DNA of 64,000 nt from Chitinispirillum sp. Its GTDB lineage: Bacteria > Fibrobacterota > Chitinivibrionia > Chitinivibrionales > Chitinispirillaceae. The notes beneath the pieces were generated by a model, which searched no databases, was not told the DNA's origin, and worked only from the letters and a program-made list of their open reading frames with translations. Both the position numbers and the translations under genes were made by a program. Positions 1 to 64,000 of the stretch are shown here, piece after piece; the first letter of the stretch is position 1; each line of letters opens with the position of its first letter. Location: contig SKJJ01000040.1 of assembly GCA_007115975.1 (NCBI GenBank), forward strand, positions 1-64,000, read 5' to 3'.

Positions 1-1574
1 TCTGCAGTTCTTCCGGCTAACATTATGCAGACTCTGTCCAGGATATACTGTTTTGTATAGCTGTGTTTATCCTCTCCGGGAAGGGAAAATGTTACTCCCA
101 ATGCTCTTCCACGCGGTATAATGGTGACTTTATGCAGAGGATCCGCTTCTTCACAGTATATATTGGAGATCGCATGGCCTGCTTCGTGATAGGCAGTAAT
201 CTCTTTTTCCTTTTCATAAAGCACCAGACTTTTTCTCTCTGCGCCCATTAACACCTTGTCCTTGGCCTCTTCAAAATCAAGCATTGTTACATAGTCCTGC
301 CCAAATCTTGCAGCCATAAGTGATGCTTCATTAACCAGATTGGCCAGATCTGCTCCCACAAACCCAGGTGTACCACGGGCAATTGTATGTAAATCGACAT
401 CCGGTGCAAGCGGGGTTTTTGCAGCATGCACTTTTAAGATGCCCTCACGACCCCTGACATCGGGCACATCAACCACCACCTGGCGATCAAAGCGTCCTGG
501 TCGTAAAAGTGCCGGATCAAGTACATCGGAACGATTGGTTGCAGCGATCAATATCACTCCTGAGTTTGCCTCAAATCCATCCATCTCAACAAGCATCTGG
601 TTAAGAGTCTGCTCCCTTTCATCATGACCACCACCAACTCCCGCCCCGCGCTGGCGCCCAACAGCATCAATTTCATCAATGAAAACGATACACGGCGAAC
701 TTTTCTTGGCGGTGTCAAAAAGGTCTCTGACCCTCGAAGCACCAACCCCTACAAACATCTCCACAAAATCGGATCCGCTCATTGACAGAAACGGAACCCC
801 TGCTTCACCTGCCACACATCTGGCAAGAAGCGTTTTTCCAGTTCCCGGAGGCCCCAGAAGAAGAACACCCTTTGGAATTTTCCCACCAAGTTTTTTAAAT
901 TTTGAGGGATCCTTTAGAAAGTCGATTATTTCAGAAAGCTCAGCCTTTGCCTCTTCAACACCCGCTGCATCAGCAAAGGTATTCTGAGGTCGGTCGAGAG
1001 AGTGAAGTTTTGCCTTACTCTTTCCAAAAGAGAACATCCCCTTCTGGCCTGAATTCATTCTGCGTATGAAAAATATCCATATCATTATCAAAAGCAGATA
1101 CGGCAACATGCTTAACAGCACATTCCCCCAGATATTTTCCTGCTCAAAGGTATACTGAAAACCTTTCTCATCCCATTCCCGTAGCATCTCAGAGTCAACG
1201 AAAGGGAGATTAACAACAAATTCGCCGCCCGGAGGTGCTTCTTCAATACCCCCAAGCGCTGCAATATCCAAAGGCCTGGCGACTTCACCCCGAAGCAGAG
1301 CCCTGTTATCACCCTTTTGTACAACACTGGCTTTGGTTATCTCTGCATCACCCGTAATCAGCTCTCTGAATTGACTATAAGTAAGCTCTGTTTCCTTATG
1401 TGTATTAAAATTTTCAATTGATCGTAAGCCAAGTATGAACACCACAGTTATAATCAACCATAACAATATCTTCTTTGAGGGATCTTTGCGCGGCCCCTTC
1501 TTGTCATTTCCCTTACGCTCGTTCTCAGAGGGGTTGCCTCTAAGATCTTTGTTTTTTTTGTTTTCAGAACCCAA
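1..1574 (-). CDS. ftsH: ATP-dependent zinc metalloprotease FtsH, C-terminus cut by window edge
   Basis: Membrane-anchored AAA+ protease that degrades unfolded and regulatory membrane or cytosolic proteins. A lysine-rich N-terminal tail is followed by a first membrane segment (around residues 36-50), a periplasmic stretch and a second membrane segment (around 165-180). The Walker A motif GPPGTGKT falls at residues 241-248 and the zinc-binding HEAGH at residues 463-467 (bases 174-188). The start is a TTG at 1574-1572, with GGAGG six bases upstream. That gives a somewhat longer N-terminus than the E. coli protein because of the charged extension before the first membrane helix. The last part of the peptidase domain lies outside the window. 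tilS lies upstream on the same strand, the common tilS-ftsH order. Confidence 0.96.
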
Positions 1575-1632
1575 ATGTATCCTCCACTAAAATATTGGTA
1601 TAAACAAAGCATGTACAGACAAAATAAATAAA

Positions 1633-3009
1633 TCAGTTATATGGTTGATAAGAAATGATAAAAACTCTCCTGCAACCTTCCCTTACCCTGAAAGCATGGG
1701 AGATACGCACCCCCGGTACCCATACAACCTCTCCCCTTGCAGTTACCACAACCCCCGTGCGATCCCGTCGTGACCTTGAAATCCCCTGTTTTGAGAGAAA
1801 TTGTTTTGTTTTTAACGGCCCTCTGCCACCCAGGGGCCAAAACTGGTCTTTATCTTCAACGGTTCGGAAAACCAACGGCAGGTCTTCCTCTTTTACGTCG
1901 AGCCAGACAGTTTTATTGTCGCGGGGAATAGTTCCCTTAGGCTCCCTGAATCCTGAAATGAGAATTTTTGCACCTGCCGCATCGCAACGGGTTTCACCAA
2001 TTAAATCAAGTGTGCAGAAAAAAACCGCCCCTGAAAGGCCATTTTTTTCCAGAAGCAACTCATCTCTTTTATTGATTAAACGCCACCCGCCGGGAAGCAG
2101 TTTCACTCCCCCCTCGCTGGTCTGCAAACCAGCTTTAACGGTGTCTTCAATGTGTCCTCGGATAAGGGGTATCCCCTGTTGCCGGTACAATTCCACAATC
2201 GCTTCTGTTGCCAGAGCCCCTTCCTTAAAGCCCTCTTTATCTATTGCAAGCAAGCCCTTACTGCTTTTCAGTACGTGGCTATCGAGCCATTTATTTATCT
2301 CTTTGTCCACGAATTTACCAAGATCAAGCATCCGTGCAGCAAAGAAGGATAAATTCTCCACCACCTCTGGTTCCTGGTTTTTAATACTGGGTAAAACGGC
2401 CAGCCGCACCCAGTTTCGTTTGAAAGTCTGATCCATATTCGATGAATCAACTCGATAGGCTATTTTTCTTTTCTCAAGCCACTCCAGGAGCTGCAGCCTG
2501 TTAACGCCTAATAACGGCCTTATCACCCCGTCTTCACGAACGGGTAAAATACCCCTTAGACCTCTCAGCCCAGCGCCACGAAACAGACGCATCAAGACGG
2601 TCTCCGCCTGATCATCCGCGGTGTGAGCAGTGGCGATATAATCAATCCCAAGGGACTTTTTTAACTGGAGAAAGTAGTTGTATCGCTCAGTTCTCGCCCA
2701 CTCTTCCAAACTCCCCGACTCTTGAGTTCGGCTTTCAAGCCTGCGGGAGAAGCAATCAACTCCCAGTGTTTCTGCAATTTGCTTTACATACCGCTGGTCT
2801 TCATCGGACTCTTCACCCCGCAGGGCGTGGTTTACATGAGCAACAAACATTTTTTTCAGGAACAGATCCCTGTAACGGTCAGCAAAAAGGTGTAACATAG
2901 CCACAGAATCTGCCCCACCACTTACACATAGAAGTATGGCACTCTGTTTTTTCAGGTTGGTGTTGCAAAAGTCGATAACTGCTTGTTCGGGAGTTGAGGA
3001 ATTATACAT
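1633..3009 (-). CDS. tilS: tRNA(Ile)-lysidine synthetase TilS
   Basis: Cytosolic ATP-dependent ligase that converts the wobble C34 of tRNA-Ile2 (CAU) to lysidine, switching its identity from Met to Ile. The PP-loop motif SGGADS is at residues 30-35. Further N-type ATP pyrophosphatase features follow, including HVNHALRGEESDED (around 79-92) and ATAHTADDQAETVLMRLFRGAGLRGLRG (residues 125-152 region). The C-terminal part (about 370-458) matches the TilS-specific substrate-binding domain. At 458 aa it is full length for the long TilS class. It sits 58 bases upstream of ftsH on the same strand, and a CAU-anticodon tRNA gene lies immediately upstream. Confidence 0.96.
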   Translation of the reverse strand: MYNSSTPEQAVIDFCNTNLKKQSAILLCVSGGADSVAMLHLFADRYRDLFLKKMFVAHVNHALRGEESDEDQRYVKQIAETLGVDCFSRRLESRTQESGSLEEWARTERYNYFLQLKKSLGIDYIATAHTADDQAETVLMRLFRGAGLRGLRGILPVREDGVIRPLLGVNRLQLLEWLEKRKIAYRVDSSNMDQTFKRNWVRLAVLPSIKNQEPEVVENLSFFAARMLDLGKFVDKEINKWLDSHVLKSSKGLLAIDKEGFKEGALATEAIVELYRQQGIPLIRGHIEDTVKAGLQTSEGGVKLLPGGWRLINKRDELLLEKNGLSGAVFFCTLDLIGETRCDAAGAKILISGFREPKGTIPRDNKTVWLDVKEEDLPLVFRTVEDKDQFWPLGGRGPLKTKQFLSKQGISRSRRDRTGVVVTARGEVVWVPGVRISHAFRVREGCRRVFIISYQPYN

Positions 3010-3037
3010 TAACAGTGCAGTACATGGAGGAGGAAAA

Positions 3038-3114
3038 TGGTAGCAGCGGAGGGAGTCGAACCCCCGACACGTGGATTATGATTCCACTGCTCTAACCTAC
3101 TGAGCTACGCTGCC
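3038..3114 (-). tRNA. tRNA with CAT anticodon (probably elongator tRNA-Met; Ile2 not excluded)
   Basis: A complete cloverleaf can be folded by eye on the minus strand. It has a 7-bp acceptor stem closed by a G-T pair, a D-arm GCTC/GAGC, an anticodon stem GTGGA/TCCAC with loop ATCATAA (anticodon CAT), a 5-base variable loop and a T-arm GGGGG/CCCTC with loop TTCGACT. Discriminator A and encoded CCA end at 3038. The three G-C pairs typical of initiator tRNA are absent from the anticodon stem. The G2-C71 and C3-G70 pairs resemble elongator tRNA-Met. The neighbouring tilS makes tRNA-Ile2(CAU) the alternative. Confidence 0.93.
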
Positions 3115-3350
3115 ACATCTTTTGGACTTCTAAATATATGTTGGTTGGAAAAATAAGTCAACCAAAAAGTATCATTGAACAGATGATTCTTCTCCAGAGC
3201 CTCCTAAGGCGAGTACTGGAGCCATTGGTCACAAAGGCAGCCGTTGTGGGTATCCCACAGTAATGCCCACTGTGTGGACTTGATGCCATCCTTTGAGGCT
3301 GGCCGCGATACACTAACCATGTATGCCCAGTATCAACACTGCTACTCTGT

Positions 3351-3459
3351 TTCACCCTGAGTTACTTGTCGAAGGGTTGATACTCCCTTTAATCCTGCGC
3401 AATCAGGAACAGCTCAATAGGGCCAATAAGAATCCCGACTTTACGCCGGGACTCAGTGT
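3351..3459 (-). repeat. Dispersed repeat family A, copy 1, with hairpin module
   Basis: This stretch is the inverse of a sequence at 27775-27908. Shared blocks include the hairpin module at 3421-3459, the core around 3391-3409 (cttta-atcctg-gcaatcagga) and the gtcgaagggtt block near 3368-3378. Read on the minus strand, the hairpin (3431-3439 with 3445-3453) keeps all nine pairs, two of them as G-U wobbles. On the plus strand the same two positions would be A-C mismatches. The copy lies in the 3115-3578 gap downstream of the tol-pal operon; I see no convincing gene in the rest of that gap. Confidence 0.75.
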
Positions 3460-3578
3460 AACAAGCATGACCTAAGTGTTATTATAACCCAGTCGCCTTC
3501 GCAGTAGTGAGACCATATCCTTGTTTGTGTCTACCCAGACTCGGACAGAATCCCCAATTCACTCAGAGGTAAAAACAG

Positions 3579-4325
3579 CTATTCATCATCAAGCAGGTTT
3601 TCAACAATCTTAGCCTCCTGAGAATCGGGGCAGTGCTTTAACATTCTTCTCCAGACCATCTCTCTTGATTTCATTTTGTTCTGATGCTCATACGACAGTC
3701 CCAGTTTGTAAAAGGCAACACAGATTTCGGGTCGATCAGCATGGCTTCGAATAAAATCAAGGTACACCTGTTCGGCTGTTTCAAAATCCCTTTTGGCATA
3801 ATGGCTCTCGGCAATCCAGTATTTGGATTTTATAGCCTCTTCTGTTTCAGGAAACTGCCCAATAATGTCCTCAAATCCACTTATTGCCAGATCATACCGT
3901 CCTGCATCAAAATCACTCCGTGCGAGTTTGAAGAGGTGCTCAATTTCCCGTCTTCTCGAAACGGTCTCAAGCGAATCAGCAGACAACTTTTCCTCTAACC
4001 GACGTGAAAACTCCGATGTTTTCTGATCAATTTGTGCCAATCTGAGGAGGTTTTCCGAAATATTATTCTCTATAGCAGAAACCTGTCGTTCAATCTGATT
4101 GAAACGTATTTGCTGGTCTGCACGCATAAGACGCAGCATTTCGCTGTTTGCCTTCTGCTCTTGCATCAGCTCCCGCTGCGTCTGGGACATATTGTTATGC
4201 AAAGAGTCGACCCTACTCTGTACCTCACGGAGCTCTTCAGTACGAAGCAGCGTTATATGAGAACAGCCCTGAAATACCACCACAGCAGCGAAGACAACAG
4301 TAACCAAGTACCTTCTATTTAGCAT
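3579..4325 (-). CDS. cpoB: Tol-Pal system periplasmic protein CpoB/YbgF-like
   Basis: Likely periplasmic or lipid-anchored coordinator of the Tol-Pal machinery with cell-wall synthesis. A hydrophobic signal segment ends in FQGC, a non-canonical lipobox. About 80 residues of heptad-rich coiled coil (roughly 30-115) follow, then three TPR-like repeats (roughly 125-240) of the YbgF type. I chose the ATG at 4325 because GGAAG lies seven bases upstream. An alternative ATG at 4343 overlaps the pal stop codon but has no ribosome-binding sequence. The gene is the last of the six-gene tol-pal operon, the usual position for cpoB. Product is about 248 aa. Confidence 0.85.
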   Translation of the reverse strand: MLNRRYLVTVVFAAVVVFQGCSHITLLRTEELREVQSRVDSLHNNMSQTQRELMQEQKANSEMLRLMRADQQIRFNQIERQVSAIENNISENLLRLAQIDQKTSEFSRRLEEKLSADSLETVSRRREIEHLFKLARSDFDAGRYDLAISGFEDIIGQFPETEEAIKSKYWIAESHYAKRDFETAEQVYLDFIRSHADRPEICVAFYKLGLSYEHQNKMKSREMVWRRMLKHCPDSQEAKIVENLLDDE

Positions 4326-4339
4326 TTTCAGACTTCCTT

Positions 4340-4912
4340 TCATTGGGACAACACTCTGAATTCCGAACGTCTGTTCAGGGAATGACACCCTTCATCATCA
4401 CCACACCCTGGCTTTGCAAGAGATTCCTTGCCATAAGAGGTAATCTCCAGCCGCACAGGCTGCACCCCGTAGTTGAGGAGGTAATCACGCACCACTTTTG
4501 CCCTGTTTTCCCCTAATCCCATATTGTACTGTGAAGTACCCCGTTGATCACAGTGGCCCTCGATCAAGATACGCAGAGATGGGTTTTTTCCAAGAAACTG
4601 GACCACATTCATCACTCGCTCAAGCCCTATTTCGCCAAGCACATAACTGTCATAATCGAAATAAACCGGTTTGAGAGCCTCTTTTGCCTCCCGCTCAAGA
4701 TCCCCTGAGAGACTGGCCTCACGGAAGAAGGCAGCACTTGAAGTGTCAACAGAACTAAAATCATGAACATCGCTGAAACTGGTATCAGCCGGGATCTGCT
4801 CCTCCAGGTCAATAGCAGAGACTGTCGCCTTATGTCTTGAACAGCCGACAACAATAAAAGCAGTTAACACAAGCGGCACGAAAGAGGGAATCGAAAGTAG
4901 ACGCATCAACAA
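4340..4912 (-). CDS. pal: Peptidoglycan-associated lipoprotein Pal
   Basis: Outer-membrane lipoprotein that holds the outer membrane to peptidoglycan and works with TolB during constriction. The N-terminal signal peptide ends in the lipobox VVGC with the lipidated Cys at residue 24. The C-terminal OmpA-like domain (about 85-190) contains the peptidoglycan-binding stretch IEGHCDQRGTSQYN and the following NRAKVVRDYL helix. At 190 aa it is normal for Pal. It lies 26 bases after tolB and directly before cpoB. Confidence 0.95.
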   Translation of the reverse strand: MLMRLLSIPSFVPLVLTAFIVVGCSRHKATVSAIDLEEQIPADTSFSDVHDFSSVDTSSAAFFREASLSGDLEREAKEALKPVYFDYDSYVLGEIGLERVMNVVQFLGKNPSLRILIEGHCDQRGTSQYNMGLGENRAKVVRDYLLNYGVQPVRLEITSYGKESLAKPGCGDDEGCHSLNRRSEFRVLSQ

Positions 4913-4938
4913 CTCTCCTTTTGATTAATTGTTGTGAT

Positions 4939-6177
4939 TCAGAAATCAGACCAGTTTGGCATAGTTACATCCCCGGTGGTTGTCACCCTGCGCAGGCGGG
5001 TTCCATCGGGTCGTACAACGTAGAGATCGCTTCTGTCACCGCGAGTTGATGTAAATGCAATCAACCTGCCATCCGGCGACCAGGTTGGGTATTCGTTTGC
5101 GCCCGCCATATTGGTGACCCTGAATGCGTCGGTTCCATCAGGAGAGACCGTCCAGATATCAAACTTCCCCCCCTCACCCATGGATGCATAAGCGATTTTA
5201 TCACCCCTTGGTGACCAGGCCGCGGCATCCGCATAACGACTTTCAAAAGTGATTCTTCTCTGATTGGCGCCATCGGCATCCATAATATAAATCTGAGGAT
5301 TTCCGGACCGGTCAGAGGTAAAAGCTATCTGATAGCCGTTGGGAGACCAGGTTGGACTGGTATCTATTCCCCTGTGAAAGGTAAGCTGCCGTTCATTGCT
5401 TCCATCCGGTTCGGAAACGAAGATATTAAGAACATCTCTTCTGGAACAGGCAAAAGCAATCATACCATCGATTCTGGAGACTGCCGGAGAGACCTGCATG
5501 GCACGGTTATAAATAAATATCTCATGAGCACCCGTGCTTATTGACCCCTTGAACAAGTCTGGTTTACCCCTTTGATAGGATGTCCAGATAACTCCGTTTT
5601 TCCCATTAAAGACGGGAAAGATGTTAATGACATTTGTATTGGTTAACGGGGTCTGGTTGTGACCGTCAAAATCCATGATTGCGACATTTTTCCTGGCACC
5701 CTCAGTTCGCACAAACAGGATTTTACTTTCAAAAAATCCTCTTTCACCAAAGAGCATCTCTACTACCTCATTGGCATAGCGGTGGGCCATTGCACGAATA
5801 AACCTCATCTCCCCGCTATACTTTTTGCCGATTATGAGGTTTCTGTTTTCCACATCCCGAAGATGACACTCAATGGTGATCTTATTGTCTTCAATTGTAT
5901 AGGTTCCATCAATGTAGATCCCAATTCCGCTGTCAGCAAAGAGGGCAGAATCGTATACACTGCTTTTTACCACCGAAAATCTTCCGGAGAAATCGAAATC
6001 AGCAGCAATCACCTCCCAGGGGAGATTTTTATCGATCTGCTGGTCATTGGTGGAGACAAAATCTACTACCCCGATAGGTATACTGTCAAAGCGGCTTGCA
6101 TACACTTCCAGATCAAAACGCTGCTGAGCAAAGATGGCAGCAGGAAGAAACAGGCAGATAAGAAGTATTTTTTTCAT
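4939..6177 (-). CDS. tolB: Tol-Pal system periplasmic protein TolB
   Basis: Periplasmic beta-propeller protein that links Pal to the inner-membrane TolQRA complex. A typical Sec signal peptide (residues 1-17, ending AIFA-Q) precedes an N-terminal alpha/beta domain (about 20-150). The C-terminal propeller has repeated signatures such as SPTWSPNGYQIAFTSDRSG and YPTWSPDGRLIAFTSTRGD. At 412 aa it matches the family. It sits three bases downstream of the tolA-like gene. Confidence 0.96.
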   Translation of the reverse strand: MKKILLICLFLPAAIFAQQRFDLEVYASRFDSIPIGVVDFVSTNDQQIDKNLPWEVIAADFDFSGRFSVVKSSVYDSALFADSGIGIYIDGTYTIEDNKITIECHLRDVENRNLIIGKKYSGEMRFIRAMAHRYANEVVEMLFGERGFFESKILFVRTEGARKNVAIMDFDGHNQTPLTNTNVINIFPVFNGKNGVIWTSYQRGKPDLFKGSISTGAHEIFIYNRAMQVSPAVSRIDGMIAFACSRRDVLNIFVSEPDGSNERQLTFHRGIDTSPTWSPNGYQIAFTSDRSGNPQIYIMDADGANQRRITFESRYADAAAWSPRGDKIAYASMGEGGKFDIWTVSPDGTDAFRVTNMAGANEYPTWSPDGRLIAFTSTRGDRSDLYVVRPDGTRLRRVTTTGDVTMPNWSDF

Positions 6178-6180
6178 ATT

Positions 6181-6906
6181 TTATTTCCTGGCAGGAATAA
6201 GAGTTATAGTAAGATCCAGTTTATCATCAGCAAAACCATAGGGTAATCTACTAAAAGGCGCAGCGAGAGTAACAGCCCTAAGAGCCAGATTGTCCAGAGT
6301 GCTCTGACCACTTGATTGTTTGATCGACAAGCCCGATATGGAGCCATCCTTGTGAATAGTGAATTCTACTACGACCGAGATATTGGGGTTTTCTGTTGGC
6401 GGAGTCCAGTGGCGTTCAATCCTCTGCCGTACCAGATTAAGGTAGTGGTGCTGTTTAAAATCACCCGGTGCACTTACTGCTACCGGTACCGGTATCTCAC
6501 TCAACAACGCCTCGAGCTCATCAAGATCCTCAACCGGTGCAACCGGTGCAGCCGGTTCTTCCACTGCTCTTGGAGTTTCCACCGGTTTAGGCTCAGGCGG
6601 CTTTTCCGCCGGTTTCTCTGGGGGAACCGGCTTGGGTTCTGGTTTAACCTCTGGCGTTGGCGGTGCAGGCTGTTCAGGAACAACCTCCTTAGGAACGGGC
6701 TTTGGTCGTGAAGGTGGCAGAGGTATCTGAACAAGTTCAAAGGTTTGGGGACGTTCAAACTCCACCGGATTCCAGAAGTATCTTGCTAAAAATGGCAGTA
6801 CTACGATAACCAGAATATGAAACAGCAGCGACATACCCAGGACTTTGCGTATGGGTATTTCACCGTAGTTGCGGCCATTCATCTCAGGCACAGAACTGTT
6901 CACCAT
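6181..6906 (-). CDS. tolA: TolA/TonB-type energy transducer
   Basis: Inner-membrane-anchored periplasmic spanning protein that transmits proton-motive force from TolQ/TolR to Pal/TolB. There is one membrane segment (about residues 22-44). A long Pro/Lys/Glu-rich linker (about 58-120) contains repeated PEPKP/PPEKP motifs. A TonB-like C-terminal domain (about 155-241) follows, with VVVEFTIHKDGSISG and LDLTITLIPARK strands. The short linker and TonB_C domain are closer to TonB than to the long helical TolA of enterobacteria. Position in the operon supports the TolA role. The start overlaps the end of tolR by 7 bases. Confidence 0.88.
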   Translation of the reverse strand: MVNSSVPEMNGRNYGEIPIRKVLGMSLLFHILVIVVLPFLARYFWNPVEFERPQTFELVQIPLPPSRPKPVPKEVVPEQPAPPTPEVKPEPKPVPPEKPAEKPPEPKPVETPRAVEEPAAPVAPVEDLDELEALLSEIPVPVAVSAPGDFKQHHYLNLVRQRIERHWTPPTENPNISVVVEFTIHKDGSISGLSIKQSSGQSTLDNLALRAVTLAAPFSRLPYGFADDKLDLTITLIPARK

Positions 6907-7325
6907 GAATCAGTGTCATCCCCTGCTATCGGTCCGGTAAAGAACCCCAACCGTTCCACACCAGCGTTCTGAATTTCAGAAATCACCCTCATCACAATTC
7001 CATAGGCAACTTTTTTATCTGCATTTACAAACACCGGCACTTCACCTCTTCCGCCGAAAACTTCCCTGAACCGTGGTCTGAACTCAACCAGCGAGACCTG
7101 TTCCTGATCGATATAGATCTCCCTGCGGGCAGTAATTGAAACCTGTATCGACTCATGAGCCTCAACACTTTTGGACTCGGTTTCGGGAAGATCCAACTGT
7201 ATACCCTGAGTCATCATGGGTGCAGTAATCATGAAAATGATCAGAAGAGCAAAGACCACGTCAATAAGACTGGTGAGGTTAAGCTCGCTTATTACATGAC
7301 GCCTGCGTCTTTTTTTGTTTCTCAT
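6900..7325 (-). CDS. tolR: TolR/ExbD-family biopolymer transport protein
   Basis: Component of the inner-membrane motor driven by proton-motive force. A basic cytosolic N-terminus is followed by a single membrane helix (about 18-38) with the conserved channel aspartate at residue 22 in LTSLIDVVFALL. The small periplasmic ExbD-type domain (about 50-135) ends the protein. At 141 aa it is typical. It lies 21 bases after tolQ and overlaps the tolA-like gene. The tol context rather than a tonB/exb context decides the name. Confidence 0.93.
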   Translation of the reverse strand: MRNKKRRRRHVISELNLTSLIDVVFALLIIFMITAPMMTQGIQLDLPETESKSVEAHESIQVSITARREIYIDQEQVSLVEFRPRFREVFGGRGEVPVFVNADKKVAYGIVMRVISEIQNAGVERLGFFTGPIAGDDTDSW

Positions 7326-7346
7326 TGCTACTCCGTATTTCAGGGC

Positions 7347-8090
7347 TTACTGTATGGGATTATCCGGTGATGTTTTAACCGGTGGCCTCTGTCCATAGAG
7401 CAGATTGAAAATCTCCCTTTTCAGACGCACGGTAACCTGCTCCCTGAACTCATCCATCTCATCCTCAATGCGCTCTGCTCTGTTGTTGATGTAGTTGTAA
7501 AAGAACAGTGATGGAATAGCCACTGCAAGCCCCACAATTGTGGTAATCAGCGCCTCGGCAATACCGGGAGCCACCACCGGAAGACTTGCGGAACCCTGCT
7601 GCCCGATTTCAAAAAAGGAGTTCATAATACCCCATACTGTTCCGAGAAGCCCCAGAAAAGGAGCTATACTGCTTATCATTGCCAGAAGGAAAACCCCTCT
7701 GTCAAATGATGCAACAAGTGTGCTGTACACACTCTGAAGCTGATCGGCAGCCATGGAGAACTGATTCTGCAGAAAAAACGACCAGTCCTTTACCCCGGTG
7801 TGCGATTTAGCATCCTGAAGGATTCTGCGAAACTCCATTGCACCACTTCTGCCAAGCTGCGCCATGGGCGAGCTGAGCTCCTTATGACTGAGATTCTCGA
7901 TATCCTTAAGCTTTGCCATTCCAGCAAATCGTGCCCGGAACTGCTTGTTTGCAGAGGACAACCTGCCCAATGCATGCACTCTATTGAAAATGATCGCCCA
8001 GGTGACCAGGGAAAAGATAACCAGCACCACGATAATCCCCCTTGCCACTAACCCCGAACGCATAATCATATCCATTACCGGTAATTCCAT
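7347..8090 (-). CDS. tolQ: TolQ/ExbB-family proton channel protein
   Basis: Inner-membrane motor protein pairing with TolR. Three membrane helices are visible: about residues 15-38, 134-155 and 172-195. The conserved LLGTVWGIMNSF stretch and GIAEALITTIVGLAVAIPSLFFYN fall in the two C-terminal helices. At 247 aa it matches the family. The ATG is preceded by AGGA five bases upstream. It is the first gene of the tol-pal operon. Confidence 0.94.
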   Translation of the reverse strand: MELPVMDMIMRSGLVARGIIVVLVIFSLVTWAIIFNRVHALGRLSSANKQFRARFAGMAKLKDIENLSHKELSSPMAQLGRSGAMEFRRILQDAKSHTGVKDWSFFLQNQFSMAADQLQSVYSTLVASFDRGVFLLAMISSIAPFLGLLGTVWGIMNSFFEIGQQGSASLPVVAPGIAEALITTIVGLAVAIPSLFFYNYINNRAERIEDEMDEFREQVTVRLKREIFNLLYGQRPPVKTSPDNPIQ

Positions 8091-8287
8091 AGAGATCCTT
8101 TCGTTTTTTACTCTGTTTTTCTGTACTAGAAAAATCAGTTATCCCAGTTCAACAATCAACTATAATAGATGGTTAAAAAAATTACTTCCTGATAAGATGC
8201 AAGTCAATTATAGTACATGCGAAGATCGTTCCTGATTTTTGTTCTGACAGCAACATACAATTGCGTGCAGGAAAATGGGTTATTGTG

Positions 8288-8320
8288 AAAGGATGAACAA
8301 AATTCTCCATCCTTTTTTTT
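8288..8320 (+). terminator. Orphan intrinsic terminator upstream of the K+ channel gene
   Basis: A perfect 8-bp stem AAAGGATG/CATCCTTT (8288-8295 with 8308-8315) is followed by a run of eight T (8313-8320) on the plus strand. No plus-strand gene precedes it, and the adjacent tolQ is transcribed away. It may insulate the channel promoter or end a small transcript; a TATAAT lies at 8161-8166. This gap (8091-8380) holds no protein gene that I can support. Confidence 0.7.
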
Positions 8321-8333
8321 CTGCAATCTAAGC

Positions 8334-8362
8334 TTGCGCATTTTTTTACTGATCTGTATAAT
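8334..8362 (+). promoter_or_regulatory. Candidate sigma-70-type promoter for the channel operon
   Basis: A perfect -10 hexamer TATAAT (8357-8362) lies 17 bases after TTGCGC (8334-8339), which matches only the TTG of the -35 consensus. It directly follows the terminator at 8288-8320 and precedes the channel gene. Transcription would start near 8369. Confidence 0.45.
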
Positions 8363-8380
8363 AGTATAGACGGTAGGTGG

Positions 8381-9607
8381 ATGTTACCAAAAATTGCACC
8401 CGTAAGATACTTAACCATTATGGCTATTAAACGATCCTTAAAAAACCAGCTGTTCCTAATCAAACACAATACCGGGACAAAGCTTGCATTTTTATTTGGC
8501 TGCATACTGTTATTAAGCTCACTTGTCATATATGCAGTTGAAAGAAGCAGCAACGATCGCTATCAATCCATCTTTGACAGTATCTGGTGGACCATTGTCA
8601 CCATTTCAACTGTCGGTTACGGCGATATCTCTCCGACTACAACCACCGGGAAAATACTGGCAATTTTTATTATTTTTCTCGGTGTTGCAATGATGGGTAC
8701 CATAACCGGACGTATAGCAACATCACTTATGGAGCGCCAAATGAAAGAAGAGAAGGGCCTGCTTAGCTACGAGGGATTAAAGGGACATTTTATCATTTGC
8801 GGATGGAAACGTGAAATGCACCTTGTAATCCAAAGAATTCTGGATAATGACAACCTCCTGTATCCTTCGGAAATAATCCTGCTCAATCAGGCATCAAGCG
8901 AAGAGATAAATCAAATAAGGAGTGACCCGCTCTTAAAGGGTCTAAAATATGTACATGGTGATTTCATCGAGGAAACGGATCTTGTTCGCGCAGGAATAAG
9001 GAACGCAAAGCGCGTACTTATACTCGCAGACTATCATAGTGAAGGCGATATCCAGCAAATAGATTCAAGAACAGTTATGGCTGTTATGACCGTTAAAAAC
9101 CTCAACAAAAAAGCGTTCGTTTGCGCCGAATTACTTGACACCAAATATGCGAAATATCTGAAACTGTCCCATTGCGACGAGATCCTTTTATCAAGAGAGT
9201 TCTCCAGGCGCATGCTGGCCTCAGCCTCTCTTTCCGACGGAACTTCACATGTGATTATGGCCCTGCTCTCCAAGAGCTGTGACTGCAATATAACCACAGT
9301 AAAACTGCCGGATTCCTCAACGGACCTAACATTTGGTGCAATAAAGCAACAATACGGAGAGAATGGAAAAAACCTGATCATAGGGTTGCTCGAAAATACC
9401 GGAAACATTATTTCGCGGAAAAGCGAGGCGCTTCGGGAGACTCAGAAAAATCCTGACATAGCCCAAATACTGAGCGGATTACAAAGTATAAAATCTCTTG
9501 AAGCCAACAGCCCTCTAATTAATCCGCCCGATAACTATGTGATAAAAAAATTCACCCGCGCAATAATGATAAAAGGCTCAACCAAAATTCAGGACCACAA
9601 CACATGA
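8381..9607 (+). CDS. Potassium channel with RCK (TrkA-N/TrkA-C) domain
   Basis: Two-transmembrane K+ channel of the Kch/MthK type. The outer helix is at about residues 34-53, the selectivity filter TVGYGD at 77-82 and the inner helix at about 91-112. A cytosolic RCK nucleotide-binding domain starts near 131 (GHFIICGWKRE) and extends through about 270, followed by a TrkA-C-like region. The gene ends with an ATGA overlap with a cyclic-nucleotide-binding-domain gene. This suggests a channel whose ligand-binding subunit is a separate polypeptide. The start is uncertain: ATG 8381 leaves a very short leader and ATG 8420 has no visible ribosome-binding site. Confidence 0.88.
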   Translation: MLPKIAPVRYLTIMAIKRSLKNQLFLIKHNTGTKLAFLFGCILLLSSLVIYAVERSSNDRYQSIFDSIWWTIVTISTVGYGDISPTTTTGKILAIFIIFLGVAMMGTITGRIATSLMERQMKEEKGLLSYEGLKGHFIICGWKREMHLVIQRILDNDNLLYPSEIILLNQASSEEINQIRSDPLLKGLKYVHGDFIEETDLVRAGIRNAKRVLILADYHSEGDIQQIDSRTVMAVMTVKNLNKKAFVCAELLDTKYAKYLKLSHCDEILLSREFSRRMLASASLSDGTSHVIMALLSKSCDCNITTVKLPDSSTDLTFGAIKQQYGENGKNLIIGLLENTGNIISRKSEALRETQKNPDIAQILSGLQSIKSLEANSPLINPPDNYVIKKFTRAIMIKGSTKIQDHNT

Positions 9608-10131
9608 AAAATCTTGCGGGGATCGGTACCGCTGACACAGAAACATTTTGCTCAGTAAGTATCTTTAGAGAGATCAGAGAGGATCAAAATGCCATAAAGA
9701 TATTGTCTGAACTCTTCACCATTCAAACCTTTCCATCTGGCAGTGAAGTGATCAAGGAGGGAGAGTATGGGGATTCACTGTTTATTATCAAAACAGGTAC
9801 CGTTGCTATAATCCGAAAAACCCGCCATGGTGATCCGTATACGGTAACCGAACTTAATGCGGACATGAACGCATTTTTCGGGGAAGTTGCATTGATTGAC
9901 CATGAAAAGAGATCTGCTACAGTACGCTGCACCACGGATTGTTCATTTTATGTCCTTACCCGGGATAAGTTTTTGGAGCTGGGAAACAACTATCCCGTCA
10001 TAGGTCTGGCAATAACCCGTGAGCTTGCTGCAATAATCTGTCAAAAACTAAGAAGAGCAAATGATGATGTTGTGATACTCTTTGATGCCCTTGTTGACGA
10101 GGTCGCACAGAGCGGCGGATTAAACCTGTAA
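9604..10131 (+). CDS. Cyclic-nucleotide-binding domain protein (possible channel partner)
   Basis: Stand-alone CAP_ED-type domain (about residues 32-145). The phosphate-binding cassette reads FFGEVALIDHEKRSATV (91-107) and retains the Gly-Glu and the Arg that contact cyclic nucleotide phosphate in family members, so ligand binding looks possible. No helix-turn-helix follows, so it is unlikely to be a CRP-type transcription factor. It overlaps the channel gene by four bases, implying translational coupling. A role in gating or regulating that channel is inferred from this arrangement. Confidence 0.85.
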   Translation: MKNLAGIGTADTETFCSVSIFREIREDQNAIKILSELFTIQTFPSGSEVIKEGEYGDSLFIIKTGTVAIIRKTRHGDPYTVTELNADMNAFFGEVALIDHEKRSATVRCTTDCSFYVLTRDKFLELGNNYPVIGLAITRELAAIICQKLRRANDDVVILFDALVDEVAQSGGLNL

Positions 10132-10156
10132 AAAAATCAACAGTCAGCCCCTGCCA

Positions 10157-10372
10157 TCACTGCGCGGCCACAACACACGCTGATGCAAAAACCGCAACAA
10201 GCTCCCCTTTATCATCCTCCAGATGATAGATCTGGTTTTCCCAGAAATGGTTTGAATAGATATTGCTCTCAAACAGCGAAGAGCATGTGCCTATTACCCT
10301 GTATTTTTTACCTTCAGTGATTGAGGCGAAATTTACAATCCCTGGATCGACACAAACATGCAGTGAATTCAT
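10157..10372 (-). CDS. Small conserved-type hypothetical protein (71 aa)
   Basis: I do not recognise this protein. The ATG at 10372 has an ideal ribosome-binding site AGGAGG four bases upstream, which fixes the start and excludes a longer reading frame that overlaps the upstream gene. The product is 71 aa, without signal peptide or membrane segment, with a beta-rich look and a C-terminal LVAVFASACVVAA stretch. It lies 16 bases downstream of another small gene on the same strand and probably shares its transcript. Confidence 0.6.
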   Translation of the reverse strand: MNSLHVCVDPGIVNFASITEGKKYRVIGTCSSLFESNIYSNHFWENQIYHLEDDKGELVAVFASACVVAAQ

Positions 10373-10388
10373 GAGACCTCCTGATGGC

Positions 10389-10601
10389 TTAGATTTTGAC
10401 CTCTTTTCCCTGCCAGCTTTGTGATCTGTTATCACGCACCAGTATGTAGTGCCTTGCATTATCCGCAAACACCTTGAAATAGGTACACCCCGCACTGTAC
10501 CACCGGTCCTCAATTTCCAAAATCTCTAGAGAGAGCGTCTCCTCTATCCAGAAACGCACCGGATACTCCTCTTCAGGCCTGCCGTTTGTCTGTACTAACA
10601 A
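10389..10601 (-). CDS. Small hypothetical protein, DUF6504-like
   Basis: Seventy-residue soluble protein beginning at a TTG (10601) with AGGG about six bases upstream. The pattern RPEEEYPVRFWIEE...LEILEIEDRWYSAG...YFKVFADNARHYILVRD resembles small one-domain proteins that bacteria encode as DUF6504-like: a strand-rich unit with a conserved Trp and a final ligand-like RDNRSQSW. The assignment is by eye only. It is followed 16 bases later by the 71-aa gene. No function is claimed. Confidence 0.55.
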   Translation of the reverse strand: MLVQTNGRPEEEYPVRFWIEETLSLEILEIEDRWYSAGCTYFKVFADNARHYILVRDNRSQSWQGKEVKI

Positions 10602-10974
10602 AAATTTCCCTGAAGCCTCCCCGAGCAGTTCTTACAGAAAGGATCACCTGAGGACTGGACCCTGCGCCTGTAACCAACTCGCAAATAGTTCTGGTTCAGA
10701 ACTTCTCGATATTAGCCCGACAACCTGTTGCCACTGCACCCGACAACCTGTTGCCACTGCACCCGACAACCAGCCCCTGGCTTTCGCTGAAGTTACGGGT
10801 ATTGGCAATTGCCACCCGACCTCCGCAGGTGGAAGCTGATCATTTTTCTAAATACCGTTACGATGGATACCAGATACAACAACCTGGGGCGCCACTTCTG
10901 GGTGTCTTGGCCACACTCTACAACCGTGCAGAAACGGGAACAGGACCATTGTGGACAGAGAGCCAATACACTCG
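10602..10974. other. Intergenic region with tandem repeat
   Basis: This 373-base gap between the BON-domain gene and the small-protein pair holds the 23-bp tandem repeat at 10717-10771. I see no other supportable gene; the open frames here lack ribosome-binding sites and family resemblance. Confidence 0.5.
10717..10771. repeat. 23-bp tandem repeat, about 2.4 copies
   Basis: Two identical adjacent 23-base units (10717-10739 and 10740-10762, beginning ccgacaacctgttgcc) are followed by a 9-base partial third unit (10763-10771). Perfect identity suggests recent duplication. It lies in non-coding DNA. Confidence 0.9.
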
Positions 10975-11649
10975 TCAGGCCGCCTTATACCCCTCATCTA
11001 AAAGATTCACCAAGTCCCTTACGCCTTTGGTAAATTTTACTATTCTTAACACCTCCTGAATTTGATTTCTGCCATCGAGTTTCCCTGCCACCGAAACAAC
11101 CCCCCTTTCAACCTGCAGCTCGATTCTCTGCGAATCTATATATTCACTTCTCTCCATAGCCGCTATAATTGATTGAGCGACCTCTTTATCGCTGTATTCT
11201 TTTGACGGAACCACCGCCAGCTCGTTTTTCACCTTCACAACCCCGCGCATCCTATAAACAATCTCCTGGGCCCGGATCTTTTTCCAGTACCCGTCAACCG
11301 TACCCCTGAGTGTGACGTTACCATCAAAAACATCCACATCAATTTCTGAAGCGGGAATATTTGGGTTCCAGAGAAAGCGGTTTAAAATCGAGGCCTTCAG
11401 CTCCCGTTTTTCCGGTTTTTTGACTCCTGCAGGATAGACTATTGTAGTTTGATTGTCTACTTCCCTTACCCCGGGAACCATCAAGGCATCAGCCTCAGCA
11501 ACCTGTCTTGCAGCAAAAGAGCTTACCTCGCCTTTTAGAATAACCCTTCCGGCCTCAACAGCGACCTCAATTTTTGAATTTCCCAACCGGCCGTCCCATG
11601 AGAGCTGATCCTGCACCACCCGCTCAATCTCCCTATCAGTGTATGCCAT
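10975..11649 (-). CDS. Triple BON-domain protein
   Basis: Cytosolic-looking 224-aa protein without a signal peptide, made of three BON domains at about residues 5-72, 80-147 and 152-218. Each carries the typical Gly-containing core: VEAGRVILKGEVSSF, VFDGNVTLRGTVDGY and VERGVVSVAGKLDGR. BON domains are usually associated with phospholipid interaction or stress (OsmY, Kbp). A cytosolic form with several domains suggests ligand or ion binding rather than an outer-membrane role, but the function is unknown. It lies 21 bases downstream of the DHOD-like gene and may be co-transcribed. Confidence 0.85.
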   Translation of the reverse strand: MAYTDREIERVVQDQLSWDGRLGNSKIEVAVEAGRVILKGEVSSFAARQVAEADALMVPGVREVDNQTTIVYPAGVKKPEKRELKASILNRFLWNPNIPASEIDVDVFDGNVTLRGTVDGYWKKIRAQEIVYRMRGVVKVKNELAVVPSKEYSDKEVAQSIIAAMERSEYIDSQRIELQVERGVVSVAGKLDGRNQIQEVLRIVKFTKGVRDLVNLLDEGYKAA

Positions 11650-11670
11650 CTCTACTCCTTTTTACTCTTT

Positions 11671-12657
11671 TTAATACTCTACAAATGACCCCAATACCCT
11701 GAGATAATTAATCCTTTGCTGCGATTTGAGGTGCTGAGAAGAGATGGTGGGCAGTATACCCTTCAATTGGCCAAATGACGAATACCCATGGTATTCAAGC
11801 CAACGCTCAAGCCCTGCGATTACTTCCGTGACATACCCGGTTCCCCTGCGCAATATCGCTGAAGTCATCATTACTCCATCAGCACCCGCAACGATGCATT
11901 TAACCACATCCTCTGAGGAATGCACTCCACCGGTAACAGCCATATCAATCTTCACCTTTTCACGCAAAACCCCCAACCAATGGAGCCGCACCCCCAGCTC
12001 CCCAGAAGTACTTAACCTGATGCGTGGCAGAAACTCAAAGGTGCGCAAATCGATATCAGGCTGATACAGCCTGTTAAACAGCACTACCGCATCAACCCCA
12101 CACTCCTCTATTCGCGCCACCACATTGGGGATGGAGGAAAAGAAGCAGTCTATTTTAACTGCCAGAGGCAACGTGACACTCCTTCTGACCTCCCTGATAA
12201 GGTCAAAAAGTCTGTTTTCAACAGCTGCGCAGGGTACGGAAAGATCCTCTGCGATATCGTAAATATTAAGTTCCAAAGCATCGGCTCCGCACCGCTGCAC
12301 CTCCTTTGCACACTCCACCCACCCACCGGTTGTCACCCCGTTGATGCTTGCTATAACCGGTATTGCAACCGCACTTTTTGTCTTTTGCAAATGTGAAAGA
12401 TAGTGATCGGCGCCAAACCCATACAATCCAAAATCGGGCAGGTAGGTGAGATATTCCGCCTCTCCGTTTGTAACCGTGGACTGACTGCAGTGAGCACTTA
12501 TCTCAATCTGCTCCTCAAAAAGAGAGTGAAGCACCAAAGCGGCACCACCGGAATCTTCAAACCTTTTTATATTATCCATTGATGTCCATAAGGGGGAGGA
12601 AGACCCGATAAGAGGATTTTTCAGATTTAAACCCATATAACTTGTTGAAATATTCAT
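11671..12657 (-). CDS. Dihydroorotate dehydrogenase-like flavoprotein
   Basis: FMN-binding TIM-barrel of the dihydroorotate dehydrogenase-like group (about 328 aa). The N-terminal TSYMGLNLKNPLIGSSSPL is typical, as are the central VIASINGVTTGGW and ALELNIYDIAED stretches. A C-terminal phosphate-binding region reads VTGGVHSSEDVVKCIVAGADGVMM. It resembles the paralogous group annotated as DHOD-like rather than true PyrD, and the neighbours are not pyrimidine genes, so I would not name it pyrD. The ATG at 12657 is preferred over a GTG at 12672 because an AGAGGTGG ribosome-binding sequence overlaps the latter. Confidence 0.83.
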   Translation of the reverse strand: MNISTSYMGLNLKNPLIGSSSPLWTSMDNIKRFEDSGGAALVLHSLFEEQIEISAHCSQSTVTNGEAEYLTYLPDFGLYGFGADHYLSHLQKTKSAVAIPVIASINGVTTGGWVECAKEVQRCGADALELNIYDIAEDLSVPCAAVENRLFDLIREVRRSVTLPLAVKIDCFFSSIPNVVARIEECGVDAVVLFNRLYQPDIDLRTFEFLPRIRLSTSGELGVRLHWLGVLREKVKIDMAVTGGVHSSEDVVKCIVAGADGVMMTSAILRRGTGYVTEVIAGLERWLEYHGYSSFGQLKGILPTISSQHLKSQQRINYLRVLGSFVEY

Positions 12658-12775
12658 CTGAATTGTTCCCACCTCTGGAGTACTGATGAAAAATCATTTT
12701 CCTTTGCCCCTGCCGAAAAAAAGAGCAATAATTCTACCATGAAGGGAACTTTTAACTCTTGCCCTGTTTTTACCA

Positions 12776-13255
12776 TCAAAATGGACGCAGCCCCCTCATG
12801 AAATTGTCATACCCAGACTGAGCAGTAAGCGGAACGGTTATCTTCGCAAGTGGCCCCGCTTTTGACACCCCCCACAGTGTGCCTGAAGGGACATCCCGAG
12901 AAACCACTGTGCCGGCCTGAATAACCGCCCCCCTTCCAATGGTAACTTTAGGCAAAATCACACAATGTGGACCAATAAATACATCATCCTCTATTATTAC
13001 CGGCCCGGCAGATTCAGAGGTGCGCCTTGGCCCCCAGTAAAAGTGCGATACGATTGTAGTATTAAGCCCGATTGTACAGTTATTTCCAATCGAAATGACC
13101 TCTGGATGAAGTTCATCAATATAGACATACTGACTGATCCATACATTTTTCCCCATCTTTACCCCGCGCAACCGGTGTAACCATGGCCGCACAGTCCCCC
13201 CCCCAGGAGCAATATGTGCCACCCTTCTCAAAACTCTCTGCAAAACAGTATCCAT
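12776..13255 (-). CDS. Hexapeptide-repeat acyltransferase (LbH family)
   Basis: Putative sugar O-acetyltransferase of the WcaF/maltose-acetyltransferase type (159 aa). Left-handed beta-helix repeats are seen in IGNNCTIGLNTTIVSH and in IEDDVFIGPHCVILPKVTIGRGAVIQAGTVV. The family-typical ending VPSGTLWGVSKAGPLAKI follows. The His in IVSH lies where family members place the catalytic base. It is 166 bases downstream of ubiX, separated by a repeat fragment. Its likely role is decorating a surface glycan. Confidence 0.85.
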   Translation of the reverse strand: MDTVLQRVLRRVAHIAPGGGTVRPWLHRLRGVKMGKNVWISQYVYIDELHPEVISIGNNCTIGLNTTIVSHFYWGPRRTSESAGPVIIEDDVFIGPHCVILPKVTIGRGAVIQAGTVVSRDVPSGTLWGVSKAGPLAKITVPLTAQSGYDNFMRGLRPF

Positions 13256-13382
13256 AAATCCCCATAATCAGTTATTCAGGTACCAGAAGATCAGAGGACA
13301 GAGAGCAGAGAGCAACCGTTGAGTATCCCTCTGAACTCTGCACTCGACATATGTACCACTTTTCATTGTCCAATAGGGGTGA

Positions 13383-13455
13383 AGATGAGAACCCTTCGAT
13401 CCCGTCCGGGCGAAACTCACTTCAACCCTGTTCAGTACAGGGTGAACGTAGAGCT
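13383..13455 (+). repeat. Repeat family A fragment overlapping the ubiX 3' end
   Basis: The blocks gaacccttcga, ctcacttc and ctgttcagtacagggtga match the distal half of the repeat at 27775-27908 in order and orientation, without the hairpin module. The fragment supplies the last codons and stop of ubiX and borders a run of ten C. Confidence 0.5.
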
Positions 13456-14024
13456 GCTCTTCCCCCCCCCCACCGTCTGAGACAATCACACTCCATCCCC
13501 AACAGATCAAGCAGTTTTGCTGCAGTCTGATCCACAATATCCTGCACGGTCCCGGGCTGAGAATAGAAGTCCGGAACCGGCGGACAAATTACTGCCCCCG
13601 ACTCTGAAGCCTGCAGCATAAGCTTCAGATGCCCATGGTGAAAAGGTGTCTCCCTGATGCAGATCATAAGACTTCTCCTCTGTTTTAGACTCACATCCGC
13701 TGCCCTGCTTATAAGAGTAGAGGAGTGTGAATTGGCAACTGCTGAAAGCGTCTTGACCGAACAGGGCACAATTACCATACCGTCAGTCTGAAATGATCCG
13801 CTTGCAATCGGTGCAGTAATATCTGTATCGGAGTATGAAGCATAAGCCATAGCCTCAACCTCCCCGATATTAACGCAAGTTTCAAGCCGTATGACCCTCT
13901 TTGCGGCTTCACTTATAACCAGATGAACCTCTGCGTCCAAGGCTTGTAAAAGCCTCAAAAGACGAATACCATAAATAACACCCGATGCCCCGGTAATCCC
14001 TACAACAACCCTCTTTTTGTTCAT
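13422..14024 (-). CDS. ubiX: Flavin prenyltransferase UbiX
   Basis: Makes prenylated FMN, the cofactor of UbiD-family decarboxylases, from reduced FMN and dimethylallyl phosphate. The N-terminal GITGASGVIYG nucleotide-binding loop is at residues 9-19. The SGSFQTDGMVIVPCSVKTLSAVA segment and the RETPFHHGHLKLMLQASESGAVICPP region are both canonical. The last dozen residues (RAALRSPCTEQG) follow a G10 run and derive from a dispersed-repeat fragment, so the C-terminus looks recently altered; the catalytic core is intact. It lies in the same gene run as a UbiD homologue, two genes upstream. Confidence 0.92.
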   Translation of the reverse strand: MNKKRVVVGITGASGVIYGIRLLRLLQALDAEVHLVISEAAKRVIRLETCVNIGEVEAMAYASYSDTDITAPIASGSFQTDGMVIVPCSVKTLSAVANSHSSTLISRAADVSLKQRRSLMICIRETPFHHGHLKLMLQASESGAVICPPVPDFYSQPGTVQDIVDQTAAKLLDLLGMECDCLRRWGGGRAALRSPCTEQG

Positions 14025-14041
14025 GCCGGTTCTGCGCCTTT

Positions 14042-15025
14042 TTAATATTCAAATTGTAAAAACAGATTTCTCCTGTATCCATCCACACAGGCGACCCATT
14101 GGTCATTACCGATTTGGTGAGCATCAATATGATGCATACCCCTGCGGTTCCAGGAGTACTCCCCGGGACTTAAGACAGGATTTTTTTCCCAGGGAAGCTC
14201 AACATAATCCTCTCTTGTTAACTCGACGATCTCAAAGGCATTAAGCTTCCTGCCATAGGTTGGCTTGCAATCCTGCGCCAGCCAGAAAAGGCCATTTCCC
14301 AATAATGGTACTCTTCCGCCAGGCCGTGCTCTCGATGCATCATCTGTAACGATTGGACTCGACGGATGCTCGGTCCAGCTTCCCTTGAGGCTGTCGGCAA
14401 AGAAAAGACGGGTGTTGTCATGGGTGTAGGGGGATGAGTTTGCAATTATCCACCAGGTTTCACCGTGCTCAAATAGGACATGGTCCCCAAATTCACCCTC
14501 AATCAGTGTCATCTTGTATTCCCACCCGTAGGGGAATTTATCGGTTCTGTACAGCCTCAACTCCTGCGCCTCTGCACTTTCCGGCACCATGTAATACTCT
14601 CCTCTGTAGAGAAACACAAGGGGGTAAGAGAGATGGAAGGGTTCATCCAGCACCACCCTGTCATACTCCCACTGATACCCATCAGTACTAGCCGCCAAAG
14701 CGATATTTCCCTGATTGGTCAAAGAGTTGAGCACCTCAAAGAACATATACCATAACGAGTCCTTTTTAATCATGAAAGGATCAGCCACGAAGTCGGCCTT
14801 GATATCGGTGACATGGGAAGCGGTGAGCACAGGATTAGTAACGCCGGGAGGATCCGACAACTCAAATGGAGAAGAACCGGTATATATCCCTATAGCCCAC
14901 TCATTCATGGTGAAAGTAGAGACTCTCGAGTCGATCTCGTTCTTTATGGGAACAGATATGGCAGCAAAAACTACAAGAGAGAAAAATCCAAGATACAGAA
15001 ACCTGCTTTTTTTTCTCTTTTTCAA
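14042..15025 (-). CDS. GINT1_N / GH43-like five-bladed propeller protein, membrane-anchored
   Basis: Protein of about 327 aa with one N-terminal membrane segment (around residues 10-28) and a five-bladed beta-propeller fold as in GH43/32/68 proteins. It matches the pattern of the N-terminal domain of glucosamine inositolphosphorylceramide transferases: FVADPFMIKKDSLWYMFFEV, YPLVFLYRGEYYMVPESAEA and RLYRTDKFPYGWE. The early Asp-Pro-Phe motif is typical. The job in bacteria is unknown; a role in glycan processing or transfer fits the neighbours. The start is taken as TTG 15025, preceded by a near-ideal GGGGGTGAT ribosome-binding sequence; GTG 15031 is inside that sequence. Confidence 0.75.
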   Translation of the reverse strand: MKKRKKSRFLYLGFFSLVVFAAISVPIKNEIDSRVSTFTMNEWAIGIYTGSSPFELSDPPGVTNPVLTASHVTDIKADFVADPFMIKKDSLWYMFFEVLNSLTNQGNIALAASTDGYQWEYDRVVLDEPFHLSYPLVFLYRGEYYMVPESAEAQELRLYRTDKFPYGWEYKMTLIEGEFGDHVLFEHGETWWIIANSSPYTHDNTRLFFADSLKGSWTEHPSSPIVTDDASRARPGGRVPLLGNGLFWLAQDCKPTYGRKLNAFEIVELTREDYVELPWEKNPVLSPGEYSWNRRGMHHIDAHQIGNDQWVACVDGYRRNLFLQFEY

Positions 15026-15040
15026 AATCACCCCCTATAA

Positions 15041-16084
15041 TCAATGAATCAGTTTTCCTACCCTGCCTGTCATCTGAAAAAATGTGAACATTCTGTTTTT
15101 GAGAAAGAGATTTTGAACCAGATGCCGTGCCCTTGAGCCATGAAAATCGACCAGATTTGCAGCTGAAAGAACAGAGAGCAATTGATGATCCTCCGCCCCT
15201 GGCATCCCAACAGCGGTACCCCTGAACACAGGGTTATTTCGGTGCATTACCGATTTAACTCTGAAAAGAAAAGCCCCGGGATTACTGTTTGTAATTCCAG
15301 AGTAATCCATAAAGGGACCATCCTTTACCCGTACTCCCGGTATCAGTTCACCCTCCAGGACTATCTCAGCCCTTGCCGGCACTTCACTATCTATACTGGT
15401 ACATTTAATAATCTCAAGAGGTTTTTGCATCAGCGCTCCCGCCATACCGTACTCATCGGTTCCGGTTTTAAATGCCGCAGCCCCAGCCATGACCACAAGC
15501 TCACTTGCCCCTATCACCACCGCCATCTCAAGGGGTTTTGAGAGTTTTTCCGCAATAGCCATGTGTGAAGCAAGATGGCTGCGGGGTGAAACACTCACCG
15601 TGGCTGATTTAGAATCGATAATCTGCATTCTGTAGACCCCCACATTGCGCTGCCCCGTATGGTAATTTTTTGTCACATTCACATGCCAGGTCCCGATATA
15701 TCTCCCCCCGTCACTCCTGCTCCACCACGGAACCGCAAAACGGTTGATATCCAAGCTGTTTTGCCGGTAAACATTCTCCTTTAACGGACTATGCCTTATC
15801 AAAACAGGCTCAAGGGGACTAGCGATACGCTCTCTGAGAGTCTTTACAATACGGGCCCCCTTTGTCACCGAACCGATCCCCAGATTAAGAGCCATAAGCT
15901 GCGGTTTTGCCAACCCCCCGGCAAAGACACTCTGAGCGGGGTATCCTTCAATATTAGTAAAGAGCATGGGTAAACCGTTTTTTGTAGCCAGTTCACCCAA
16001 CTCATATCTCCAGTCAACCCTTCTCCGGACAACGGTTAACCAGTTGAGTCTTTTAAGCTCCCCTAAAAAATCCCGAAACTCCAT
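15041..16084 (-). CDS. UbiD-family prenyl-FMN decarboxylase, short form
   Basis: Homologue of UbiD/MqnL-type decarboxylases that use prenylated FMN. The core is visible: VYRMQIID (family Arg), the SPRSHLASHMAIAEKLSKPLEMAVVIGASE region and PARAEIVLEGELIPG with acidic catalytic residues, then GPFMDYSGI. The family usually shows GPFGEYTGY there, so two positions deviate. At 347 aa it is clearly shorter than typical UbiD proteins (about 420-500 aa), with the C-terminal part missing. The neighbouring UbiX gene would supply the cofactor. The substrate is unknown; a quinone-type or specialised aromatic acid is possible. Confidence 0.8.
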   Translation of the reverse strand: MEFRDFLGELKRLNWLTVVRRRVDWRYELGELATKNGLPMLFTNIEGYPAQSVFAGGLAKPQLMALNLGIGSVTKGARIVKTLRERIASPLEPVLIRHSPLKENVYRQNSLDINRFAVPWWSRSDGGRYIGTWHVNVTKNYHTGQRNVGVYRMQIIDSKSATVSVSPRSHLASHMAIAEKLSKPLEMAVVIGASELVVMAGAAAFKTGTDEYGMAGALMQKPLEIIKCTSIDSEVPARAEIVLEGELIPGVRVKDGPFMDYSGITNSNPGAFLFRVKSVMHRNNPVFRGTAVGMPGAEDHQLLSVLSAANLVDFHGSRARHLVQNLFLKNRMFTFFQMTGRVGKLIH

Positions 16085-16108
16085 GCACTTCCTTTCTGCA
16101 GATGTCTG

Positions 16109-17476
16109 TTACTCCTTGTGCAAAGAATCACAAACTGATTCCCCCCCCCATTTCCGAGAACCAGATATTTTTTTGAAAATAGCGGACGATGCTTCCACCC
16201 CCATCAGAAAAGCATCCTCCATGGATGAATACTCCCATGAGCCGAAACGCCCAACGGAATAGATGTTTCTGCTTTCCAGATACTTTTTAATCGTATCCAA
16301 AGAGTTATTTCTGCTTTTATCAAAGATCACATACCCATAGGGAATATCGATTGTCTTTTCACAAACGATATCACCGACGTATTTAATTATGCCCATATTT
16401 ACCAGTGCTTTCTTTGACTCACTGCGAGCCCTTTCTAAATCGATTCCTTCTTTCGGATCGTAGGAGATTTCAAGGTAGACAGAACTGTGCCCCGAAGGAG
16501 CCATTGAGGAGGAGAAGTTGTGAGGAAATCCTATGCGGTGAAACGGGACGCCCCCTTCGGGTGTGTATATCCAGTGCATTTTTTCTATGTTTGCTGTAAA
16601 CCCAAAATTGACATTGAGCACAGAGACATGTCTCAGTTTTTCTGCTGCAGATTTAACTCCTTCGGCATCATCATTTTCGATACTCTTTACCAGCAGCGGA
16701 AGAGGCTGAGTGGAAATAAGGTAATCGTATGGGATGTGCCTTCCCGAAGAGGTGATAACAATCTTCTCTGAAGGTACCACTACCGCCACTGTTTCACCAA
16801 GATTTATGTTATCAAGCCCCGAAACAATTTTTTTGATTATAGTCTCTATGCCACCGCGCACGGGGTAATGAAAAATGGAGTTATACCCCAACTCTCCACT
16901 ATTTTCGGAAAGTGCACCTGCAAGCAGCAACTTAAGATTACTGGATGGAACAAAGCGGCCGGTAGCATCGGGGGTCATATCACGGGGATGCCTCTTGTAG
17001 ATTTTACTGTTGTAAGGGATCATGAAATGACGAGCTATACCATCACCAAAATAGGCCTTTATCCAGTCCTCAAAAGTAGCAATTTCGCCCTTATTATGAG
17101 AGAAATACTGCTTGCTGTACTCGTACAGGCAATCTATCACGATATTGGAAGGAAGCCCATAGAGGTTAGCCTGAAAGGGGTACCGTGTATAGACCTGATT
17201 TGAGTAGATCCAGGCATTCCGGCTCTTCTGCACCAACTCAGTGTTTAGTGAAAAGACAAGCTTTCTGAACAGATCACTTTGAAAATGTAACAGATGCCCC
17301 GTATAATCAAAGAGAAAGTCACCTTGCTTCTCGGTACGGCACAACCCACCGGGTCGGATCTCCCTTTCAATAATGGTGCAGTTAACATCTGCTCCAACCG
17401 CCTTATTCTCCTGGGTACATTTCCATGCAGCCCCAAGCCCGGCAAGTCCGGCTCCTATTACCACAATGTTTTTCAT
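16109..17476 (-). CDS. FAD-dependent amine-oxidase/UDP-galactopyranose-mutase-like protein
   Basis: FAD-binding Rossmann motif VIGAGLAGLGAAW near residues 6-18 and an RPGGLCRTE loop that contacts FAD. A middle region (FEDWIKAYFGDGIARHFMIPYN) resembles UDP-galactopyranose mutases and the protoporphyrinogen-oxidase-like group found in polysaccharide loci. The final SVGRFGSWEYSSMEDAFLMGVEAS is the typical C-terminal FAD contact. About 455 aa. The ATG at 17476 lies five bases after the stop of the upstream glycosyltransferase. A G9 run occurs near the C-terminus (16141-16149). Adjacent hem genes make a porphyrinogen oxidase role conceivable, but the sequence leans to the sugar-mutase-like group. 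Confidence 0.78.
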   Translation of the reverse strand: MKNIVVIGAGLAGLGAAWKCTQENKAVGADVNCTIIEREIRPGGLCRTEKQGDFLFDYTGHLLHFQSDLFRKLVFSLNTELVQKSRNAWIYSNQVYTRYPFQANLYGLPSNIVIDCLYEYSKQYFSHNKGEIATFEDWIKAYFGDGIARHFMIPYNSKIYKRHPRDMTPDATGRFVPSSNLKLLLAGALSENSGELGYNSIFHYPVRGGIETIIKKIVSGLDNINLGETVAVVVPSEKIVITSSGRHIPYDYLISTQPLPLLVKSIENDDAEGVKSAAEKLRHVSVLNVNFGFTANIEKMHWIYTPEGGVPFHRIGFPHNFSSSMAPSGHSSVYLEISYDPKEGIDLERARSESKKALVNMGIIKYVGDIVCEKTIDIPYGYVIFDKSRNNSLDTIKKYLESRNIYSVGRFGSWEYSSMEDAFLMGVEASSAIFKKISGSRKWGGESVCDSLHKE

Positions 17477-17480
17477 ACTC

Positions 17481-18659
17481 CTACCCCGCTCTGTTTGCTG
17501 GTACATTTGTACGGGTGCTCTTTGGGACATCAGATTGTTTTTTTGAATAGAGATCGAAATACAGTTTCTGCAGTGATTTTGAGAACTGTGAAGGGTGGAA
17601 CTGTGAAAAGGCTATATTCCTCCCCCTTTTCCCCATTCTCTTTGCCTTTTGGGGATCTGCAATAAGCTCAAGAATCGCCTCAGCCATAATCTTGGGGTTA
17701 CCATGGGATACAATAGTTCCGCTTTCCCCATCACTTACCAGTTCCGGATTACCCCCAACCCTGGTTGCCACAACCGGAACTCCGGAAGCCATCGCCTCCA
17801 GAATGACTATGGGACACCCTTCCGTTCTTGAGGAGAGGACAAAGATATCCATCTTCCGTAAAGCCTCAAACACGTTATTTTTGTACCCTGCGAAGCAGAC
17901 ATTTTTCTCTAAACCAAGCTGCACCGCATACCGTTTGAGACTCTCCTCCAACGGCCCTGTACCCACAATTGCCAAAGAGACATCCGGTTCTTTTTCACAC
18001 ACTATCTTCATTGCCTCCAAAAGCAGATCCACCGACTTTTCATCCGAAAGCCTGCCTATAAATCCGACCCTTTTTCCACTGCCGCTTTTTTTGGCAAAAT
18101 TCACACTCCGGTGTTTCTGCAGATTAAACGGAGGGTAGACAATTGTAAACAGATCGCTCATGCAGGACTTCTCCCACTGACTCATAATGAATTTTGAGGT
18201 AACCACGTAGGAGTCACTTCGGTTTATGACAAAAGATGCCAGCGGTTGCAGCAGCCGGTCCCGAAGTCGTGCAAGAGTTGAGGGAGCCGTATCCTTTAGA
18301 GTCATTTCAGTTGGCAACACAACGGGGACATTTGCCAGCCTGGCAGCAATTGTGCCCAAAAGATTTGCCTTAAGCACATGAGTCTGCACCACATCCGGTT
18401 TGTACTCTTTTAAAAATTTGTACAGTTTCCAAAAACTAACCGGTTCATTTAACAGGCTCTGTTTAACAGAAAGATTGAAAATTTTGCCGCCAAGTTGCTC
18501 AAATCGCTTTCCGAAATCGTTTTGATCGTACTCAAACACACACACTGCAAGCTCCATACGGCGGTGGTCAAAATTCTGAGCCAGAATATCCAGTATCTCG
18601 ATTAGTCCGTTGTACACATTAAATGATTTGTAAATGTGCAGTACTTTCAGTTTTTTCAT
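17481..18659 (-). CDS. Glycosyltransferase family 4 (GT-B fold)
   Basis: Retaining GT-B glycosyltransferase of 392 aa. The C-terminal nucleotide-sugar domain shows KRVGFIGRLSDEKSVDLLLEAM, a central AIVGTGPLEESLKRYA, and the E-x7-E motif in EGCPIVILEAMASGVPVVATRVGG. The N-terminal acceptor domain starts with VLHIYKSFNVYNG. It overlaps hemB by four bases (ATGA), so translation is coupled to a tetrapyrrole gene. This is an odd pairing that puts the glycan and hem genes into one operon. Confidence 0.92.
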   Translation of the reverse strand: MKKLKVLHIYKSFNVYNGLIEILDILAQNFDHRRMELAVCVFEYDQNDFGKRFEQLGGKIFNLSVKQSLLNEPVSFWKLYKFLKEYKPDVVQTHVLKANLLGTIAARLANVPVVLPTEMTLKDTAPSTLARLRDRLLQPLASFVINRSDSYVVTSKFIMSQWEKSCMSDLFTIVYPPFNLQKHRSVNFAKKSGSGKRVGFIGRLSDEKSVDLLLEAMKIVCEKEPDVSLAIVGTGPLEESLKRYAVQLGLEKNVCFAGYKNNVFEALRKMDIFVLSSRTEGCPIVILEAMASGVPVVATRVGGNPELVSDGESGTIVSHGNPKIMAEAILELIADPQKAKRMGKRGRNIAFSQFHPSQFSKSLQKLYFDLYSKKQSDVPKSTRTNVPANRAG

Positions 18660-19645
18660 GGCTGCACGCTCCCGTTCAAAAGAGCTGCCATCTGCTTTGC
18701 ATGGTAGGATATTATAAGATCTGCACCAGCCCGTTTAAAGCCGGTAAACAACTCCGTTACGATCTGCTGTTCATCAATTTTTTTCTGCTCTGCAGCAGCC
18801 TTTATCAAGGCATACTCACCACTGACATTATACACCGCAAGAGGCATCTTAAACTCCTGTTTTGCCCTGTACAGAATATCCATGTAAAACATCCCCGGCT
18901 TGACCATCACTATGTCTGCTCCCTCCTCTATGTCAAATGCAATTTCCCGCAGCGCCTCAGCTGCATTTGCACAGTCCATATGATGACTCCTCTTATCACC
19001 AAAGGTCAGAACATTGTTGGTCCCCTCCTTGAAGAAAGGATCGTAGAGTTTTGAGGAGAACTTTGCAGAGTATCCCATAATTGCCACATTAGAGAAGCCG
19101 CTCAGATCCAGCACAGAGCGCATTCTGCCGATCTGCCCGTCAAGCATAGCAGCCGGAGCTACCATATCGGCCCCTGCCCGGGCATGAGACCTGGTTACCT
19201 TCTCTATGAGCTCAAGAGACAGATCATTTACCAGATAACCATTTTCCATTATCCCGCAATGACCATGCTCCGTATACTCACAAAGACAGACATCGGTTAT
19301 AACAATCAGTTCAGGCACACTGGCCTTTATGGCCCTTAGTGCTCGTTGCACTATACCATCGGGGGCGTAACTCTCCGAGGCCTGGGGGTCTTTTGAAGCG
19401 GGTATTCCAAACAATAACACCGCCTTAATCCCCATATCCCGTATTACCCTTGCCTCGTGAGCCAGCAGGTCAACCGAGAGGTGATAATTTCCGGGCAAAA
19501 TCTTAATTTCCCTCTTTACCCCAGTGCCATGCACAGCAAAAAGAGGACAGATAAGATCACTGACAGCAAGCCGGTGTTCTCTGACCATCTCTCGCAACAT
19601 ACTGTTTCTGCGAAGCCGTCTTAACCTGTGAACAGGAAACCCCAT
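18656..19645 (-). CDS. hemB: Delta-aminolevulinic acid dehydratase (porphobilinogen synthase)
   Basis: Condenses two 5-aminolevulinate molecules to porphobilinogen in the cytosol. The zinc-binding cysteine cluster DVCLCEYTEHGHCG is present, indicating a zinc-dependent enzyme. The two catalytic lysines lie in MGYSAKFSSKLYDPF and MVKPGMFYMDIL. At 329 aa it is full length. It starts 14 bases after the adenylating-enzyme gene and overlaps the GT4 gene. No hemC, hemD or hemL appears nearby. Confidence 0.97.
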   Translation of the reverse strand: MGFPVHRLRRLRRNSMLREMVREHRLAVSDLICPLFAVHGTGVKREIKILPGNYHLSVDLLAHEARVIRDMGIKAVLLFGIPASKDPQASESYAPDGIVQRALRAIKASVPELIVITDVCLCEYTEHGHCGIMENGYLVNDLSLELIEKVTRSHARAGADMVAPAAMLDGQIGRMRSVLDLSGFSNVAIMGYSAKFSSKLYDPFFKEGTNNVLTFGDKRSHHMDCANAAEALREIAFDIEEGADIVMVKPGMFYMDILYRAKQEFKMPLAVYNVSGEYALIKAAAEQKKIDEQQIVTELFTGFKRAGADLIISYHAKQMAALLNGSVQP

Positions 19646-19659
19646 GCTACTCCCCTTTT

Positions 19660-21288
19660 TTAACTGTTTTTTGATCCAGTGCCTGCAATCAGATGAAATG
19701 GCAGTATTTTACCACTTGCAGTGCATATCGGGTAATCTCTTTTAACCCTGACCATTCTGGCCTGGTCCCACATCTCCGAGCCTGACTGTGCCCATGATTC
19801 GGGGCTATTTTCGGAATTTTTAAGCAGATCGATGAAATATGCCACCACCGCCTGCTCATCCAATGAACCAAGATCCGGACTGACTATCAGCCGAAGATGG
19901 GTAAGTCCCTTTTTATCCTCCTCCTCTACAAGCTGGTAGTCGGTACTGTTACCACCAAATTTTCCGGGAAGATTATTCTCTATTATACCTATGAGATCGC
20001 TGTCCACAAATGTCACCCCTTCACCGGTGAGCTTTTCATAACTCTTTATACCACATATATGAGTATCAAAACCAAGTTTTCCAAATTCACACCCCCCTTT
20101 TTCCGTAAATACCCTGCCGTAATCCCCCATTCCCACATTTAACAGCAACTTGGGAGCTTCATACAGAAGAGAACTAAAGAGGAAAGAATCCACAATCAGA
20201 TCAAAATGGGGAACACGGTATTGGTGGGTAATTACCGCAGTAGTGTCTTTGTAGAGGTGACAGTGATCACTGTCACCTGAGGAGTTACACCCCCGGGGGC
20301 AGTCACACCCTGCAGCAATTACCCCTGCCTCACTTATCCCATAAACCGGAATCGCCTTTGCCCCACTTGCCTCAATCTCTTCTCTTTTCTGTGCCGTAAG
20401 GGTCTCACCGGTGACCAGAAACCGTACCCCCCGTATGTTAAGCCGGTTTTCCCTGGCAGCCATACAGACCCTCACCGCTGAGGTGGCAAAGGTGTAGATC
20501 ACACAGTTTGGGAAATGATCGAGCATTGATGATGCCCATCGGGCGACTTTATAGGCGTGGTTAAGGTTGACATACTCTGGCTTTGCAAGTGATATTCCGT
20601 GAAGACGGCTGAAAAGAAATATCAGCGCAGTGCCCCAGGTCTTCTCCCAGTTGACCTTGATTCTTGCCTTGTCGACCTGGGAAAACCAGCGGTTGGGGGG
20701 ATTGCCGATACGGGTGAAGCGCAACGAGGAGTTGATACCCGGAGCACCCGGAAAAAGAGGAAACCAGTTTGCAATAGGAGCGTTGAGAGAGCCATGCATA
20801 TCAAGCAGAAAAGCGTCATAAAGGGAGCGCTGGGAGAGGTACTCAAAATCGATCCGCACTCTTGTACCGGCACTGCGGGTTGCACCACTTCTTACCTCAT
20901 AGGCACTGCTCAAAAAAGGGTTATCAAAACTGGATTCGGTGCAGGTAAAGCGTAACCCGTTTCTCTGTACCGGCACTTTGCCCTTAAACTCGTCAACGGT
21001 AAAATAGACCCCTTCGCTTTGAAGCCACTCCAAGGAGCGCTCGATTCCCTGCAGCTCAACACTCCTCTTTAGATCATTAAAAGCGATTCCGGCACTTTCA
21101 AGGAGCTTTAAATAGGGGCTCTTTTGATAGGAGAATACCCCCTGTTCAATGAGGTGGAGAAAATTCTCATCTCTTTTTACAATTCGCTCCTTTAAGAGCA
21201 GCCGTGCCCGCTCCAGCGCCTCTGAAGAGTCCATTCTGTTTTTTAAATAGCCGTTTAGCCCCGATATAAAGCGAACATATTTCTTCAT
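19660..21288 (-). CDS. Adenylate-forming enzyme, CapK/phenylacetate-CoA ligase-like
   Basis: ANL-superfamily protein (about 542 aa) of the coenzyme F390 synthetase/CapK/LuxE-like branch. Visible motifs are VRSGATRSAGTRVRID (phosphate-binding loop region), RFLVTGETLTAQKREEIEA and the A5-type YGISEAGV. A cysteine/histidine cluster (GCDCPRGCN...DHCH) follows immediately and might bind metal. It probably activates a carboxylic acid as an acyl-adenylate for transfer to CoA, a carrier or a glycan. The ATG at 21288 has AGAGG seven bases upstream. Lying between hemA and hemB, it is the most unexpected member of the run. Confidence 0.75.
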   Translation of the reverse strand: MKKYVRFISGLNGYLKNRMDSSEALERARLLLKERIVKRDENFLHLIEQGVFSYQKSPYLKLLESAGIAFNDLKRSVELQGIERSLEWLQSEGVYFTVDEFKGKVPVQRNGLRFTCTESSFDNPFLSSAYEVRSGATRSAGTRVRIDFEYLSQRSLYDAFLLDMHGSLNAPIANWFPLFPGAPGINSSLRFTRIGNPPNRWFSQVDKARIKVNWEKTWGTALIFLFSRLHGISLAKPEYVNLNHAYKVARWASSMLDHFPNCVIYTFATSAVRVCMAARENRLNIRGVRFLVTGETLTAQKREEIEASGAKAIPVYGISEAGVIAAGCDCPRGCNSSGDSDHCHLYKDTTAVITHQYRVPHFDLIVDSFLFSSLLYEAPKLLLNVGMGDYGRVFTEKGGCEFGKLGFDTHICGIKSYEKLTGEGVTFVDSDLIGIIENNLPGKFGGNSTDYQLVEEEDKKGLTHLRLIVSPDLGSLDEQAVVAYFIDLLKNSENSPESWAQSGSEMWDQARMVRVKRDYPICTASGKILPFHLIAGTGSKNS

Positions 21289-21436
21289 CTCAATCCTCTT
21301 TTGGGAATTTATTTTTAACCCGGTTCTCTGCACCTGTCACTTTTTGGCCCCGCAAAGAGCAGTGCTCATGGTTCACAAAGAACTGGCGTGCAAATTACAA
21401 ACCATATATTTACCCTGCTCCCCTTCAATGCATCGG

Positions 21437-22633
21437 TTACCCTCTGATCCTGTTTGAAAACTCCCTGAATTGAGCTTCGGAGTGGTGAAGAATCTTATTT
21501 ACCATCGAGCGGGTAACACTGTCCAAAGCATCCTTTTGGACCGTACTCAAGGAGAGCCCCTTAAGTGCAGAACAGCGTATCTCTTCTGCTTTAAGCCGTA
21601 TAGAGATCATTGTGGGTATTATCTCACAGGACCGAACATAGCTGAACATATCAAAGATTTTCTTTTCTATTATGCTCTTTGCCTTGGCGGCCTCCATCTT
21701 TCTCTGATCAATACCGGAATCACTTACCGCCTTAAGGTCATCAATATTGCAGAGATGACAGAGTGGCAGCTGCCCAACCTGAGGGTCTATACTTCTTGGT
21801 ACCGATATATCTATCAGAAACAGTTCCTGCCTGTCCCGTTTTTCCATTGCACGGCTCATGGTTTGAGCCGATAGTATGTGCTGCGCGCCACCTATGGAGG
21901 AGATAATTATATCAACCTGAGGCATATACTCCTCAAGCTCATGAAGCATAAGAGGAATTCCCCTGAACTTCTCTGAGAGCTCCACAGCCCTTTGAAATGT
22001 TCTGTTTGCCACAAACACACTCCTCACCCCCTGGCTTATGAGGTTTCGTACCGTCAGCTCCCCCATCTCACCTGCACCGAGAATGAGTACCCGTTTGTCA
22101 TCGATAGAGCCGAAAATGTCTCGGGCCTTTTTCACTGCCGAATAGCTCACCGACACACTGCTTTGGCCGATTGCTGTTTTTGAGCGTACTTTTTTTACCA
22201 GAGTAAAGATCTGCTGCATAAGATGCTCAAACACCATATCCACCGCCCCACACTCCTGAGCCTTTGCATAGGCACTTTTCACCTGTCCGAAAATCTGTGA
22301 CTCTCCAAGAACCATGGAGTCAAGACCGCAACAGACCATGCACAGATGTCGTATGGCATCCTCGCCGATCTTGCTGTACATAATGCTGGAAAGGTCATCC
22401 TGGAATTTGTGGTAATCCCTGAAAAAATCTCTAAGCACCGTAACGCGGGACTCCCTGAGCAAAGCATAGATCTCTACCCTGTTGCAGGTAGAGAGGATGA
22501 GACACTCCTCAACCTCCTCCTTTGCCCTCAGAAGATGCAGAGCATCGGGTATCTCACACTCCCTGAAAGAGAGCTTTTCCCTTATCTCTATTGGTGCAGT
22601 ACGAAAATTCAACCCGGCTACACCGAAAAGCAT
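21437..22633 (-). CDS. hemA: Glutamyl-tRNA reductase
   Basis: First step of the C5 tetrapyrrole pathway: reduces glutamyl-tRNA to glutamate-1-semialdehyde with NADPH. The catalytic Cys50 is in STCNRVEIY, and the substrate-binding GLDSMVLGESQIFGQVK segment and the NADPH domain VLILGAGEMGELTVRNL are clear. The C-terminal dimerisation helix is present. At 398 aa it is full length. It starts the tight run that includes the CapK-like gene (148 bases downstream) and hemB. Confidence 0.97.
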   Translation of the reverse strand: MLFGVAGLNFRTAPIEIREKLSFRECEIPDALHLLRAKEEVEECLILSTCNRVEIYALLRESRVTVLRDFFRDYHKFQDDLSSIMYSKIGEDAIRHLCMVCCGLDSMVLGESQIFGQVKSAYAKAQECGAVDMVFEHLMQQIFTLVKKVRSKTAIGQSSVSVSYSAVKKARDIFGSIDDKRVLILGAGEMGELTVRNLISQGVRSVFVANRTFQRAVELSEKFRGIPLMLHELEEYMPQVDIIISSIGGAQHILSAQTMSRAMEKRDRQELFLIDISVPRSIDPQVGQLPLCHLCNIDDLKAVSDSGIDQRKMEAAKAKSIIEKKIFDMFSYVRSCEIIPTMISIRLKAEEIRCSALKGLSLSTVQKDALDSVTRSMVNKILHHSEAQFREFSNRIRG

Positions 22634-22858
22634 CTGATTCTCCTGTTTTCTGTTGTAGATCGCAACCCCAAAAACCGGTGGCTCGATTTAAAAAAAAGGC
22701 AATAGTCGTACCAAGACCCCTGCACCTGCTGAGCCCGTGGTGACCTCATATTATTCTCAAACAGAGGACTTTGTGAGCAGTGCAACGCCCTTAAACGGCA
22801 TAAGAGTCAACCGGTACTGTTTTAATGTGCAGAAAACAGTAAGGTCTGAGAGTACACC

Positions 22859-24367
22859 CTAGAAATTCAGAGGCAGAGCCATTTTCACCATTTTTAATGC
22901 CGAATGGGCAGGTGAACGTTTGAATCTCCTTAAAGCAGCTCTGAACAGATTAGGGGCCGGATTAATTGGCCAGTTCAGCAACTCTGGCCACAGGGTTGCA
23001 ACAACTGCTCTGTTAAGCCTGAAATCGGGAGGATTGCGCAGCGCAGGCTTAACTCCCATTGTGAACTCCACCAGTTTTCGGCAGTTAAGAGGTGAGAAAC
23101 TCTCAAAAGCAGTGTCATATTCACTATAGGACATGGCTGCCCAGTTTCCCATACGCTGCTCCCAGTAAAACAGATCAAGAACATGGTTGTGTTTTTCGAC
23201 CCTTTGTGCAGCATCTCCAAGCCAGGCTGAAAACGCATCCTCCACAACCGAACACCCGTTCATATAGGCGATTTTAGCTAAAAGAGGACCGGTTATTTTT
23301 ATGGAGGAGGGAACGAAATAGAAATTTCTGGTCATCTCCCCACCCACGCCATTAACCACCACCATCTGCTGGAGCTGCTGCTGTCGGAAAAACTGGTGCA
23401 TGGTGTAGGAATTCTGAATTTTATTCAATCGTGCAGTTGTTACATTTCTGTTCATAATGGTTGCAAACTCAGGATCGACATCGCAATAATGTTTAATTAC
23501 AGAGTAATTCAACCCCAGTGTTTTGAGCATCTCTGCCGGGATGGTGATATCAGGGTCATTGCAGGAGAGCTCCCCATGGGTATGAGTGAAATAAAAGGGG
23601 GTGTGAGGAAAATCCCTGCAGGCCGAAAGTACCATTCTGCTATCAAGACCAGCAGTGACCGCCATTGCGAAATCGAACCGGTTCAAGGCACTCTCAGTCA
23701 TCCCCTTCAACAGATCACACACATTTTCCACACACCGATCAAAGGGACAGTGCTCTATCGCCTTTGACGGCCAGAATCGTTTCACCACCCCCCCCCTTAA
23801 GCAGAGATAGTGGTTGGGAAGCAGGTGAAAGATATTTTTGTAAATGGAATAGCCCCCGGGATACCAGTACTCAACCGATTTTGTAAAAAGAGTAAGTGAA
23901 TAGAGAGCATCCCTCAACTCATAATCGATTTTCCCCTTGCAGTTTTCTGCAATAAGCGATGGCTGACTTGCACACCAGAGGTTTCCATTTTCATCCCTGT
24001 GGTAAAAAAGCTCCCTGAATCCTGCAGAATCATTGAGGGCAACAGATCTGTTCTCTGCTTCTGCAATCAAAACATATCGCCCCCCCTTTGTATCAACCAT
24101 ACCGAAAATATCATCGACGCTGTTCATCTCCCGGAGCATATTTGTTATGACACCCCTGTTATCCCTTGCGGGGTGAAAAGGGTCCAGTATAAAGCCCAAG
24201 ACAACAACACACTTTTGGTCTTCCCTGACCATGGTGACAGAAATATCGGGGTGTGAGGTGATAAAAAGATTGTCATTGATCTTAAGCCGATTCCACCCGG
24301 GCAGCCAGGCCACATACCGTGGACCGGCGATAAACTGACGACGGAAAACCAACTGCTCAAAAGCCAT
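22859..24367 (-). CDS. Asparagine-synthase-like protein without glutaminase Cys
   Basis: About 502 aa with a class II glutamine-amidotransferase-like N-terminal fold (about 1-190) and an asparagine-synthase PP-loop domain. The PP-loop reads AVTAGLDSRMVLSA, the variant common in non-AsnB members; Asp-Ser and Arg are kept. The protein begins MAFEQLV, so the N-terminal nucleophilic Cys of true glutaminases is missing and it probably uses another amine donor or substrate. Such genes are frequent in surface polysaccharide loci and in amide-forming pathways. The ATG at 24367 has AGGA six bases upstream. A C9 run occurs inside the gene (23788-23796). Confidence 0.8.
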   Translation of the reverse strand: MAFEQLVFRRQFIAGPRYVAWLPGWNRLKINDNLFITSHPDISVTMVREDQKCVVVLGFILDPFHPARDNRGVITNMLREMNSVDDIFGMVDTKGGRYVLIAEAENRSVALNDSAGFRELFYHRDENGNLWCASQPSLIAENCKGKIDYELRDALYSLTLFTKSVEYWYPGGYSIYKNIFHLLPNHYLCLRGGVVKRFWPSKAIEHCPFDRCVENVCDLLKGMTESALNRFDFAMAVTAGLDSRMVLSACRDFPHTPFYFTHTHGELSCNDPDITIPAEMLKTLGLNYSVIKHYCDVDPEFATIMNRNVTTARLNKIQNSYTMHQFFRQQQLQQMVVVNGVGGEMTRNFYFVPSSIKITGPLLAKIAYMNGCSVVEDAFSAWLGDAAQRVEKHNHVLDLFYWEQRMGNWAAMSYSEYDTAFESFSPLNCRKLVEFTMGVKPALRNPPDFRLNRAVVATLWPELLNWPINPAPNLFRAALRRFKRSPAHSALKMVKMALPLNF

Positions 24368-24600
24368 ATTGTGTCCTGTTCTAAACCGTAAGAACCTTTT
24401 GATTGAAACAAAAACAAGCGCAAAAGCTGTACCGCTCAACAATACTGTTTAGCGTTTTCACCGCGAAGGTACAATCCTTCTTTCCCCTTAATTGTTTACT
24501 TACTCCCCGCTTAAGAACTATTTTTTACTATTGTTGTTGCCGGCCCTAATACCATACACCAGATTTCCTAAAATACAGATAACAGCGGAGTTACCAATAG

Positions 24601-25482
24601 ATGCACATTTCTACTATTCTGAGCCAAAACAAAATCTCTTTCAGTTTTGAATTTTTCCCACCAAAAAATGATACGGCTGCAACCCAGCTCTACAACAGCA
24701 TCTCAGAACTGGTACCCCTTCAGCCGGCCTACGTGAGTGTAACCTACGGTGCGGGAGGTTCAACCCGTAACCTGACCCATGATCTTGTCCTGAAAATCCA
24801 GCGGCAAACAAGTCTCACCGTGGTGAGCCATCTTACCTGTCTTGGCACTTCAGAAAAGGAAGTCCGCACGATACTTGATGATTACCAGAAAAACGGTATC
24901 ACCAATATAATGGCCCTGAGGGGAGATATGCCCAAAGAGGGCACCCCGATCAGCAAAGATTTCTCCTATGCAAGTGAACTGGTTCGGTTCATAAAAACCA
25001 ACTACCCTTCCATGGGAATCGGTGTTGCCGGCTTTCCTGAAGGACACCCCGAAATGCCCAACAGATTAAAAGAGATGGACTTTTTAAAAGCCAAGATTGA
25101 TCAAGGCGCAGACTATATCTGTACGCAGCTCTTCTTTGAAAACAACGATTTTTATGATTTTTGTGAGCGGTGTCATCTTGCAGGTATCAGGGTTCCGATT
25201 CTTGCCGGAATAATGCCCATCACTTCAAAAAAAGGGATGCAGCGGATGGCTGAACTTGCCCTTGGCACCAGATATCCTGCCAGACTTTTAAAAGCACTGT
25301 CACGGGCTGAGGATGATGAGCTTTTCCAAAAGGTAGGCATCCACTGGGCAACCGAACAGGTACGTGACCTCATTGACAACAACGTCAACGGTATCCATTT
25401 CTACACTCTTAACCGCTCCAGAGCCACTCTTGAGATATATAACGCCCTGGGAGTCACCAGTTCAGCAGGTTTAACCGAGTAG
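24601..25482 (+). CDS. metF: 5,10-methylenetetrahydrofolate reductase
   Basis: Flavin-dependent reduction of methylenetetrahydrofolate to methyltetrahydrofolate for methionine synthesis. TIM-barrel enzyme of 293 aa with FSFEFFPPKN near the N-terminus, VTYGAGGSTR (around residues 48-57), MALRGDMPKEG and GADYICTQLFFEN motifs. The length equals the bacterial single-domain enzyme. The next gene, an ANTAR regulator, starts only six bases after its stop codon, so the two are co-transcribed. Confidence 0.96.
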   Translation: MHISTILSQNKISFSFEFFPPKNDTAATQLYNSISELVPLQPAYVSVTYGAGGSTRNLTHDLVLKIQRQTSLTVVSHLTCLGTSEKEVRTILDDYQKNGITNIMALRGDMPKEGTPISKDFSYASELVRFIKTNYPSMGIGVAGFPEGHPEMPNRLKEMDFLKAKIDQGADYICTQLFFENNDFYDFCERCHLAGIRVPILAGIMPITSKKGMQRMAELALGTRYPARLLKALSRAEDDELFQKVGIHWATEQVRDLIDNNVNGIHFYTLNRSRATLEIYNALGVTSSAGLTE

Positions 25483-25488
25483 TACAGA

Positions 25489-26193
25489 ATGAGTCAGAAG
25501 CACGGTATATCAGACAATCAATACCTCGAAGCTATCACCGAGATCAGCAGAGCAATTATGGATCGCAACTACCTTGATGATCTGCTTGCACTGATAGTGT
25601 CGGTGACCGCCAAGATCACCGACTCCAAAATATGCTCGATCCTTCTCATTGACAAAACTAACAACGAACTGATCCTCAAGGCGTGCCAATCAGAAACCGG
25701 AAAATACAGTCAGCGCTCCAACACCCCCTTGGGCAAAGGTATCGCCGGCAGAGTGGCTCTTGCCAACAAAGCGATAATGGTTAAAAACGTCTGTAATGAT
25801 AAACGATTCATAAATAAAAGAGTTGCAGAAGAGGACGGTCTTGTTTCCCTTGCCTCGGTACCGATGAGTGTGGAGGGTGAAGTCATAGGAGTTATAAACT
25901 GCTACACACCTTATGAATACGACTTCTCCCTCCAGGAGATAAGCATGCTCACCACAATAGCCACTCAGGCTGCAGTGATTATTAAGAATACCGAACTGCG
26001 CGTTCTAAAGGGGGTAGTGGAACAGGAACTGCAGGAGAGAAAAATAATCGAGCAGGCAAAAGAGATACTGATGTTTAAGAAAAACATCTCAGGCAAACAG
26101 GCATTCCAACTGCTGCGACACCAGAGCATGAACGACCGCACCCCCATGATAGAACTGGCCCGATCAATTATTATAGCCTCATCGTTTGACTGA
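25489..26193 (+). CDS. GAF-ANTAR transcription antitermination regulator
   Basis: Cytosolic RNA-binding regulator of 234 aa. A GAF sensory domain covers about residues 20-165 (SKICSILLIDKTNNELILKA, LGKGIAGRVALANKAIMVKN, SVPMSVEGEVIGVINCY). A connecting helix leads to a C-terminal ANTAR domain (about 175-230) with IEQAKEILMFKKNISGKQAFQLLRHQSM. ANTAR proteins bind paired hexaloop hairpins in nascent leader RNA and prevent termination. Just such a hairpin and a terminator lie immediately downstream, before gdhA, giving a probable target. The ligand of the GAF domain is unknown; nitrogen status is the natural guess. Confidence 0.93.
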   Translation: MSQKHGISDNQYLEAITEISRAIMDRNYLDDLLALIVSVTAKITDSKICSILLIDKTNNELILKACQSETGKYSQRSNTPLGKGIAGRVALANKAIMVKNVCNDKRFINKRVAEEDGLVSLASVPMSVEGEVIGVINCYTPYEYDFSLQEISMLTTIATQAAVIIKNTELRVLKGVVEQELQERKIIEQAKEILMFKKNISGKQAFQLLRHQSMNDRTPMIELARSIIIASSFD

Positions 26194-26221
26194 AAGATCA
26201 CTATAAGTTATATTATCACCC

Positions 26222-26268
26222 GTATAACAACGGCGTTATACCCACAAAAGGTTATCGATGATGATGCC
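26222..26268 (+). promoter_or_regulatory. Candidate ANTAR-responsive RNA element in the gdhA leader
   Basis: A perfect 7-bp stem GTATAAC/GTTATAC (26222-26228 with 26235-26241) closes a six-base loop AACGGC (26229-26234) with A at position 1 and G at position 4, the ANTAR hexaloop signature. Downstream, a second weaker hairpin (26250-26256 with 26263-26268, one bulge, loop GATGAT) has G at position 4 but not A at position 1. Its 3' arm shares bases 26266-26268 with the terminator, so the two would be mutually exclusive. Confidence 0.7.
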
Positions 26269-26307
26269 CGGCTCCACAAATATATGGAGTGCGGGCTTTT
26301 TTATTTT
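26266..26307 (+). terminator. Intrinsic terminator/attenuator upstream of gdhA
   Basis: Stem GCCCG + CTCCA (26266-26276) pairs with TGGAG + CGGGC (26285-26296) across a small internal loop, with an 8-base apical loop. A T-rich tail (TTTTTTATTTT) follows from 26297. It lies between the ANTAR gene and gdhA, 44 bases before the gdhA start. Confidence 0.85.
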
Positions 26308-26326
26308 GAGCACTCCAGCTCACTAA

Positions 26327-27688
<1,362 letters not shown>

Positions 27689-27774
27689 TTCTCATCAAAA
27701 TGAATATCCCAGTAACCCCTTCACTCCCGCGAAGGGGGGCTGAGCTCTAATTAAGCTTAGGCTATGCTCCGCTC

Positions 27775-27908
27775 ACACTGAGTCCCGACGTAAAGTCGGG
27801 ACTCTTATTGGCCGTATCGAAGTGCTCCTGATTGCTCAGGATTAAAGTGAACTGGAACCCTTCGACAGGGAGCTCACTTCGCCCCCTGCTCAGTACAGCC
27901 AGGGTGAG
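27775..27908 (+). repeat. Dispersed repeat family A, copy 2, with hairpin
   Basis: Inverse counterpart of 3351-3459. A perfect 9-bp hairpin AGTCCCGAC/GTCGGGACT (27781-27789 with 27795-27803, loop GTAAA) is followed by the shared blocks around 27826-27847 and 27856-27908. It is 93 bases downstream of gdhA in the sense direction, so it may act in the gdhA 3' untranslated region. No gene is seen in 27689-27938. Confidence 0.78.
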
Positions 27909-27938
27909 CGCAATGCGGTTACTCTTTTTAAACTAAAT

Positions 27939-29255
27939 TTATTCCCGGGGGAACGGCTCAACCGCCCCCCCCGTTTTGCTCTCAATTGCCCCTGAATAGA
28001 ACTCTTCATGCCTGATGGCAAGATGTGAAAGGGTAAATTTTTTTCTGACAAACGCCTTACCTTTCGAGCCCATTTGCGCCCTCAACCCCTTATCACTCAA
28101 AAGAGTCTCTAAATAAGTGGCTAGCTGCCTTATATCTCCTCGCCGACACAGATAACCACTTACATTGTGCTGCATACACTGCGAAACCCCGCCCACATTA
28201 TAAGCCACTACCGGCCTGCTCATCGCCTGAGCTTCCAGAAGAACCCTTCCAAGTCCCTCGGTGCTGCTGGGAAGCACCACAACGGAACATTTTGCATACC
28301 ATTCCCTGAGCTCTTCAGGACTGCAATGCCCCACCAATTCGACACTGTTTAAGACCCCCTTTTCTTGTGAGAGTTTTTTGAGGTATGCTGCCAGTTGAGG
28401 AGAATCCTTTCTGCCGGCGAACACCAGATTACAATCTACTCCCTGTACCTTTAGCCTTGCAGCAGCATGTATCAGATCAACATGTCCTTTGCCCGGTGCA
28501 ACTCTTGCAGGGAGCAGGACAATTTGCCTGCTCCCCACAAGCGTTTCCAAATCAGTTATTTGTGAACATCTGAAAAAATTCACATCGATTCCGTCAAGAA
28601 GATTAAAAAAGCGCCTTCGCACATACCGGGGTACTTGGTTTGAGGATACTCCGGCAACGGCACAAGCGTTAGCGATCTGCTCTCGTATGCAAAAGTGGGT
28701 AAACTTGCTGTTTGCATAGTGGTTGACATACACATAAGGAACATCCTTCTGAGAGGAGATATCTGCCATCAGGGCAGTTTGCTCGCTTCCAAGAGAGTGA
28801 AATAGCAGAAGGTCGGGAGCGAACCTTTTAATCAGTCCATCATAGATCTTTGCACCATCTTTTGCATCTATTCCCAGATTTGCAATTTTGCGTTTTTCCC
28901 TGATTTTTTTAAAAATTGTTGAACACAAAATCGGTTTGTAGACCAAATGATCACGTGTAAAACGGCGAATCCATAACTGTTCGGATGCCCCCTTTCCGTT
29001 AAAAGCATTCCAGTTTTTACGGGAATCAAAAACTGCCGGAACCAAGACCCGTACCAGACACCCTTTTCCCACTTCCTGAACAGTTTCCCGGGTTTTTTGC
29101 CCCTCCTTTTGGAGGCTCATTTGTATAATGGTCATCGAATTACGTTCCAGCAGAATCGTATTCAGGCTGGCAAGATACTCCTCGATTCCTCCTCCCTGCA
29201 TAAAGGAGAGGGTAAACCGTACAACTGTTTTCCCGTCAAGACTGTTTTTTTTCAT
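27939..29255 (-). CDS. Glycosyltransferase family 4 (GT-B fold)
   Basis: Retaining glycosyltransferase of 438 aa. The N-terminal acceptor domain has a GGGIEEYL motif. The C-terminal domain shows LLPARVAPGKGHVDLIHAAARL, LVFAGRKDSPQLAAYLKKL and the E-x7-E motif in EGLGRVLLEAQAMSRPVVAYNVGG. It stands alone on the minus strand. A C8 tract (27965-27972) lies near the 3' end, coding for the glycines of KTGGAVEPF. The acceptor is unknown. Confidence 0.9.
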   Translation of the reverse strand: MKKNSLDGKTVVRFTLSFMQGGGIEEYLASLNTILLERNSMTIIQMSLQKEGQKTRETVQEVGKGCLVRVLVPAVFDSRKNWNAFNGKGASEQLWIRRFTRDHLVYKPILCSTIFKKIREKRKIANLGIDAKDGAKIYDGLIKRFAPDLLLFHSLGSEQTALMADISSQKDVPYVYVNHYANSKFTHFCIREQIANACAVAGVSSNQVPRYVRRRFFNLLDGIDVNFFRCSQITDLETLVGSRQIVLLPARVAPGKGHVDLIHAAARLKVQGVDCNLVFAGRKDSPQLAAYLKKLSQEKGVLNSVELVGHCSPEELREWYAKCSVVVLPSSTEGLGRVLLEAQAMSRPVVAYNVGGVSQCMQHNVSGYLCRRGDIRQLATYLETLLSDKGLRAQMGSKGKAFVRKKFTLSHLAIRHEEFYSGAIESKTGGAVEPFPRE

Positions 29256-29311
29256 TATAATTCTTTTCAGTTATTTAGTTCCTGTCCAGAATGGCCACCA
29301 AGGATATATCG

Positions 29312-29506
29312 GTCATTCCTGCGTGACTTGGTTTTGCTTGATATCCGTGCAGGAAACCAGCCTATTTCTTGCTGTTTGTGATGTATACCCGTTAAAGTGG
29401 CATACTATAACGAGCATTTCTAGTGCTGGATACCTTAGGCTTAAAGAACGGCTGTGACAATACAACTCGGGTATGGCCAACATTTGGGCCTGTTCTGAAC
29501 AGATAC
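29312..29506 (+). repeat. Dispersed repeat family B, copy 1 (about 190 bp)
   Basis: Aligns by eye with 54061-54252 in the same orientation. Both begin with gtcattcctgcg, share degenerate blocks (aaacca, gtatttc, gatacccg, atact), and end with tgacaatacaac-gggtatggc and ttctgaacagatac. The spacing between the first and last blocks is nearly equal (143 and 141 bases). It occupies most of the divergent 29256-29692 gap, where I see no gene. Confidence 0.65.
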
Positions 29507-29692
29507 TATTTAGCCAGTTCCCATTAATGGCTCAGGAGCAATTAACGTACCGTCCTTTAATGCACGTGTGCTTCTATTCAGGTATGATTTTTGTTTTTAC
29601 AACAGCAGAATCAAAAAGTTGTGTCAAACAGAGACTGTAACAACCTCTTAGGCACTAAAAAGTACAACCTGTAATTAAGGAGGAAGCCGGCT

Positions 29693-30289
29693 ATGGAACT
29701 GATGCGCAGGTGTTGTGAAGGAGACATTGAGGCGGTGAAAGAGATAATTGCACAAGAGGAGATAAACGCTGCCGATGCCAATGGCAGAACTGCCCTCATT
29801 GAGGCGGCGTGGTCAGGGCACCTTGCTATAGTCAAACTGCTTCTGAGCAGGGGTGCAGAGGTTAACTCCGCAGACAAATCAGGTTTCACTGCCCTCATGA
29901 GAGCCGCAGAGGAGGGATACAGCTCAATTGCAAGTACCCTTGTAAAAAGTGGTGCGCAACTAAATTGCTGTGGCAAAGTTCGCGGAACAACTCCGCTTAT
30001 ACTGGCAGCAGAAAACGGACACCTAAAAACAGTGGAAATTCTTATTAATGCAGGGGCCGACATCAACAAATGCGATATCTTTGAACAAACCGCCCTGAGC
30101 AAAGCATCCGAAGCTGAAAAGCAACCAGTTGTTGAGTTTCTCCAATCAAAGGGGGCACGCGGAAAACCGGAAAGAAGCAGCTTTTCTTATGCCGACAGAG
30201 AATCAAGAACCATCTCGAAAACAGCCCTTTTACATTTGAGTGCGGCTTCCATAGACTCAGATGACGATGAAGATATTTATGCCAACTAA
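29693..30289 (+). CDS. Ankyrin-repeat protein
   Basis: Soluble 198-aa protein of about four ankyrin repeats (residues 1-150) with the repeated pattern NGRTALIEAAWSGHLAIVKLLLSRGAEVN, then SGFTALMRAAEEG, TTPLILAAENGHLKTVEILINAGADIN and QTALSKASEAEKQ. The C-terminal 45 residues are polar and end in an acidic stretch (DSDDDEDIY). A strong AGGAGG ribosome-binding site precedes the ATG. It probably acts by protein-protein interaction; no partner is evident. Confidence 0.9.
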   Translation: MELMRRCCEGDIEAVKEIIAQEEINAADANGRTALIEAAWSGHLAIVKLLLSRGAEVNSADKSGFTALMRAAEEGYSSIASTLVKSGAQLNCCGKVRGTTPLILAAENGHLKTVEILINAGADINKCDIFEQTALSKASEAEKQPVVEFLQSKGARGKPERSSFSYADRESRTISKTALLHLSAASIDSDDDEDIYAN

Positions 30290-30321
30290 AAGGGCAAAAA
30301 AACTACACCAATGCACCTACT

Positions 30322-31248
30322 CTACCTGTTGGCATAACAATATGCACAATTATGCCGGCAGGTATTATACATTCCAATATCCTTGCTCTTCAAACAACCG
30401 CAAAATTTACGCTGTCCCCGATCCCTCAAGCCGGGCCTGATTTTCCTTGCAGCAGTACCGTCACCCTTACCATAAATAAACTCCATCAACTTCCGATCCT
30501 CAGAGAACAGCTCAGTTATCAGCTCCTCATCGACACACTTTCCTCTCCTTGCACCAACTGATGTATAATCCTCCTGCTGTGCACAAGTAAACAAGTCGAT
30601 ACCCCACCCCTTTGCCATCCCCGCAATCCTTGATACAATCTCCATGCGCTGATCAATAGCCGGATCGGTATAACTGATCTTTAGCCTTTTAAACCTCCTG
30701 AGCACTTTTGCATAGAGTGAAAGAAAACTTACGGTTAACCTTGGTGTGTACATGCCTATTTTTTCGCCGGTGCTGCAGATCTTCTCCAGTAGCTCTTTAT
30801 GGCCGTTTACACCAGTTACTATAATCGGATCAAACCGCCATAAAACCCTATCTTTACCGATCCTTTGGGATAATTCTATAAAAGATTCGACTCTTTTTTC
30901 AAATGGCGGCAGCGAGGGTTCCATTATCGTATCATAGCTATTTAATGTAAAATGAACGCAGTAGTTGTAACCGAGCTCATCCAGTTTTTCAAGCAGCGGG
31001 AAAAAAGGCCGTGGGTTCTTGGACCAGAACACAAAGAGCCTTGTGTTCTTAAATGACACATACTGCTTTTTCCCACTAAACGGATTGGTCCACTCTACAT
31101 ACCCCTCCCTGAGTTTTTGATAAAACCAGTCACTATGCAGCGCCGGGATATCGGTTGCCCTGCTTGCAGAGATTATTACAGGTGCAATTGCCTCAACGGC
31201 TCTCCCTGATGTGGTTCGAATTTCTTCTCTTTCCCAGTTAACACCCAT
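30322..31248 (-). CDS. DUF1848 family protein with C-terminal Cys cluster
   Basis: About 308 aa, cytosolic. It matches DUF1848: PVIISASRATDIPALHSDWF at the start, a central WSKNPRPFFPLLEKLDELGYNYCVHFTLNSY and the C-terminal cysteines FCGC...CRHNCAYCYANR. The last motif is of the type that binds an iron-sulfur cluster in radical-SAM-like folds, although the usual N-terminal radical SAM motif is not visible. The function of the family is unknown. The ATG at 31248 is preferred over a TTG at 31263 because GGGTG lies upstream of the former. Confidence 0.85.
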   Translation of the reverse strand: MGVNWEREEIRTTSGRAVEAIAPVIISASRATDIPALHSDWFYQKLREGYVEWTNPFSGKKQYVSFKNTRLFVFWSKNPRPFFPLLEKLDELGYNYCVHFTLNSYDTIMEPSLPPFEKRVESFIELSQRIGKDRVLWRFDPIIVTGVNGHKELLEKICSTGEKIGMYTPRLTVSFLSLYAKVLRRFKRLKISYTDPAIDQRMEIVSRIAGMAKGWGIDLFTCAQQEDYTSVGARRGKCVDEELITELFSEDRKLMEFIYGKGDGTAARKIRPGLRDRGQRKFCGCLKSKDIGMYNTCRHNCAYCYANR

Positions 31249-31385
31249 ATTGTTCACCCACAATCATTGAAAGAGACCATAGTGCCACTATTTCGAAAAT
31301 AGAGGTTTTTCGTTTGGCATTAAACTATTCATCCTACTCAAAATTATATTTCTCACACCAGTACTGCTTTTAACTGCCGGATTTT

Positions 31386-32663
31386 ATGAAAAAAACTGCT
31401 TTAGTAATTAATCCCTGGGTAACCGACTTTAAGCTCTATGACGAATGGATGCACCCACTCGGCCTCTATTTTCTCATAGACCGGCTTGAAAAATCAGGCT
31501 ATACGGTTAACTACTTCAACTGTCTTCAGCGCAGTTCGAAAAAGCGTAAGAAGAACAGTACTGGTGAATTTATCACCCATGAGATAGAAAAGCCACAAAT
31601 GTTCACCCATATCAGACGCAAATACAAACGATACGGGGTACCTGATGAGTGTTTAAAGGAGTTTCTCTTACAAACTGCTGCCCCTGACCTGATATGTGTC
31701 GGCAGTATGATGACTTACTGGCTTTATGGTGTCAGTGAAACCATAAAGTGTATCCGCTGCGTACACCCCTCAACGCCCCTTATTGCCGGTGGCATAGGGG
31801 TAAAACTGTTTGGCAGCTTTCTAAAAAGGGAGAATCCGGACTGTTTGTTCCCCGAAGATGTACCGGGTCTTTTGAACAGTTTTCATGTTGATAATCACTC
31901 TTTGATTGCAGGCTTTTCAAGGCTTGAGAACCCGTTGCATGCTCCGGTTTTAACCACTCTTGGCTGTCCGCTTTCATGCAGTTACTGTGCATCTTCAATT
32001 CTGCAACCGCACTTTTTCAAAAGATCTAAACACCAGATAATCGACGAGTTGCTTTTCATGATTGATAAGTTCAGTGTCAGGGATTTCTCATTTTACGATG
32101 ATGCTCTTCTTATAGACGGGTATGAGGTTCTCTGTGCAATCAGAACAGAGGTAGAGAAGAGAGGCTTACAGTTACGATTTTACACCCCCAATGGTATACA
32201 CGCAAAATTCATAACCACCCAGATAGCAGAAATTATGCATCAGCTTAATTTCAATACTATACGAATTGGCTATGAAAGTGGCAATCATAAGCATAGGCAA
32301 CAAACAGCAGATAAGGCTTCTGTAAATTTAATAAGGGACAAAATTGAGATCCTTGGAAATGCAGGATTTAAAAAGAAGGACATCGGCGTGTATCTCATGG
32401 CTGGTCTTGATAACCAGAGTCCCGAAGAGTTCATACGAGAGATGAGGTTGCTGTCGTCAATGGGGGCACAGGTGAAACCGGTATATATCTCCCCTATTCC
32501 GGGAACTTCAATGTTCAAAAAATATGCACTGAAATTTCCGCAGCTCCACTCAGACCCCCACTGGCATAATGACACCTTTTTTATCACTAAACTGCCCGGG
32601 TGGAGTTATGATGAAGTGGAGAATATCAGTAATATGGCAAGAGTTCTCAATCAGAGCCCGTAA
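31386..32663 (+). CDS. B12-binding-type radical SAM protein
   Basis: Radical SAM enzyme of 425 aa. An N-terminal cobalamin-binding-like region (about 1-170; DLICVGSMMTYWLYG and LIAGGIGVKLFG) precedes the radical SAM core. The [4Fe-4S]-ligating cysteines are C194, C198 and C201 in GCPLSCSYCASS. Later core motifs FSFYDDALLI, RIGYESG and GVYLMAGLDNQSPEEF are present. It may act on an unreactive carbon of a lipid or cofactor. It stands just upstream of envelope-lipid-type genes, but a direct link is not shown. Confidence 0.85.
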   Translation: MKKTALVINPWVTDFKLYDEWMHPLGLYFLIDRLEKSGYTVNYFNCLQRSSKKRKKNSTGEFITHEIEKPQMFTHIRRKYKRYGVPDECLKEFLLQTAAPDLICVGSMMTYWLYGVSETIKCIRCVHPSTPLIAGGIGVKLFGSFLKRENPDCLFPEDVPGLLNSFHVDNHSLIAGFSRLENPLHAPVLTTLGCPLSCSYCASSILQPHFFKRSKHQIIDELLFMIDKFSVRDFSFYDDALLIDGYEVLCAIRTEVEKRGLQLRFYTPNGIHAKFITTQIAEIMHQLNFNTIRIGYESGNHKHRQQTADKASVNLIRDKIEILGNAGFKKKDIGVYLMAGLDNQSPEEFIREMRLLSSMGAQVKPVYISPIPGTSMFKKYALKFPQLHSDPHWHNDTFFITKLPGWSYDEVENISNMARVLNQSP

Positions 32664-32742
32664 GCAAAGTACTTTGAGTCCAATATATTTTCCTAACAGA
32701 TTGCTAAAGATTATATTCTAGTTTTCAAAAAAGTGCCTGTAC

Positions 32743-33363
32743 ATGAAAAGTGAATTTACTACTGATTATGTTTCCAAGCTGATAGGAGCTGTCGCTTCCG
32801 TTATCGGCAAAACCTGGAGACCAAATTTAATCTGCAATTCAGATATCAATCCCTATATCGAAACTGGTACAGGGGTCATCTACTGTTTCTGGCATTCACG
32901 ACTGCTCGCTCTTGCCCACATCTTCCGTAACACCGGAAAAACAGCGATCGTATCAAGCAGTCGTGACGGAAAACGGGCCGCTTATATAGCCAGCTGTTGG
33001 GGACACCAGATCATTTTCGGCTCCTCTACAAGGGGGGGGGTTTCTGCACTTCGGCAATGCACTCGCAAACTTATGGAGGGCCATTCAGTTGTGATCACCC
33101 CCGATGGCCCCAAGGGCCCAAAAGAAACCGTCAAGTCAGGTACCGCACAAATAGCGCTAACCAGTGGTGCACCTATAGTTATTCTCGATATTAAACCAAA
33201 CAGTTCATGGCGCCTGAATTCATGGGATAAGCTGATTGTGCCCAAACCATTTACACAAGTTACTGTTACAGCAAGCAAACCAATCGACCCGGCAGATTTT
33301 CGCAATGAAAAAAAACCGGTTGATGCTTTAACCCACTATTTGCAAAGCCAATTTCCCATATGA
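32743..33363 (+). CDS. DUF374 lysophospholipid acyltransferase family protein
   Basis: Acyltransferase-fold protein of 206 aa resembling DUF374/LpxL-like enzymes. Visible are YCFWHSRLLALAHIF with the family His, SSSRDGKRAAYIASCWGHQ, and VVITPDGPKGPKETVKSGTAQIA (substrate-binding Asp-Gly-Pro). It may acylate lipid A-like or polyprenyl-linked glycolipids at the inner membrane. It overlaps the GT2 gene by four bases. A G9 run (33032-33040) lies in the codons for TRGGVS. Confidence 0.88.
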   Translation: MKSEFTTDYVSKLIGAVASVIGKTWRPNLICNSDINPYIETGTGVIYCFWHSRLLALAHIFRNTGKTAIVSSSRDGKRAAYIASCWGHQIIFGSSTRGGVSALRQCTRKLMEGHSVVITPDGPKGPKETVKSGTAQIALTSGAPIVILDIKPNSSWRLNSWDKLIVPKPFTQVTVTASKPIDPADFRNEKKPVDALTHYLQSQFPI

Positions 33364-34082
33364 GAAACAACAATCAGGCCTGGCCAAAAGAGATCTTTGT
33401 TCTGATTCCATCATATAAGTCTGTTCACCCTTTGGGAGAGTTCCTTGCGAAGCTTCTCACCGTTGTGCCAAAAGAGAATATCTGCGTTGTAGATGACGGA
33501 TCGGGCGATGGAAGTGAACAGCTCTGTAAACAGATGGATCTGGCTTGTATTGTTCATGAAAACAATATGGGTAAAGGAGCAGCACTCACTACCGGCTTTA
33601 ATTTCCTTATCCATAAAAGGGGTGCCCGATGGATCATAAGTATGGACGCAGATGGCCAACACTCCGTGGATGACCTGCCACAATTTTTAGAGTCGGTAAA
33701 TGAGAATCCAGATGCAGGAATATGTATCGGGGCCAGAGCGATGAAAGCGGGGATAATGCCCCTTGCACGGATCTGTTCCAACAAGCTTACTTCCGGTTTT
33801 CTCAGCATTCTCACATCAGCGAAAATCCTGGACAGTCAGTGTGGGTACAGACTCTATTCAGCGCAAATGCTTGAAAAGGTGTCGTTGGACTATAAACGGT
33901 TCGAAATGGAAAGCGAAGTTATTCTAAAAGCCATCCATGCAGGATTTGCAGTCTGTTTTGTGCAGGTGCATACATTATATTTGAAAGACAATTCGAGCCA
34001 TATTTCACACGTTTATGATACATACCGCTGGATAAAGGCAGTAATCAGTGTGTGGTTCAATATGCAAAAAAGTAACCCTTAA
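33360..34082 (+). CDS. Family 2 glycosyltransferase (dolichyl-phosphate-mannose-synthase-like)
   Basis: Soluble or peripheral GT2 enzyme of 240 aa. It has VLIPSYKSVHPLGEF, VVDDGSGDGSEQ (nucleotide-binding acidic residues), ENNMGKGAALTTGF and the DADGQHSVDDL metal-binding motif. LDSQCGYRLYSAQMLE in the C-terminal half is typical of polyprenyl-phosphate glycosyltransferases. It overlaps the acyltransferase gene by four bases, suggesting a shared lipid-glycan pathway, and pcm follows 14 bases later. Confidence 0.9.
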   Translation: MRNNNQAWPKEIFVLIPSYKSVHPLGEFLAKLLTVVPKENICVVDDGSGDGSEQLCKQMDLACIVHENNMGKGAALTTGFNFLIHKRGARWIISMDADGQHSVDDLPQFLESVNENPDAGICIGARAMKAGIMPLARICSNKLTSGFLSILTSAKILDSQCGYRLYSAQMLEKVSLDYKRFEMESEVILKAIHAGFAVCFVQVHTLYLKDNSSHISHVYDTYRWIKAVISVWFNMQKSNP

Positions 34083-34096
34083 CAACAGACAGACCA

Positions 34097-34750
34097 ATGA
34101 GCACAGGAAAAACCAGGCCACCGATAGGAAACGAAAAACTGATCAGTAAACTCAGAGACAAGGGTATTACCAGCGAAATGGTTCTGGACGCATTCCGCAA
34201 GGTACCCCGCCATCTGTTTGTTGATGGGGCGATGTACGCTCAGGCATACGACGACAATGCACTTCCCATAGGGGAAGGACAAACCATATCACAGCCTTCG
34301 GTGGTGGCACTTATGACCGAACTGCTTGAACTGGGAAAAGATGACAAGATTCTTGAAATAGGAACCGGGTCGGGGTTTCAGACCGCGGTTCTCGCACAGT
34401 TCTCCAGACGGGTCTATACAATAGAGCGGCACCGACTACTTGGGGAAGCAGCACGCAAACGGTTACGGGATATGGGATACATGAATGTGGTCTTCAAGGT
34501 CGGTGACGGCACCCGTGGATGGATCCAACATGCCCCCTTCGACCGAATAATTGTGACCGCCGGTGCACCGGTGACCCCGGAATCCTTGGCAAATCAGCTT
34601 GCCACAGGCGGACTTATGATCATACCAGCCGGAGAACGTAAAAACCAGCAGCTCTTTGTATATAGAAAAACCGAACAGGGACTGATTTCACAATCCGCAG
34701 GCAATGTGGTATTTGTACCGCTCATTGGCGAACACGGATGGAAAGACTAG
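34097..34750 (+). CDS. pcm: Protein-L-isoaspartate O-methyltransferase
   Basis: Repairs isoaspartyl residues in aged proteins by SAM-dependent methylation. The family signature IGEGQTISQPSVVALMTELL and motif I DKILEIGTGSGFQTAVLAQF are clear, as is VYTIERHRLLGEAARKRL. At 217 aa it is full length. It is placed 14 bases after the GT2 gene in the same direction, probably as operon passenger. Confidence 0.95.
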   Translation: MSTGKTRPPIGNEKLISKLRDKGITSEMVLDAFRKVPRHLFVDGAMYAQAYDDNALPIGEGQTISQPSVVALMTELLELGKDDKILEIGTGSGFQTAVLAQFSRRVYTIERHRLLGEAARKRLRDMGYMNVVFKVGDGTRGWIQHAPFDRIIVTAGAPVTPESLANQLATGGLMIIPAGERKNQQLFVYRKTEQGLISQSAGNVVFVPLIGEHGWKD

Positions 34751-34871
34751 CCAAAACAGACCCTAAATTTTGGTGAACGCCAACCGTAATTGAGTACCAG
34801 CAGTTTTCAGGAAGCTTTCGCCCTGCGCTCTTTAGGCTTCTGCTAATTTCAAATCCTTTCCGGAGAGAAAC

Positions 34872-35990
34872 ATGACCTCATGGGTAAAAGAACTGGCGTC
34901 CGGTTTTGTGGTTGGCGCAGCCAACATAATACCCGGCGTGTCGGGCGGTACCTTGATGCTCATACTCGGCTTGTATGGCCGGGTGATGTCCGCTTTAAGC
35001 CAGCTCAAAGCGCAGATCATACCACGGTTCCTGCATCATCTGTCAAAGGTATTCTTCTCTAAAGAACACAAAACCCATCTGCTTGCAATTGCAGAGATAT
35101 TCAAAACCATTGATGGTTTTTTCCTGTTGCGATTGGCAACCGGGGCTGTTCTGGCAATAGTACTGCTCTCTGACCTTATGAAATACCTTCTGACAGAACA
35201 GCTTTCAAACACCTACGCCTTCTTTTTCGGCCTTATCCTGCTATCCACCCTTTTCACCGTTGGATTGATTAAAAGCAGAAAAACGTACCACATAGTTCCC
35301 TTGTTAGCCGGTATAGCTGTAACTGTTCTACTCAGTATCTCTGTGGACCCCGCGCAGAGCGCACAAAATAAATCCGACCACTACCAAAGCCTCTATGAGT
35401 CAAACATCTTCTCTGCTCAGGATGCCACCAGTGCATCTGAAAGCAGGTCATTTAGCTACCTGGGACATTACAGTCTCTCTGATTTCACCACATCAGCAAT
35501 GAGCGGAGCCGTTTCAGTAAGTGCAATGATCTTACCGGGTTTAAGCGGCTCTCTGGTGCTTATCCTCACCGGTCAATACTACGAAATCATATCTGCTGTT
35601 TCGGGGCTGCGTACCCTGCAGATTGATTATGCGCTTTTCCTTATGACTTTTGCATTGGGGATGGTTCTTGGGATTTTGTTATTTGCCAGGCTGATACATT
35701 ATGTTTTCAACCGTTTCCACGACACAACCATGTTTTTTCTTATCGGCCTGATGGCAGGCTCCCTGTATACGCTCTGGCCGTTTAAAAAATCCGTTACCCT
35801 TGATCAATATATAAGGACCCCAGAGGGAATAGAACTGCTCAATGACGCTGTTGTGCACACCAACATAAATATCCTTCCGCCATCACTGGGAGGGTTTTTA
35901 TGGGCAGTACTGTTCTGTGCCGCAGGTGTAACGATAATGCTGCTTTTTTCCCGTCTTGATAAAAAATCGGCATCTGTCCCCCGCAACTAA
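34872..35990 (+). CDS. DUF368 family polyprenyl-phosphate transporter (PopT-like)
   Basis: Polytopic membrane protein of 372 aa. It has the two characteristic re-entrant-type motifs of DUF368: ANIIPGVSGGTLMLILGLYG near residues 18-37 and MILPGLSGSLVLILTGQYY around the middle, suggesting an inverted internal repeat. DUF368 (PopT) proteins have been linked to recycling of undecaprenyl phosphate across the cytoplasmic membrane. That fits the upstream lipid- and glycan-type genes. I give no gene symbol because the activity is inferred from the family. Confidence 0.88.
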   Translation: MTSWVKELASGFVVGAANIIPGVSGGTLMLILGLYGRVMSALSQLKAQIIPRFLHHLSKVFFSKEHKTHLLAIAEIFKTIDGFFLLRLATGAVLAIVLLSDLMKYLLTEQLSNTYAFFFGLILLSTLFTVGLIKSRKTYHIVPLLAGIAVTVLLSISVDPAQSAQNKSDHYQSLYESNIFSAQDATSASESRSFSYLGHYSLSDFTTSAMSGAVSVSAMILPGLSGSLVLILTGQYYEIISAVSGLRTLQIDYALFLMTFALGMVLGILLFARLIHYVFNRFHDTTMFFLIGLMAGSLYTLWPFKKSVTLDQYIRTPEGIELLNDAVVHTNINILPPSLGGFLWAVLFCAAGVTIMLLFSRLDKKSASVPRN

Positions 35991-36071
35991 CTTGCTTGTT
36001 TAAACTTCGGGTCAGAACTTATCTTATAAGGTTGCACAAAGTTCGAATTTTAACTTTTTACAGGAGAAGCT

Positions 36072-39000
36072 ATGTCAAGAAAAATTGTCCCCCATGATGG
36101 TAATTCGGCCACCTCTCACGTTGCCCATGCCGTTAATGAAGTTATCGCTATATACCCGATTACCCCATCTTCTGGAATGGGTGAAATCTGTGATGAGAAA
36201 TCTGCAGCAGCAGAAAAAAATATCTGGGGAACCGTTCCCAGTGTCTATGAGATGCAGTCCGAAGCAGGAGCAGCAGGAGCTGTCCACGGTGCATTATGTG
36301 CAGGAGCTTTAACCACAACCTTTACAGCCTCACAGGGTCTTCTCCTTATGATCCCCAACATGTACAAGATTGCCGGTGAGCTCACTCCTACCGTTTTCCA
36401 CGTTTCAGCTCGATCACTTGCCTGTCAGGGTCTTTCGATTTTCGGTGACCACAGTGATGTTATGTCTGTTCGCCAGACCGGTTTTGCACTGCTGTCATCA
36501 ACAACTATTCAGGAAACCATGGACTTTGCACTGATCGCTCATGCAGCAACTCTTGAGGCACGCCTGCCGTTTATTCACTTCTTCGACGGGTTCCGTACTT
36601 CACATGAGTTACAAAAAATTGAAGAGCTTACATTTGATGATATCGGCTCAATGATTGATAACGATCTGGTCCGCGCACACCGCAAACGTGCCATGACTCC
36701 TGATCGTCCGTTCATTAAAGGAACGGCCCAGAACCCGGATGTGTACTTCCAGGGCCGTGAGACGGTGAATCCGTTCTACAACAACTGCCCTGAAATCGTA
36801 CAAAAATATATGGACAAATTTGCAGCCCTCACCGGCAGACAGTATCACCTGTTTGACTATGCCGGTCATCCTGAAGCCGAAAAGGTGATTATCATTATGG
36901 GTTCAGGTGCTGATACCGTCCACGAAACAGCGGATTACCTCAATGCACAGGGTGAAAAAACCGGTGTGCTGAAGGTTCGCTTGTTCCGTCCGTTGAGCCC
37001 AAAACTCATGGTTGATGCCCTGCCTGCAACTGTGAAGAAAATTGCAGTTCTTGACAGAACCAAAGAACCTGGTTCCGTTGGTGAGCCGCTCTATGAAGAT
37101 GTACGTACTGCTATTGGCGAAACCATGGAGATTGAAAACTCCAAATTCTCCAAATGGCCCACGGTTGTTGGTGGAAGATACGGTCTTGGTTCTGCAGAGT
37201 TTACCCCGGCAATGGTAAAGAGTGTTTTTGATGAACTTGGGAAAGATAAACCGAAAAACCACTTTGTGGTTGGTATAAATGAAGACCTTACCAACAGTTC
37301 ACTTGACTATGATCACGATTTCACCACAGAAACAGATGACACTTATAGAGCACTCTTCTATGGTCTTGGATCTGATGGTACCGTTAGTGCCAACAAAAAC
37401 AGTATTAAAATCATAGCTGATGAAACAGACAATAACACTCAGGGATATTTTGTTTACGATTCCAAAAAAGCTGGTACCGTTACCATCTCTCATCTGAGAT
37501 TTGGTAAAAATCCGATTCGCCGCCCCTACCTTATTACCAAGGCAAACTTTCTTGCATGTCATAACTTCTCTTTTGTCGAAAAGTACAACATGCTTAAAAA
37601 CGTAGTTGAAGGTGGAACATTTTTACTGACCAGTGAATATGACAAGGATACTGTCTGGGATCACCTGCCCGGTAGAGTGCAGCAGCAGATCATTGATAAA
37701 AAACTTGACTTCCATGTGATTAATGCAATCGATATAGCAGAGGGTATTGGTCTTGGTCCAAGAATCAACACCATTATGCAGACTGCATTTTTCAAAATAT
37801 CCAAGGTTATCGATGATAATGTTGCTATAGAATCTATCAAAAAGGCTATCAAGAAGACCTACGGCAATAAAGGTGATGCAATAGTCACAATGAATATAGA
37901 ATCTATCGACAAAGCCCTTGATGGCGTTCAAAAGGTTGATTACCCCCATAAAGTTACCAATCCGGTTTCTGAAATCGGCGTGGTTGCAACTGATGCTCCT
38001 GATTTCATCCAGAACGTTACCGCAAAAATTATGAAGCAGGAAGGTGATAAGATCCCTGTTTCAGATATCCCCAATGACGGAATCTGGCCATCAGGAACAA
38101 CCAAGTATGAAAAAAGAAACATTGCAGTGCAGATCCCTGTCTGGGATACCTCTGCCTGTATCCAGTGTAACCGCTGTTCACTTATTTGTCCTCACGGAGT
38201 CATAAGACCTAAAGCATACGACCCTAAATTTCTGGAAAGTGCCCCGGAAGCATTCAAGTCAACCGATGCCAAAGGTAAAGAACTTGCCGGTTTGAAATAC
38301 ACCCTGCAGGTTGCTCCTGAGGATTGTACCGGTTGTGGTGCATGTGTCCAGAACTGTCCTGCCAAGGAAAAGGGTGCCATTTCCATGCAGCACCAGAGTG
38401 ACATTCGTGAACAGGAAGCGAAAAACTGGGCTTTCTTCCTCAGCATCCCTGACACTGATCCGGAGCGATACAACCTGACAACCGTTAAAGGCAGTCAGTT
38501 CAGTCGTCCTCTCTTTGAATTCAGTGGTGCATGTGCTGGTTGCGGAGAAACATCATACATAAAGCTTATCTCACAGCTTGTTGGTGACAGGGCATATATC
38601 GGTAACGCTACCGGATGCTCATCAATCTATGGTGGAAATCTGCCAACCACACCCTACACCACACGGGATGATGGTCGTGGACCGACATGGAACAATTCAC
38701 TGTTCGAGGATAATGCAGAGCTTGCTTTTGGTATGAGACTCACGGTGGACAAATTCGCTCAGTACGCAGGAGAGCTGGCCACTAAAGCCATGAGCGGTGA
38801 TTGCTGCGGTTCAGAAGTAAAAGAGCTGCTTGGCGAAATCCTGAATGCTTCTCAGGCAAACCAGGCCGAAATCGAGCAGCAGCGCCAGAGAATTGAAAAG
38901 GTTAAGGCTGCAATCTCTGGATGTTCTTCAGACACCTGTAAAGAGCTTACATCCGTAATCGACTACCTGGTAAAGAAGTCCGTTTGGGCACTTGGTGGTG

Positions 39001-39623
39001 ACGGTTGGGCATACGATATCGGGTACGGTGGTGTTGACCATGTCCTTGCTTCAGGTAAAGATATCAACATTATGGTTCTGGATACTGAAGTCTACTCCAA
39101 CACCGGTGGTCAGTCATCCAAATCAACTCCAATGGGAGCTGTAGCGAAGTTTGCCGCAAGTGGAAAGCCTACATCCAAAAAAGATATGGCAATGCTGGCA
39201 ATGAGTTACGGATATATCTATGTTGCAAAGATTGCAATCGGAGCCAATCAGAACCAGGCGATAAAGGCCATAGCAGAAGCTGAAGCCTACAATGGACCGA
39301 GTCTGATTCTTGCCTACTCACACTGTATCGCACACGGCTACCCGATTGTAAAAGGATATGATCAGCAGAAACTTGCAGTGGAATCCGGTCACTGGCCACT
39401 GTTCCGCTACAATCCGGATCTTACTTCAGAGGGAAAGAATCCTCTTATCCTTGACAGCAAAGATCCATCTATTCCTATTACTGATTATGTCTACAAAGAA
39501 AACCGTTACAAAATCCTTCAGCGCTCTAATCCGGAGGTGTCAAAAGCACTCGTTGATGAGGCACAGAAAACTGTTGATGCCAGATTCAAGATGCTTAAGG
39601 CGTTGGCTTCAAGTCAAAGCTGA
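36072..39623 (+). CDS. nifJ: Pyruvate:ferredoxin (flavodoxin) oxidoreductase, single chain
   Basis: Homodimeric enzyme of 1183 aa that converts pyruvate and CoA to acetyl-CoA and CO2 with reduced ferredoxin. Domains in order: N-terminal pyrimidine-binding region with YPITPSSGMG; transketolase-like domain II; gamma-type domain; two [4Fe-4S] clusters in CIQCNRCSLICP and CTGCGACVQNCP (around residues 690-760); and a C-terminal thiamine-diphosphate domain with GDGWAYDIGYGG and the extra cysteines of SGACAGCGE. It marks a fermentative or anaerobic metabolism. AGGAG precedes the ATG, and a strong terminator follows. Confidence 0.98.
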   Translation: MSRKIVPHDGNSATSHVAHAVNEVIAIYPITPSSGMGEICDEKSAAAEKNIWGTVPSVYEMQSEAGAAGAVHGALCAGALTTTFTASQGLLLMIPNMYKIAGELTPTVFHVSARSLACQGLSIFGDHSDVMSVRQTGFALLSSTTIQETMDFALIAHAATLEARLPFIHFFDGFRTSHELQKIEELTFDDIGSMIDNDLVRAHRKRAMTPDRPFIKGTAQNPDVYFQGRETVNPFYNNCPEIVQKYMDKFAALTGRQYHLFDYAGHPEAEKVIIIMGSGADTVHETADYLNAQGEKTGVLKVRLFRPLSPKLMVDALPATVKKIAVLDRTKEPGSVGEPLYEDVRTAIGETMEIENSKFSKWPTVVGGRYGLGSAEFTPAMVKSVFDELGKDKPKNHFVVGINEDLTNSSLDYDHDFTTETDDTYRALFYGLGSDGTVSANKNSIKIIADETDNNTQGYFVYDSKKAGTVTISHLRFGKNPIRRPYLITKANFLACHNFSFVEKYNMLKNVVEGGTFLLTSEYDKDTVWDHLPGRVQQQIIDKKLDFHVINAIDIAEGIGLGPRINTIMQTAFFKISKVIDDNVAIESIKKAIKKTYGNKGDAIVTMNIESIDKALDGVQKVDYPHKVTNPVSEIGVVATDAPDFIQNVTAKIMKQEGDKIPVSDIPNDGIWPSGTTKYEKRNIAVQIPVWDTSACIQCNRCSLICPHGVIRPKAYDPKFLESAPEAFKSTDAKGKELAGLKYTLQVAPEDCTGCGACVQNCPAKEKGAISMQHQSDIREQEAKNWAFFLSIPDTDPERYNLTTVKGSQFSRPLFEFSGACAGCGETSYIKLISQLVGDRAYIGNATGCSSIYGGNLPTTPYTTRDDGRGPTWNNSLFEDNAELAFGMRLTVDKFAQYAGELATKAMSGDCCGSEVKELLGEILNASQANQAEIEQQRQRIEKVKAAISGCSSDTCKELTSVIDYLVKKSVWALGGDGWAYDIGYGGVDHVLASGKDINIMVLDTEVYSNTGGQSSKSTPMGAVAKFAASGKPTSKKDMAMLAMSYGYIYVAKIAIGANQNQAIKAIAEAEAYNGPSLILAYSHCIAHGYPIVKGYDQQKLAVESGHWPLFRYNPDLTSEGKNPLILDSKDPSIPITDYVYKENRYKILQRSNPEVSKALVDEAQKTVDARFKMLKALASSQS

Positions 39624-39650
39624 TCGGTTTTTCGATAAAACAGTGTAGCA

Positions 39651-39684
39651 AATGTCCCGGAAATTTTTCCGGGACATTTTTTTT
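39651..39684 (+). terminator. Intrinsic terminator after nifJ
   Basis: A 13-bp perfect inverted repeat AATGTCCCGGAAA/TTTCCGGGACATT (39651-39663 with 39666-39678) is followed by a T run to 39684. It lies 27 bases after the nifJ stop codon. Confidence 0.92.
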
Positions 39685-39886
39685 GTGAGCCGATAGCGGC
39701 ACCATGTAACCCGACATTCGCCGAAATCACTCTTTTTACACCTGCCAACCAATACTTTGGATCGTCGTAAAGTATATTGAACAATAGAGACGCTAATCCA
39801 AACTGTGTATACTTTTTGTGAAGAAGAACGAAGATTATACAGAAAAAATCCAGACAACACCTTGAGAGTTAAAGTGAGTTCATACC

Positions 39887-40462
39887 ATGAAACTACTACT
39901 TATACTGCTAATTCTTAGCGTACCAACATTTTTAAAAGCGACACCTTCTGAAGGAAGTATCAATTTCGGGTTACTGGTAATGTTTGGCGCCAGACATGAT
40001 AATGTGCGTATGTGTGTGGCTTCACCGGCAGGCAAAAAAACCGGACCCGTAGGTGACATTATGCTCACCATACGTTACGGCTTATCTGATCGTGCTGCCA
40101 TAGGGGCCGATATTCCTGTTATGAGACCGGTACTGTTTGGTTCAGCATTCAACATGCTTCAATTTGAACCTCAACTGGTATTTGATCTCACAATACCCAG
40201 TGATAACGTTGTGTTTATAACCTCGCTAACCATCGGCCCCAGTTTCCATTATGGTCCCGATTACAAGTCTGACAATCAAAACCGTTCACCGTCTTTTTTT
40301 GCCAGGGGCCCAAATATTGGATTGAGGTTGGGAATGGGCTTTGGCAGTGATGATTTAAAGAATATAATTGCCATACGCCCCTTTTATACTGTCCTGTTTT
40401 CATCTGATTACGATAACGGTTCAGTTATCGGAGGCGCTCTTGAATACATACGATCATTTTAA
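39887..40462 (+). CDS. Hypothetical secreted protein, possible outer-membrane barrel
   Basis: I do not recognise this 191-aa protein. A signal peptide is clear (residues 1-18, MKLLLILLILSVPTFLKA-T). The remainder alternates hydrophobic residues in short strands, with glycine-rich turns and a C-terminal aromatic Phe (EYIRSF). That is the pattern of a small outer-membrane beta-barrel of about eight strands. It lies 18 bases before a membrane-protein gene in the same direction. Confidence 0.6.
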   Translation: MKLLLILLILSVPTFLKATPSEGSINFGLLVMFGARHDNVRMCVASPAGKKTGPVGDIMLTIRYGLSDRAAIGADIPVMRPVLFGSAFNMLQFEPQLVFDLTIPSDNVVFITSLTIGPSFHYGPDYKSDNQNRSPSFFARGPNIGLRLGMGFGSDDLKNIIAIRPFYTVLFSSDYDNGSVIGGALEYIRSF

Positions 40463-40479
40463 AAGTATAAAAGGGTACA

Positions 40480-41301
40480 ATGACAACATCAGATACGCCA
40501 AAGATTTTTTACTACCATCAACGCTCATTCTACTGTGAGCTTTTTTTCTTTACCATTTTTGTCCCTGTTCTATCCCTTTTTTGGTTTACCACCCTTTATA
40601 CCTATCACCTCCACGGCTTTGTTTATACCCCCGCAGTCAGATCATCACTGTACCTTACCATCAGCTTAATTGCATCTGTAGGACTGTATAGCCACCTGCG
40701 CGCTAAGATGTCAAAACGACTTATAGTGTTAGAAGAGGGCCGTTTAATCAAAAAGTCTGCAAAATCGATTAAAATTGTTGCCCTTTCTGAATTAACCAGT
40801 ATACGTTTATTGAGCATTCCCTTCCTTAAGGGGTTTCTGCTACTAAAAACCAGCAAAAACAATCTTGTCTCTGTCCCATTATACCTACGAAATTGCAGCG
40901 TACTGTTAGAGCAACTCCGAAATAACATTATACTAAACCAAAGCTGTTCCGTTGACTTAACCGACAACCAGTGGCGTAAATTAAAAAGAATTGCATATCA
41001 ACACGACCTCTCACACCGAAGACAATTTCGAACTTTGCGGCCGCTGATTTTAATTACAATTGGAGTTGCACTTTGGGGCATGACTGTTGCATCACAGTAC
41101 TGGCAAATACCGCTCTTTCCATCCCTGCTCTTTGGACTCGGTGGAGTTGTTTTTCCAATAGGTGCATACATCATTACCGATTACCGCCTAACACTGGGAA
41201 CCTTTACAACAAATGAGAACAGTGAGTTACTTCTATCCCTGTTCATTGCTATTATGCTCTATATGGTAAGCGGATTTCTTTTCAACTCCATTTTTCTATA
41301 A
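40480..41301 (+). CDS. Hypothetical inner-membrane protein with PH-like loop
   Basis: An unrecognised 273-aa protein. There are two N-terminal membrane segments (about residues 19-40 and 50-68) and two to three C-terminal ones (about 188-207, 212-233, 251-272). Between them lies a soluble loop with strands RLIVLEEGRLIKK, LTSIRLLSIPFLKGFLLLKT and NLVSVPLYL, reminiscent of bacterial PH-like domains. It precedes the dihydrouridine synthase gene by three bases, so the two are probably co-transcribed. Confidence 0.6.
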   Translation: MTTSDTPKIFYYHQRSFYCELFFFTIFVPVLSLFWFTTLYTYHLHGFVYTPAVRSSLYLTISLIASVGLYSHLRAKMSKRLIVLEEGRLIKKSAKSIKIVALSELTSIRLLSIPFLKGFLLLKTSKNNLVSVPLYLRNCSVLLEQLRNNIILNQSCSVDLTDNQWRKLKRIAYQHDLSHRRQFRTLRPLILITIGVALWGMTVASQYWQIPLFPSLLFGLGGVVFPIGAYIITDYRLTLGTFTTNENSELLLSLFIAIMLYMVSGFLFNSIFL

Positions 41302-41304
41302 CTA

Positions 41305-42297
41305 ATGAATACAACTATGACTATTCCAAAAACAGTTCGGGTGGGTTCTCTTTCAATATCCCCGCCACTCATTCTTGCACCCATGGCCGAATACACTCAC
41401 AGTGCCTTCAGACGGCTCTTGTCAGAACAGGGTGGCTACGGAGCCCTTTTTACCGAAATGCTCTCAGGAACAGCCCTACACAGCGAAAATCTGTTAACAT
41501 CACCTTATACCAAGCGTGGTAAGGATGAAGGGCCAGTACTATACCAGCTACAAATCAGTGGCCAAGAAAACCTCGAGGCTATATTCTCGAAATTAAAAAC
41601 AGTTCAACCCGATGGAATCGACATAAATCTTGGATGTCCGGCACCGGATATAAAGAAACGCAAATCAGGAACTGCACTTTTTGATGATTTTGAAAGGTTA
41701 CGAAAAACCCTCCACACATGCAGAGAGCTTTGGAGTGGCCCTCTTACAATAAAGTGCCGCCTTGGAGATGGGAAACTGGGGTGGGAAGAGCGTTTTACCC
41801 GCCGGCTTGCACTTTTTGAGGAGTGCAAAATCGACGCAATCACTCTTCACCCAAGATTCTCTGATGAGAAGCTCAAGAGAAACGCTCGCTGGAATATTTT
41901 TCCCTGGGTAGTTTCCCAAACCGGCATCCCCCTGATCGCAAACGGTGATATACGTAGCCAAAGAGATGTCCAGAAACTATTACCTGATTCAGGATGCAAA
42001 GCTGTGATGATTGGAAGAATGGCGATTATGAAACCATGGATATTCAAAGAGATTTGCGGAGAGAGTTTCTGCGCTGATTACCACCAAACATGGAATAAAT
42101 TCTGCCGCTACACCATCGAGGACTTTGGAGAAGAGAAAGCGTTGAGAAAAATTAAAAAATTCACTCTGTTCTTTTCCCAAAACTTCTTTTTTGATCACCA
42201 CTTTTTCACCCTTATCAACACTGCCTCCGATCTCAAAACAGTGTTGGAAAGAGCTGAAACATTTCTTCAGTCGAACCCAAAACGTTCCCTTTTTTAA
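41305..42297 (+). CDS. tRNA-dihydrouridine synthase
   Basis: FMN- and NADPH-dependent enzyme (330 aa) reducing uridines in tRNA D-loops. A TIM barrel is recognised by LILAPMAEYTHSAFRRLLSEQGG and FTEMLSG, with the catalytic Cys in DINLGCPAPDIKKRKSG. LTIKCRLGDGK, ITLHPRF, LIANGDIRSQ and VMIGRMAIMKPWIF follow. It is most like DusB/DusA, but I cannot assign the subtype. It stands three bases after a membrane-protein gene. Confidence 0.92.
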   Translation: MNTTMTIPKTVRVGSLSISPPLILAPMAEYTHSAFRRLLSEQGGYGALFTEMLSGTALHSENLLTSPYTKRGKDEGPVLYQLQISGQENLEAIFSKLKTVQPDGIDINLGCPAPDIKKRKSGTALFDDFERLRKTLHTCRELWSGPLTIKCRLGDGKLGWEERFTRRLALFEECKIDAITLHPRFSDEKLKRNARWNIFPWVVSQTGIPLIANGDIRSQRDVQKLLPDSGCKAVMIGRMAIMKPWIFKEICGESFCADYHQTWNKFCRYTIEDFGEEKALRKIKKFTLFFSQNFFFDHHFFTLINTASDLKTVLERAETFLQSNPKRSLF

Positions 42298-42730
42298 CTG
42301 CGCCAAACATGTCATATCACTCGCAGGAAAAAATATTTTTTCCGGACAGACCCCATCCTTATACAAAACTGGTTTGGCACTTTTTATTTTACTATACTTT
42401 GAATAGTGACTGAATTGCTCCTTTGGGGCTGGGCCATACGACACGGTTACAAAGCATAGAGGTGCTCAGGTTATCATCCACTTACAATGAGTAGGGTGAC
42501 TGCGATCGGCAGTACGAATTGTTCCCCCTTTTTTTTGTGTAAAACCAGGAATTCTTCGACTGCGCCGGCTGGGAAAACGGGGATGGAAAAGTTGCTTGCA
42601 CCCCCTATGCACAGGGTTTAGGAGCGGTGTTGTTAAGACTAAAGACAACGGTCCTTCAGTAATCGTTGTAAAGTATTTACACAAATCAATTAAAAAGTCA
42701 TTAGTTTATTAACACAGGAGATTAAGAGCA
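42298..42730. other. Intergenic region before trpS
   Basis: In this 433-base stretch I see only an 18-bp AT-rich palindrome at 42326-42343 (GGAAAAAATATTTTTTCC). Otherwise the stretch shows no gene I can support; the minus-strand reading frame across 42466-42684 has no ribosome-binding site. It holds the trpS promoter by necessity. No T-box-like structure was recognised. Confidence 0.45.
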
Positions 42731-43693
42731 ATGCGAATCCTCTCAGGAATTAAACCATCAGGTAATCTTCACATTGGTAATTACCTTGGAATGATTAAAC
42801 CCATGGTAGAAAGCCAGCAAAGGGGCGAACTATTCTGCTTCATTGCAAATATGCACAGCCTCACCACCCTGTTTGACGCAAAAAAAATGATCCGGTATAC
42901 CAATGAAGCAATTCTTGATCTGCTGGCTCTTGGTATCGATCCGGACAAGTCGGTATTCTGGATACAATCTGATGTACCGGAAGTAACTGAACTGACCTGG
43001 TATTTGAATAATGTTACCCCTGTGGGACTTTTAGAACGAAGCCACGCCTACAAAGATGCTATTGCAAAGAATATTCCTCCCAATAACGGCCTCTTCTCCT
43101 ATCCGGTTTTGATGGCTGCAGACATTTTGATCTACCAATCCAATATTGTGCCCGTTGGTCGGGATCAAAAACAGCATCTGGAGATCACCCGTGACATTGC
43201 CGCTAAATTCAACAGCACCTACGGTGAGATATTCACTCTTCCTGAACCTGAAATCCGGGATGGTATAGCGTTAATCCCAGGACTTGACGGACAAAAAATG
43301 TCCAAATCATATGGCAACACCATTGAGATCTTCAGTGAAGAAAAAGCGATCAAAAAAAAGATAATGAGCATCGTTACCGACCCTACCCCTGTAGATGCCC
43401 CAAAAGATCCTGACAAAAGCACCATCTTCTCTCTCTATAAACTCTTTGCATCAGACCAACAGGCAAGTACCATGGAAAAGAGATTCCGCGAGGGTGGATA
43501 TGGTTACGGAGAAGCAAAAAAAGAGCTTTTTCAAGTTCTGTGGAGCTATTTTGCCCCGTACCACAAGAGACGCGCAGAGCTTGAGAAAAACCCAGATTAC
43601 ATCGAAGAGGTGCGTAAAAAAGGAGCTGCCAAAGCTCGCGAACAGGCTCTTAAAACCATAACAGAAGTAAGAAAACTGGTAGGGACAGTGTAG
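42731..43693 (+). CDS. trpS: Tryptophanyl-tRNA synthetase
   Basis: Class I aminoacyl-tRNA synthetase of 320 aa. The HIGH-type motif is in GIKPSGNLHIGNYLG and the KMSKS motif in GQKMSKSYGN. Between them are SYPVLMAADILIYQSNIVPVGRDQKQHLE motifs for Trp-adenylate binding. The start has AGGAG about ten bases upstream. It stands alone, with no trp biosynthesis genes nearby. Confidence 0.97.
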   Translation: MRILSGIKPSGNLHIGNYLGMIKPMVESQQRGELFCFIANMHSLTTLFDAKKMIRYTNEAILDLLALGIDPDKSVFWIQSDVPEVTELTWYLNNVTPVGLLERSHAYKDAIAKNIPPNNGLFSYPVLMAADILIYQSNIVPVGRDQKQHLEITRDIAAKFNSTYGEIFTLPEPEIRDGIALIPGLDGQKMSKSYGNTIEIFSEEKAIKKKIMSIVTDPTPVDAPKDPDKSTIFSLYKLFASDQQASTMEKRFREGGYGYGEAKKELFQVLWSYFAPYHKRRAELEKNPDYIEEVRKKGAAKAREQALKTITEVRKLVGTV

Positions 43694-43749
43694 TCCTGAG
43701 CCCCACGTTACTCTTGCCCTCGGACGCGAGGAGGTAAAAGAGATTCAAA

Positions 43750-44946
43750 TCAGGCGATAAGCTCCAGTTCAAAACCTTTATGTTTTGCCAGATCAATAAG
43801 AACGGGTTTTATTTTTTGCCGATTTCTTGTCTGAAAAAGTATAATCTGGGGTTTCTCGATGTTTTCCTTGTTATCTTTTGCCACAGCACCGACATAGCCG
43901 ACAAGTTGACTGGTGGGAGCGTTGACAATTCTTATGCGCGCTCCAACGGGATAGATTGGCACAATCGCTATAAGAGTTTTGACAATATCTGAATTTAGTT
44001 CTGTTGAGCTCATAGTAATGATATGTTTCATCACATCCTTCACCTCCATCTTTTGACCGCAGTTATATCTGCCGCTCAAAAGGCTATCATACGTATCGGC
44101 AACCGCAACAATCTCTGCGAAACGGTGAATCATGTTCTGTCGTGAGAAGTCCTTGAGAGGAGGGCGATTGTCTCCCCTAAGGCCCTGAGGAAAGCCGCTG
44201 CCATTCTCATACTCATGGTGCTGAAGCGCAACCGCCGCACTGGTCGATGGTATCAGGTGATTCTGATTAAGCATCAGGTAGCCAAAAAGTGGGTGTTGAT
44301 TATACTGTTTCTGTTCTTCTTCAGAAAAAGGTTGATTTTTTCGTCTCTTTTCGAGCAAATCTGGTGACAAGGCAATCATCCCAAGGTCATAGTTAAGTGC
44401 CCCGATACCAAGTTGCTTCATCTCTTCGTATGAGTACTTATATTTTTTGCCAATACACAAAGCAGTGATAGTTACATTGAGTACATGGCTGAGTGCTTCG
44501 GGCTGTGTATGCTGAATTGCCGAAAGATTTAGAACAATCGACGACTGACTCATTATTTCATCAACAAACTGCTCAAGGGCTTTTGCCATGCCTGAGCTCA
44601 TTATGAAATTGCTCAGATGCTGTCGGTTCTCTTTTATTATCTCTTTAACTTTTAGATTACTGCGATGTCTAAACTTATTGAATGCCGTTTCAAGTTCTTT
44701 TGAGGAGGCATTAACAGATTTGTTCATCTCCCGCTGAGATTGTTCACAAACAGTTGTCTCGGGCCTTACCCCTTCTGTACCCTCTAGCTCAATAAGGACA
44801 TTACTGTAGCCAAGTTGTTTGAGTCGCTGCCGATACCGTTCTTTAATTCTGTATCCTGCGGATAAAAGGAGCTCTCCTGAAGGCAGGAATATCGACTCTC
44901 CCAAAATCATATCATCACTAATTTCGTCGATATTGTATCTTACCAC
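43750..44946 (-). CDS. HD-GYP-like domain protein, degenerate active site
   Basis: Cytosolic 398-aa protein. The N-terminal ~130 residues are unlike known domains. A HD-GYP-type domain (about 150-320) has a first ligand region around HVLNVTITALCIGKKY. The central motif reads GALNYDLGMIAL, where HD-GYP enzymes have LLHDIGK, so the His of the HD pair is replaced by Tyr. The GYP signature region reads HHEYENGSGFPQGL. Such changes suggest loss of, or altered, c-di-GMP phosphodiesterase activity. A C-terminal part of about 80 residues (ARIRIVNAPTSQLVGYVG) looks like a small beta-barrel extension. Confidence 0.82.
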   Translation of the reverse strand: MVRYNIDEISDDMILGESIFLPSGELLLSAGYRIKERYRQRLKQLGYSNVLIELEGTEGVRPETTVCEQSQREMNKSVNASSKELETAFNKFRHRSNLKVKEIIKENRQHLSNFIMSSGMAKALEQFVDEIMSQSSIVLNLSAIQHTQPEALSHVLNVTITALCIGKKYKYSYEEMKQLGIGALNYDLGMIALSPDLLEKRRKNQPFSEEEQKQYNQHPLFGYLMLNQNHLIPSTSAAVALQHHEYENGSGFPQGLRGDNRPPLKDFSRQNMIHRFAEIVAVADTYDSLLSGRYNCGQKMEVKDVMKHIITMSSTELNSDIVKTLIAIVPIYPVGARIRIVNAPTSQLVGYVGAVAKDNKENIEKPQIILFQTRNRQKIKPVLIDLAKHKGFELELIA

Positions 44947-45143
44947 AATTTTTCCCTTAATCTGAATGTATATAAATTATCATAGTATAGGGCCTACCTC
45001 TGTAGTGTGTGTGGGTGTTTCACAACTAATCGCATACTAGTATTATAAGCTTATCCACAATTTCACTCAAGATTTTTTTTACATCTGACGATATTCTTAA
45101 TGTATTGGCATGGATGTCTAATATCTAAACTTCAGGATGAATT

Positions 45144-45329
45144 ATGGGTAGAACCTCTAACGGTGTCCGAAAAGGGCGCTTCTTATGGATGAACAGTGAA
45201 GACCAGGATCGGTATCTTTCTGAGCTATCCAACAAAATCTCATCTGATTTTTTCTTTAGTGAACAGGTAATGGCAAAAATCGTTGATGATATCGCTCCGG
45301 TATTCTGTGACTCTGCAGATACCGAGTGA
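45144..45329 (+). CDS. Small hypothetical protein (61 aa)
   Basis: Not recognised with confidence. AGGA lies six bases upstream of the ATG. The 61-residue product has a basic N-terminus (GRTSNGVRKGRF) and a helix-rich C-terminus (YLSELSNKISSDFFFSEQVMAKIVDDIAPVF). The C-terminal pattern faintly resembles FlgM-type anti-sigma helices, but the similarity is too weak to name it. Its end faces the 3' end of the PII-like gene across nine bases. Confidence 0.45.
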   Translation: MGRTSNGVRKGRFLWMNSEDQDRYLSELSNKISSDFFFSEQVMAKIVDDIAPVFCDSADTE

Positions 45330-45338
45330 TGTACTCCT

Positions 45339-46460
45339 CTATAGCACAGAGTGGGAAAAGGCCCCTGGCACCGAACGAGTTACAAGGTCATTGTGCGCAT
45401 CTCCCGTGAACACCCCCGCTTCATCAAGCGCCTCCACTATACGCTTGGTATCTTGGGTTGAGACAATCATACTGCATTTTTTACGCGCAGGGCTGATTTG
45501 TCGCTCATCACCTGCTATATAACGATAACCAGTCACCGTTGCTCCCGGAGCCCCGGCAGCCATGGCGATCTTAACATATTCTTCCCCAGCCCCCTCATCA
45601 CAGGTAAGAGCCATCTCTGAGAGCCCTTGCCACAACTTTCTTTTATTTTCAGTGTGCAGAGTACTCAATCTGCGCCGGCGCCACTCTGCCCCCCCCTTTA
45701 AATCGTCAACAGCAATAATTACCTGTTCCATACTTGCTGCCTGAGAGCGATTTTCGGAACTGACCTTCATGTTGATCAAACCACGATTTACCGGAAAAAG
45801 GTAGATAAATCCCCTTCCTGGCTGATCCAGTCTGACCGTATCAATAATTATATTCATAATTTCTTCTGCTTCAAAAGAGTTTACAACCATCGTAACGATC
45901 TCTTTTTCTGCAGGAACAGTAATTCTCCACAAACCAAGCAGATCCCTTAAACCCGAACCCTGGCCAAAAGTGATCGTGGGGACACAAGAACCGGTCTCAA
46001 GCGCTATCCTGGCTACAGAATCACCTTCTCCCCGCAAAACTATGCAGCAAATACCTGTAAGCTGACTGGACATACTCAATTTGCTTACTGGTTTATCCAG
46101 CATGGTGTTTACTTCCAAACCACCACTGTTTTTTTGAATTGAAACTTTTTCGCTGTGCACCGAACCACTTCCGGAAATATCCAATTTGAATCTTTCTGCA
46201 GCAAGCTGAAGAGCCTGTAACTCAAGATTCTCATGGACAAGGAAGGTTATTATATCAACCGGCCTGGGGAGAATGCCCCCCATTCTGCGGATCAATTTAC
46301 TGAATATACCCTGTTTATCATTGAGAACAGGAGCCCTTCCTGTTACATGACTCATTGCCTCAACACCAAATTCTGAAACTATTTCAAGCGGTGAACGAGT
46401 GAGAAAGTCTCTGTTAACAACTACCGTTATCCTTGAAACCATCTGTTCATAATTATCCAT
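45339..46460 (-). CDS. Multidomain PII-like regulatory protein
   Basis: About 373 aa built from consecutive PII-like (GlnB-fold) segments. One lies near residues 1-90 (RITVVVNRD...ITFLVHE). A second is near 125-235, with LLGLWRITVPAEKEIVTMVV and PGRGFIYLFPV. A third is near 245-373, with MEQVIIAVDDL and GATVTGYRYI. It overlaps the DUF1538 gene by eight bases, and the ATG at 46460 has AGGGG seven bases upstream. PII-like proteins paired with DUF1538 are a recurring arrangement, so it probably senses a nucleotide or metabolite and controls that membrane protein. Confidence 0.75.
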   Translation of the reverse strand: MDNYEQMVSRITVVVNRDFLTRSPLEIVSEFGVEAMSHVTGRAPVLNDKQGIFSKLIRRMGGILPRPVDIITFLVHENLELQALQLAAERFKLDISGSGSVHSEKVSIQKNSGGLEVNTMLDKPVSKLSMSSQLTGICCIVLRGEGDSVARIALETGSCVPTITFGQGSGLRDLLGLWRITVPAEKEIVTMVVNSFEAEEIMNIIIDTVRLDQPGRGFIYLFPVNRGLINMKVSSENRSQAASMEQVIIAVDDLKGGAEWRRRRLSTLHTENKRKLWQGLSEMALTCDEGAGEEYVKIAMAAGAPGATVTGYRYIAGDERQISPARKKCSMIVSTQDTKRIVEALDEAGVFTGDAHNDLVTRSVPGAFSHSVL

Positions 46461-48459
46461 CAGCCGCCCCTTCACTCTTACCTGTTAAGTCCTGAGTGTA
46501 CAGTTTATTCCTCCTGCTCAACACCATTCCTAAAGTTAAAACAATAAGGATAGGCCATATTGAAGCAAGTGCCAACACCCCGAACCCTTCAACAACATCA
46601 AGCTGCCCGCCAATAGCAAGTCCCATTGCCAACACAAGCGGTACAGTTACAGGGCCGGTTGTAACACCACCACAATCCCAACCTACCGCTACAAACTCCT
46701 CCGATGATATCCAGGTAAAAAGCAGTACCAGCAGGTACGGAGGAAGCAGCACATAAACAAGCGGAATATCCCAAATTATTCGTATCATTCCAAAAACAAG
46801 ACCGATTCCCACTCCTGTAGCAACGGCATTTATTAAAACACCACGTTTAAATGTTCCGACAGTAAGTTCTTCTACGGTTACCCCAAGTGCATTAAGCGCA
46901 GGTTCGGCAAAGGTCGCCCCGTACCCCATAAAAAAAGTAAACATAAGCAGTATCAAGAGCCCCCAAATTTCTCCAAGCAGAGGGCCACGCATGGGAATAT
47001 GGGTATACTGCATCCGCTCTTCATCATAAAAGGCTCTGTCAAAAGAGATTGGTACTATTGCTGTTCGTTCTGAAAAATAGAAAAACGGTTCCCTGTTGCT
47101 TTCAGAGGTAACAGCCGTCTGAATGAGAGTTGTATCAAAATTATCAATAGTTCGCTGCTCTTCTGGTAAAGAGATAGACCTGAAAGTAGAAGGAAGCACT
47201 CTTCCTACCTGATTACCAATCTCTGCAAGTCCCAACTCCATACCAATATTGAAAAACACCATCCCCAAAAGGGCGAAAACTGCTCCTGTAATGATTACAT
47301 CAGACCGCGGCAGTTTTTCACGCAAAAACAGCATCAAAACTGCAACAAGAAAAATTACAAGTGGAACCACTGCCCGGATTGCCAGCTGTACAGAGCGGAG
47401 TACCACTTCGGCAAAACCAGAAAAACTAACCTCCCTGAATTTACCAGCCTCGGGCTTAGCTACAGCACCCCTGTCATTCTCAAGCCCTGAATTCTGGTTT
47501 AACCGGCTCATCAGCTCAAAATTATTGTATAAATAGTTAGTAAACTCTTCTTCTGAACCGAAAAGTCCGATGACTTCGGAGCGCCTCTGTTCTGAGACAA
47601 ATTCATGAGCACTCATCGGCTCAGGTACACTGTTCAAAAAAGGCAAACCTAATAGCTGCACCGTTATCACGGGGAACAGTGAAGCAAGCGCAACCACACC
47701 AAAACCAGAAGCCCCAAGCCCGGTTCCACCTACAATACGACAGATTCCAATTCCAAGGGCCAAAACCAGAGGTACCGTTACCGGTCCGGTTGTAACTCCC
47801 CCACTATCCCATGCAATTCCTATTAAGTGAATAAGATTGGGGTTAAAATAGGACCATATCGAGAGAGCTGTCAGAATCAGAGTTAAAATTGTCACAAATG
47901 GTTTTAAGGACAACTGATAATAGAAGCGCAATGTTCCAAACAGTACTGCCAGGCCTACACCTGTGCCTATTGCAAAAAGTATGTAGTCGGGGTGTCGGTT
48001 AAGTAGCAAAAAAAGCAGAGGTGCATCCCATGCTTTTACTCCCGCACCGGCGCTACGCAAAATGCCTATTGCAGGTTCGGCAAGCGTTGCACCAATACCA
48101 ATAATAAAGGAAAACAGTAATATGAAGAAGAGTGGTGCTTTTCTGGGAAGCTTTAAACCAAGCAACTCTCCCAGAGGCATGATTCCAAGAAAGATCCCCT
48201 CCATAAAAAACATCAGCCCTATAACCACCAATGCCATTCCAATGCCCACAACAAATCCATTGAATATCGGAACACGAAGTACCAACGTCTGAAACGCAAT
48301 GAGGTACAGTGTTATAAAAGCGACAGAACGAATCTGCTTGAACAGACGTTTTCTGAGATAGGGCAGTAGGAGATGGATTCCCTGAGAGAAACTCACTCTT
48401 GCCCTGTTTGCATTTTTGACCATAGAAGTTTTGACTTTTAAGAATGAGTTAACGCGCAA
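46453..48459 (-). CDS. DUF1538 membrane transporter, internally duplicated
   Basis: Polytopic inner-membrane protein (668 aa) with two homologous halves. Half one has GATLAEPAIGIL (123-134) and WDSGGVTTGPVTVPLVLA (217-234). Half two has GATFAEPALNAL (514-525) and WDCGGVTTGPVTVPLVLA (594-611). A hydrophilic linker lies between about 280 and 350. A transport role is inferred from the fold-like duplication and from the PII-like partner encoded in the overlapping downstream gene. The start is uncertain: TTG 48459 and ATG 48423 both lack a clear ribosome-binding site. Confidence 0.88.
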   Translation of the reverse strand: MRVNSFLKVKTSMVKNANRARVSFSQGIHLLLPYLRKRLFKQIRSVAFITLYLIAFQTLVLRVPIFNGFVVGIGMALVVIGLMFFMEGIFLGIMPLGELLGLKLPRKAPLFFILLFSFIIGIGATLAEPAIGILRSAGAGVKAWDAPLLFLLLNRHPDYILFAIGTGVGLAVLFGTLRFYYQLSLKPFVTILTLILTALSIWSYFNPNLIHLIGIAWDSGGVTTGPVTVPLVLALGIGICRIVGGTGLGASGFGVVALASLFPVITVQLLGLPFLNSVPEPMSAHEFVSEQRRSEVIGLFGSEEEFTNYLYNNFELMSRLNQNSGLENDRGAVAKPEAGKFREVSFSGFAEVVLRSVQLAIRAVVPLVIFLVAVLMLFLREKLPRSDVIITGAVFALLGMVFFNIGMELGLAEIGNQVGRVLPSTFRSISLPEEQRTIDNFDTTLIQTAVTSESNREPFFYFSERTAIVPISFDRAFYDEERMQYTHIPMRGPLLGEIWGLLILLMFTFFMGYGATFAEPALNALGVTVEELTVGTFKRGVLINAVATGVGIGLVFGMIRIIWDIPLVYVLLPPYLLVLLFTWISSEEFVAVGWDCGGVTTGPVTVPLVLAMGLAIGGQLDVVEGFGVLALASIWPILIVLTLGMVLSRRNKLYTQDLTGKSEGAADG

Positions 48460-48533
48460 AAAACAGTCTTATAATATACTATATTAAAAAGAAGGTGTCT
48501 TGCTTTTCACGGTTTCGACAAGCAGTTTAGTTA

Positions 48534-49532
48534 TCAGAACAGGGAAATAAAAGATAGTAAGACTGCGGGCCGTGAAACATCACGGTAAAACTGAAGAGCT
48601 ACATCAATATTGAGTTCAAGATCCTCGATAGTGGTAATAATTCCGGCTCCGATTGCCAGAGAAGACATATTACTTTTCTGGTAGTCAGGATCTTTTTCAC
48701 CCCTGAAGACATCAATCTGTTTGGAGATGTCCAAGCCACTCATGGAATAACCACCCCTTAAAAAAACATTTTCAGAGAGTGAGATTTCTATCCCTGGTTC
48801 AAAAGTGATGTAATCGTCGCGAGCCTTGTTTATATCCAGTGCAAGACGCACCGCCAGGAGATTCAAAGGTACATAGGAGATCCCTGCCTCAACCACAAAC
48901 GGCAAGGGATATTGTACGTCTGGTGCATATCCGGAACGCATGAACCCCAGATTCCTGAAAGCAGCGCCAACAGTAAACCTGTCATTATTGATTCTGTACT
49001 GTACCCCTCCATCGATTGCAGCACCATCTGCGGAATAGTAACTTCCGGGAGTTGCGATGCGATTATAGACACCCTTAACCGTTACCCCAACAGCAAGTTC
49101 TTCGACAACCTCCATCGCCCAGGTAACTGCGCCTGCCATATAATCAACCCGGGCGACATTACCGGTGGGTACCCCATGGTCATTGATCACGTCAAGTTCT
49201 CCACTAGTAAGCCCGATAACAGTGAGAGCAACATTACCATACCCGTCAAATGGGCGCAGGTATGCTACCGGCCCACCCCAAACCCCCAACATCACAGGGC
49301 GAAATCCAACCATCACCTGCTGATTTTCAGCATACCCGATAGCGGATGGATTTGACAGAATGCCGTAGAGATCATTCTGTATTGCAGAAGCAGCTCCACC
49401 CATGGCAACAGATCTGGCATCATAGTTTATGCTGAGAAAAGAGAACGCAGAGCTGCCGGCTTCTCTGTGTTGCCCAAAAGCAACAAGAAAGCAGAGTGGG
49501 ATCAGAGCTAACGTTTTTTGTATACTATTCAT
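48534..49532 (-). CDS. PorV/PorQ-family outer-membrane protein
   Basis: Outer-membrane beta-barrel of 332 aa with a signal peptide (1-20). The family hallmark FSFLSINYDARSVAMGGAASA is at about 30-50, followed by GILSNPSAIGY. Amphipathic strands run to a terminal Phe (LSFISLF). PorV-type proteins act in type IX secretion or as related barrels. No other T9SS core gene is visible here, so the family name is as far as I go. It overlaps the LolB-like gene by eight bases. Confidence 0.85.
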   Translation of the reverse strand: MNSIQKTLALIPLCFLVAFGQHREAGSSAFSFLSINYDARSVAMGGAASAIQNDLYGILSNPSAIGYAENQQVMVGFRPVMLGVWGGPVAYLRPFDGYGNVALTVIGLTSGELDVINDHGVPTGNVARVDYMAGAVTWAMEVVEELAVGVTVKGVYNRIATPGSYYSADGAAIDGGVQYRINNDRFTVGAAFRNLGFMRSGYAPDVQYPLPFVVEAGISYVPLNLLAVRLALDINKARDDYITFEPGIEISLSENVFLRGGYSMSGLDISKQIDVFRGEKDPDYQKSNMSSLAIGAGIITTIEDLELNIDVALQFYRDVSRPAVLLSFISLF

Positions 49533-50265
49533 GTGAAACCAAATCTGCAGAGATATCGTTATATCGTATTAAAATATAATTTCTGCTGTTCTCCTCAATT
49601 TTAATTTGTGAGGCAAGCCCCTGATTGAAGTTGGTGAACTGCAGGTTCCAGGGTTCAAGCCCATGCCTGGGGAACTGAAACTCAACCGTTTCGATCTCCT
49701 GAGAACGCCTGGAGACAACAGCAGTAACACTGAATGCATGATCATGCCAAGTTGCCCTTGCATAATTGCCCTCAAGACTTATTGAGTCCGGAGCTCTTTC
49801 CATAATAGCAGTTTCGGGCATACGACCGGTAAAGTACCGTATGAACTGAGAAAAATTGACATTCTTACCCCAGGAGAATGGAATCATCACCAGTCTTTCA
49901 TCCATTCCAAATAGCAACTCTTCCTGATCAAAGGCAACTTTTCCACCCGAACGGTCCCCTTCAACAGATGCAACAGTGGTCCCGAACGGGGAGTAGATAT
50001 AGGCACTGAAATCCCCGTTATCACTCCACAGAGCATCAATTCTTCCACTCTGCCGCATTCCCTGCTCGCTGAAAGTTATCTGCCCGAAACCTTTAAAAGA
50101 GGTGATTTCCGGAGAAAACCGGCTAATACTCTCAAGTAGCGGAGAAACCGCTTCCATCTCAATAAGTGGACGCCTCGAACAACCTATCAGCAAATAGAGC
50201 ACCAGGAAAGCAGAAATAACAGATCCTATGCGACGCACGATCACTCTATTCGCCTTTCTGTTCAA
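49525..50265 (-). CDS. LolB-like outer-membrane lipoprotein
   Basis: Lipoprotein of 246 aa. The signal peptide ends in LLIGC, with the lipidated Cys at residue 29. The rest resembles the LolA/LolB half-barrel fold: FKGFGQITFSEQGMRQSGRIDALWSDNGDFSAYIYSPFGTTVASV, and ETVEFQFPRHG near the end. LolB helps insert lipoproteins in the outer membrane, but this family also includes proteins of unknown use. It overlaps the TPR lipoprotein gene by 20 bases and the PorV-like gene by eight. Confidence 0.78.
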   Translation of the reverse strand: MNRKANRVIVRRIGSVISAFLVLYLLIGCSRRPLIEMEAVSPLLESISRFSPEITSFKGFGQITFSEQGMRQSGRIDALWSDNGDFSAYIYSPFGTTVASVEGDRSGGKVAFDQEELLFGMDERLVMIPFSWGKNVNFSQFIRYFTGRMPETAIMERAPDSISLEGNYARATWHDHAFSVTAVVSRRSQEIETVEFQFPRHGLEPWNLQFTNFNQGLASQIKIEENSRNYILIRYNDISADLVSHE

Positions 50266-51976
50266 CGAGATATTTCAATTTAATCACTCTTTTTCGAATG
50301 CGTTCACTTTCATCTGAATCCATCTCCAGACTCTTGAGGTACGCCTGGAGAGCACCGGATCGGTTACCCAGCTTGTAAAGTATGTCACCAAGGTGACTAA
50401 AAAGCACCGGATCATCATTGAGTCGCGCTACAGCTTTTTTCTGATAATGGTATGCTTTTTCATAATCCCCCATCTGATAAAAAACCCAGGCATAGGAATC
50501 AAGATAAGCACCATTGGCCGGATCAGCCTTTAACGCTGTTTCGATCAGGATTTTTGCGCTGTCCAGATTAATCCCCTTTTCTGCCCACATGTAACCAAGG
50601 TAATTTGAAGCCACAGGATCTTGGGGACGCAACGACAGCGCTTGCCTGAAAGCATCCGAAGCCTCCAGAATCAGTTTGTTGCGTTCAAGATAACTGCCAA
50701 GCTCAACCCACACTCCATAGCTGGTGCTGTCAAAGCCAAGCGCTTTTTGTGCTGCTTCAACAGCCTGCTCATACTCTTTTCTGAAACTATGGATATACCC
50801 TTTCAGACGCAGGGGGGCAACCGATTGCGGGTAGTGCTCACGATAAGTATTTACTATTGAATCTGCCTTGTCATGTTCCCTGTTTTGCATAAAAAGGTAG
50901 CTGAGCTCTAAAAGAGCATACTCATTTTCCGGTTCAATTTCCAACGCCTTTTGGTAGTGCTGCTGTGCTAAATCGATCCGGTCGGTGCTGGCATAAACCT
51001 TCCCAAGGTAATAAAAAAGCTGAGGGTCATCGGGAGACTGTTCCAAGAGTTCAGTAAAAATGGATTGCGCTTTTTCAAAGTTCTCTTCGTAAAAATGGAG
51101 AACAGCCAGAGGGAAAGAGTACATACGGGATTCGAGGCTGTTTTGTTCCAGTCTCTGGTAGTACTCTATTGCCATTGCAAAGTTCTCTTTATGGATATGA
51201 ATCTGAGCCATTTTCTGCAACGATTCCTCATGGGCAGTATCAAGGGAGAGGGCATGGTTGTACATTTCCAAAGCTGCAGCGGTATCCTCTCTGAGCAGAT
51301 TGACCGCCCCCTTTACAGAGAACAGGTCGGGGTTGTCCTGATGAGTGTGGGAGAGAGAAGCGATGATGCTGTCAGCTTGGGCAAACTCTTTTTGCAAAAG
51401 AGCGTACCGGATTAGTTTAAGGGCAGCCTGAAAGGATTGAGGGTTATCAACAAGGTGGTTTGTGAGGGTTTCTATGGATCTACTCTCCAGCCCCATGGAC
51501 TCATAAAGCAGAGAGAGTGAAAAAACATCCTCCTGCTCTTTGCCATCGATACGCTCAAGAACTTCTGCAGCCTTGAGCGACTCTCCGGTATAGAGGTAAA
51601 TGGAGGCCAGCAACCGAAGGTCTTCCCTGCCCAGTGAATCAGCCTCCTGTAACAGCGTCAGGGCAAGGGGATAGTTCGAGGCACTGATATATTGTTTAAG
51701 CAGTATGTCTCTGAGGACTTTTGACTGTGGATCCAGAGCCAGTGCCATTTCATAGAACCGCTGAGCCATATGAGTGAGCCCTTTACGCTCATAGTCCCGT
51801 GCACGAATGAAATATTCCTGTGCACGCTTACGGGCGATATCGGAATCGCTGTATTGATGATGCAGTGGCAGCACCGGTGGGAATGGTGGTTTTTTGGCTG
51901 CACAGCCATAAGAGAACAGTACACTAAGAGTGGGGATGAATAGCGCCCAGAGTATCTTTTTCTTTAAAGCATTCAT
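50246..51976 (-). CDS. TPR-repeat lipoprotein
   Basis: About 576 aa. The lipobox SYGC places the lipidated Cys at residue 25, so the protein probably sits in the outer or inner membrane facing the periplasm. From about residue 45 to the end it consists of many TPRs (DSDIARKRAQEYFIRARDYERKGLTHMAQ, LFYYLGKVYASTDRIDLAQQHYQKALEI, VASNYLGYMWAEKGINLDSAKILIETALKADP). TPR lipoproteins of this type often scaffold envelope assembly. The ATG at 51976 has AAGG six bases upstream. It overlaps the LolB-like gene. Confidence 0.87.
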   Translation of the reverse strand: MNALKKKILWALFIPTLSVLFSYGCAAKKPPFPPVLPLHHQYSDSDIARKRAQEYFIRARDYERKGLTHMAQRFYEMALALDPQSKVLRDILLKQYISASNYPLALTLLQEADSLGREDLRLLASIYLYTGESLKAAEVLERIDGKEQEDVFSLSLLYESMGLESRSIETLTNHLVDNPQSFQAALKLIRYALLQKEFAQADSIIASLSHTHQDNPDLFSVKGAVNLLREDTAAALEMYNHALSLDTAHEESLQKMAQIHIHKENFAMAIEYYQRLEQNSLESRMYSFPLAVLHFYEENFEKAQSIFTELLEQSPDDPQLFYYLGKVYASTDRIDLAQQHYQKALEIEPENEYALLELSYLFMQNREHDKADSIVNTYREHYPQSVAPLRLKGYIHSFRKEYEQAVEAAQKALGFDSTSYGVWVELGSYLERNKLILEASDAFRQALSLRPQDPVASNYLGYMWAEKGINLDSAKILIETALKADPANGAYLDSYAWVFYQMGDYEKAYHYQKKAVARLNDDPVLFSHLGDILYKLGNRSGALQAYLKSLEMDSDESERIRKRVIKLKYLVEQKGE

Positions 51977-52052
51977 TAGTAACCTTTCAGATCCCAAAAG
52001 AGTTCGTTTCCTGCAGGGCAAATATTTTTCAGGGAGCTGCAAACCCGCACAC

Positions 52053-52829
52053 TTATTCGATAACAGAGACCACCAGATCTACAGCACTCTCAAAGGGCAC
52101 CTCAGTGCCGGGAGATACCGACTGAGAGACCACCGTCCCGGGAACAAGGGATGGGCTGTTTTGGTAGCTCACCCGCCCCACTTCAAGACCCCGCTGTTCA
52201 ACAACCTCGCGGGCCTCAGCCAGGCTCTGCCCTACAAGGTTGGGTACCTCGCTGTGAGTCGGCCGGGAACCACGGGAAACCCTCAAGTCAACATTCATGG
52301 AACGGGATATGGTCGTTCCTCCTGCCGGATCGGCATCGATTACATGATCTGCAGGCTGCGATTCAGAATACGTTCGAATCACCCTGCCTATAGTGAAACC
52401 ACCCCGTCGCAATTCTTTGCGGGCATGATGCTCTGAAAGCCCTTTCACTTCGGGTATAACTGCAATTTCCTTGCCACGGCTTAAGGTCACTGAAACCCTT
52501 CTGCCCCTTTTAACCTCCTTGCCAACTTCCGGACTCTGAGTGATAAGCATTCCACTGGCGATCTCATCATGAAACTCCCTGCTTCGTATCTCGACCATAA
52601 GTCCCTGTTCGAGAAGCCTGTCTCTGGCCTGATCATAGGTCAGTCCCTGAAGATCGGGTACCATCACCTCATCCCTGCCAACCCCTACAAGGTTGGGCAT
52701 AACAACGCGATCAACAACAAATATCGCAAGAAAAACCCCCACAACACAGAAGAACAGGCCAAGAGGCAGATACACTTTCCAAAACGTGCCAACAGGAATA
52801 TTAATTGTGTAATATCTTTTCGCTTTCAA
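52053..52829 (-). CDS. Membrane-anchored triple PASTA-domain protein
   Basis: One N-terminal membrane helix (about residues 18-42) is followed by a short linker and three PASTA domains (about 54-119, 122-187 and 190-257): VMVPDLQGLTYDQARDRLLEQGL, AVIPEVKGLSEHHARKELRRGGF and SEVPNLVGQSLAEAREVVEQRGL. There is no kinase domain. PASTA domains bind peptidoglycan or muropeptides, so this is probably a periplasmic cell-wall sensor or tether. At 258 aa the layout matches the PASTA-only proteins found in many Gram-negative groups. Confidence 0.92.
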   Translation of the reverse strand: MKAKRYYTINIPVGTFWKVYLPLGLFFCVVGVFLAIFVVDRVVMPNLVGVGRDEVMVPDLQGLTYDQARDRLLEQGLMVEIRSREFHDEIASGMLITQSPEVGKEVKRGRRVSVTLSRGKEIAVIPEVKGLSEHHARKELRRGGFTIGRVIRTYSESQPADHVIDADPAGGTTISRSMNVDLRVSRGSRPTHSEVPNLVGQSLAEAREVVEQRGLEVGRVSYQNSPSLVPGTVVSQSVSPGTEVPFESAVDLVVSVIE

Positions 52830-52971
52830 AAAATTTGCTCCTTTGCATAACAGAACCGTTCCATATTTTTATCTAAATATAGCATCATGAACACTACTAC
52901 AGCCTTTTTTCCCCAATAATATAACGAAGTGAAGCAACACAGAGGAGCAGCCACTGTTTTCGATTGGTGTA

Positions 52972-53577
52972 TTAGTACCGCGCAGGCAGATCATCTCTGC
53001 TAAGCCCCGTACCAGTACTCTCTCCATCTCTAAACAGAAAAATGGACATAACACCCAGCCCCACAGCCCCCAGGCCAGCCCCGGACCATATAATCATGGG
53101 CCTGGTTATTTCAAACGCCTTGTACTTGGGCTGCAGATGCGGGTTATCACTCCAGAGAAATGAAAAGGAGACGGTTCCCCGTTCATCCTTGACATCCAAA
53201 ACAGGCGGTGCATCAAGGTCAAAGATAACCCTGGTGATATCCCGCTGAACACCCTTTTTATCATCCCTTACCTGCTCTACCTCAAAACCCCTGACAGGTG
53301 ACTCACGAACAGAAATTACGGGGGACGCCCCTTTCTTTACATCTACAAACTCAAAAACAAGCTTTCTGTCCCTTTTCCTGAGCCTGTATGAAAAATCAGA
53401 CGGAGGGGAATCAAAGACAAAATAGCCGCTAACCCTCTTTTCGTCCGCATTTCTGGTTCGTTCAGAATTAATCTGCACCGCTTCAAGAACCGAACTGCTC
53501 TGAGCAACACTTTGCAAACAGAAAATCAAGACAAACCACACACAAACAACAACTCTCGTATCAATCTCTTTTTTCAT
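52972..53577 (-). CDS. Secreted protein with C-terminal membrane segment, AMIN-like
   Basis: About 201 aa. A signal peptide (about 1-27) precedes a beta-rich region (about 35-150) with FVFDSPPSDFSYRLRKRDRKLVFEFVDV and ITRVIFDLDAPPVLDVKDERG. That pattern resembles AMIN domains, which bind peptidoglycan and localise envelope proteins. A hydrophobic segment (about 167-187) and a charged tail follow. The ATG at 53577 has AGGAG eight bases upstream. acpS ends 24 bases before it. The name is inference. Confidence 0.55.
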   Translation of the reverse strand: MKKEIDTRVVVCVWFVLIFCLQSVAQSSSVLEAVQINSERTRNADEKRVSGYFVFDSPPSDFSYRLRKRDRKLVFEFVDVKKGASPVISVRESPVRGFEVEQVRDDKKGVQRDITRVIFDLDAPPVLDVKDERGTVSFSFLWSDNPHLQPKYKAFEITRPMIIWSGAGLGAVGLGVMSIFLFRDGESTGTGLSRDDLPARY

Positions 53578-53601
53578 CACCATATCTCCTGAATGATCCA
53601 C

Positions 53602-53982
53602 TCATTCCAGTATAACTATAGCAGTACACATTGTTTTCTCATGACTTATGGAAAGATGAACCTTTTCGATCCGCTCTGCCAAAAATTTTTCATTTAATTT
53701 AGTGTCAAGAACCTCAACAAAGGGTCTGCCGCTTGCACTGTCGGTCAAAACCTGTATACTCTTCCAGCTGCTTAAAACCTGCCACTCATCACAGAGTGCT
53801 TTATAAAAGGCCTCCTTAGCAGCCCACCTCCCGGCATAGTGAATGGGCGGCAACGCCTTCCGGGAACAGAGCGCGATCTCATCAGCTGTATACACTTTAT
53901 CCAAAAAGTGATCGCCATACTTTTCGATCAGCTTCCTAATCCGTGCAATCTCCACGATATCTGTACCTATTCCCCGGATCAT
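53602..53982 (-). CDS. acpS: Holo-[acyl-carrier-protein] synthase
   Basis: Transfers 4'-phosphopantetheine from CoA to apo-ACP. The N-terminal GIGTDIVEIARIRKLIEKYG supplies the Mg-binding Asp. The central HYAGRWAAKEAFYKAL is the second signature with the catalytic Lys-Glu. At 126 aa it is full length. The start at ATG 53982 is chosen because AGGG precedes it by five bases and because the sequence further upstream derives from a dispersed repeat. The neighbours are envelope genes. Confidence 0.94.
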   Translation of the reverse strand: MIRGIGTDIVEIARIRKLIEKYGDHFLDKVYTADEIALCSRKALPPIHYAGRWAAKEAFYKALCDEWQVLSSWKSIQVLTDSASGRPFVEVLDTKLNEKFLAERIEKVHLSISHEKTMCTAIVILE

Positions 53983-54060
53983 TCTAACCCTTTTTTTAAT
54001 ACGGTGTTTACCATCACTGTTAGACAGTTTCTCCCTAGAATATACATTGTCGAAAGAGGT

Positions 54061-54252
54061 GTCATTCCTGCGGATCTCGACCAAGCTCGACAACCAAGCA
54101 AACCACCGTATTTCCAGTATACAGAACAGATACCCGATAGAGCGCTATACTGCAGAGAGCAGGTCCCGGTGCCGGCTTACTCACGCCTTATAGAATGGGT
54201 ATGACAATACAACCTGGGTATGGCAAAAAAATCGGCGTATTCTGAACAGATA
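54061..54252 (+). repeat. Dispersed repeat family B, copy 2 (about 190 bp)
   Basis: Same order of blocks and same orientation as 29312-29506: gtcattcctgcg, caaaccacc-gtatttc, gatacccg, atact, tgacaatacaac-tgggtatggc, ttctgaacagatac. It fills much of the 53983-54348 gap between acpS and the GT2 gene; both copies lie between divergently transcribed genes. Confidence 0.65.
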
Positions 54253-54348
54253 CAACGTACCTTATATTATAATTATTACTGAAAATATATACAAACTTTT
54301 TTATCAATTACCAAACTGAATCTCTATCAAGTCAGGGTTTAGAACAGC

Positions 54349-55467
54349 ATGGTTTGGCCAATGGTCCTGTTTTTTGTTCTCACAGTTCCCGTCCTTCTCT
54401 ATACAATGACAATAGTACTGTTTACCATTGTTATCTTCAGTAAAAAGAACGACTCGCACATGCCACACTGCCAGCCGGTGTCGGTAATAATTCCTTTCAG
54501 AGATGAGGTCCACAATATTCCACCCCTGATCCAGTCCCTTGGGGCCCAGATATATCCCGAGGAGTTTGAACTGATCCTTATTGACGACAACTCTTCTGAC
54601 CGAGGACGGGAGGTGGCGGACCGGATAGCCAGAGAGCTGACAGTAAAAACCAGGGTGGAATCATTGAAGATAGATCCTGCAAAAAACCTTACCAGCAAAC
54701 AACAGGCACTTGACTATGGAGTAAAACTGGCACGCTACCCCCTTGTCGTCTTCACCGATGCAGATATGATCTTTGATCAGGTCTGGCTCAAAGACCTTGC
54801 CGGTTCACTGACCCAGGATTTAGACCTTGTATTTGGCCATACTTCGGTGATAAAACGGAAAAGCCGCTCACTGTTTGAACTCCTTGAGTCCTTCCAGCTT
54901 GAACTGCTTTTTTGCTTTGCACTGGCATTTGATAAAGCGAATCTCTGTGGCTCAGGAATGGGAAACAATATCGCTTTCAGAAAAGAGAACTACACCCGCT
55001 GCGGGGGCCAAAGTGCTATTGGATACAGCATTGTTGAGGACCGGGGGCTCATGGCTCTTTTCAAAAAAAACGGGTGTAATACTGCATCTCAGTCCCCCTT
55101 TACCCCAAAAGCGTATACCTACCCCTGTTCTGATTTACGGCAGTTTTCAAACCAGCTGCGCAGATGGGCATCGGGAGGACTAAGCGCACAATCAAACCTT
55201 GTGCCGTTTGCTCTTCTCTTTTTCATTCAAAACACTCTTCTGCTCCTTACCCCCATGGGGATATTGCCTACGCTGCTTTTTTGGCCGCTTCTTATGAATT
55301 TCTTTCTTACCTGGCTTTTCGCAGCACTCTGCTTTAAAAAATCCGGGTCAAAAGAGAGCGCACTGCTGTTTCCACTCTATTATATTTTTCTCATTGTGGA
55401 AACGGTGCTCTGGGGTATATCAATTCTCCTGAGACAGAAAGTCAGATGGAAAGAGAGGACACTGTAA
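54349..55467 (+). CDS. Membrane glycosyltransferase family 2, processive type
   Basis: GT2 of 372 aa with an N-terminal membrane helix (about 5-30) and two to three C-terminal helices (about 275-360). Motifs: VSVIIPFRDEVHNIPPLIQSL, ILIDDNSSDRG, VVFTDADMIFDQ, SIVEDRGLMALFKK and FSNQLRRWASGG. The combination of D, DxD, ED and Q-x-x-RW is that of processive or membrane-bound GT2 enzymes such as cellulose- and hyaluronan-synthase relatives. It precedes a radical SAM gene by nine bases, so the pair probably works in one pathway. Confidence 0.9.
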   Translation: MVWPMVLFFVLTVPVLLYTMTIVLFTIVIFSKKNDSHMPHCQPVSVIIPFRDEVHNIPPLIQSLGAQIYPEEFELILIDDNSSDRGREVADRIARELTVKTRVESLKIDPAKNLTSKQQALDYGVKLARYPLVVFTDADMIFDQVWLKDLAGSLTQDLDLVFGHTSVIKRKSRSLFELLESFQLELLFCFALAFDKANLCGSGMGNNIAFRKENYTRCGGQSAIGYSIVEDRGLMALFKKNGCNTASQSPFTPKAYTYPCSDLRQFSNQLRRWASGGLSAQSNLVPFALLFFIQNTLLLLTPMGILPTLLFWPLLMNFFLTWLFAALCFKKSGSKESALLFPLYYIFLIVETVLWGISILLRQKVRWKERTL

Positions 55468-55476
55468 CGCCCGGCT

Positions 55477-56463
55477 ATGAAACCTATACTACTACACTAT
55501 TTTATAACCAACCGATGCAACGCCCGTTGTAGTTTCTGCTCGATCTGGAACCAGCACCCCAAGGTGGATGCCTGCATGGAACACGTTTTTTCAAATCTTT
55601 CACAGGCAAGAGATGCCGGGTGCAGATTTGTCGATTTCACAGGTGGGGAGCCACTGCTTCACCCCCAGTTGCCACAATTTCTCCATGAGGCTAAAAGACT
55701 GGGATACATTACTTCTGTGACAACCAACTGCACTCTTTTCAAAAAGAGGGCAGCAGAGTTAAGGGGTAAAATTGATCTGCTCCATTTCAGTCTGGATGCA
55801 GACAGTGCCGCCATACACGATGCAATTCGGGGAGTACCCTCTTTTGATTCAGTCATGGAGAGTATCGATATCGCTCTTGAACACGATTTAGTACCGGATC
55901 TTCTTTTTACCTATACCGATGAAAATCTGGCATTTTTTGAAGGGGTATATAAGCTTGCACGAGAAAAAAGACTGCTCGTGATCCTGGATCCGGTTTTTTC
56001 TGTGGGTGGCGGTGACTCTTTGAAACCGGAAATTCACAAAAAGGCCCTGTCACTTTCGAAAAAAAAAGGTGTCTACCTCAACCGGGCCCATCTCTTCTTA
56101 CGTTCCAAGGGTGGAAACAATAAAAATAAACCGATATGCAGGGCTGTTTCATCAACAATTGTGCTATTACCCCACAACACTCTTGCTCTCCCCTGTTTTC
56201 ATCAGTGTAACACAGAACTACCCATTGACAAGAACCTCGGTGACTGTCTTAAGAGTACTCAGTGGAACAATGCCCAAAGAGAGCAGGGCAGATACGATTT
56301 TTGTAACGGTTGTCACATCAACTGTTATATGGACCCCTCATTCAATTATCACCCATTGAGCTTTATGCCCCTGTCGTTGGCAGACAAATTGAAGTATTCA
56401 TATACAAAATATCTTAGTTACAGCAGACCTGTTCCTTTAAAAAAAAGTACTAAACATAAATAA
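55477..56463 (+). CDS. Radical SAM protein with SPASM-like C-terminal cysteines
   Basis: A 328-aa radical SAM protein. The [4Fe-4S] cysteines are C14, C18 and C21 in TNRCNARCSFCSIW. Next come FVDFTGGEPLLHP (SAM-binding GGE) and LLHFSLDADSAAIHDAIRG. C-terminal cysteines PICRAV, LPCFHQCNT and FCNGCHINCYMDP suggest auxiliary cluster binding (SPASM or Twitch type). It may modify a peptide, or a sugar-linked or lipid substrate made by the adjacent GT2. It lies nine bases after that gene. Confidence 0.9.
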   Translation: MKPILLHYFITNRCNARCSFCSIWNQHPKVDACMEHVFSNLSQARDAGCRFVDFTGGEPLLHPQLPQFLHEAKRLGYITSVTTNCTLFKKRAAELRGKIDLLHFSLDADSAAIHDAIRGVPSFDSVMESIDIALEHDLVPDLLFTYTDENLAFFEGVYKLAREKRLLVILDPVFSVGGGDSLKPEIHKKALSLSKKKGVYLNRAHLFLRSKGGNNKNKPICRAVSSTIVLLPHNTLALPCFHQCNTELPIDKNLGDCLKSTQWNNAQREQGRYDFCNGCHINCYMDPSFNYHPLSFMPLSLADKLKYSYTKYLSYSRPVPLKKSTKHK

Positions 56464-56573
56464 GTCATTAGATTTTGTTGCCTCTAAGGGAAAACTGAAT
56501 TAAATTAACTAGATATATGTGGGGATGAATGCTGGAGTTTCGCAGGTTAAACGAATAAATAGATCTCGGGGGT

Positions 56574-57386
56574 GTGGTGAAATCAAGAATAAGAAGATTA
56601 ACGTTTATTCTTAGTGTTTCGTTTGCGATCTGTTTCAGGGCAGACGCAACAACACTCTATGTCCCAACTGAGGAGTATCCTACCATAGAATTTGCCATGA
56701 GCAGGGCTAAATCAGGGGACACTGTTATTGTCAGAACTGGTCAGTATTCGGGGAGCTTTCACGTGAATCCCGGTGTTGTACTTGTCTCCGAAACGCTTTT
56801 CGGTGCAGTGCTCAGTGGCGGTGGCAGAGGTACAGTGGTAACATTGGGTACCGGTTCCACTGTTAGTGGCTTTGAGATAAGGGATGGAACTATTGGAGTA
56901 TTTTCCACCTCCGCGCATGCATCAGTAACAAGAAACAGAATAATTTTCAATCAGCAGTCCGGTATTTTATGCGTTGGCCACCTCCCTGAGATAGCAGACA
57001 ATATTGTAGGATTTAACCGTGGTTCAGGTATACAGGGTTGGGATGTACGCACAACAAGTGCTTCAATTAATCACAACACTATAGTTCACAATACCAACCA
57101 TGGTATATCTCTTGGCGGGAATACTGATATTACCGTGGAAAACAACATCATTTCCAATAATGAGCAGTTTGGTATAAAACCTTCTGAGTCAAGCGTAAAA
57201 GTGGAACTCAATAACAACAATTTCTTTGACAATTCAAAATTCTCCGGAATTCTTCCCGGAAACAATATCTCTTTTGACCCCGGATTTCTGGACCCGAAGA
57301 ACATGGATTTCAATCTTAAAAGTGATTCACAGTTAATTGGATTGGGACAGAAAAACCAGAGGCTTGGTGCAAGAATAGTATATTAA
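56574..57386 (+). CDS. Secreted right-handed beta-helix protein 1
   Basis: A 270-aa protein with a signal peptide (about 1-24) and a right-handed parallel beta-helix of pectate-lyase or NosD type (about 30-250). Repeats include NNIISNNEQFGIKP and NHNTIVHNTNHGISLGG. Its closest relative is the next gene; both contain SGIQGWDVR. No catalytic residues can be named by eye. It could be a carbohydrate-active or cell-surface protein. The start is a GTG (56574 or the adjacent 56577) following a G-rich ribosome-binding stretch. Confidence 0.82.
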   Translation: MVKSRIRRLTFILSVSFAICFRADATTLYVPTEEYPTIEFAMSRAKSGDTVIVRTGQYSGSFHVNPGVVLVSETLFGAVLSGGGRGTVVTLGTGSTVSGFEIRDGTIGVFSTSAHASVTRNRIIFNQQSGILCVGHLPEIADNIVGFNRGSGIQGWDVRTTSASINHNTIVHNTNHGISLGGNTDITVENNIISNNEQFGIKPSESSVKVELNNNNFFDNSKFSGILPGNNISFDPGFLDPKNMDFNLKSDSQLIGLGQKNQRLGARIVY

Positions 57387-57422
57387 ACAGAGCAGTTGAA
57401 TTTTATAAACAGGAGTAATTTT

Positions 57423-58229
57423 ATGAGAAGAGGCTTTTCACTGTTATTTACAGGTCTGACCTGCCTTGTTTTTGCTGGTAAGGTTAATGGTGCTGTAGTC
57501 AATGTACCTTCAGAGGCAGCGACGATCTCAGAAGCAATGATTGTAGCCCAGGCCGGCGACACAGTAATGGTAGAAGCGGGGACCTACAGAGAGAATGTAA
57601 TGCTTGCCCCGGGAGTAACACTTCTTGCTCGTTCGCAATTCCAAGCTACAATCAATGGCAGAGGAAAAGGGACAGTAGTTACTATGGCCAGAGACAACAA
57701 GATATCGGGTTTTGTAATCAGAAACGGTACGATAGGAATTTTTAGCAACGGTGCAGGAAATGAGATCACAGGAAATCGCATTGTGGATAACTGGCAGACA
57801 GGTTTGATGGTAATCCGACACTTGCCGAAAGTTGAGGACAATGTTATAGCGTTTAACCGCAGTTCGGGTATACAGGGATGGGATGTACGCTCAACTCAGG
57901 CTTCAGTAAACCACAACTCTATCGCTTATAACGGCAATCACGGCATTGCTCTCGGTGGAGCATCCGAAGTCATCATTGAAAACAATGTTGTGGCATTTAA
58001 TGAGCGCTTTGGCCTAAAGATTATTCAGGATGAAGATAATGTTCAGATCATCAGCAATAACTTTTACAGAAACCTTTATTCACCGCGACCCATGCCGGAC
58101 GGCAACTTCTCTTTTGACCCGGCGTTTACCTCACCGCGCTCAAAAATGAATTTCAAAAGCAACCCTACACTCTGCTGCCAAACCCAAAGTTCTGATAATG
58201 AAAATCTTGGTGCAAGACTAAACCATTAA
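57423..58229 (+). CDS. Secreted right-handed beta-helix protein 2 (tandem paralogue)
   Basis: A 268-aa tandem paralogue of the preceding gene. The ATG at 57423 has AGGAG seven bases upstream, preferred over an in-frame TTG at 57396. A signal peptide (about 1-24) leads to beta-helix repeats VNHNSIAYNGNHGIALGG and IENNVVAFNERFGLKI. The block GTVVT...GF.IRNGTIGIFS and the SGIQGWDVR block align closely with the other copy. Different central residues suggest separate ligands. Confidence 0.82.
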   Translation: MRRGFSLLFTGLTCLVFAGKVNGAVVNVPSEAATISEAMIVAQAGDTVMVEAGTYRENVMLAPGVTLLARSQFQATINGRGKGTVVTMARDNKISGFVIRNGTIGIFSNGAGNEITGNRIVDNWQTGLMVIRHLPKVEDNVIAFNRSSGIQGWDVRSTQASVNHNSIAYNGNHGIALGGASEVIIENNVVAFNERFGLKIIQDEDNVQIISNNFYRNLYSPRPMPDGNFSFDPAFTSPRSKMNFKSNPTLCCQTQSSDNENLGARLNH

Positions 58230-58249
58230 TATATGAGGATATTAAAAAT

Positions 58250-60559
58250 ATGACTATCAGATCCAGATTTCTAAGAAAGCGCATTTCCCTTCTTTTGCTG
58301 TGCGGAGCGGGAATATTCAGTACAGCCTCTTCTGCTGGTCTCCCAGGAGAACATCTTCTCACCGAAAGATGGAGATACCTGTTTTCATCGCACTCTGCAC
58401 TTTCGAATCCTGCATTTATCAATGAGGAAAATTATTTCTCTCTTCGGTTTCTGTTTGCATCAACTCTTCAGGAGTTCTACAAACATGAACTTTCAGCAAC
58501 TATGCCGCTTGGTCTCTACCAATCTGCCGGTGTCTCTTGGTTTACCCAAAGCGCTGGTACCTATGACGGAACGATTGTGGATCCTGTGACCGGCGACATT
58601 GTTCCTTCCGGTACTGCTATTACTGATCAGGACAACTTTTTCCTGCTCACCTATGCCAATAACTTCTGGAACCGTTTTACGATTGGTGCAAACATCAATA
58701 TCTCTCATCAGATAATACCTTCAGGCGACAATGAGGTACGTATGGGATTTGGTGCAGACGTAGGACTTACCTATAAAGCAATTCGCAATCCGGTAATTGG
58801 TAACCACATGCTTGGAGTCTCAACTACCAATCTGCTTTCCATAATTCCCAGTTCTGAAGAGAATTATTCAACGGCCTTACGATTTTCTCTGATTTCTGAC
58901 TACTGGGAACGACATATTGAAAGTGGTATAGATTTTGTCATTAAGGACATCATCTCCGATGCCGGTGTTTTTGACGGCGGAGCAAAGCTTACAGAGTGGG
59001 ATGCAACAGCAAGAATCGGTTTCTGGCTTCTAAGAATGGCAAACATCTATGCTCTTACCGGATTAACAAACTATAGTGAGGGTATTGATTACATCGGTTT
59101 TGGTGTTGGCTTTAACACCCCCAGTTTTACCGGCGGCAGAGATCTTCAGGCAATCTATCAGTTTATCAACATTTTTGAAGGCGAAGCCACTCAGCACACC
59201 GTTTACCTGCGCTCTGATATAGGGCTCCACAGAGAAGAACGGTACGCCAGAAAAATGGCACGGCTTATAAGCCTTGCACCAAACCAGCTCTATGATCAGG
59301 CAAGAGCACTTTACTATGGCGGAAACTACTGGGATGCAAATATTCTCTTTATGAGAATAAAAGTAGAATACCCAGATTTCGGACCAAACGACTGGGTGTC
59401 CTACTATATGGCAAGTTGTTTTGAAAAACTCGACATGCAGAACATCTCAGAAAGCACCTATACCAAAGCCATAGAGGAGTACCGCCGCAGTGTGACCGTC
59501 CCCTTTAATGATCTTGGCCTTATGAGACTGGCTTACAGAAGAAATGATGACAACACCGTCCGCAAGCAGTTTGAGGAACTGAATAAGCTTGGTGTTCCGG
59601 ATTCGCTTAAGTTCCATGCCCATTACCTTAAAGGCCAGGTTGCTCTGCAGCAGGGCAATTACACCAGAGCACGGCAGTTGTTTACAGCTATTCCCGATGA
59701 TCATCCTGATTTCATTTATGCCAACCATTCAGCAGCTGTAGCAAACATGTTAACCGACAATATTCAGGGTGCAATCTCTGATCTTGAAAACAGTGTTCAG
59801 GCCACTGCTCAGGATGATGCCCAGCAGGAGATAATAAACAGATCCTACGTTTTTCTTGGCTACCTCTTCTATGAGGACCTTAGTGTCGAAGGCGCACTTG
59901 CAAGAGCGGTTACCGCGCTTCGCCTTGTCCCCAGAACAAGTACCTACTATGTCGATGCTCTTCTTGGACTGGGCTGGACCGGTCTTAAGGCACGCCAGTG
60001 GAGTGACTGTACCAATGCAGGAAGAGAGCTTGTACGAGTCTCTACTCATCCAGTTATACAGGCTGAAGGGTTGCTACTCCAGTCTTATGCAATGATGATG
60101 CAGCGAAATTATGCGCAGGCCGCCGGCATTCTGGGAGAAGCATCAGGATTGCTGGACAGGTATCAAAGACCATCGGAAGCAGAACTCAACAGACAAAAAG
60201 CAGAGTATGAAGAGACCAGAAGGCGTTATAATCAGTTTGGAAACCATGTTGGTGAATTGGGCAACACCCGACACTCCACCATTGTCCTGGCTCAGTTTGA
60301 CAGCCTGCATACTCATCAGAGAGCGTTCGAAAGAGATATCGATCAGTACAAGAAATTTGTACACGATTTCCAGCGCCGTTCTTTCTTTGCAAGGTCTTTT
60401 CAGGAAGTTAAGGACGATGTCGAATATGCCTGGGCACGTGCTCAGAGATCTGCAGGTACACGCAGGGCAGACCAGGCGGATCAAGCGGCTCTTGAAGAAC
60501 AGCGCAGAATTGAGCAAGAGCTTGAAGAGCTGAGACGACAACTCGAACAAGCAGAGTAA
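58250..60559 (+). CDS. PorV-like barrel/TPR fusion outer-membrane protein
   Basis: A 769-aa protein with a signal peptide (about 1-29). An N-terminal region (about 35-330) has the features of a PorV-type barrel: SALSNPAFINEENYFSLRF and amphipathic strands ending near GVGFNTPSFTGG. A C-terminal TPR region follows (about 340-640; LYDQARALYYGGNYWDANILFMRI, YLKGQVALQQGNYTRARQLF). It ends in a coiled coil (LEEQRRIEQELEELRRQLEQ). It follows the beta-helix genes by 20 bases and precedes a terminator, so the beta-helix proteins may be its clients. Function unknown. Confidence 0.8.
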   Translation: MTIRSRFLRKRISLLLLCGAGIFSTASSAGLPGEHLLTERWRYLFSSHSALSNPAFINEENYFSLRFLFASTLQEFYKHELSATMPLGLYQSAGVSWFTQSAGTYDGTIVDPVTGDIVPSGTAITDQDNFFLLTYANNFWNRFTIGANINISHQIIPSGDNEVRMGFGADVGLTYKAIRNPVIGNHMLGVSTTNLLSIIPSSEENYSTALRFSLISDYWERHIESGIDFVIKDIISDAGVFDGGAKLTEWDATARIGFWLLRMANIYALTGLTNYSEGIDYIGFGVGFNTPSFTGGRDLQAIYQFINIFEGEATQHTVYLRSDIGLHREERYARKMARLISLAPNQLYDQARALYYGGNYWDANILFMRIKVEYPDFGPNDWVSYYMASCFEKLDMQNISESTYTKAIEEYRRSVTVPFNDLGLMRLAYRRNDDNTVRKQFEELNKLGVPDSLKFHAHYLKGQVALQQGNYTRARQLFTAIPDDHPDFIYANHSAAVANMLTDNIQGAISDLENSVQATAQDDAQQEIINRSYVFLGYLFYEDLSVEGALARAVTALRLVPRTSTYYVDALLGLGWTGLKARQWSDCTNAGRELVRVSTHPVIQAEGLLLQSYAMMMQRNYAQAAGILGEASGLLDRYQRPSEAELNRQKAEYEETRRRYNQFGNHVGELGNTRHSTIVLAQFDSLHTHQRAFERDIDQYKKFVHDFQRRSFFARSFQEVKDDVEYAWARAQRSAGTRRADQADQAALEEQRRIEQELEELRRQLEQAE

Positions 60560-60579
60560 AATTTCAGAAATTATGTTTC

Positions 60580-60619
60580 AAAGCAGTTGTTTTCTCAGGA
60601 ATGCAGCTGCTTTTTTTTT
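60580..60619 (+). terminator. Intrinsic terminator after the barrel-TPR gene
   Basis: Ten-base arms AAAGCAGTTG (60580-60589) and CAGCTGCTTT (60604-60613) pair with one G-T wobble. A run of T from 60611 to 60619 follows. It argues that the next gene begins after it, at ATG 60641. Confidence 0.88.
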
Positions 60620-60640
60620 AGGAAACCGGAGTATATAGCA

Positions 60641-61075
60641 ATGACAAAATCTCTTTTGTTTCTAATACTTATCTGCTCATTAGCCTACTCTTTTTTTACC
60701 GAACGCTATTACCAGGCTACAGGCGTACTTGTCACCCAAAAAACCGATCAGGGCAGCCGCAGCAGAGGTTTCAACATCAATGCCCTTTATATTAAAATCG
60801 ATCAGAATGAGATCTCTATATTTGGACAGCAAACCGGAAAAACAATACGGAAAAATTTTGACATCTACAGAACAGATCAGGATACCATATACCTGAATGT
60901 TAATGAGAGGAATTTCCAGGCAGAAAAAATCAAAATCTATTTTAAAGACGATACTCTTTACAGCAACACCAATTTTCTTTCAGATGGAGGGCCCTCAGAG
61001 TTTACAGAAGTAAAGGTGACCCTGAGAGAGTTGGACAGAAACAGAGACCATGAAATAACAGATCTGTTTCGGTAA
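60641..61075 (+). CDS. Hypothetical protein with signal or anchor segment (144 aa)
   Basis: Unrecognised. GGAG lies nine bases before the ATG at 60641. The N-terminus (MTKSLLFLILICSLAYSFFT) is a signal peptide or single membrane anchor. The remainder is polar and strand-rich, with ALYIKIDQNEISIFGQQTGK and DTIYLNVNERNFQAEKIKIYF. It looks like a small periplasmic lipocalin- or immunoglobulin-like fold, but this is impression only. Confidence 0.55.
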   Translation: MTKSLLFLILICSLAYSFFTERYYQATGVLVTQKTDQGSRSRGFNINALYIKIDQNEISIFGQQTGKTIRKNFDIYRTDQDTIYLNVNERNFQAEKIKIYFKDDTLYSNTNFLSDGGPSEFTEVKVTLRELDRNRDHEITDLFR

Positions 61076-61096
61076 GTGAGTAACATGTAATTCATA

Positions 61097-62122
61097 TCAA
61101 GGGTTTACTGCCACCTCCTCCTTCCACCCTTCACTGATATGCACTTCCCCATCATGACTAACAACAATGCACTCATAACCATCTCTTTGCTCTATAAAAG
61201 CAACAATATCCTGTGCAGCCATACAGAATAACCCTGTGCTTAAGATATCTGCAGAAACCGCATCAGGTGTCCATATTGTAACACTTTGATTTTCGTTACA
61301 GCTATAACCAGTTCTGGGGTCAAAGATATGGTGATACCGCTGTCCTTCAAACATAGTATAACGTTCATAATCTCCGCTGGTAACGATTGCACCATTGTCC
61401 GGACTTACAACAGCAAGTATTCCTGCGCGTTGCCTTGGATGCTGAACACCAACTCTCCAAGGATGGCCGTCATTTCTTTTTCCTGATAATACGACGTCAC
61501 CTCCAGCCACAATGAGATAATCATTAAAACCATGCTCCAAGATAAATTTTTGTACCTCTTTAATAACAAACCCCTTTGCCAAACCACCCACATCCAGTTG
61601 TGTGTGAGGGTTTTTGAAGGTTATACTGTCGCCCCGGGAATTAAGAGTGACACCCTTGTAGTCAACTTTTGATAAAGCCTCTTTGATCTCAGTGTCATCA
61701 GGTATCTCCTTTAGCGGATCACTGTTTTCCCCGAAACCCCACAGCTTTTTTATCGGCAAAATGGTTATATCAAAAAGACCATTGAGCGTATCCCCATACT
61801 CGATTCCGGTTTTTATTATCTCCGCTGCAGCAGGACCTATCGCAACAGTGCTGCTGTCCCTGTCGTTAAGCGCCCTGATTTCAGAGTCTCTATGAGTAAC
61901 AGAGTATCGTCTCTCCTTTTGTTCGAGCAGCTCATCGATTTCCTTCCACAATGGTGTTATGTTATAGCCGGAAGGGGCTACAACGGTAATTTCTGTAACA
62001 GTATCCATTCTGTAGAAGAGATGTTTTCGCAAGACTGTTTTCTGTCCGTTTAAAAGAAATAAGATCTGGGCGGTTACAACCATAGCGATTAGTATGAGTA
62101 TGCTTACTATTCTTTTAGTCAA
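61097..62122 (-). CDS. apbE: FAD:protein FMN transferase ApbE
   Basis: Covalently attaches FMN to a threonine in extracytoplasmic proteins such as RnfG/NqrC. About 341 aa. An N-terminal membrane anchor (about 3-24) precedes the ApbE domain: [34 protein letters not shown] and the FAD-binding [19 protein letters not shown], followed by [13 protein letters not shown]. The start is a TTG at 62122 with GAGGGAG eight bases upstream. It overlaps hisA by four bases (TTGA), implying translational coupling. An in-frame GTG at 62152 is possible. Confidence 0.9.
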
Positions 62123-62895
62123 CTGAGTTGCTCCCTCTGCTGGTTGTTCCACTGTACCACATCCCGATATTTAAGAGTTCCCCCGAAGATATCAAGAGCG
62201 CTTCCAACCGTGGCATCGACCCTTGCACTCCCGGCGTTTTTAACTTCAATCAAATCCTCAAGTGAGCGAATTCCCCCCGCATAGGTTACCGGTATTGGTG
62301 AAGTTTGAGCAAGCAGTATAACCAGTTGAGAATCGATACCGCTTTTGAGACCTTCGACATCTGCTGCATGCACAAGGAATTCATCACAGCTGCGGGCGAG
62401 TTTTTCCAGTAATTGGCTGGTAATAACTTCTGAGGAAAATTTCTGCCACCGGTCTGTAACGATTACATAGCTATCCCCTTTTTTCTTGCAGCTAAGATCC
62501 AGTACAAGCCTTTTGGAGCCGACAGCGGTAACCATTTCTCCCAGGCGCTGCCAATCTATTTCTCCGTCTTTAAAGACAAAGGAAGTAACTATGACATGTG
62601 CAGCTCCTGCATCGAGAAAACGAATCGCATTTTGTGGATTGATGCCTCCCCCGACCATAAGCCCGCCCGGATATGCAGCCAAAGCCTGGAGAGCAGCAGA
62701 TTCATTTCCTGGACCAAGCATTATTACATGCCCTCCGGTAAGATTATCAGCACGATACATTGATGCGTAATGTTCGGAAAGATACTCAGATTCAAAATTG
62801 GTTACCAGGGACACTGTACTGTTATCAGACAGGGTTCCCCCTACAATCTGCTTTACCCTGCCATTATGCAGATCTATACAGGGACGGAATTGCAT
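62119..62895 (-). CDS. hisA: Phosphoribosyl ProFAR isomerase, eukaryotic-type HisA
   Basis: A 258-aa TIM-barrel isomerase of histidine biosynthesis. [18 protein letters not shown] at the N-terminus, [39 protein letters not shown] and [18 protein letters not shown] fit the eukaryotic-type (His6-like) HisA group rather than the common bacterial type. No other his gene is visible nearby. The downstream apbE overlaps by four bases. Confidence 0.88.
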
Positions 62896-63207
62896 GATTT
62901 TTGCCTCTCATTAGGAGTAATCTTTGATATTCTCAATATACTACATATCTGCTTAAACGGTTGTTTTAGCTATGTACGGATTAGAATATACTATTTATAA
63001 TGGTATTCCCTGTTTGTATAGAATTTGCCAGAGTGAAAAGGCGAAGTCTATTTTTAACACAGAAAGGTATGCTGCTGAGCTGTTTTTCAACTTAAAAGTA
63101 CGGGATGTCTAACTTGAATATTTTTGTTTTTTCAAAGAGCCCGTCGAAACAGTATTCAGATTATCCGGTACTCTTTTAAGAAAAATAAATCTACGGAGAC
63201 AGCTGTT
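62896..63207. other. Divergent intergenic region between hisA and the M23-type gene
   Basis: Contains the outward promoters of hisA (minus) and of the peptidase gene (plus). It is AT-rich. I see no gene, hairpin or repeat that I can support in these 312 bases. Confidence 0.4.
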
Positions 63208-64000
63208 TTGAATAAAAAGAACAAGAGACTACTGTTTGCTGCAGTGGTGATAAGTATCATTGCATACCGTTTTTTCAGTCCCTCTGTTTCATCTTCGCTG
63301 AACGTGGAGAACAAAATCAGGGGACTTGAACTAAAACTGGACTCTCTCTACCATGAGATAGAGCAGGTTGAAGAGGAGATATCGCTTCTGCACAGACAGC
63401 GTCGCGGATCAATTCAGGCTGGCCAGGGGATGTTTCAGGTGCTCGATGATATGGGCATTCCAAACGCTATGAGTCTTAAGATTGTTAATGCCTTGCGGGA
63501 CACCGTTGAGCTTCTCAATTTCAGGGTGGGCGAAGAATTTAATGTGTTAATGGACCCAGATGACAGCACAAGAGTTGAGCAATTTTCCTACTCTCCCAAT
63601 CCCGCAGTGGTACATCAGTTGATCGATGACGGAGGGGGAGAGTTACTGTACACACGAATAGATCACCCTACCACTATACATTACAGGCTCTATGAAGACA
63701 CGCTGACGCAGGGTTCCTCTCTTGACCAGGCGCTACGGTTCATGGGTATTCCAAGTACTATGATTGGAGTCGTAAACGGGGTTCTTTTGTGCAAAATTCC
63801 GTTCAGAACTCACGCCAGAGCAGGTGACCGCTTCAGGATACTGCTCAAAGAGGAGTTTTTTGAAGACAGTATCAGAATAGACGGCAAGGTACTTTACGCC
63901 TATTATTCAGGGGTACGGACCGGCACCCATGAGGCTTTCCGGTATGAGGACTTTGATCCCAAATCCACCTACACAGCACACTACACAGAAGATGGTGAAG
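63208..64000 (+). CDS. M23-type murein peptidase-like protein, C-terminus beyond window
   Basis: Starts at a TTG (63208) preceded by GGAGA, eight bases away. A membrane anchor (about 6-22) is followed by a coiled coil (about 33-65; IRGLELKLDSLYHEIEQVEE). A long region of tandem OapA/LysM-like modules has QAGQGMFQVLDDMGIPNAMS and TQGSSLDQALRFMGIPSTMIG. It continues with the beta-hairpin AYYSGVRTGTHEAFRYEDFD seen before the M23 domain in MepM/YebA-type endopeptidases. The catalytic domain itself is not in the window. Confidence 0.78.
   Translation, partial: MNKKNKRLLFAAVVISIIAYRFFSPSVSSSLNVENKIRGLELKLDSLYHEIEQVEEEISLLHRQRRGSIQAGQGMFQVLDDMGIPNAMSLKIVNALRDTVELLNFRVGEEFNVLMDPDDSTRVEQFSYSPNPAVVHQLIDDGGGELLYTRIDHPTTIHYRLYEDTLTQGSSLDQALRFMGIPSTMIGVVNGVLLCKIPFRTHARAGDRFRILLKEEFFEDSIRIDGKVLYAYYSGVRTGTHEAFRYEDFDPKSTYTAHYTEDGE

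Follow-up and report, generated by a model that had tools for sequence, protein, structure and literature searches.

A GAF-ANTAR regulator and a candidate dual-hexaloop antitermination leader upstream of gdhA in Chitinispirillum sp.

Results

Genes and features of the metF-gdhA locus

We examined a 64,000-nt stretch of DNA from Chitinispirillum sp. (GCA_007115975.1, contig SKJJ01000040.1, positions 1 to 64,000, forward strand), referred to here as the window, in which a gene for a GAF-ANTAR protein lies between metF and gdhA (Table 1). These identities were first assigned from the sequence in an initial annotation, and domain searches agree with them. Both domains of the regulator pass their Pfam cut-offs (63 bits vs. 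a cut-off of 27.3 for PF03861), and the downstream gene encodes an NADP-specific glutamate dehydrogenase according to Pfam and NCBIfam (PRK09414, 777.8 bits vs. a cut-off of 536). A PF03861 search of the genome identified the GAF-ANTAR regulator as its only ANTAR-domain protein.

Table 1. Features of the metF-gdhA region (positions in the window)
Feature	Position	Strand	Basis or remark
metF (methylenetetrahydrofolate reductase)	24601..25482	+	Pfam MTHFR 3e-92; conserved neighbour, outside the switch
GAF-ANTAR regulator gene, 234 aa	25489..26193	+	Pfam GAF_2 1.1e-19, ANTAR 2.2e-17
-35 box TTGACT of the gdhA promoter	26186..26191	+	present in 11/12 leaders
-10 box TATATT, 17-bp spacer	26209..26214	+	predicted start ~26221
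P1 hairpin, 7 bp, hexaloop AACGGC (26229-26234)	26222..26241	+	covariation, 12 leaders
P2 hairpin, hexaloop GATGAT (26257-26262; G1, G4)	26250..26269	+	3' arm overlaps the terminator; 95% of cells paired, 12 leaders
Intrinsic terminator, 11 bp, one bulge, T6 tract	26266..26302	+	hairpin part 26266-26296; folding
gdhA, NADP-specific glutamate dehydrogenase, 445 aa (proposed gene under control)	26351..27688	+	Pfam ELFV_dehydrog 5.9e-95

Hairpins, terminator and predicted folding

The structural elements described in the initial annotation can be read directly in the sequence. The 7-bp hairpin P1 has arms GTATAAC and GTTATAC around its loop, with A1 at 26229 and G4 at 26232. The weaker second hairpin, P2, has arms GG.TATC and GATG.CC with G4 at 26260, and has three paired bases (26266, 26268 and 26269) in common with the 5' arm of the terminator. 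The terminator arms, GCCCGGCTCCA and TGGAGTgCGGGC, are followed by the T-rich tail, a TTTTTT tract. For the full leader, the minimum-energy fold (z = -2.4) includes P1 together with the terminator. When the RNA was cut just before the 3' arm of the terminator, P1 and P2 were predicted instead, and the cut RNAs of the 11 orthologous leaders folded likewise, with minor differences in loop closure. P2 can therefore fold first and the terminator later, which is the order of events that an antitermination switch requires.

As a bare motif (P1 of at least 7 bp with P2 of at least 4 bp), the hairpin pair occurs twice on the + strand and once on the - strand of the window, compared to 0.2 expected per strand from shuffling. 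The pair alone is thus not far above chance in 64 kb, and the case rests on conservation and comparison. An Rfam search of the window returned only tRNA above threshold and no family covering the leader, and the best sub-threshold matches around it were far below their cut-offs.

Conservation of the leader in Chitinivibrionales

Twelve further genomes of the order have orthologues of the regulator with 61-81% identity, placed through named records in Fibrobacterota, Chitinivibrionales / Chitinispirillaceae. Among 168 Fibrobacterota genomes scanned, such orthologues turned up only in the order Chitinivibrionales; when named genomes were scanned, a single-protein query gave no matches and an alignment query did. 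gdhA is the gene next to the regulator in ten genomes, including that of the window. Two others have one intervening gene, which in G036, the one case examined, encodes a Cys/Met-metabolism PLP enzyme, and the last places the regulator at a contig end.

We built a covariance model of P1 and P2, R1, from eight leaders and ran it over 40 genomes of the order. Twelve matches lay before gdhA, four of them outside the model-building set (G036, E 2.1e-12; G027, 5.1e-9; G035, 2.5e-4; and G024, 0.011, whose leader is the weakest match to the model). The remaining R1 matches all had E > 0.001; weak matches elsewhere (E 0.001-0.1) were found both with and without the regulator and were rejected as noise. 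The leader thereby precedes gdhA in 12 of the 12 genomes of the order that have both a GAF-ANTAR orthologue and gdhA. We looked in particular for genomes with the regulator beside gdhA and no hexaloop pair, the refuting case named in the initial annotation, and found none; in all ten genomes with that gene order the pair and a terminator are present, and both are also kept in the two genomes with one gene between regulator and gdhA (G027 and G036).

Over the twelve leaders, 96.5% of cells are paired, compared to 28-55% in slid controls. Two-sided changes occur at 5 of the 7 P1 pairs, and all 19 compensatory cells fall in P1 (4.3 with shuffling). P2 is near-invariant in sequence, as would be expected of a stem whose 3' arm doubles as terminator sequence, and its changes are one-sided only. 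The covariation upstream of gdhA orthologues proposed as a check in the initial annotation therefore backs P1, but not P2. All 24 loops have G4. Loop position 1 is A in 11/12 P1 loops and 7/12 P2 loops, and G otherwise. The second hexaloop had initially been regarded as imperfect and as the weak point of the proposal; with G1 in 5 of the 12 orthologous leaders, it appears to be normal here. Mutation of A1 reduced induction in the EutV system (PMC3369931). In the EutV-RNA structure G4 is the sole base-specific contact and A1 is uncontacted (PMC8934654), which fits the tolerance of G at position 1.

The P1-P2 linker measures 8-11 nt across leaders. A hairpin and T tract lie 3' of P2 in all twelve leaders and overlap P2 in eleven, the exception being L064. 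It is conceivable that the GAF-ANTAR protein binds the leader and acts in another manner, for example by repression or on translation. In actinobacteria, overlap between ANTAR elements and the ribosome binding site is common and control at translation is presumed (PMC8164766), and the missing overlap in L064 would suit such an action. However, the constancy of the terminators, and their location well before the gdhA start codon (26302 vs. 26351 in the window), make this very unlikely. In G035, the first terminator of the gdhA leader (L061, 1501-1690) is followed in tandem by another P2-like hexaloop hairpin, GTC-AACGGC-GAT, and another terminator.

A promoter dedicated to gdhA

Inspection of the twelve leaders revealed a candidate promoter that had not been part of the earlier annotation. 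TTGACT is present in eleven, with TAnnTT exactly 17 bp downstream in ten; the exceptions are L061, which lacks the -10 box, and L064, which lacks the promoter. The distance from the -10 box to P1 is 7-11 nt (31 in one leader). The last codons and stop of the regulator gene (..TTT GAC T.., F-D-stop) supply the -35 box, with identical codons throughout in the window and eight relatives. Where a gene lies between regulator and gdhA (L059 and L060), the end of the regulator gene is different and the promoter is instead found before P1. A conserved promoter ending at the foot of P1 indicates that gdhA has its own promoter and that its transcript should begin there (~26221).

This arrangement bears on an alternative explanation, namely that the hairpin and T tract merely terminate transcription of metF and the regulator gene and that the hexaloop hairpin has no role. 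The position just after the regulator stop codon is a usual one for such a terminator. However, the terminator lies downstream of the conserved promoter, and a promoter dedicated to gdhA argues strongly against its being the mere end of the regulator transcript. Furthermore, promoter, hexaloops and terminator stay with gdhA in G027 and G036 despite the intervening gene, and P1 covaries yet keeps a hexaloop with G4 every time. We consider this explanation very unlikely, and retain a gdhA attenuator as the preferred reading.

Distribution of the leader and the regulator

Sixteen gdhA genes of the order have no regulator directly in front of them, and none of these was found to have the leader; the best score upstream of them, 12 bits (L102, E 0.08), was not significant. 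One of these genes is a second copy in G035, a genome that possesses the regulator. There, two gdhA copies flank the regulator, and only the downstream copy has the leader. A conserved leader with a terminator before a biosynthetic gene could also be a metabolite-binding riboswitch or a peptide attenuator working independently of the regulator. We regard this as extremely improbable, as the leader matches no Rfam family at threshold, its conservation is concentrated in the two hexaloops and the pairs that close them, and it tracks the regulator gene in 12/12 genomes and is absent where the regulator is absent. The comparisons taken together establish, at the sequence level, the element and its strict association with the regulator, as well as P1 covariation, a conserved promoter and the P2-terminator overlap.

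A folate link between metF and the regulator, also suggested by the initial annotation, does not hold. In nine regulator-less genomes metF is still upstream of gdhA, and since it adjoins gdhA even where both regulator and leader are missing, the association is incidental. In a GdhA tree, the nine genes lacking regulator and leader cluster together within the leader-bearing lineages (support 92/89; parent branch 99/96). Three state changes suffice to explain the whole distribution, compared to 9.3 with shuffled labels. The pattern suggests that regulator and leader formed a cassette between metF and gdhA and disappeared together, although an ancestral state followed by loss and separate gains are not separable with certainty. 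In two genomes without the regulator (L095 and L099), the gap between metF and gdhA contains, within 250 bases upstream of gdhA, a long palindrome whose loop is GTCTTTTT, perhaps a dispersed repeat. Chitinispirillaceae without the GAF-ANTAR gene carry another ANTAR protein of ~190 aa (L049, 1483-2052, and loci L043-L048, from G010 and its genus); in G010 its gene sits between glutamine synthetase-like and purF-like genes.

The regulator protein

When the ANTAR domain was aligned to EutV, 7 of 11 RNA-contact residues were identical (EutV R142, K143, K149, R168, M172, N173 and R175, corresponding to R184, K185, K191, R210, M214, N215 and R217 of the regulator). The G4-stacking Tyr164 of EutV corresponds to Phe206, and K147, E160 and R177 are replaced by Q189, G202 and P219. 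In the predicted structure (mean pLDDT 87), a GAF domain is followed by a single long helix and then the ANTAR part, which is helical. The best structural matches of the sensor domain are GAF domains of EI-Ntr/PtsP (3trc and 3ci6), and among named families it comes closest to NifA and PtsP. The GAF domain of NifA senses 2-oxoglutarate. That of PtsP binds glutamine (PMC4848567). Proximity to NifA and EI-Ntr makes a nitrogen signal likely; by analogy, the regulator probably responds to intracellular nitrogen status through glutamine and/or 2-oxoglutarate, the choice of GAF ligand being speculative.

Other targets and the wider GAF-ANTAR family

R1 gave no further target in the genome of the window at E <= 0.1. 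A second model, R2, had its next match in the same genome at E 0.17; this match lies inside a coding frame, has no terminator and was rejected. The genome also encodes glutamate synthase, a glutamine synthetase and two ammonium transporters, and no hexaloop pair was found near these genes. A diverged second target in the genome would be compatible with these searches, which scored part of their first-look candidates.

Beyond the order we collected 72 homologues with 41-50% identity from Omnitrophota, Desulfobacterota and other phyla; plasmids in PLSDB contained only distant relatives, GAF-ANTAR proteins of ~25% identity. Genes for ammonium or glutamine metabolism are present at 52 of the 72 loci: glutamate-synthase-domain proteins at 28, glnA at 11, carB at 11, gdhA at 10, amtB at 7 and PII at 5 (gene clusters were named by Pfam on representatives or by clear sequence resemblance). 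A strict scan for P1, P2 and terminator, which allowed A or G at loop position 1, matched 16 of 426 upstream regions, compared to a mean of 0.1 in shuffled sequences. Three of the matches are Chitinivibrionales gdhA leaders; the rest lie mostly ahead of the regulator gene or of genes for glutamate-synthase-domain proteins. G1 recurs in similar leaders from other phyla. From these neighbourhoods and leaders, the regulator class looks like a regulator of nitrogen assimilation across phyla. The initial annotation had called a self-encoded, adjacent regulator of gdhA unusual. The neighbourhood is not, since homologues usually lie beside nitrogen-assimilation genes, but gdhA as the single detected target is lineage-specific, and the Fibrobacterota branch appears to have been reduced to gdhA alone.

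In Omnitrophota and Desulfobacterota (L119-L190), the homologues cluster with the glutamine-using enzymes carAB, purF, pyrG and nadE and with glutamate synthase, a hint that glutamine may be the signal. One Omnitrophica contig (L190) has three P1-P2-terminator leaders, upstream of positions 227, 4977 and 7696, one of them before the regulator gene, suggesting an autoregulated regulon.

Discussion

The sequence evidence makes it highly likely that the leader and the regulator constitute an antitermination switch of the EutV/NasR type for gdhA. The regulator has the features of an ANTAR protein and the leader those of its dual-hexaloop target, the one departure among the features open to testing being the lack of a strict A1 in the second loop, and the protein encoded next to gdhA very probably reads the gdhA leader. 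We propose that 26186-26302 comprises the gdhA promoter and an attenuator. RNA polymerase would start at ~26221, so that the leader RNA begins with P1, and P1 and then P2 would fold during transcription. Left to itself, the terminator, as the stronger structure, would capture the 3' arm of P2 and transcription would stop before gdhA. With its GAF domain in the signalling state, a GAF-ANTAR dimer would bind both hexaloops and hold P2, and transcription would continue into gdhA. Binding of the protein to RNA, the direction of control and action as a dimer are inferred from EutV and NasR.

It is also possible that the GAF-ANTAR proteins of Omnitrophota, Desulfobacterota, Fibrobacterota and other phyla are one family of antiterminators that sense glutamine or 2-oxoglutarate and control ammonium assimilation (gdhA, glutamate synthase, amtB and carAB), with the Fibrobacterota branch as a single gdhA switch. 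We offer this reading tentatively and with more doubt than confidence. If true, it would add an RNA layer of nitrogen control in lineages where none was known before.

At the time the ANTAR mechanism was elucidated, no function had been characterised for any GAF-ANTAR protein (PMC3369931). The locus described here gives such a protein a defined and conserved candidate RNA target and a likely class of signal. It also bears on how uncultured Fibrobacterota control ammonium assimilation via glutamate dehydrogenase, and the system is small enough for a one-tube test with leader, protein, RNA polymerase and candidate ligands. ANTAR control of nitrogen genes, glutamate synthase included, has already been predicted in other bacteria (PMC3369931). 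Text searches of an open-access collection, in which the term GAF-ANTAR occurred in one paper, gave no published case of ANTAR control over gdhA, no GAF-ANTAR protein with a characterised target and no studied ANTAR system in Fibrobacterota.

Among known systems, the EutV/eut leaders of Enterococcus faecalis (PMC3369931, PMC8934654) have the same two small G4 hexaloop hairpins, with A1 in most, the same overlap of P2 with an intrinsic terminator and a similar linker (5-12 nt in eut), and most ANTAR RNA-contact residues are conserved. However, EutV is equipped with a phosphorylated receiver domain and acts on several targets, whereas here a one-component GAF protein has one detected target. NasR and the nasF leader of Klebsiella oxytoca (PMC7496416) likewise combine a one-component ANTAR regulator, a nitrogen gene and a two-hairpin leader; unlike the present regulator with its GAF domain and gdhA, NasR has a NIT (nitrate) sensor and serves nitrate assimilation genes. 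The ANTAR elements predicted in Desulfotomaculum (PMC3369931) also precede ammonium-assimilation genes (glutamate synthase, PII and ammonium-transporter genes), but belong to another phylum; the phrase 'glutamate dehydrogenase' does not occur in that report and no GAF-ANTAR protein is characterised there. The GAF domains of EI-Ntr (PtsP) and NifA are nearest to the sensor of the regulator, at ~18-24% identity, but their output domains differ. From these comparisons, the kind of switch would be a known one, and the target gdhA and the bacterial group would be new for it.
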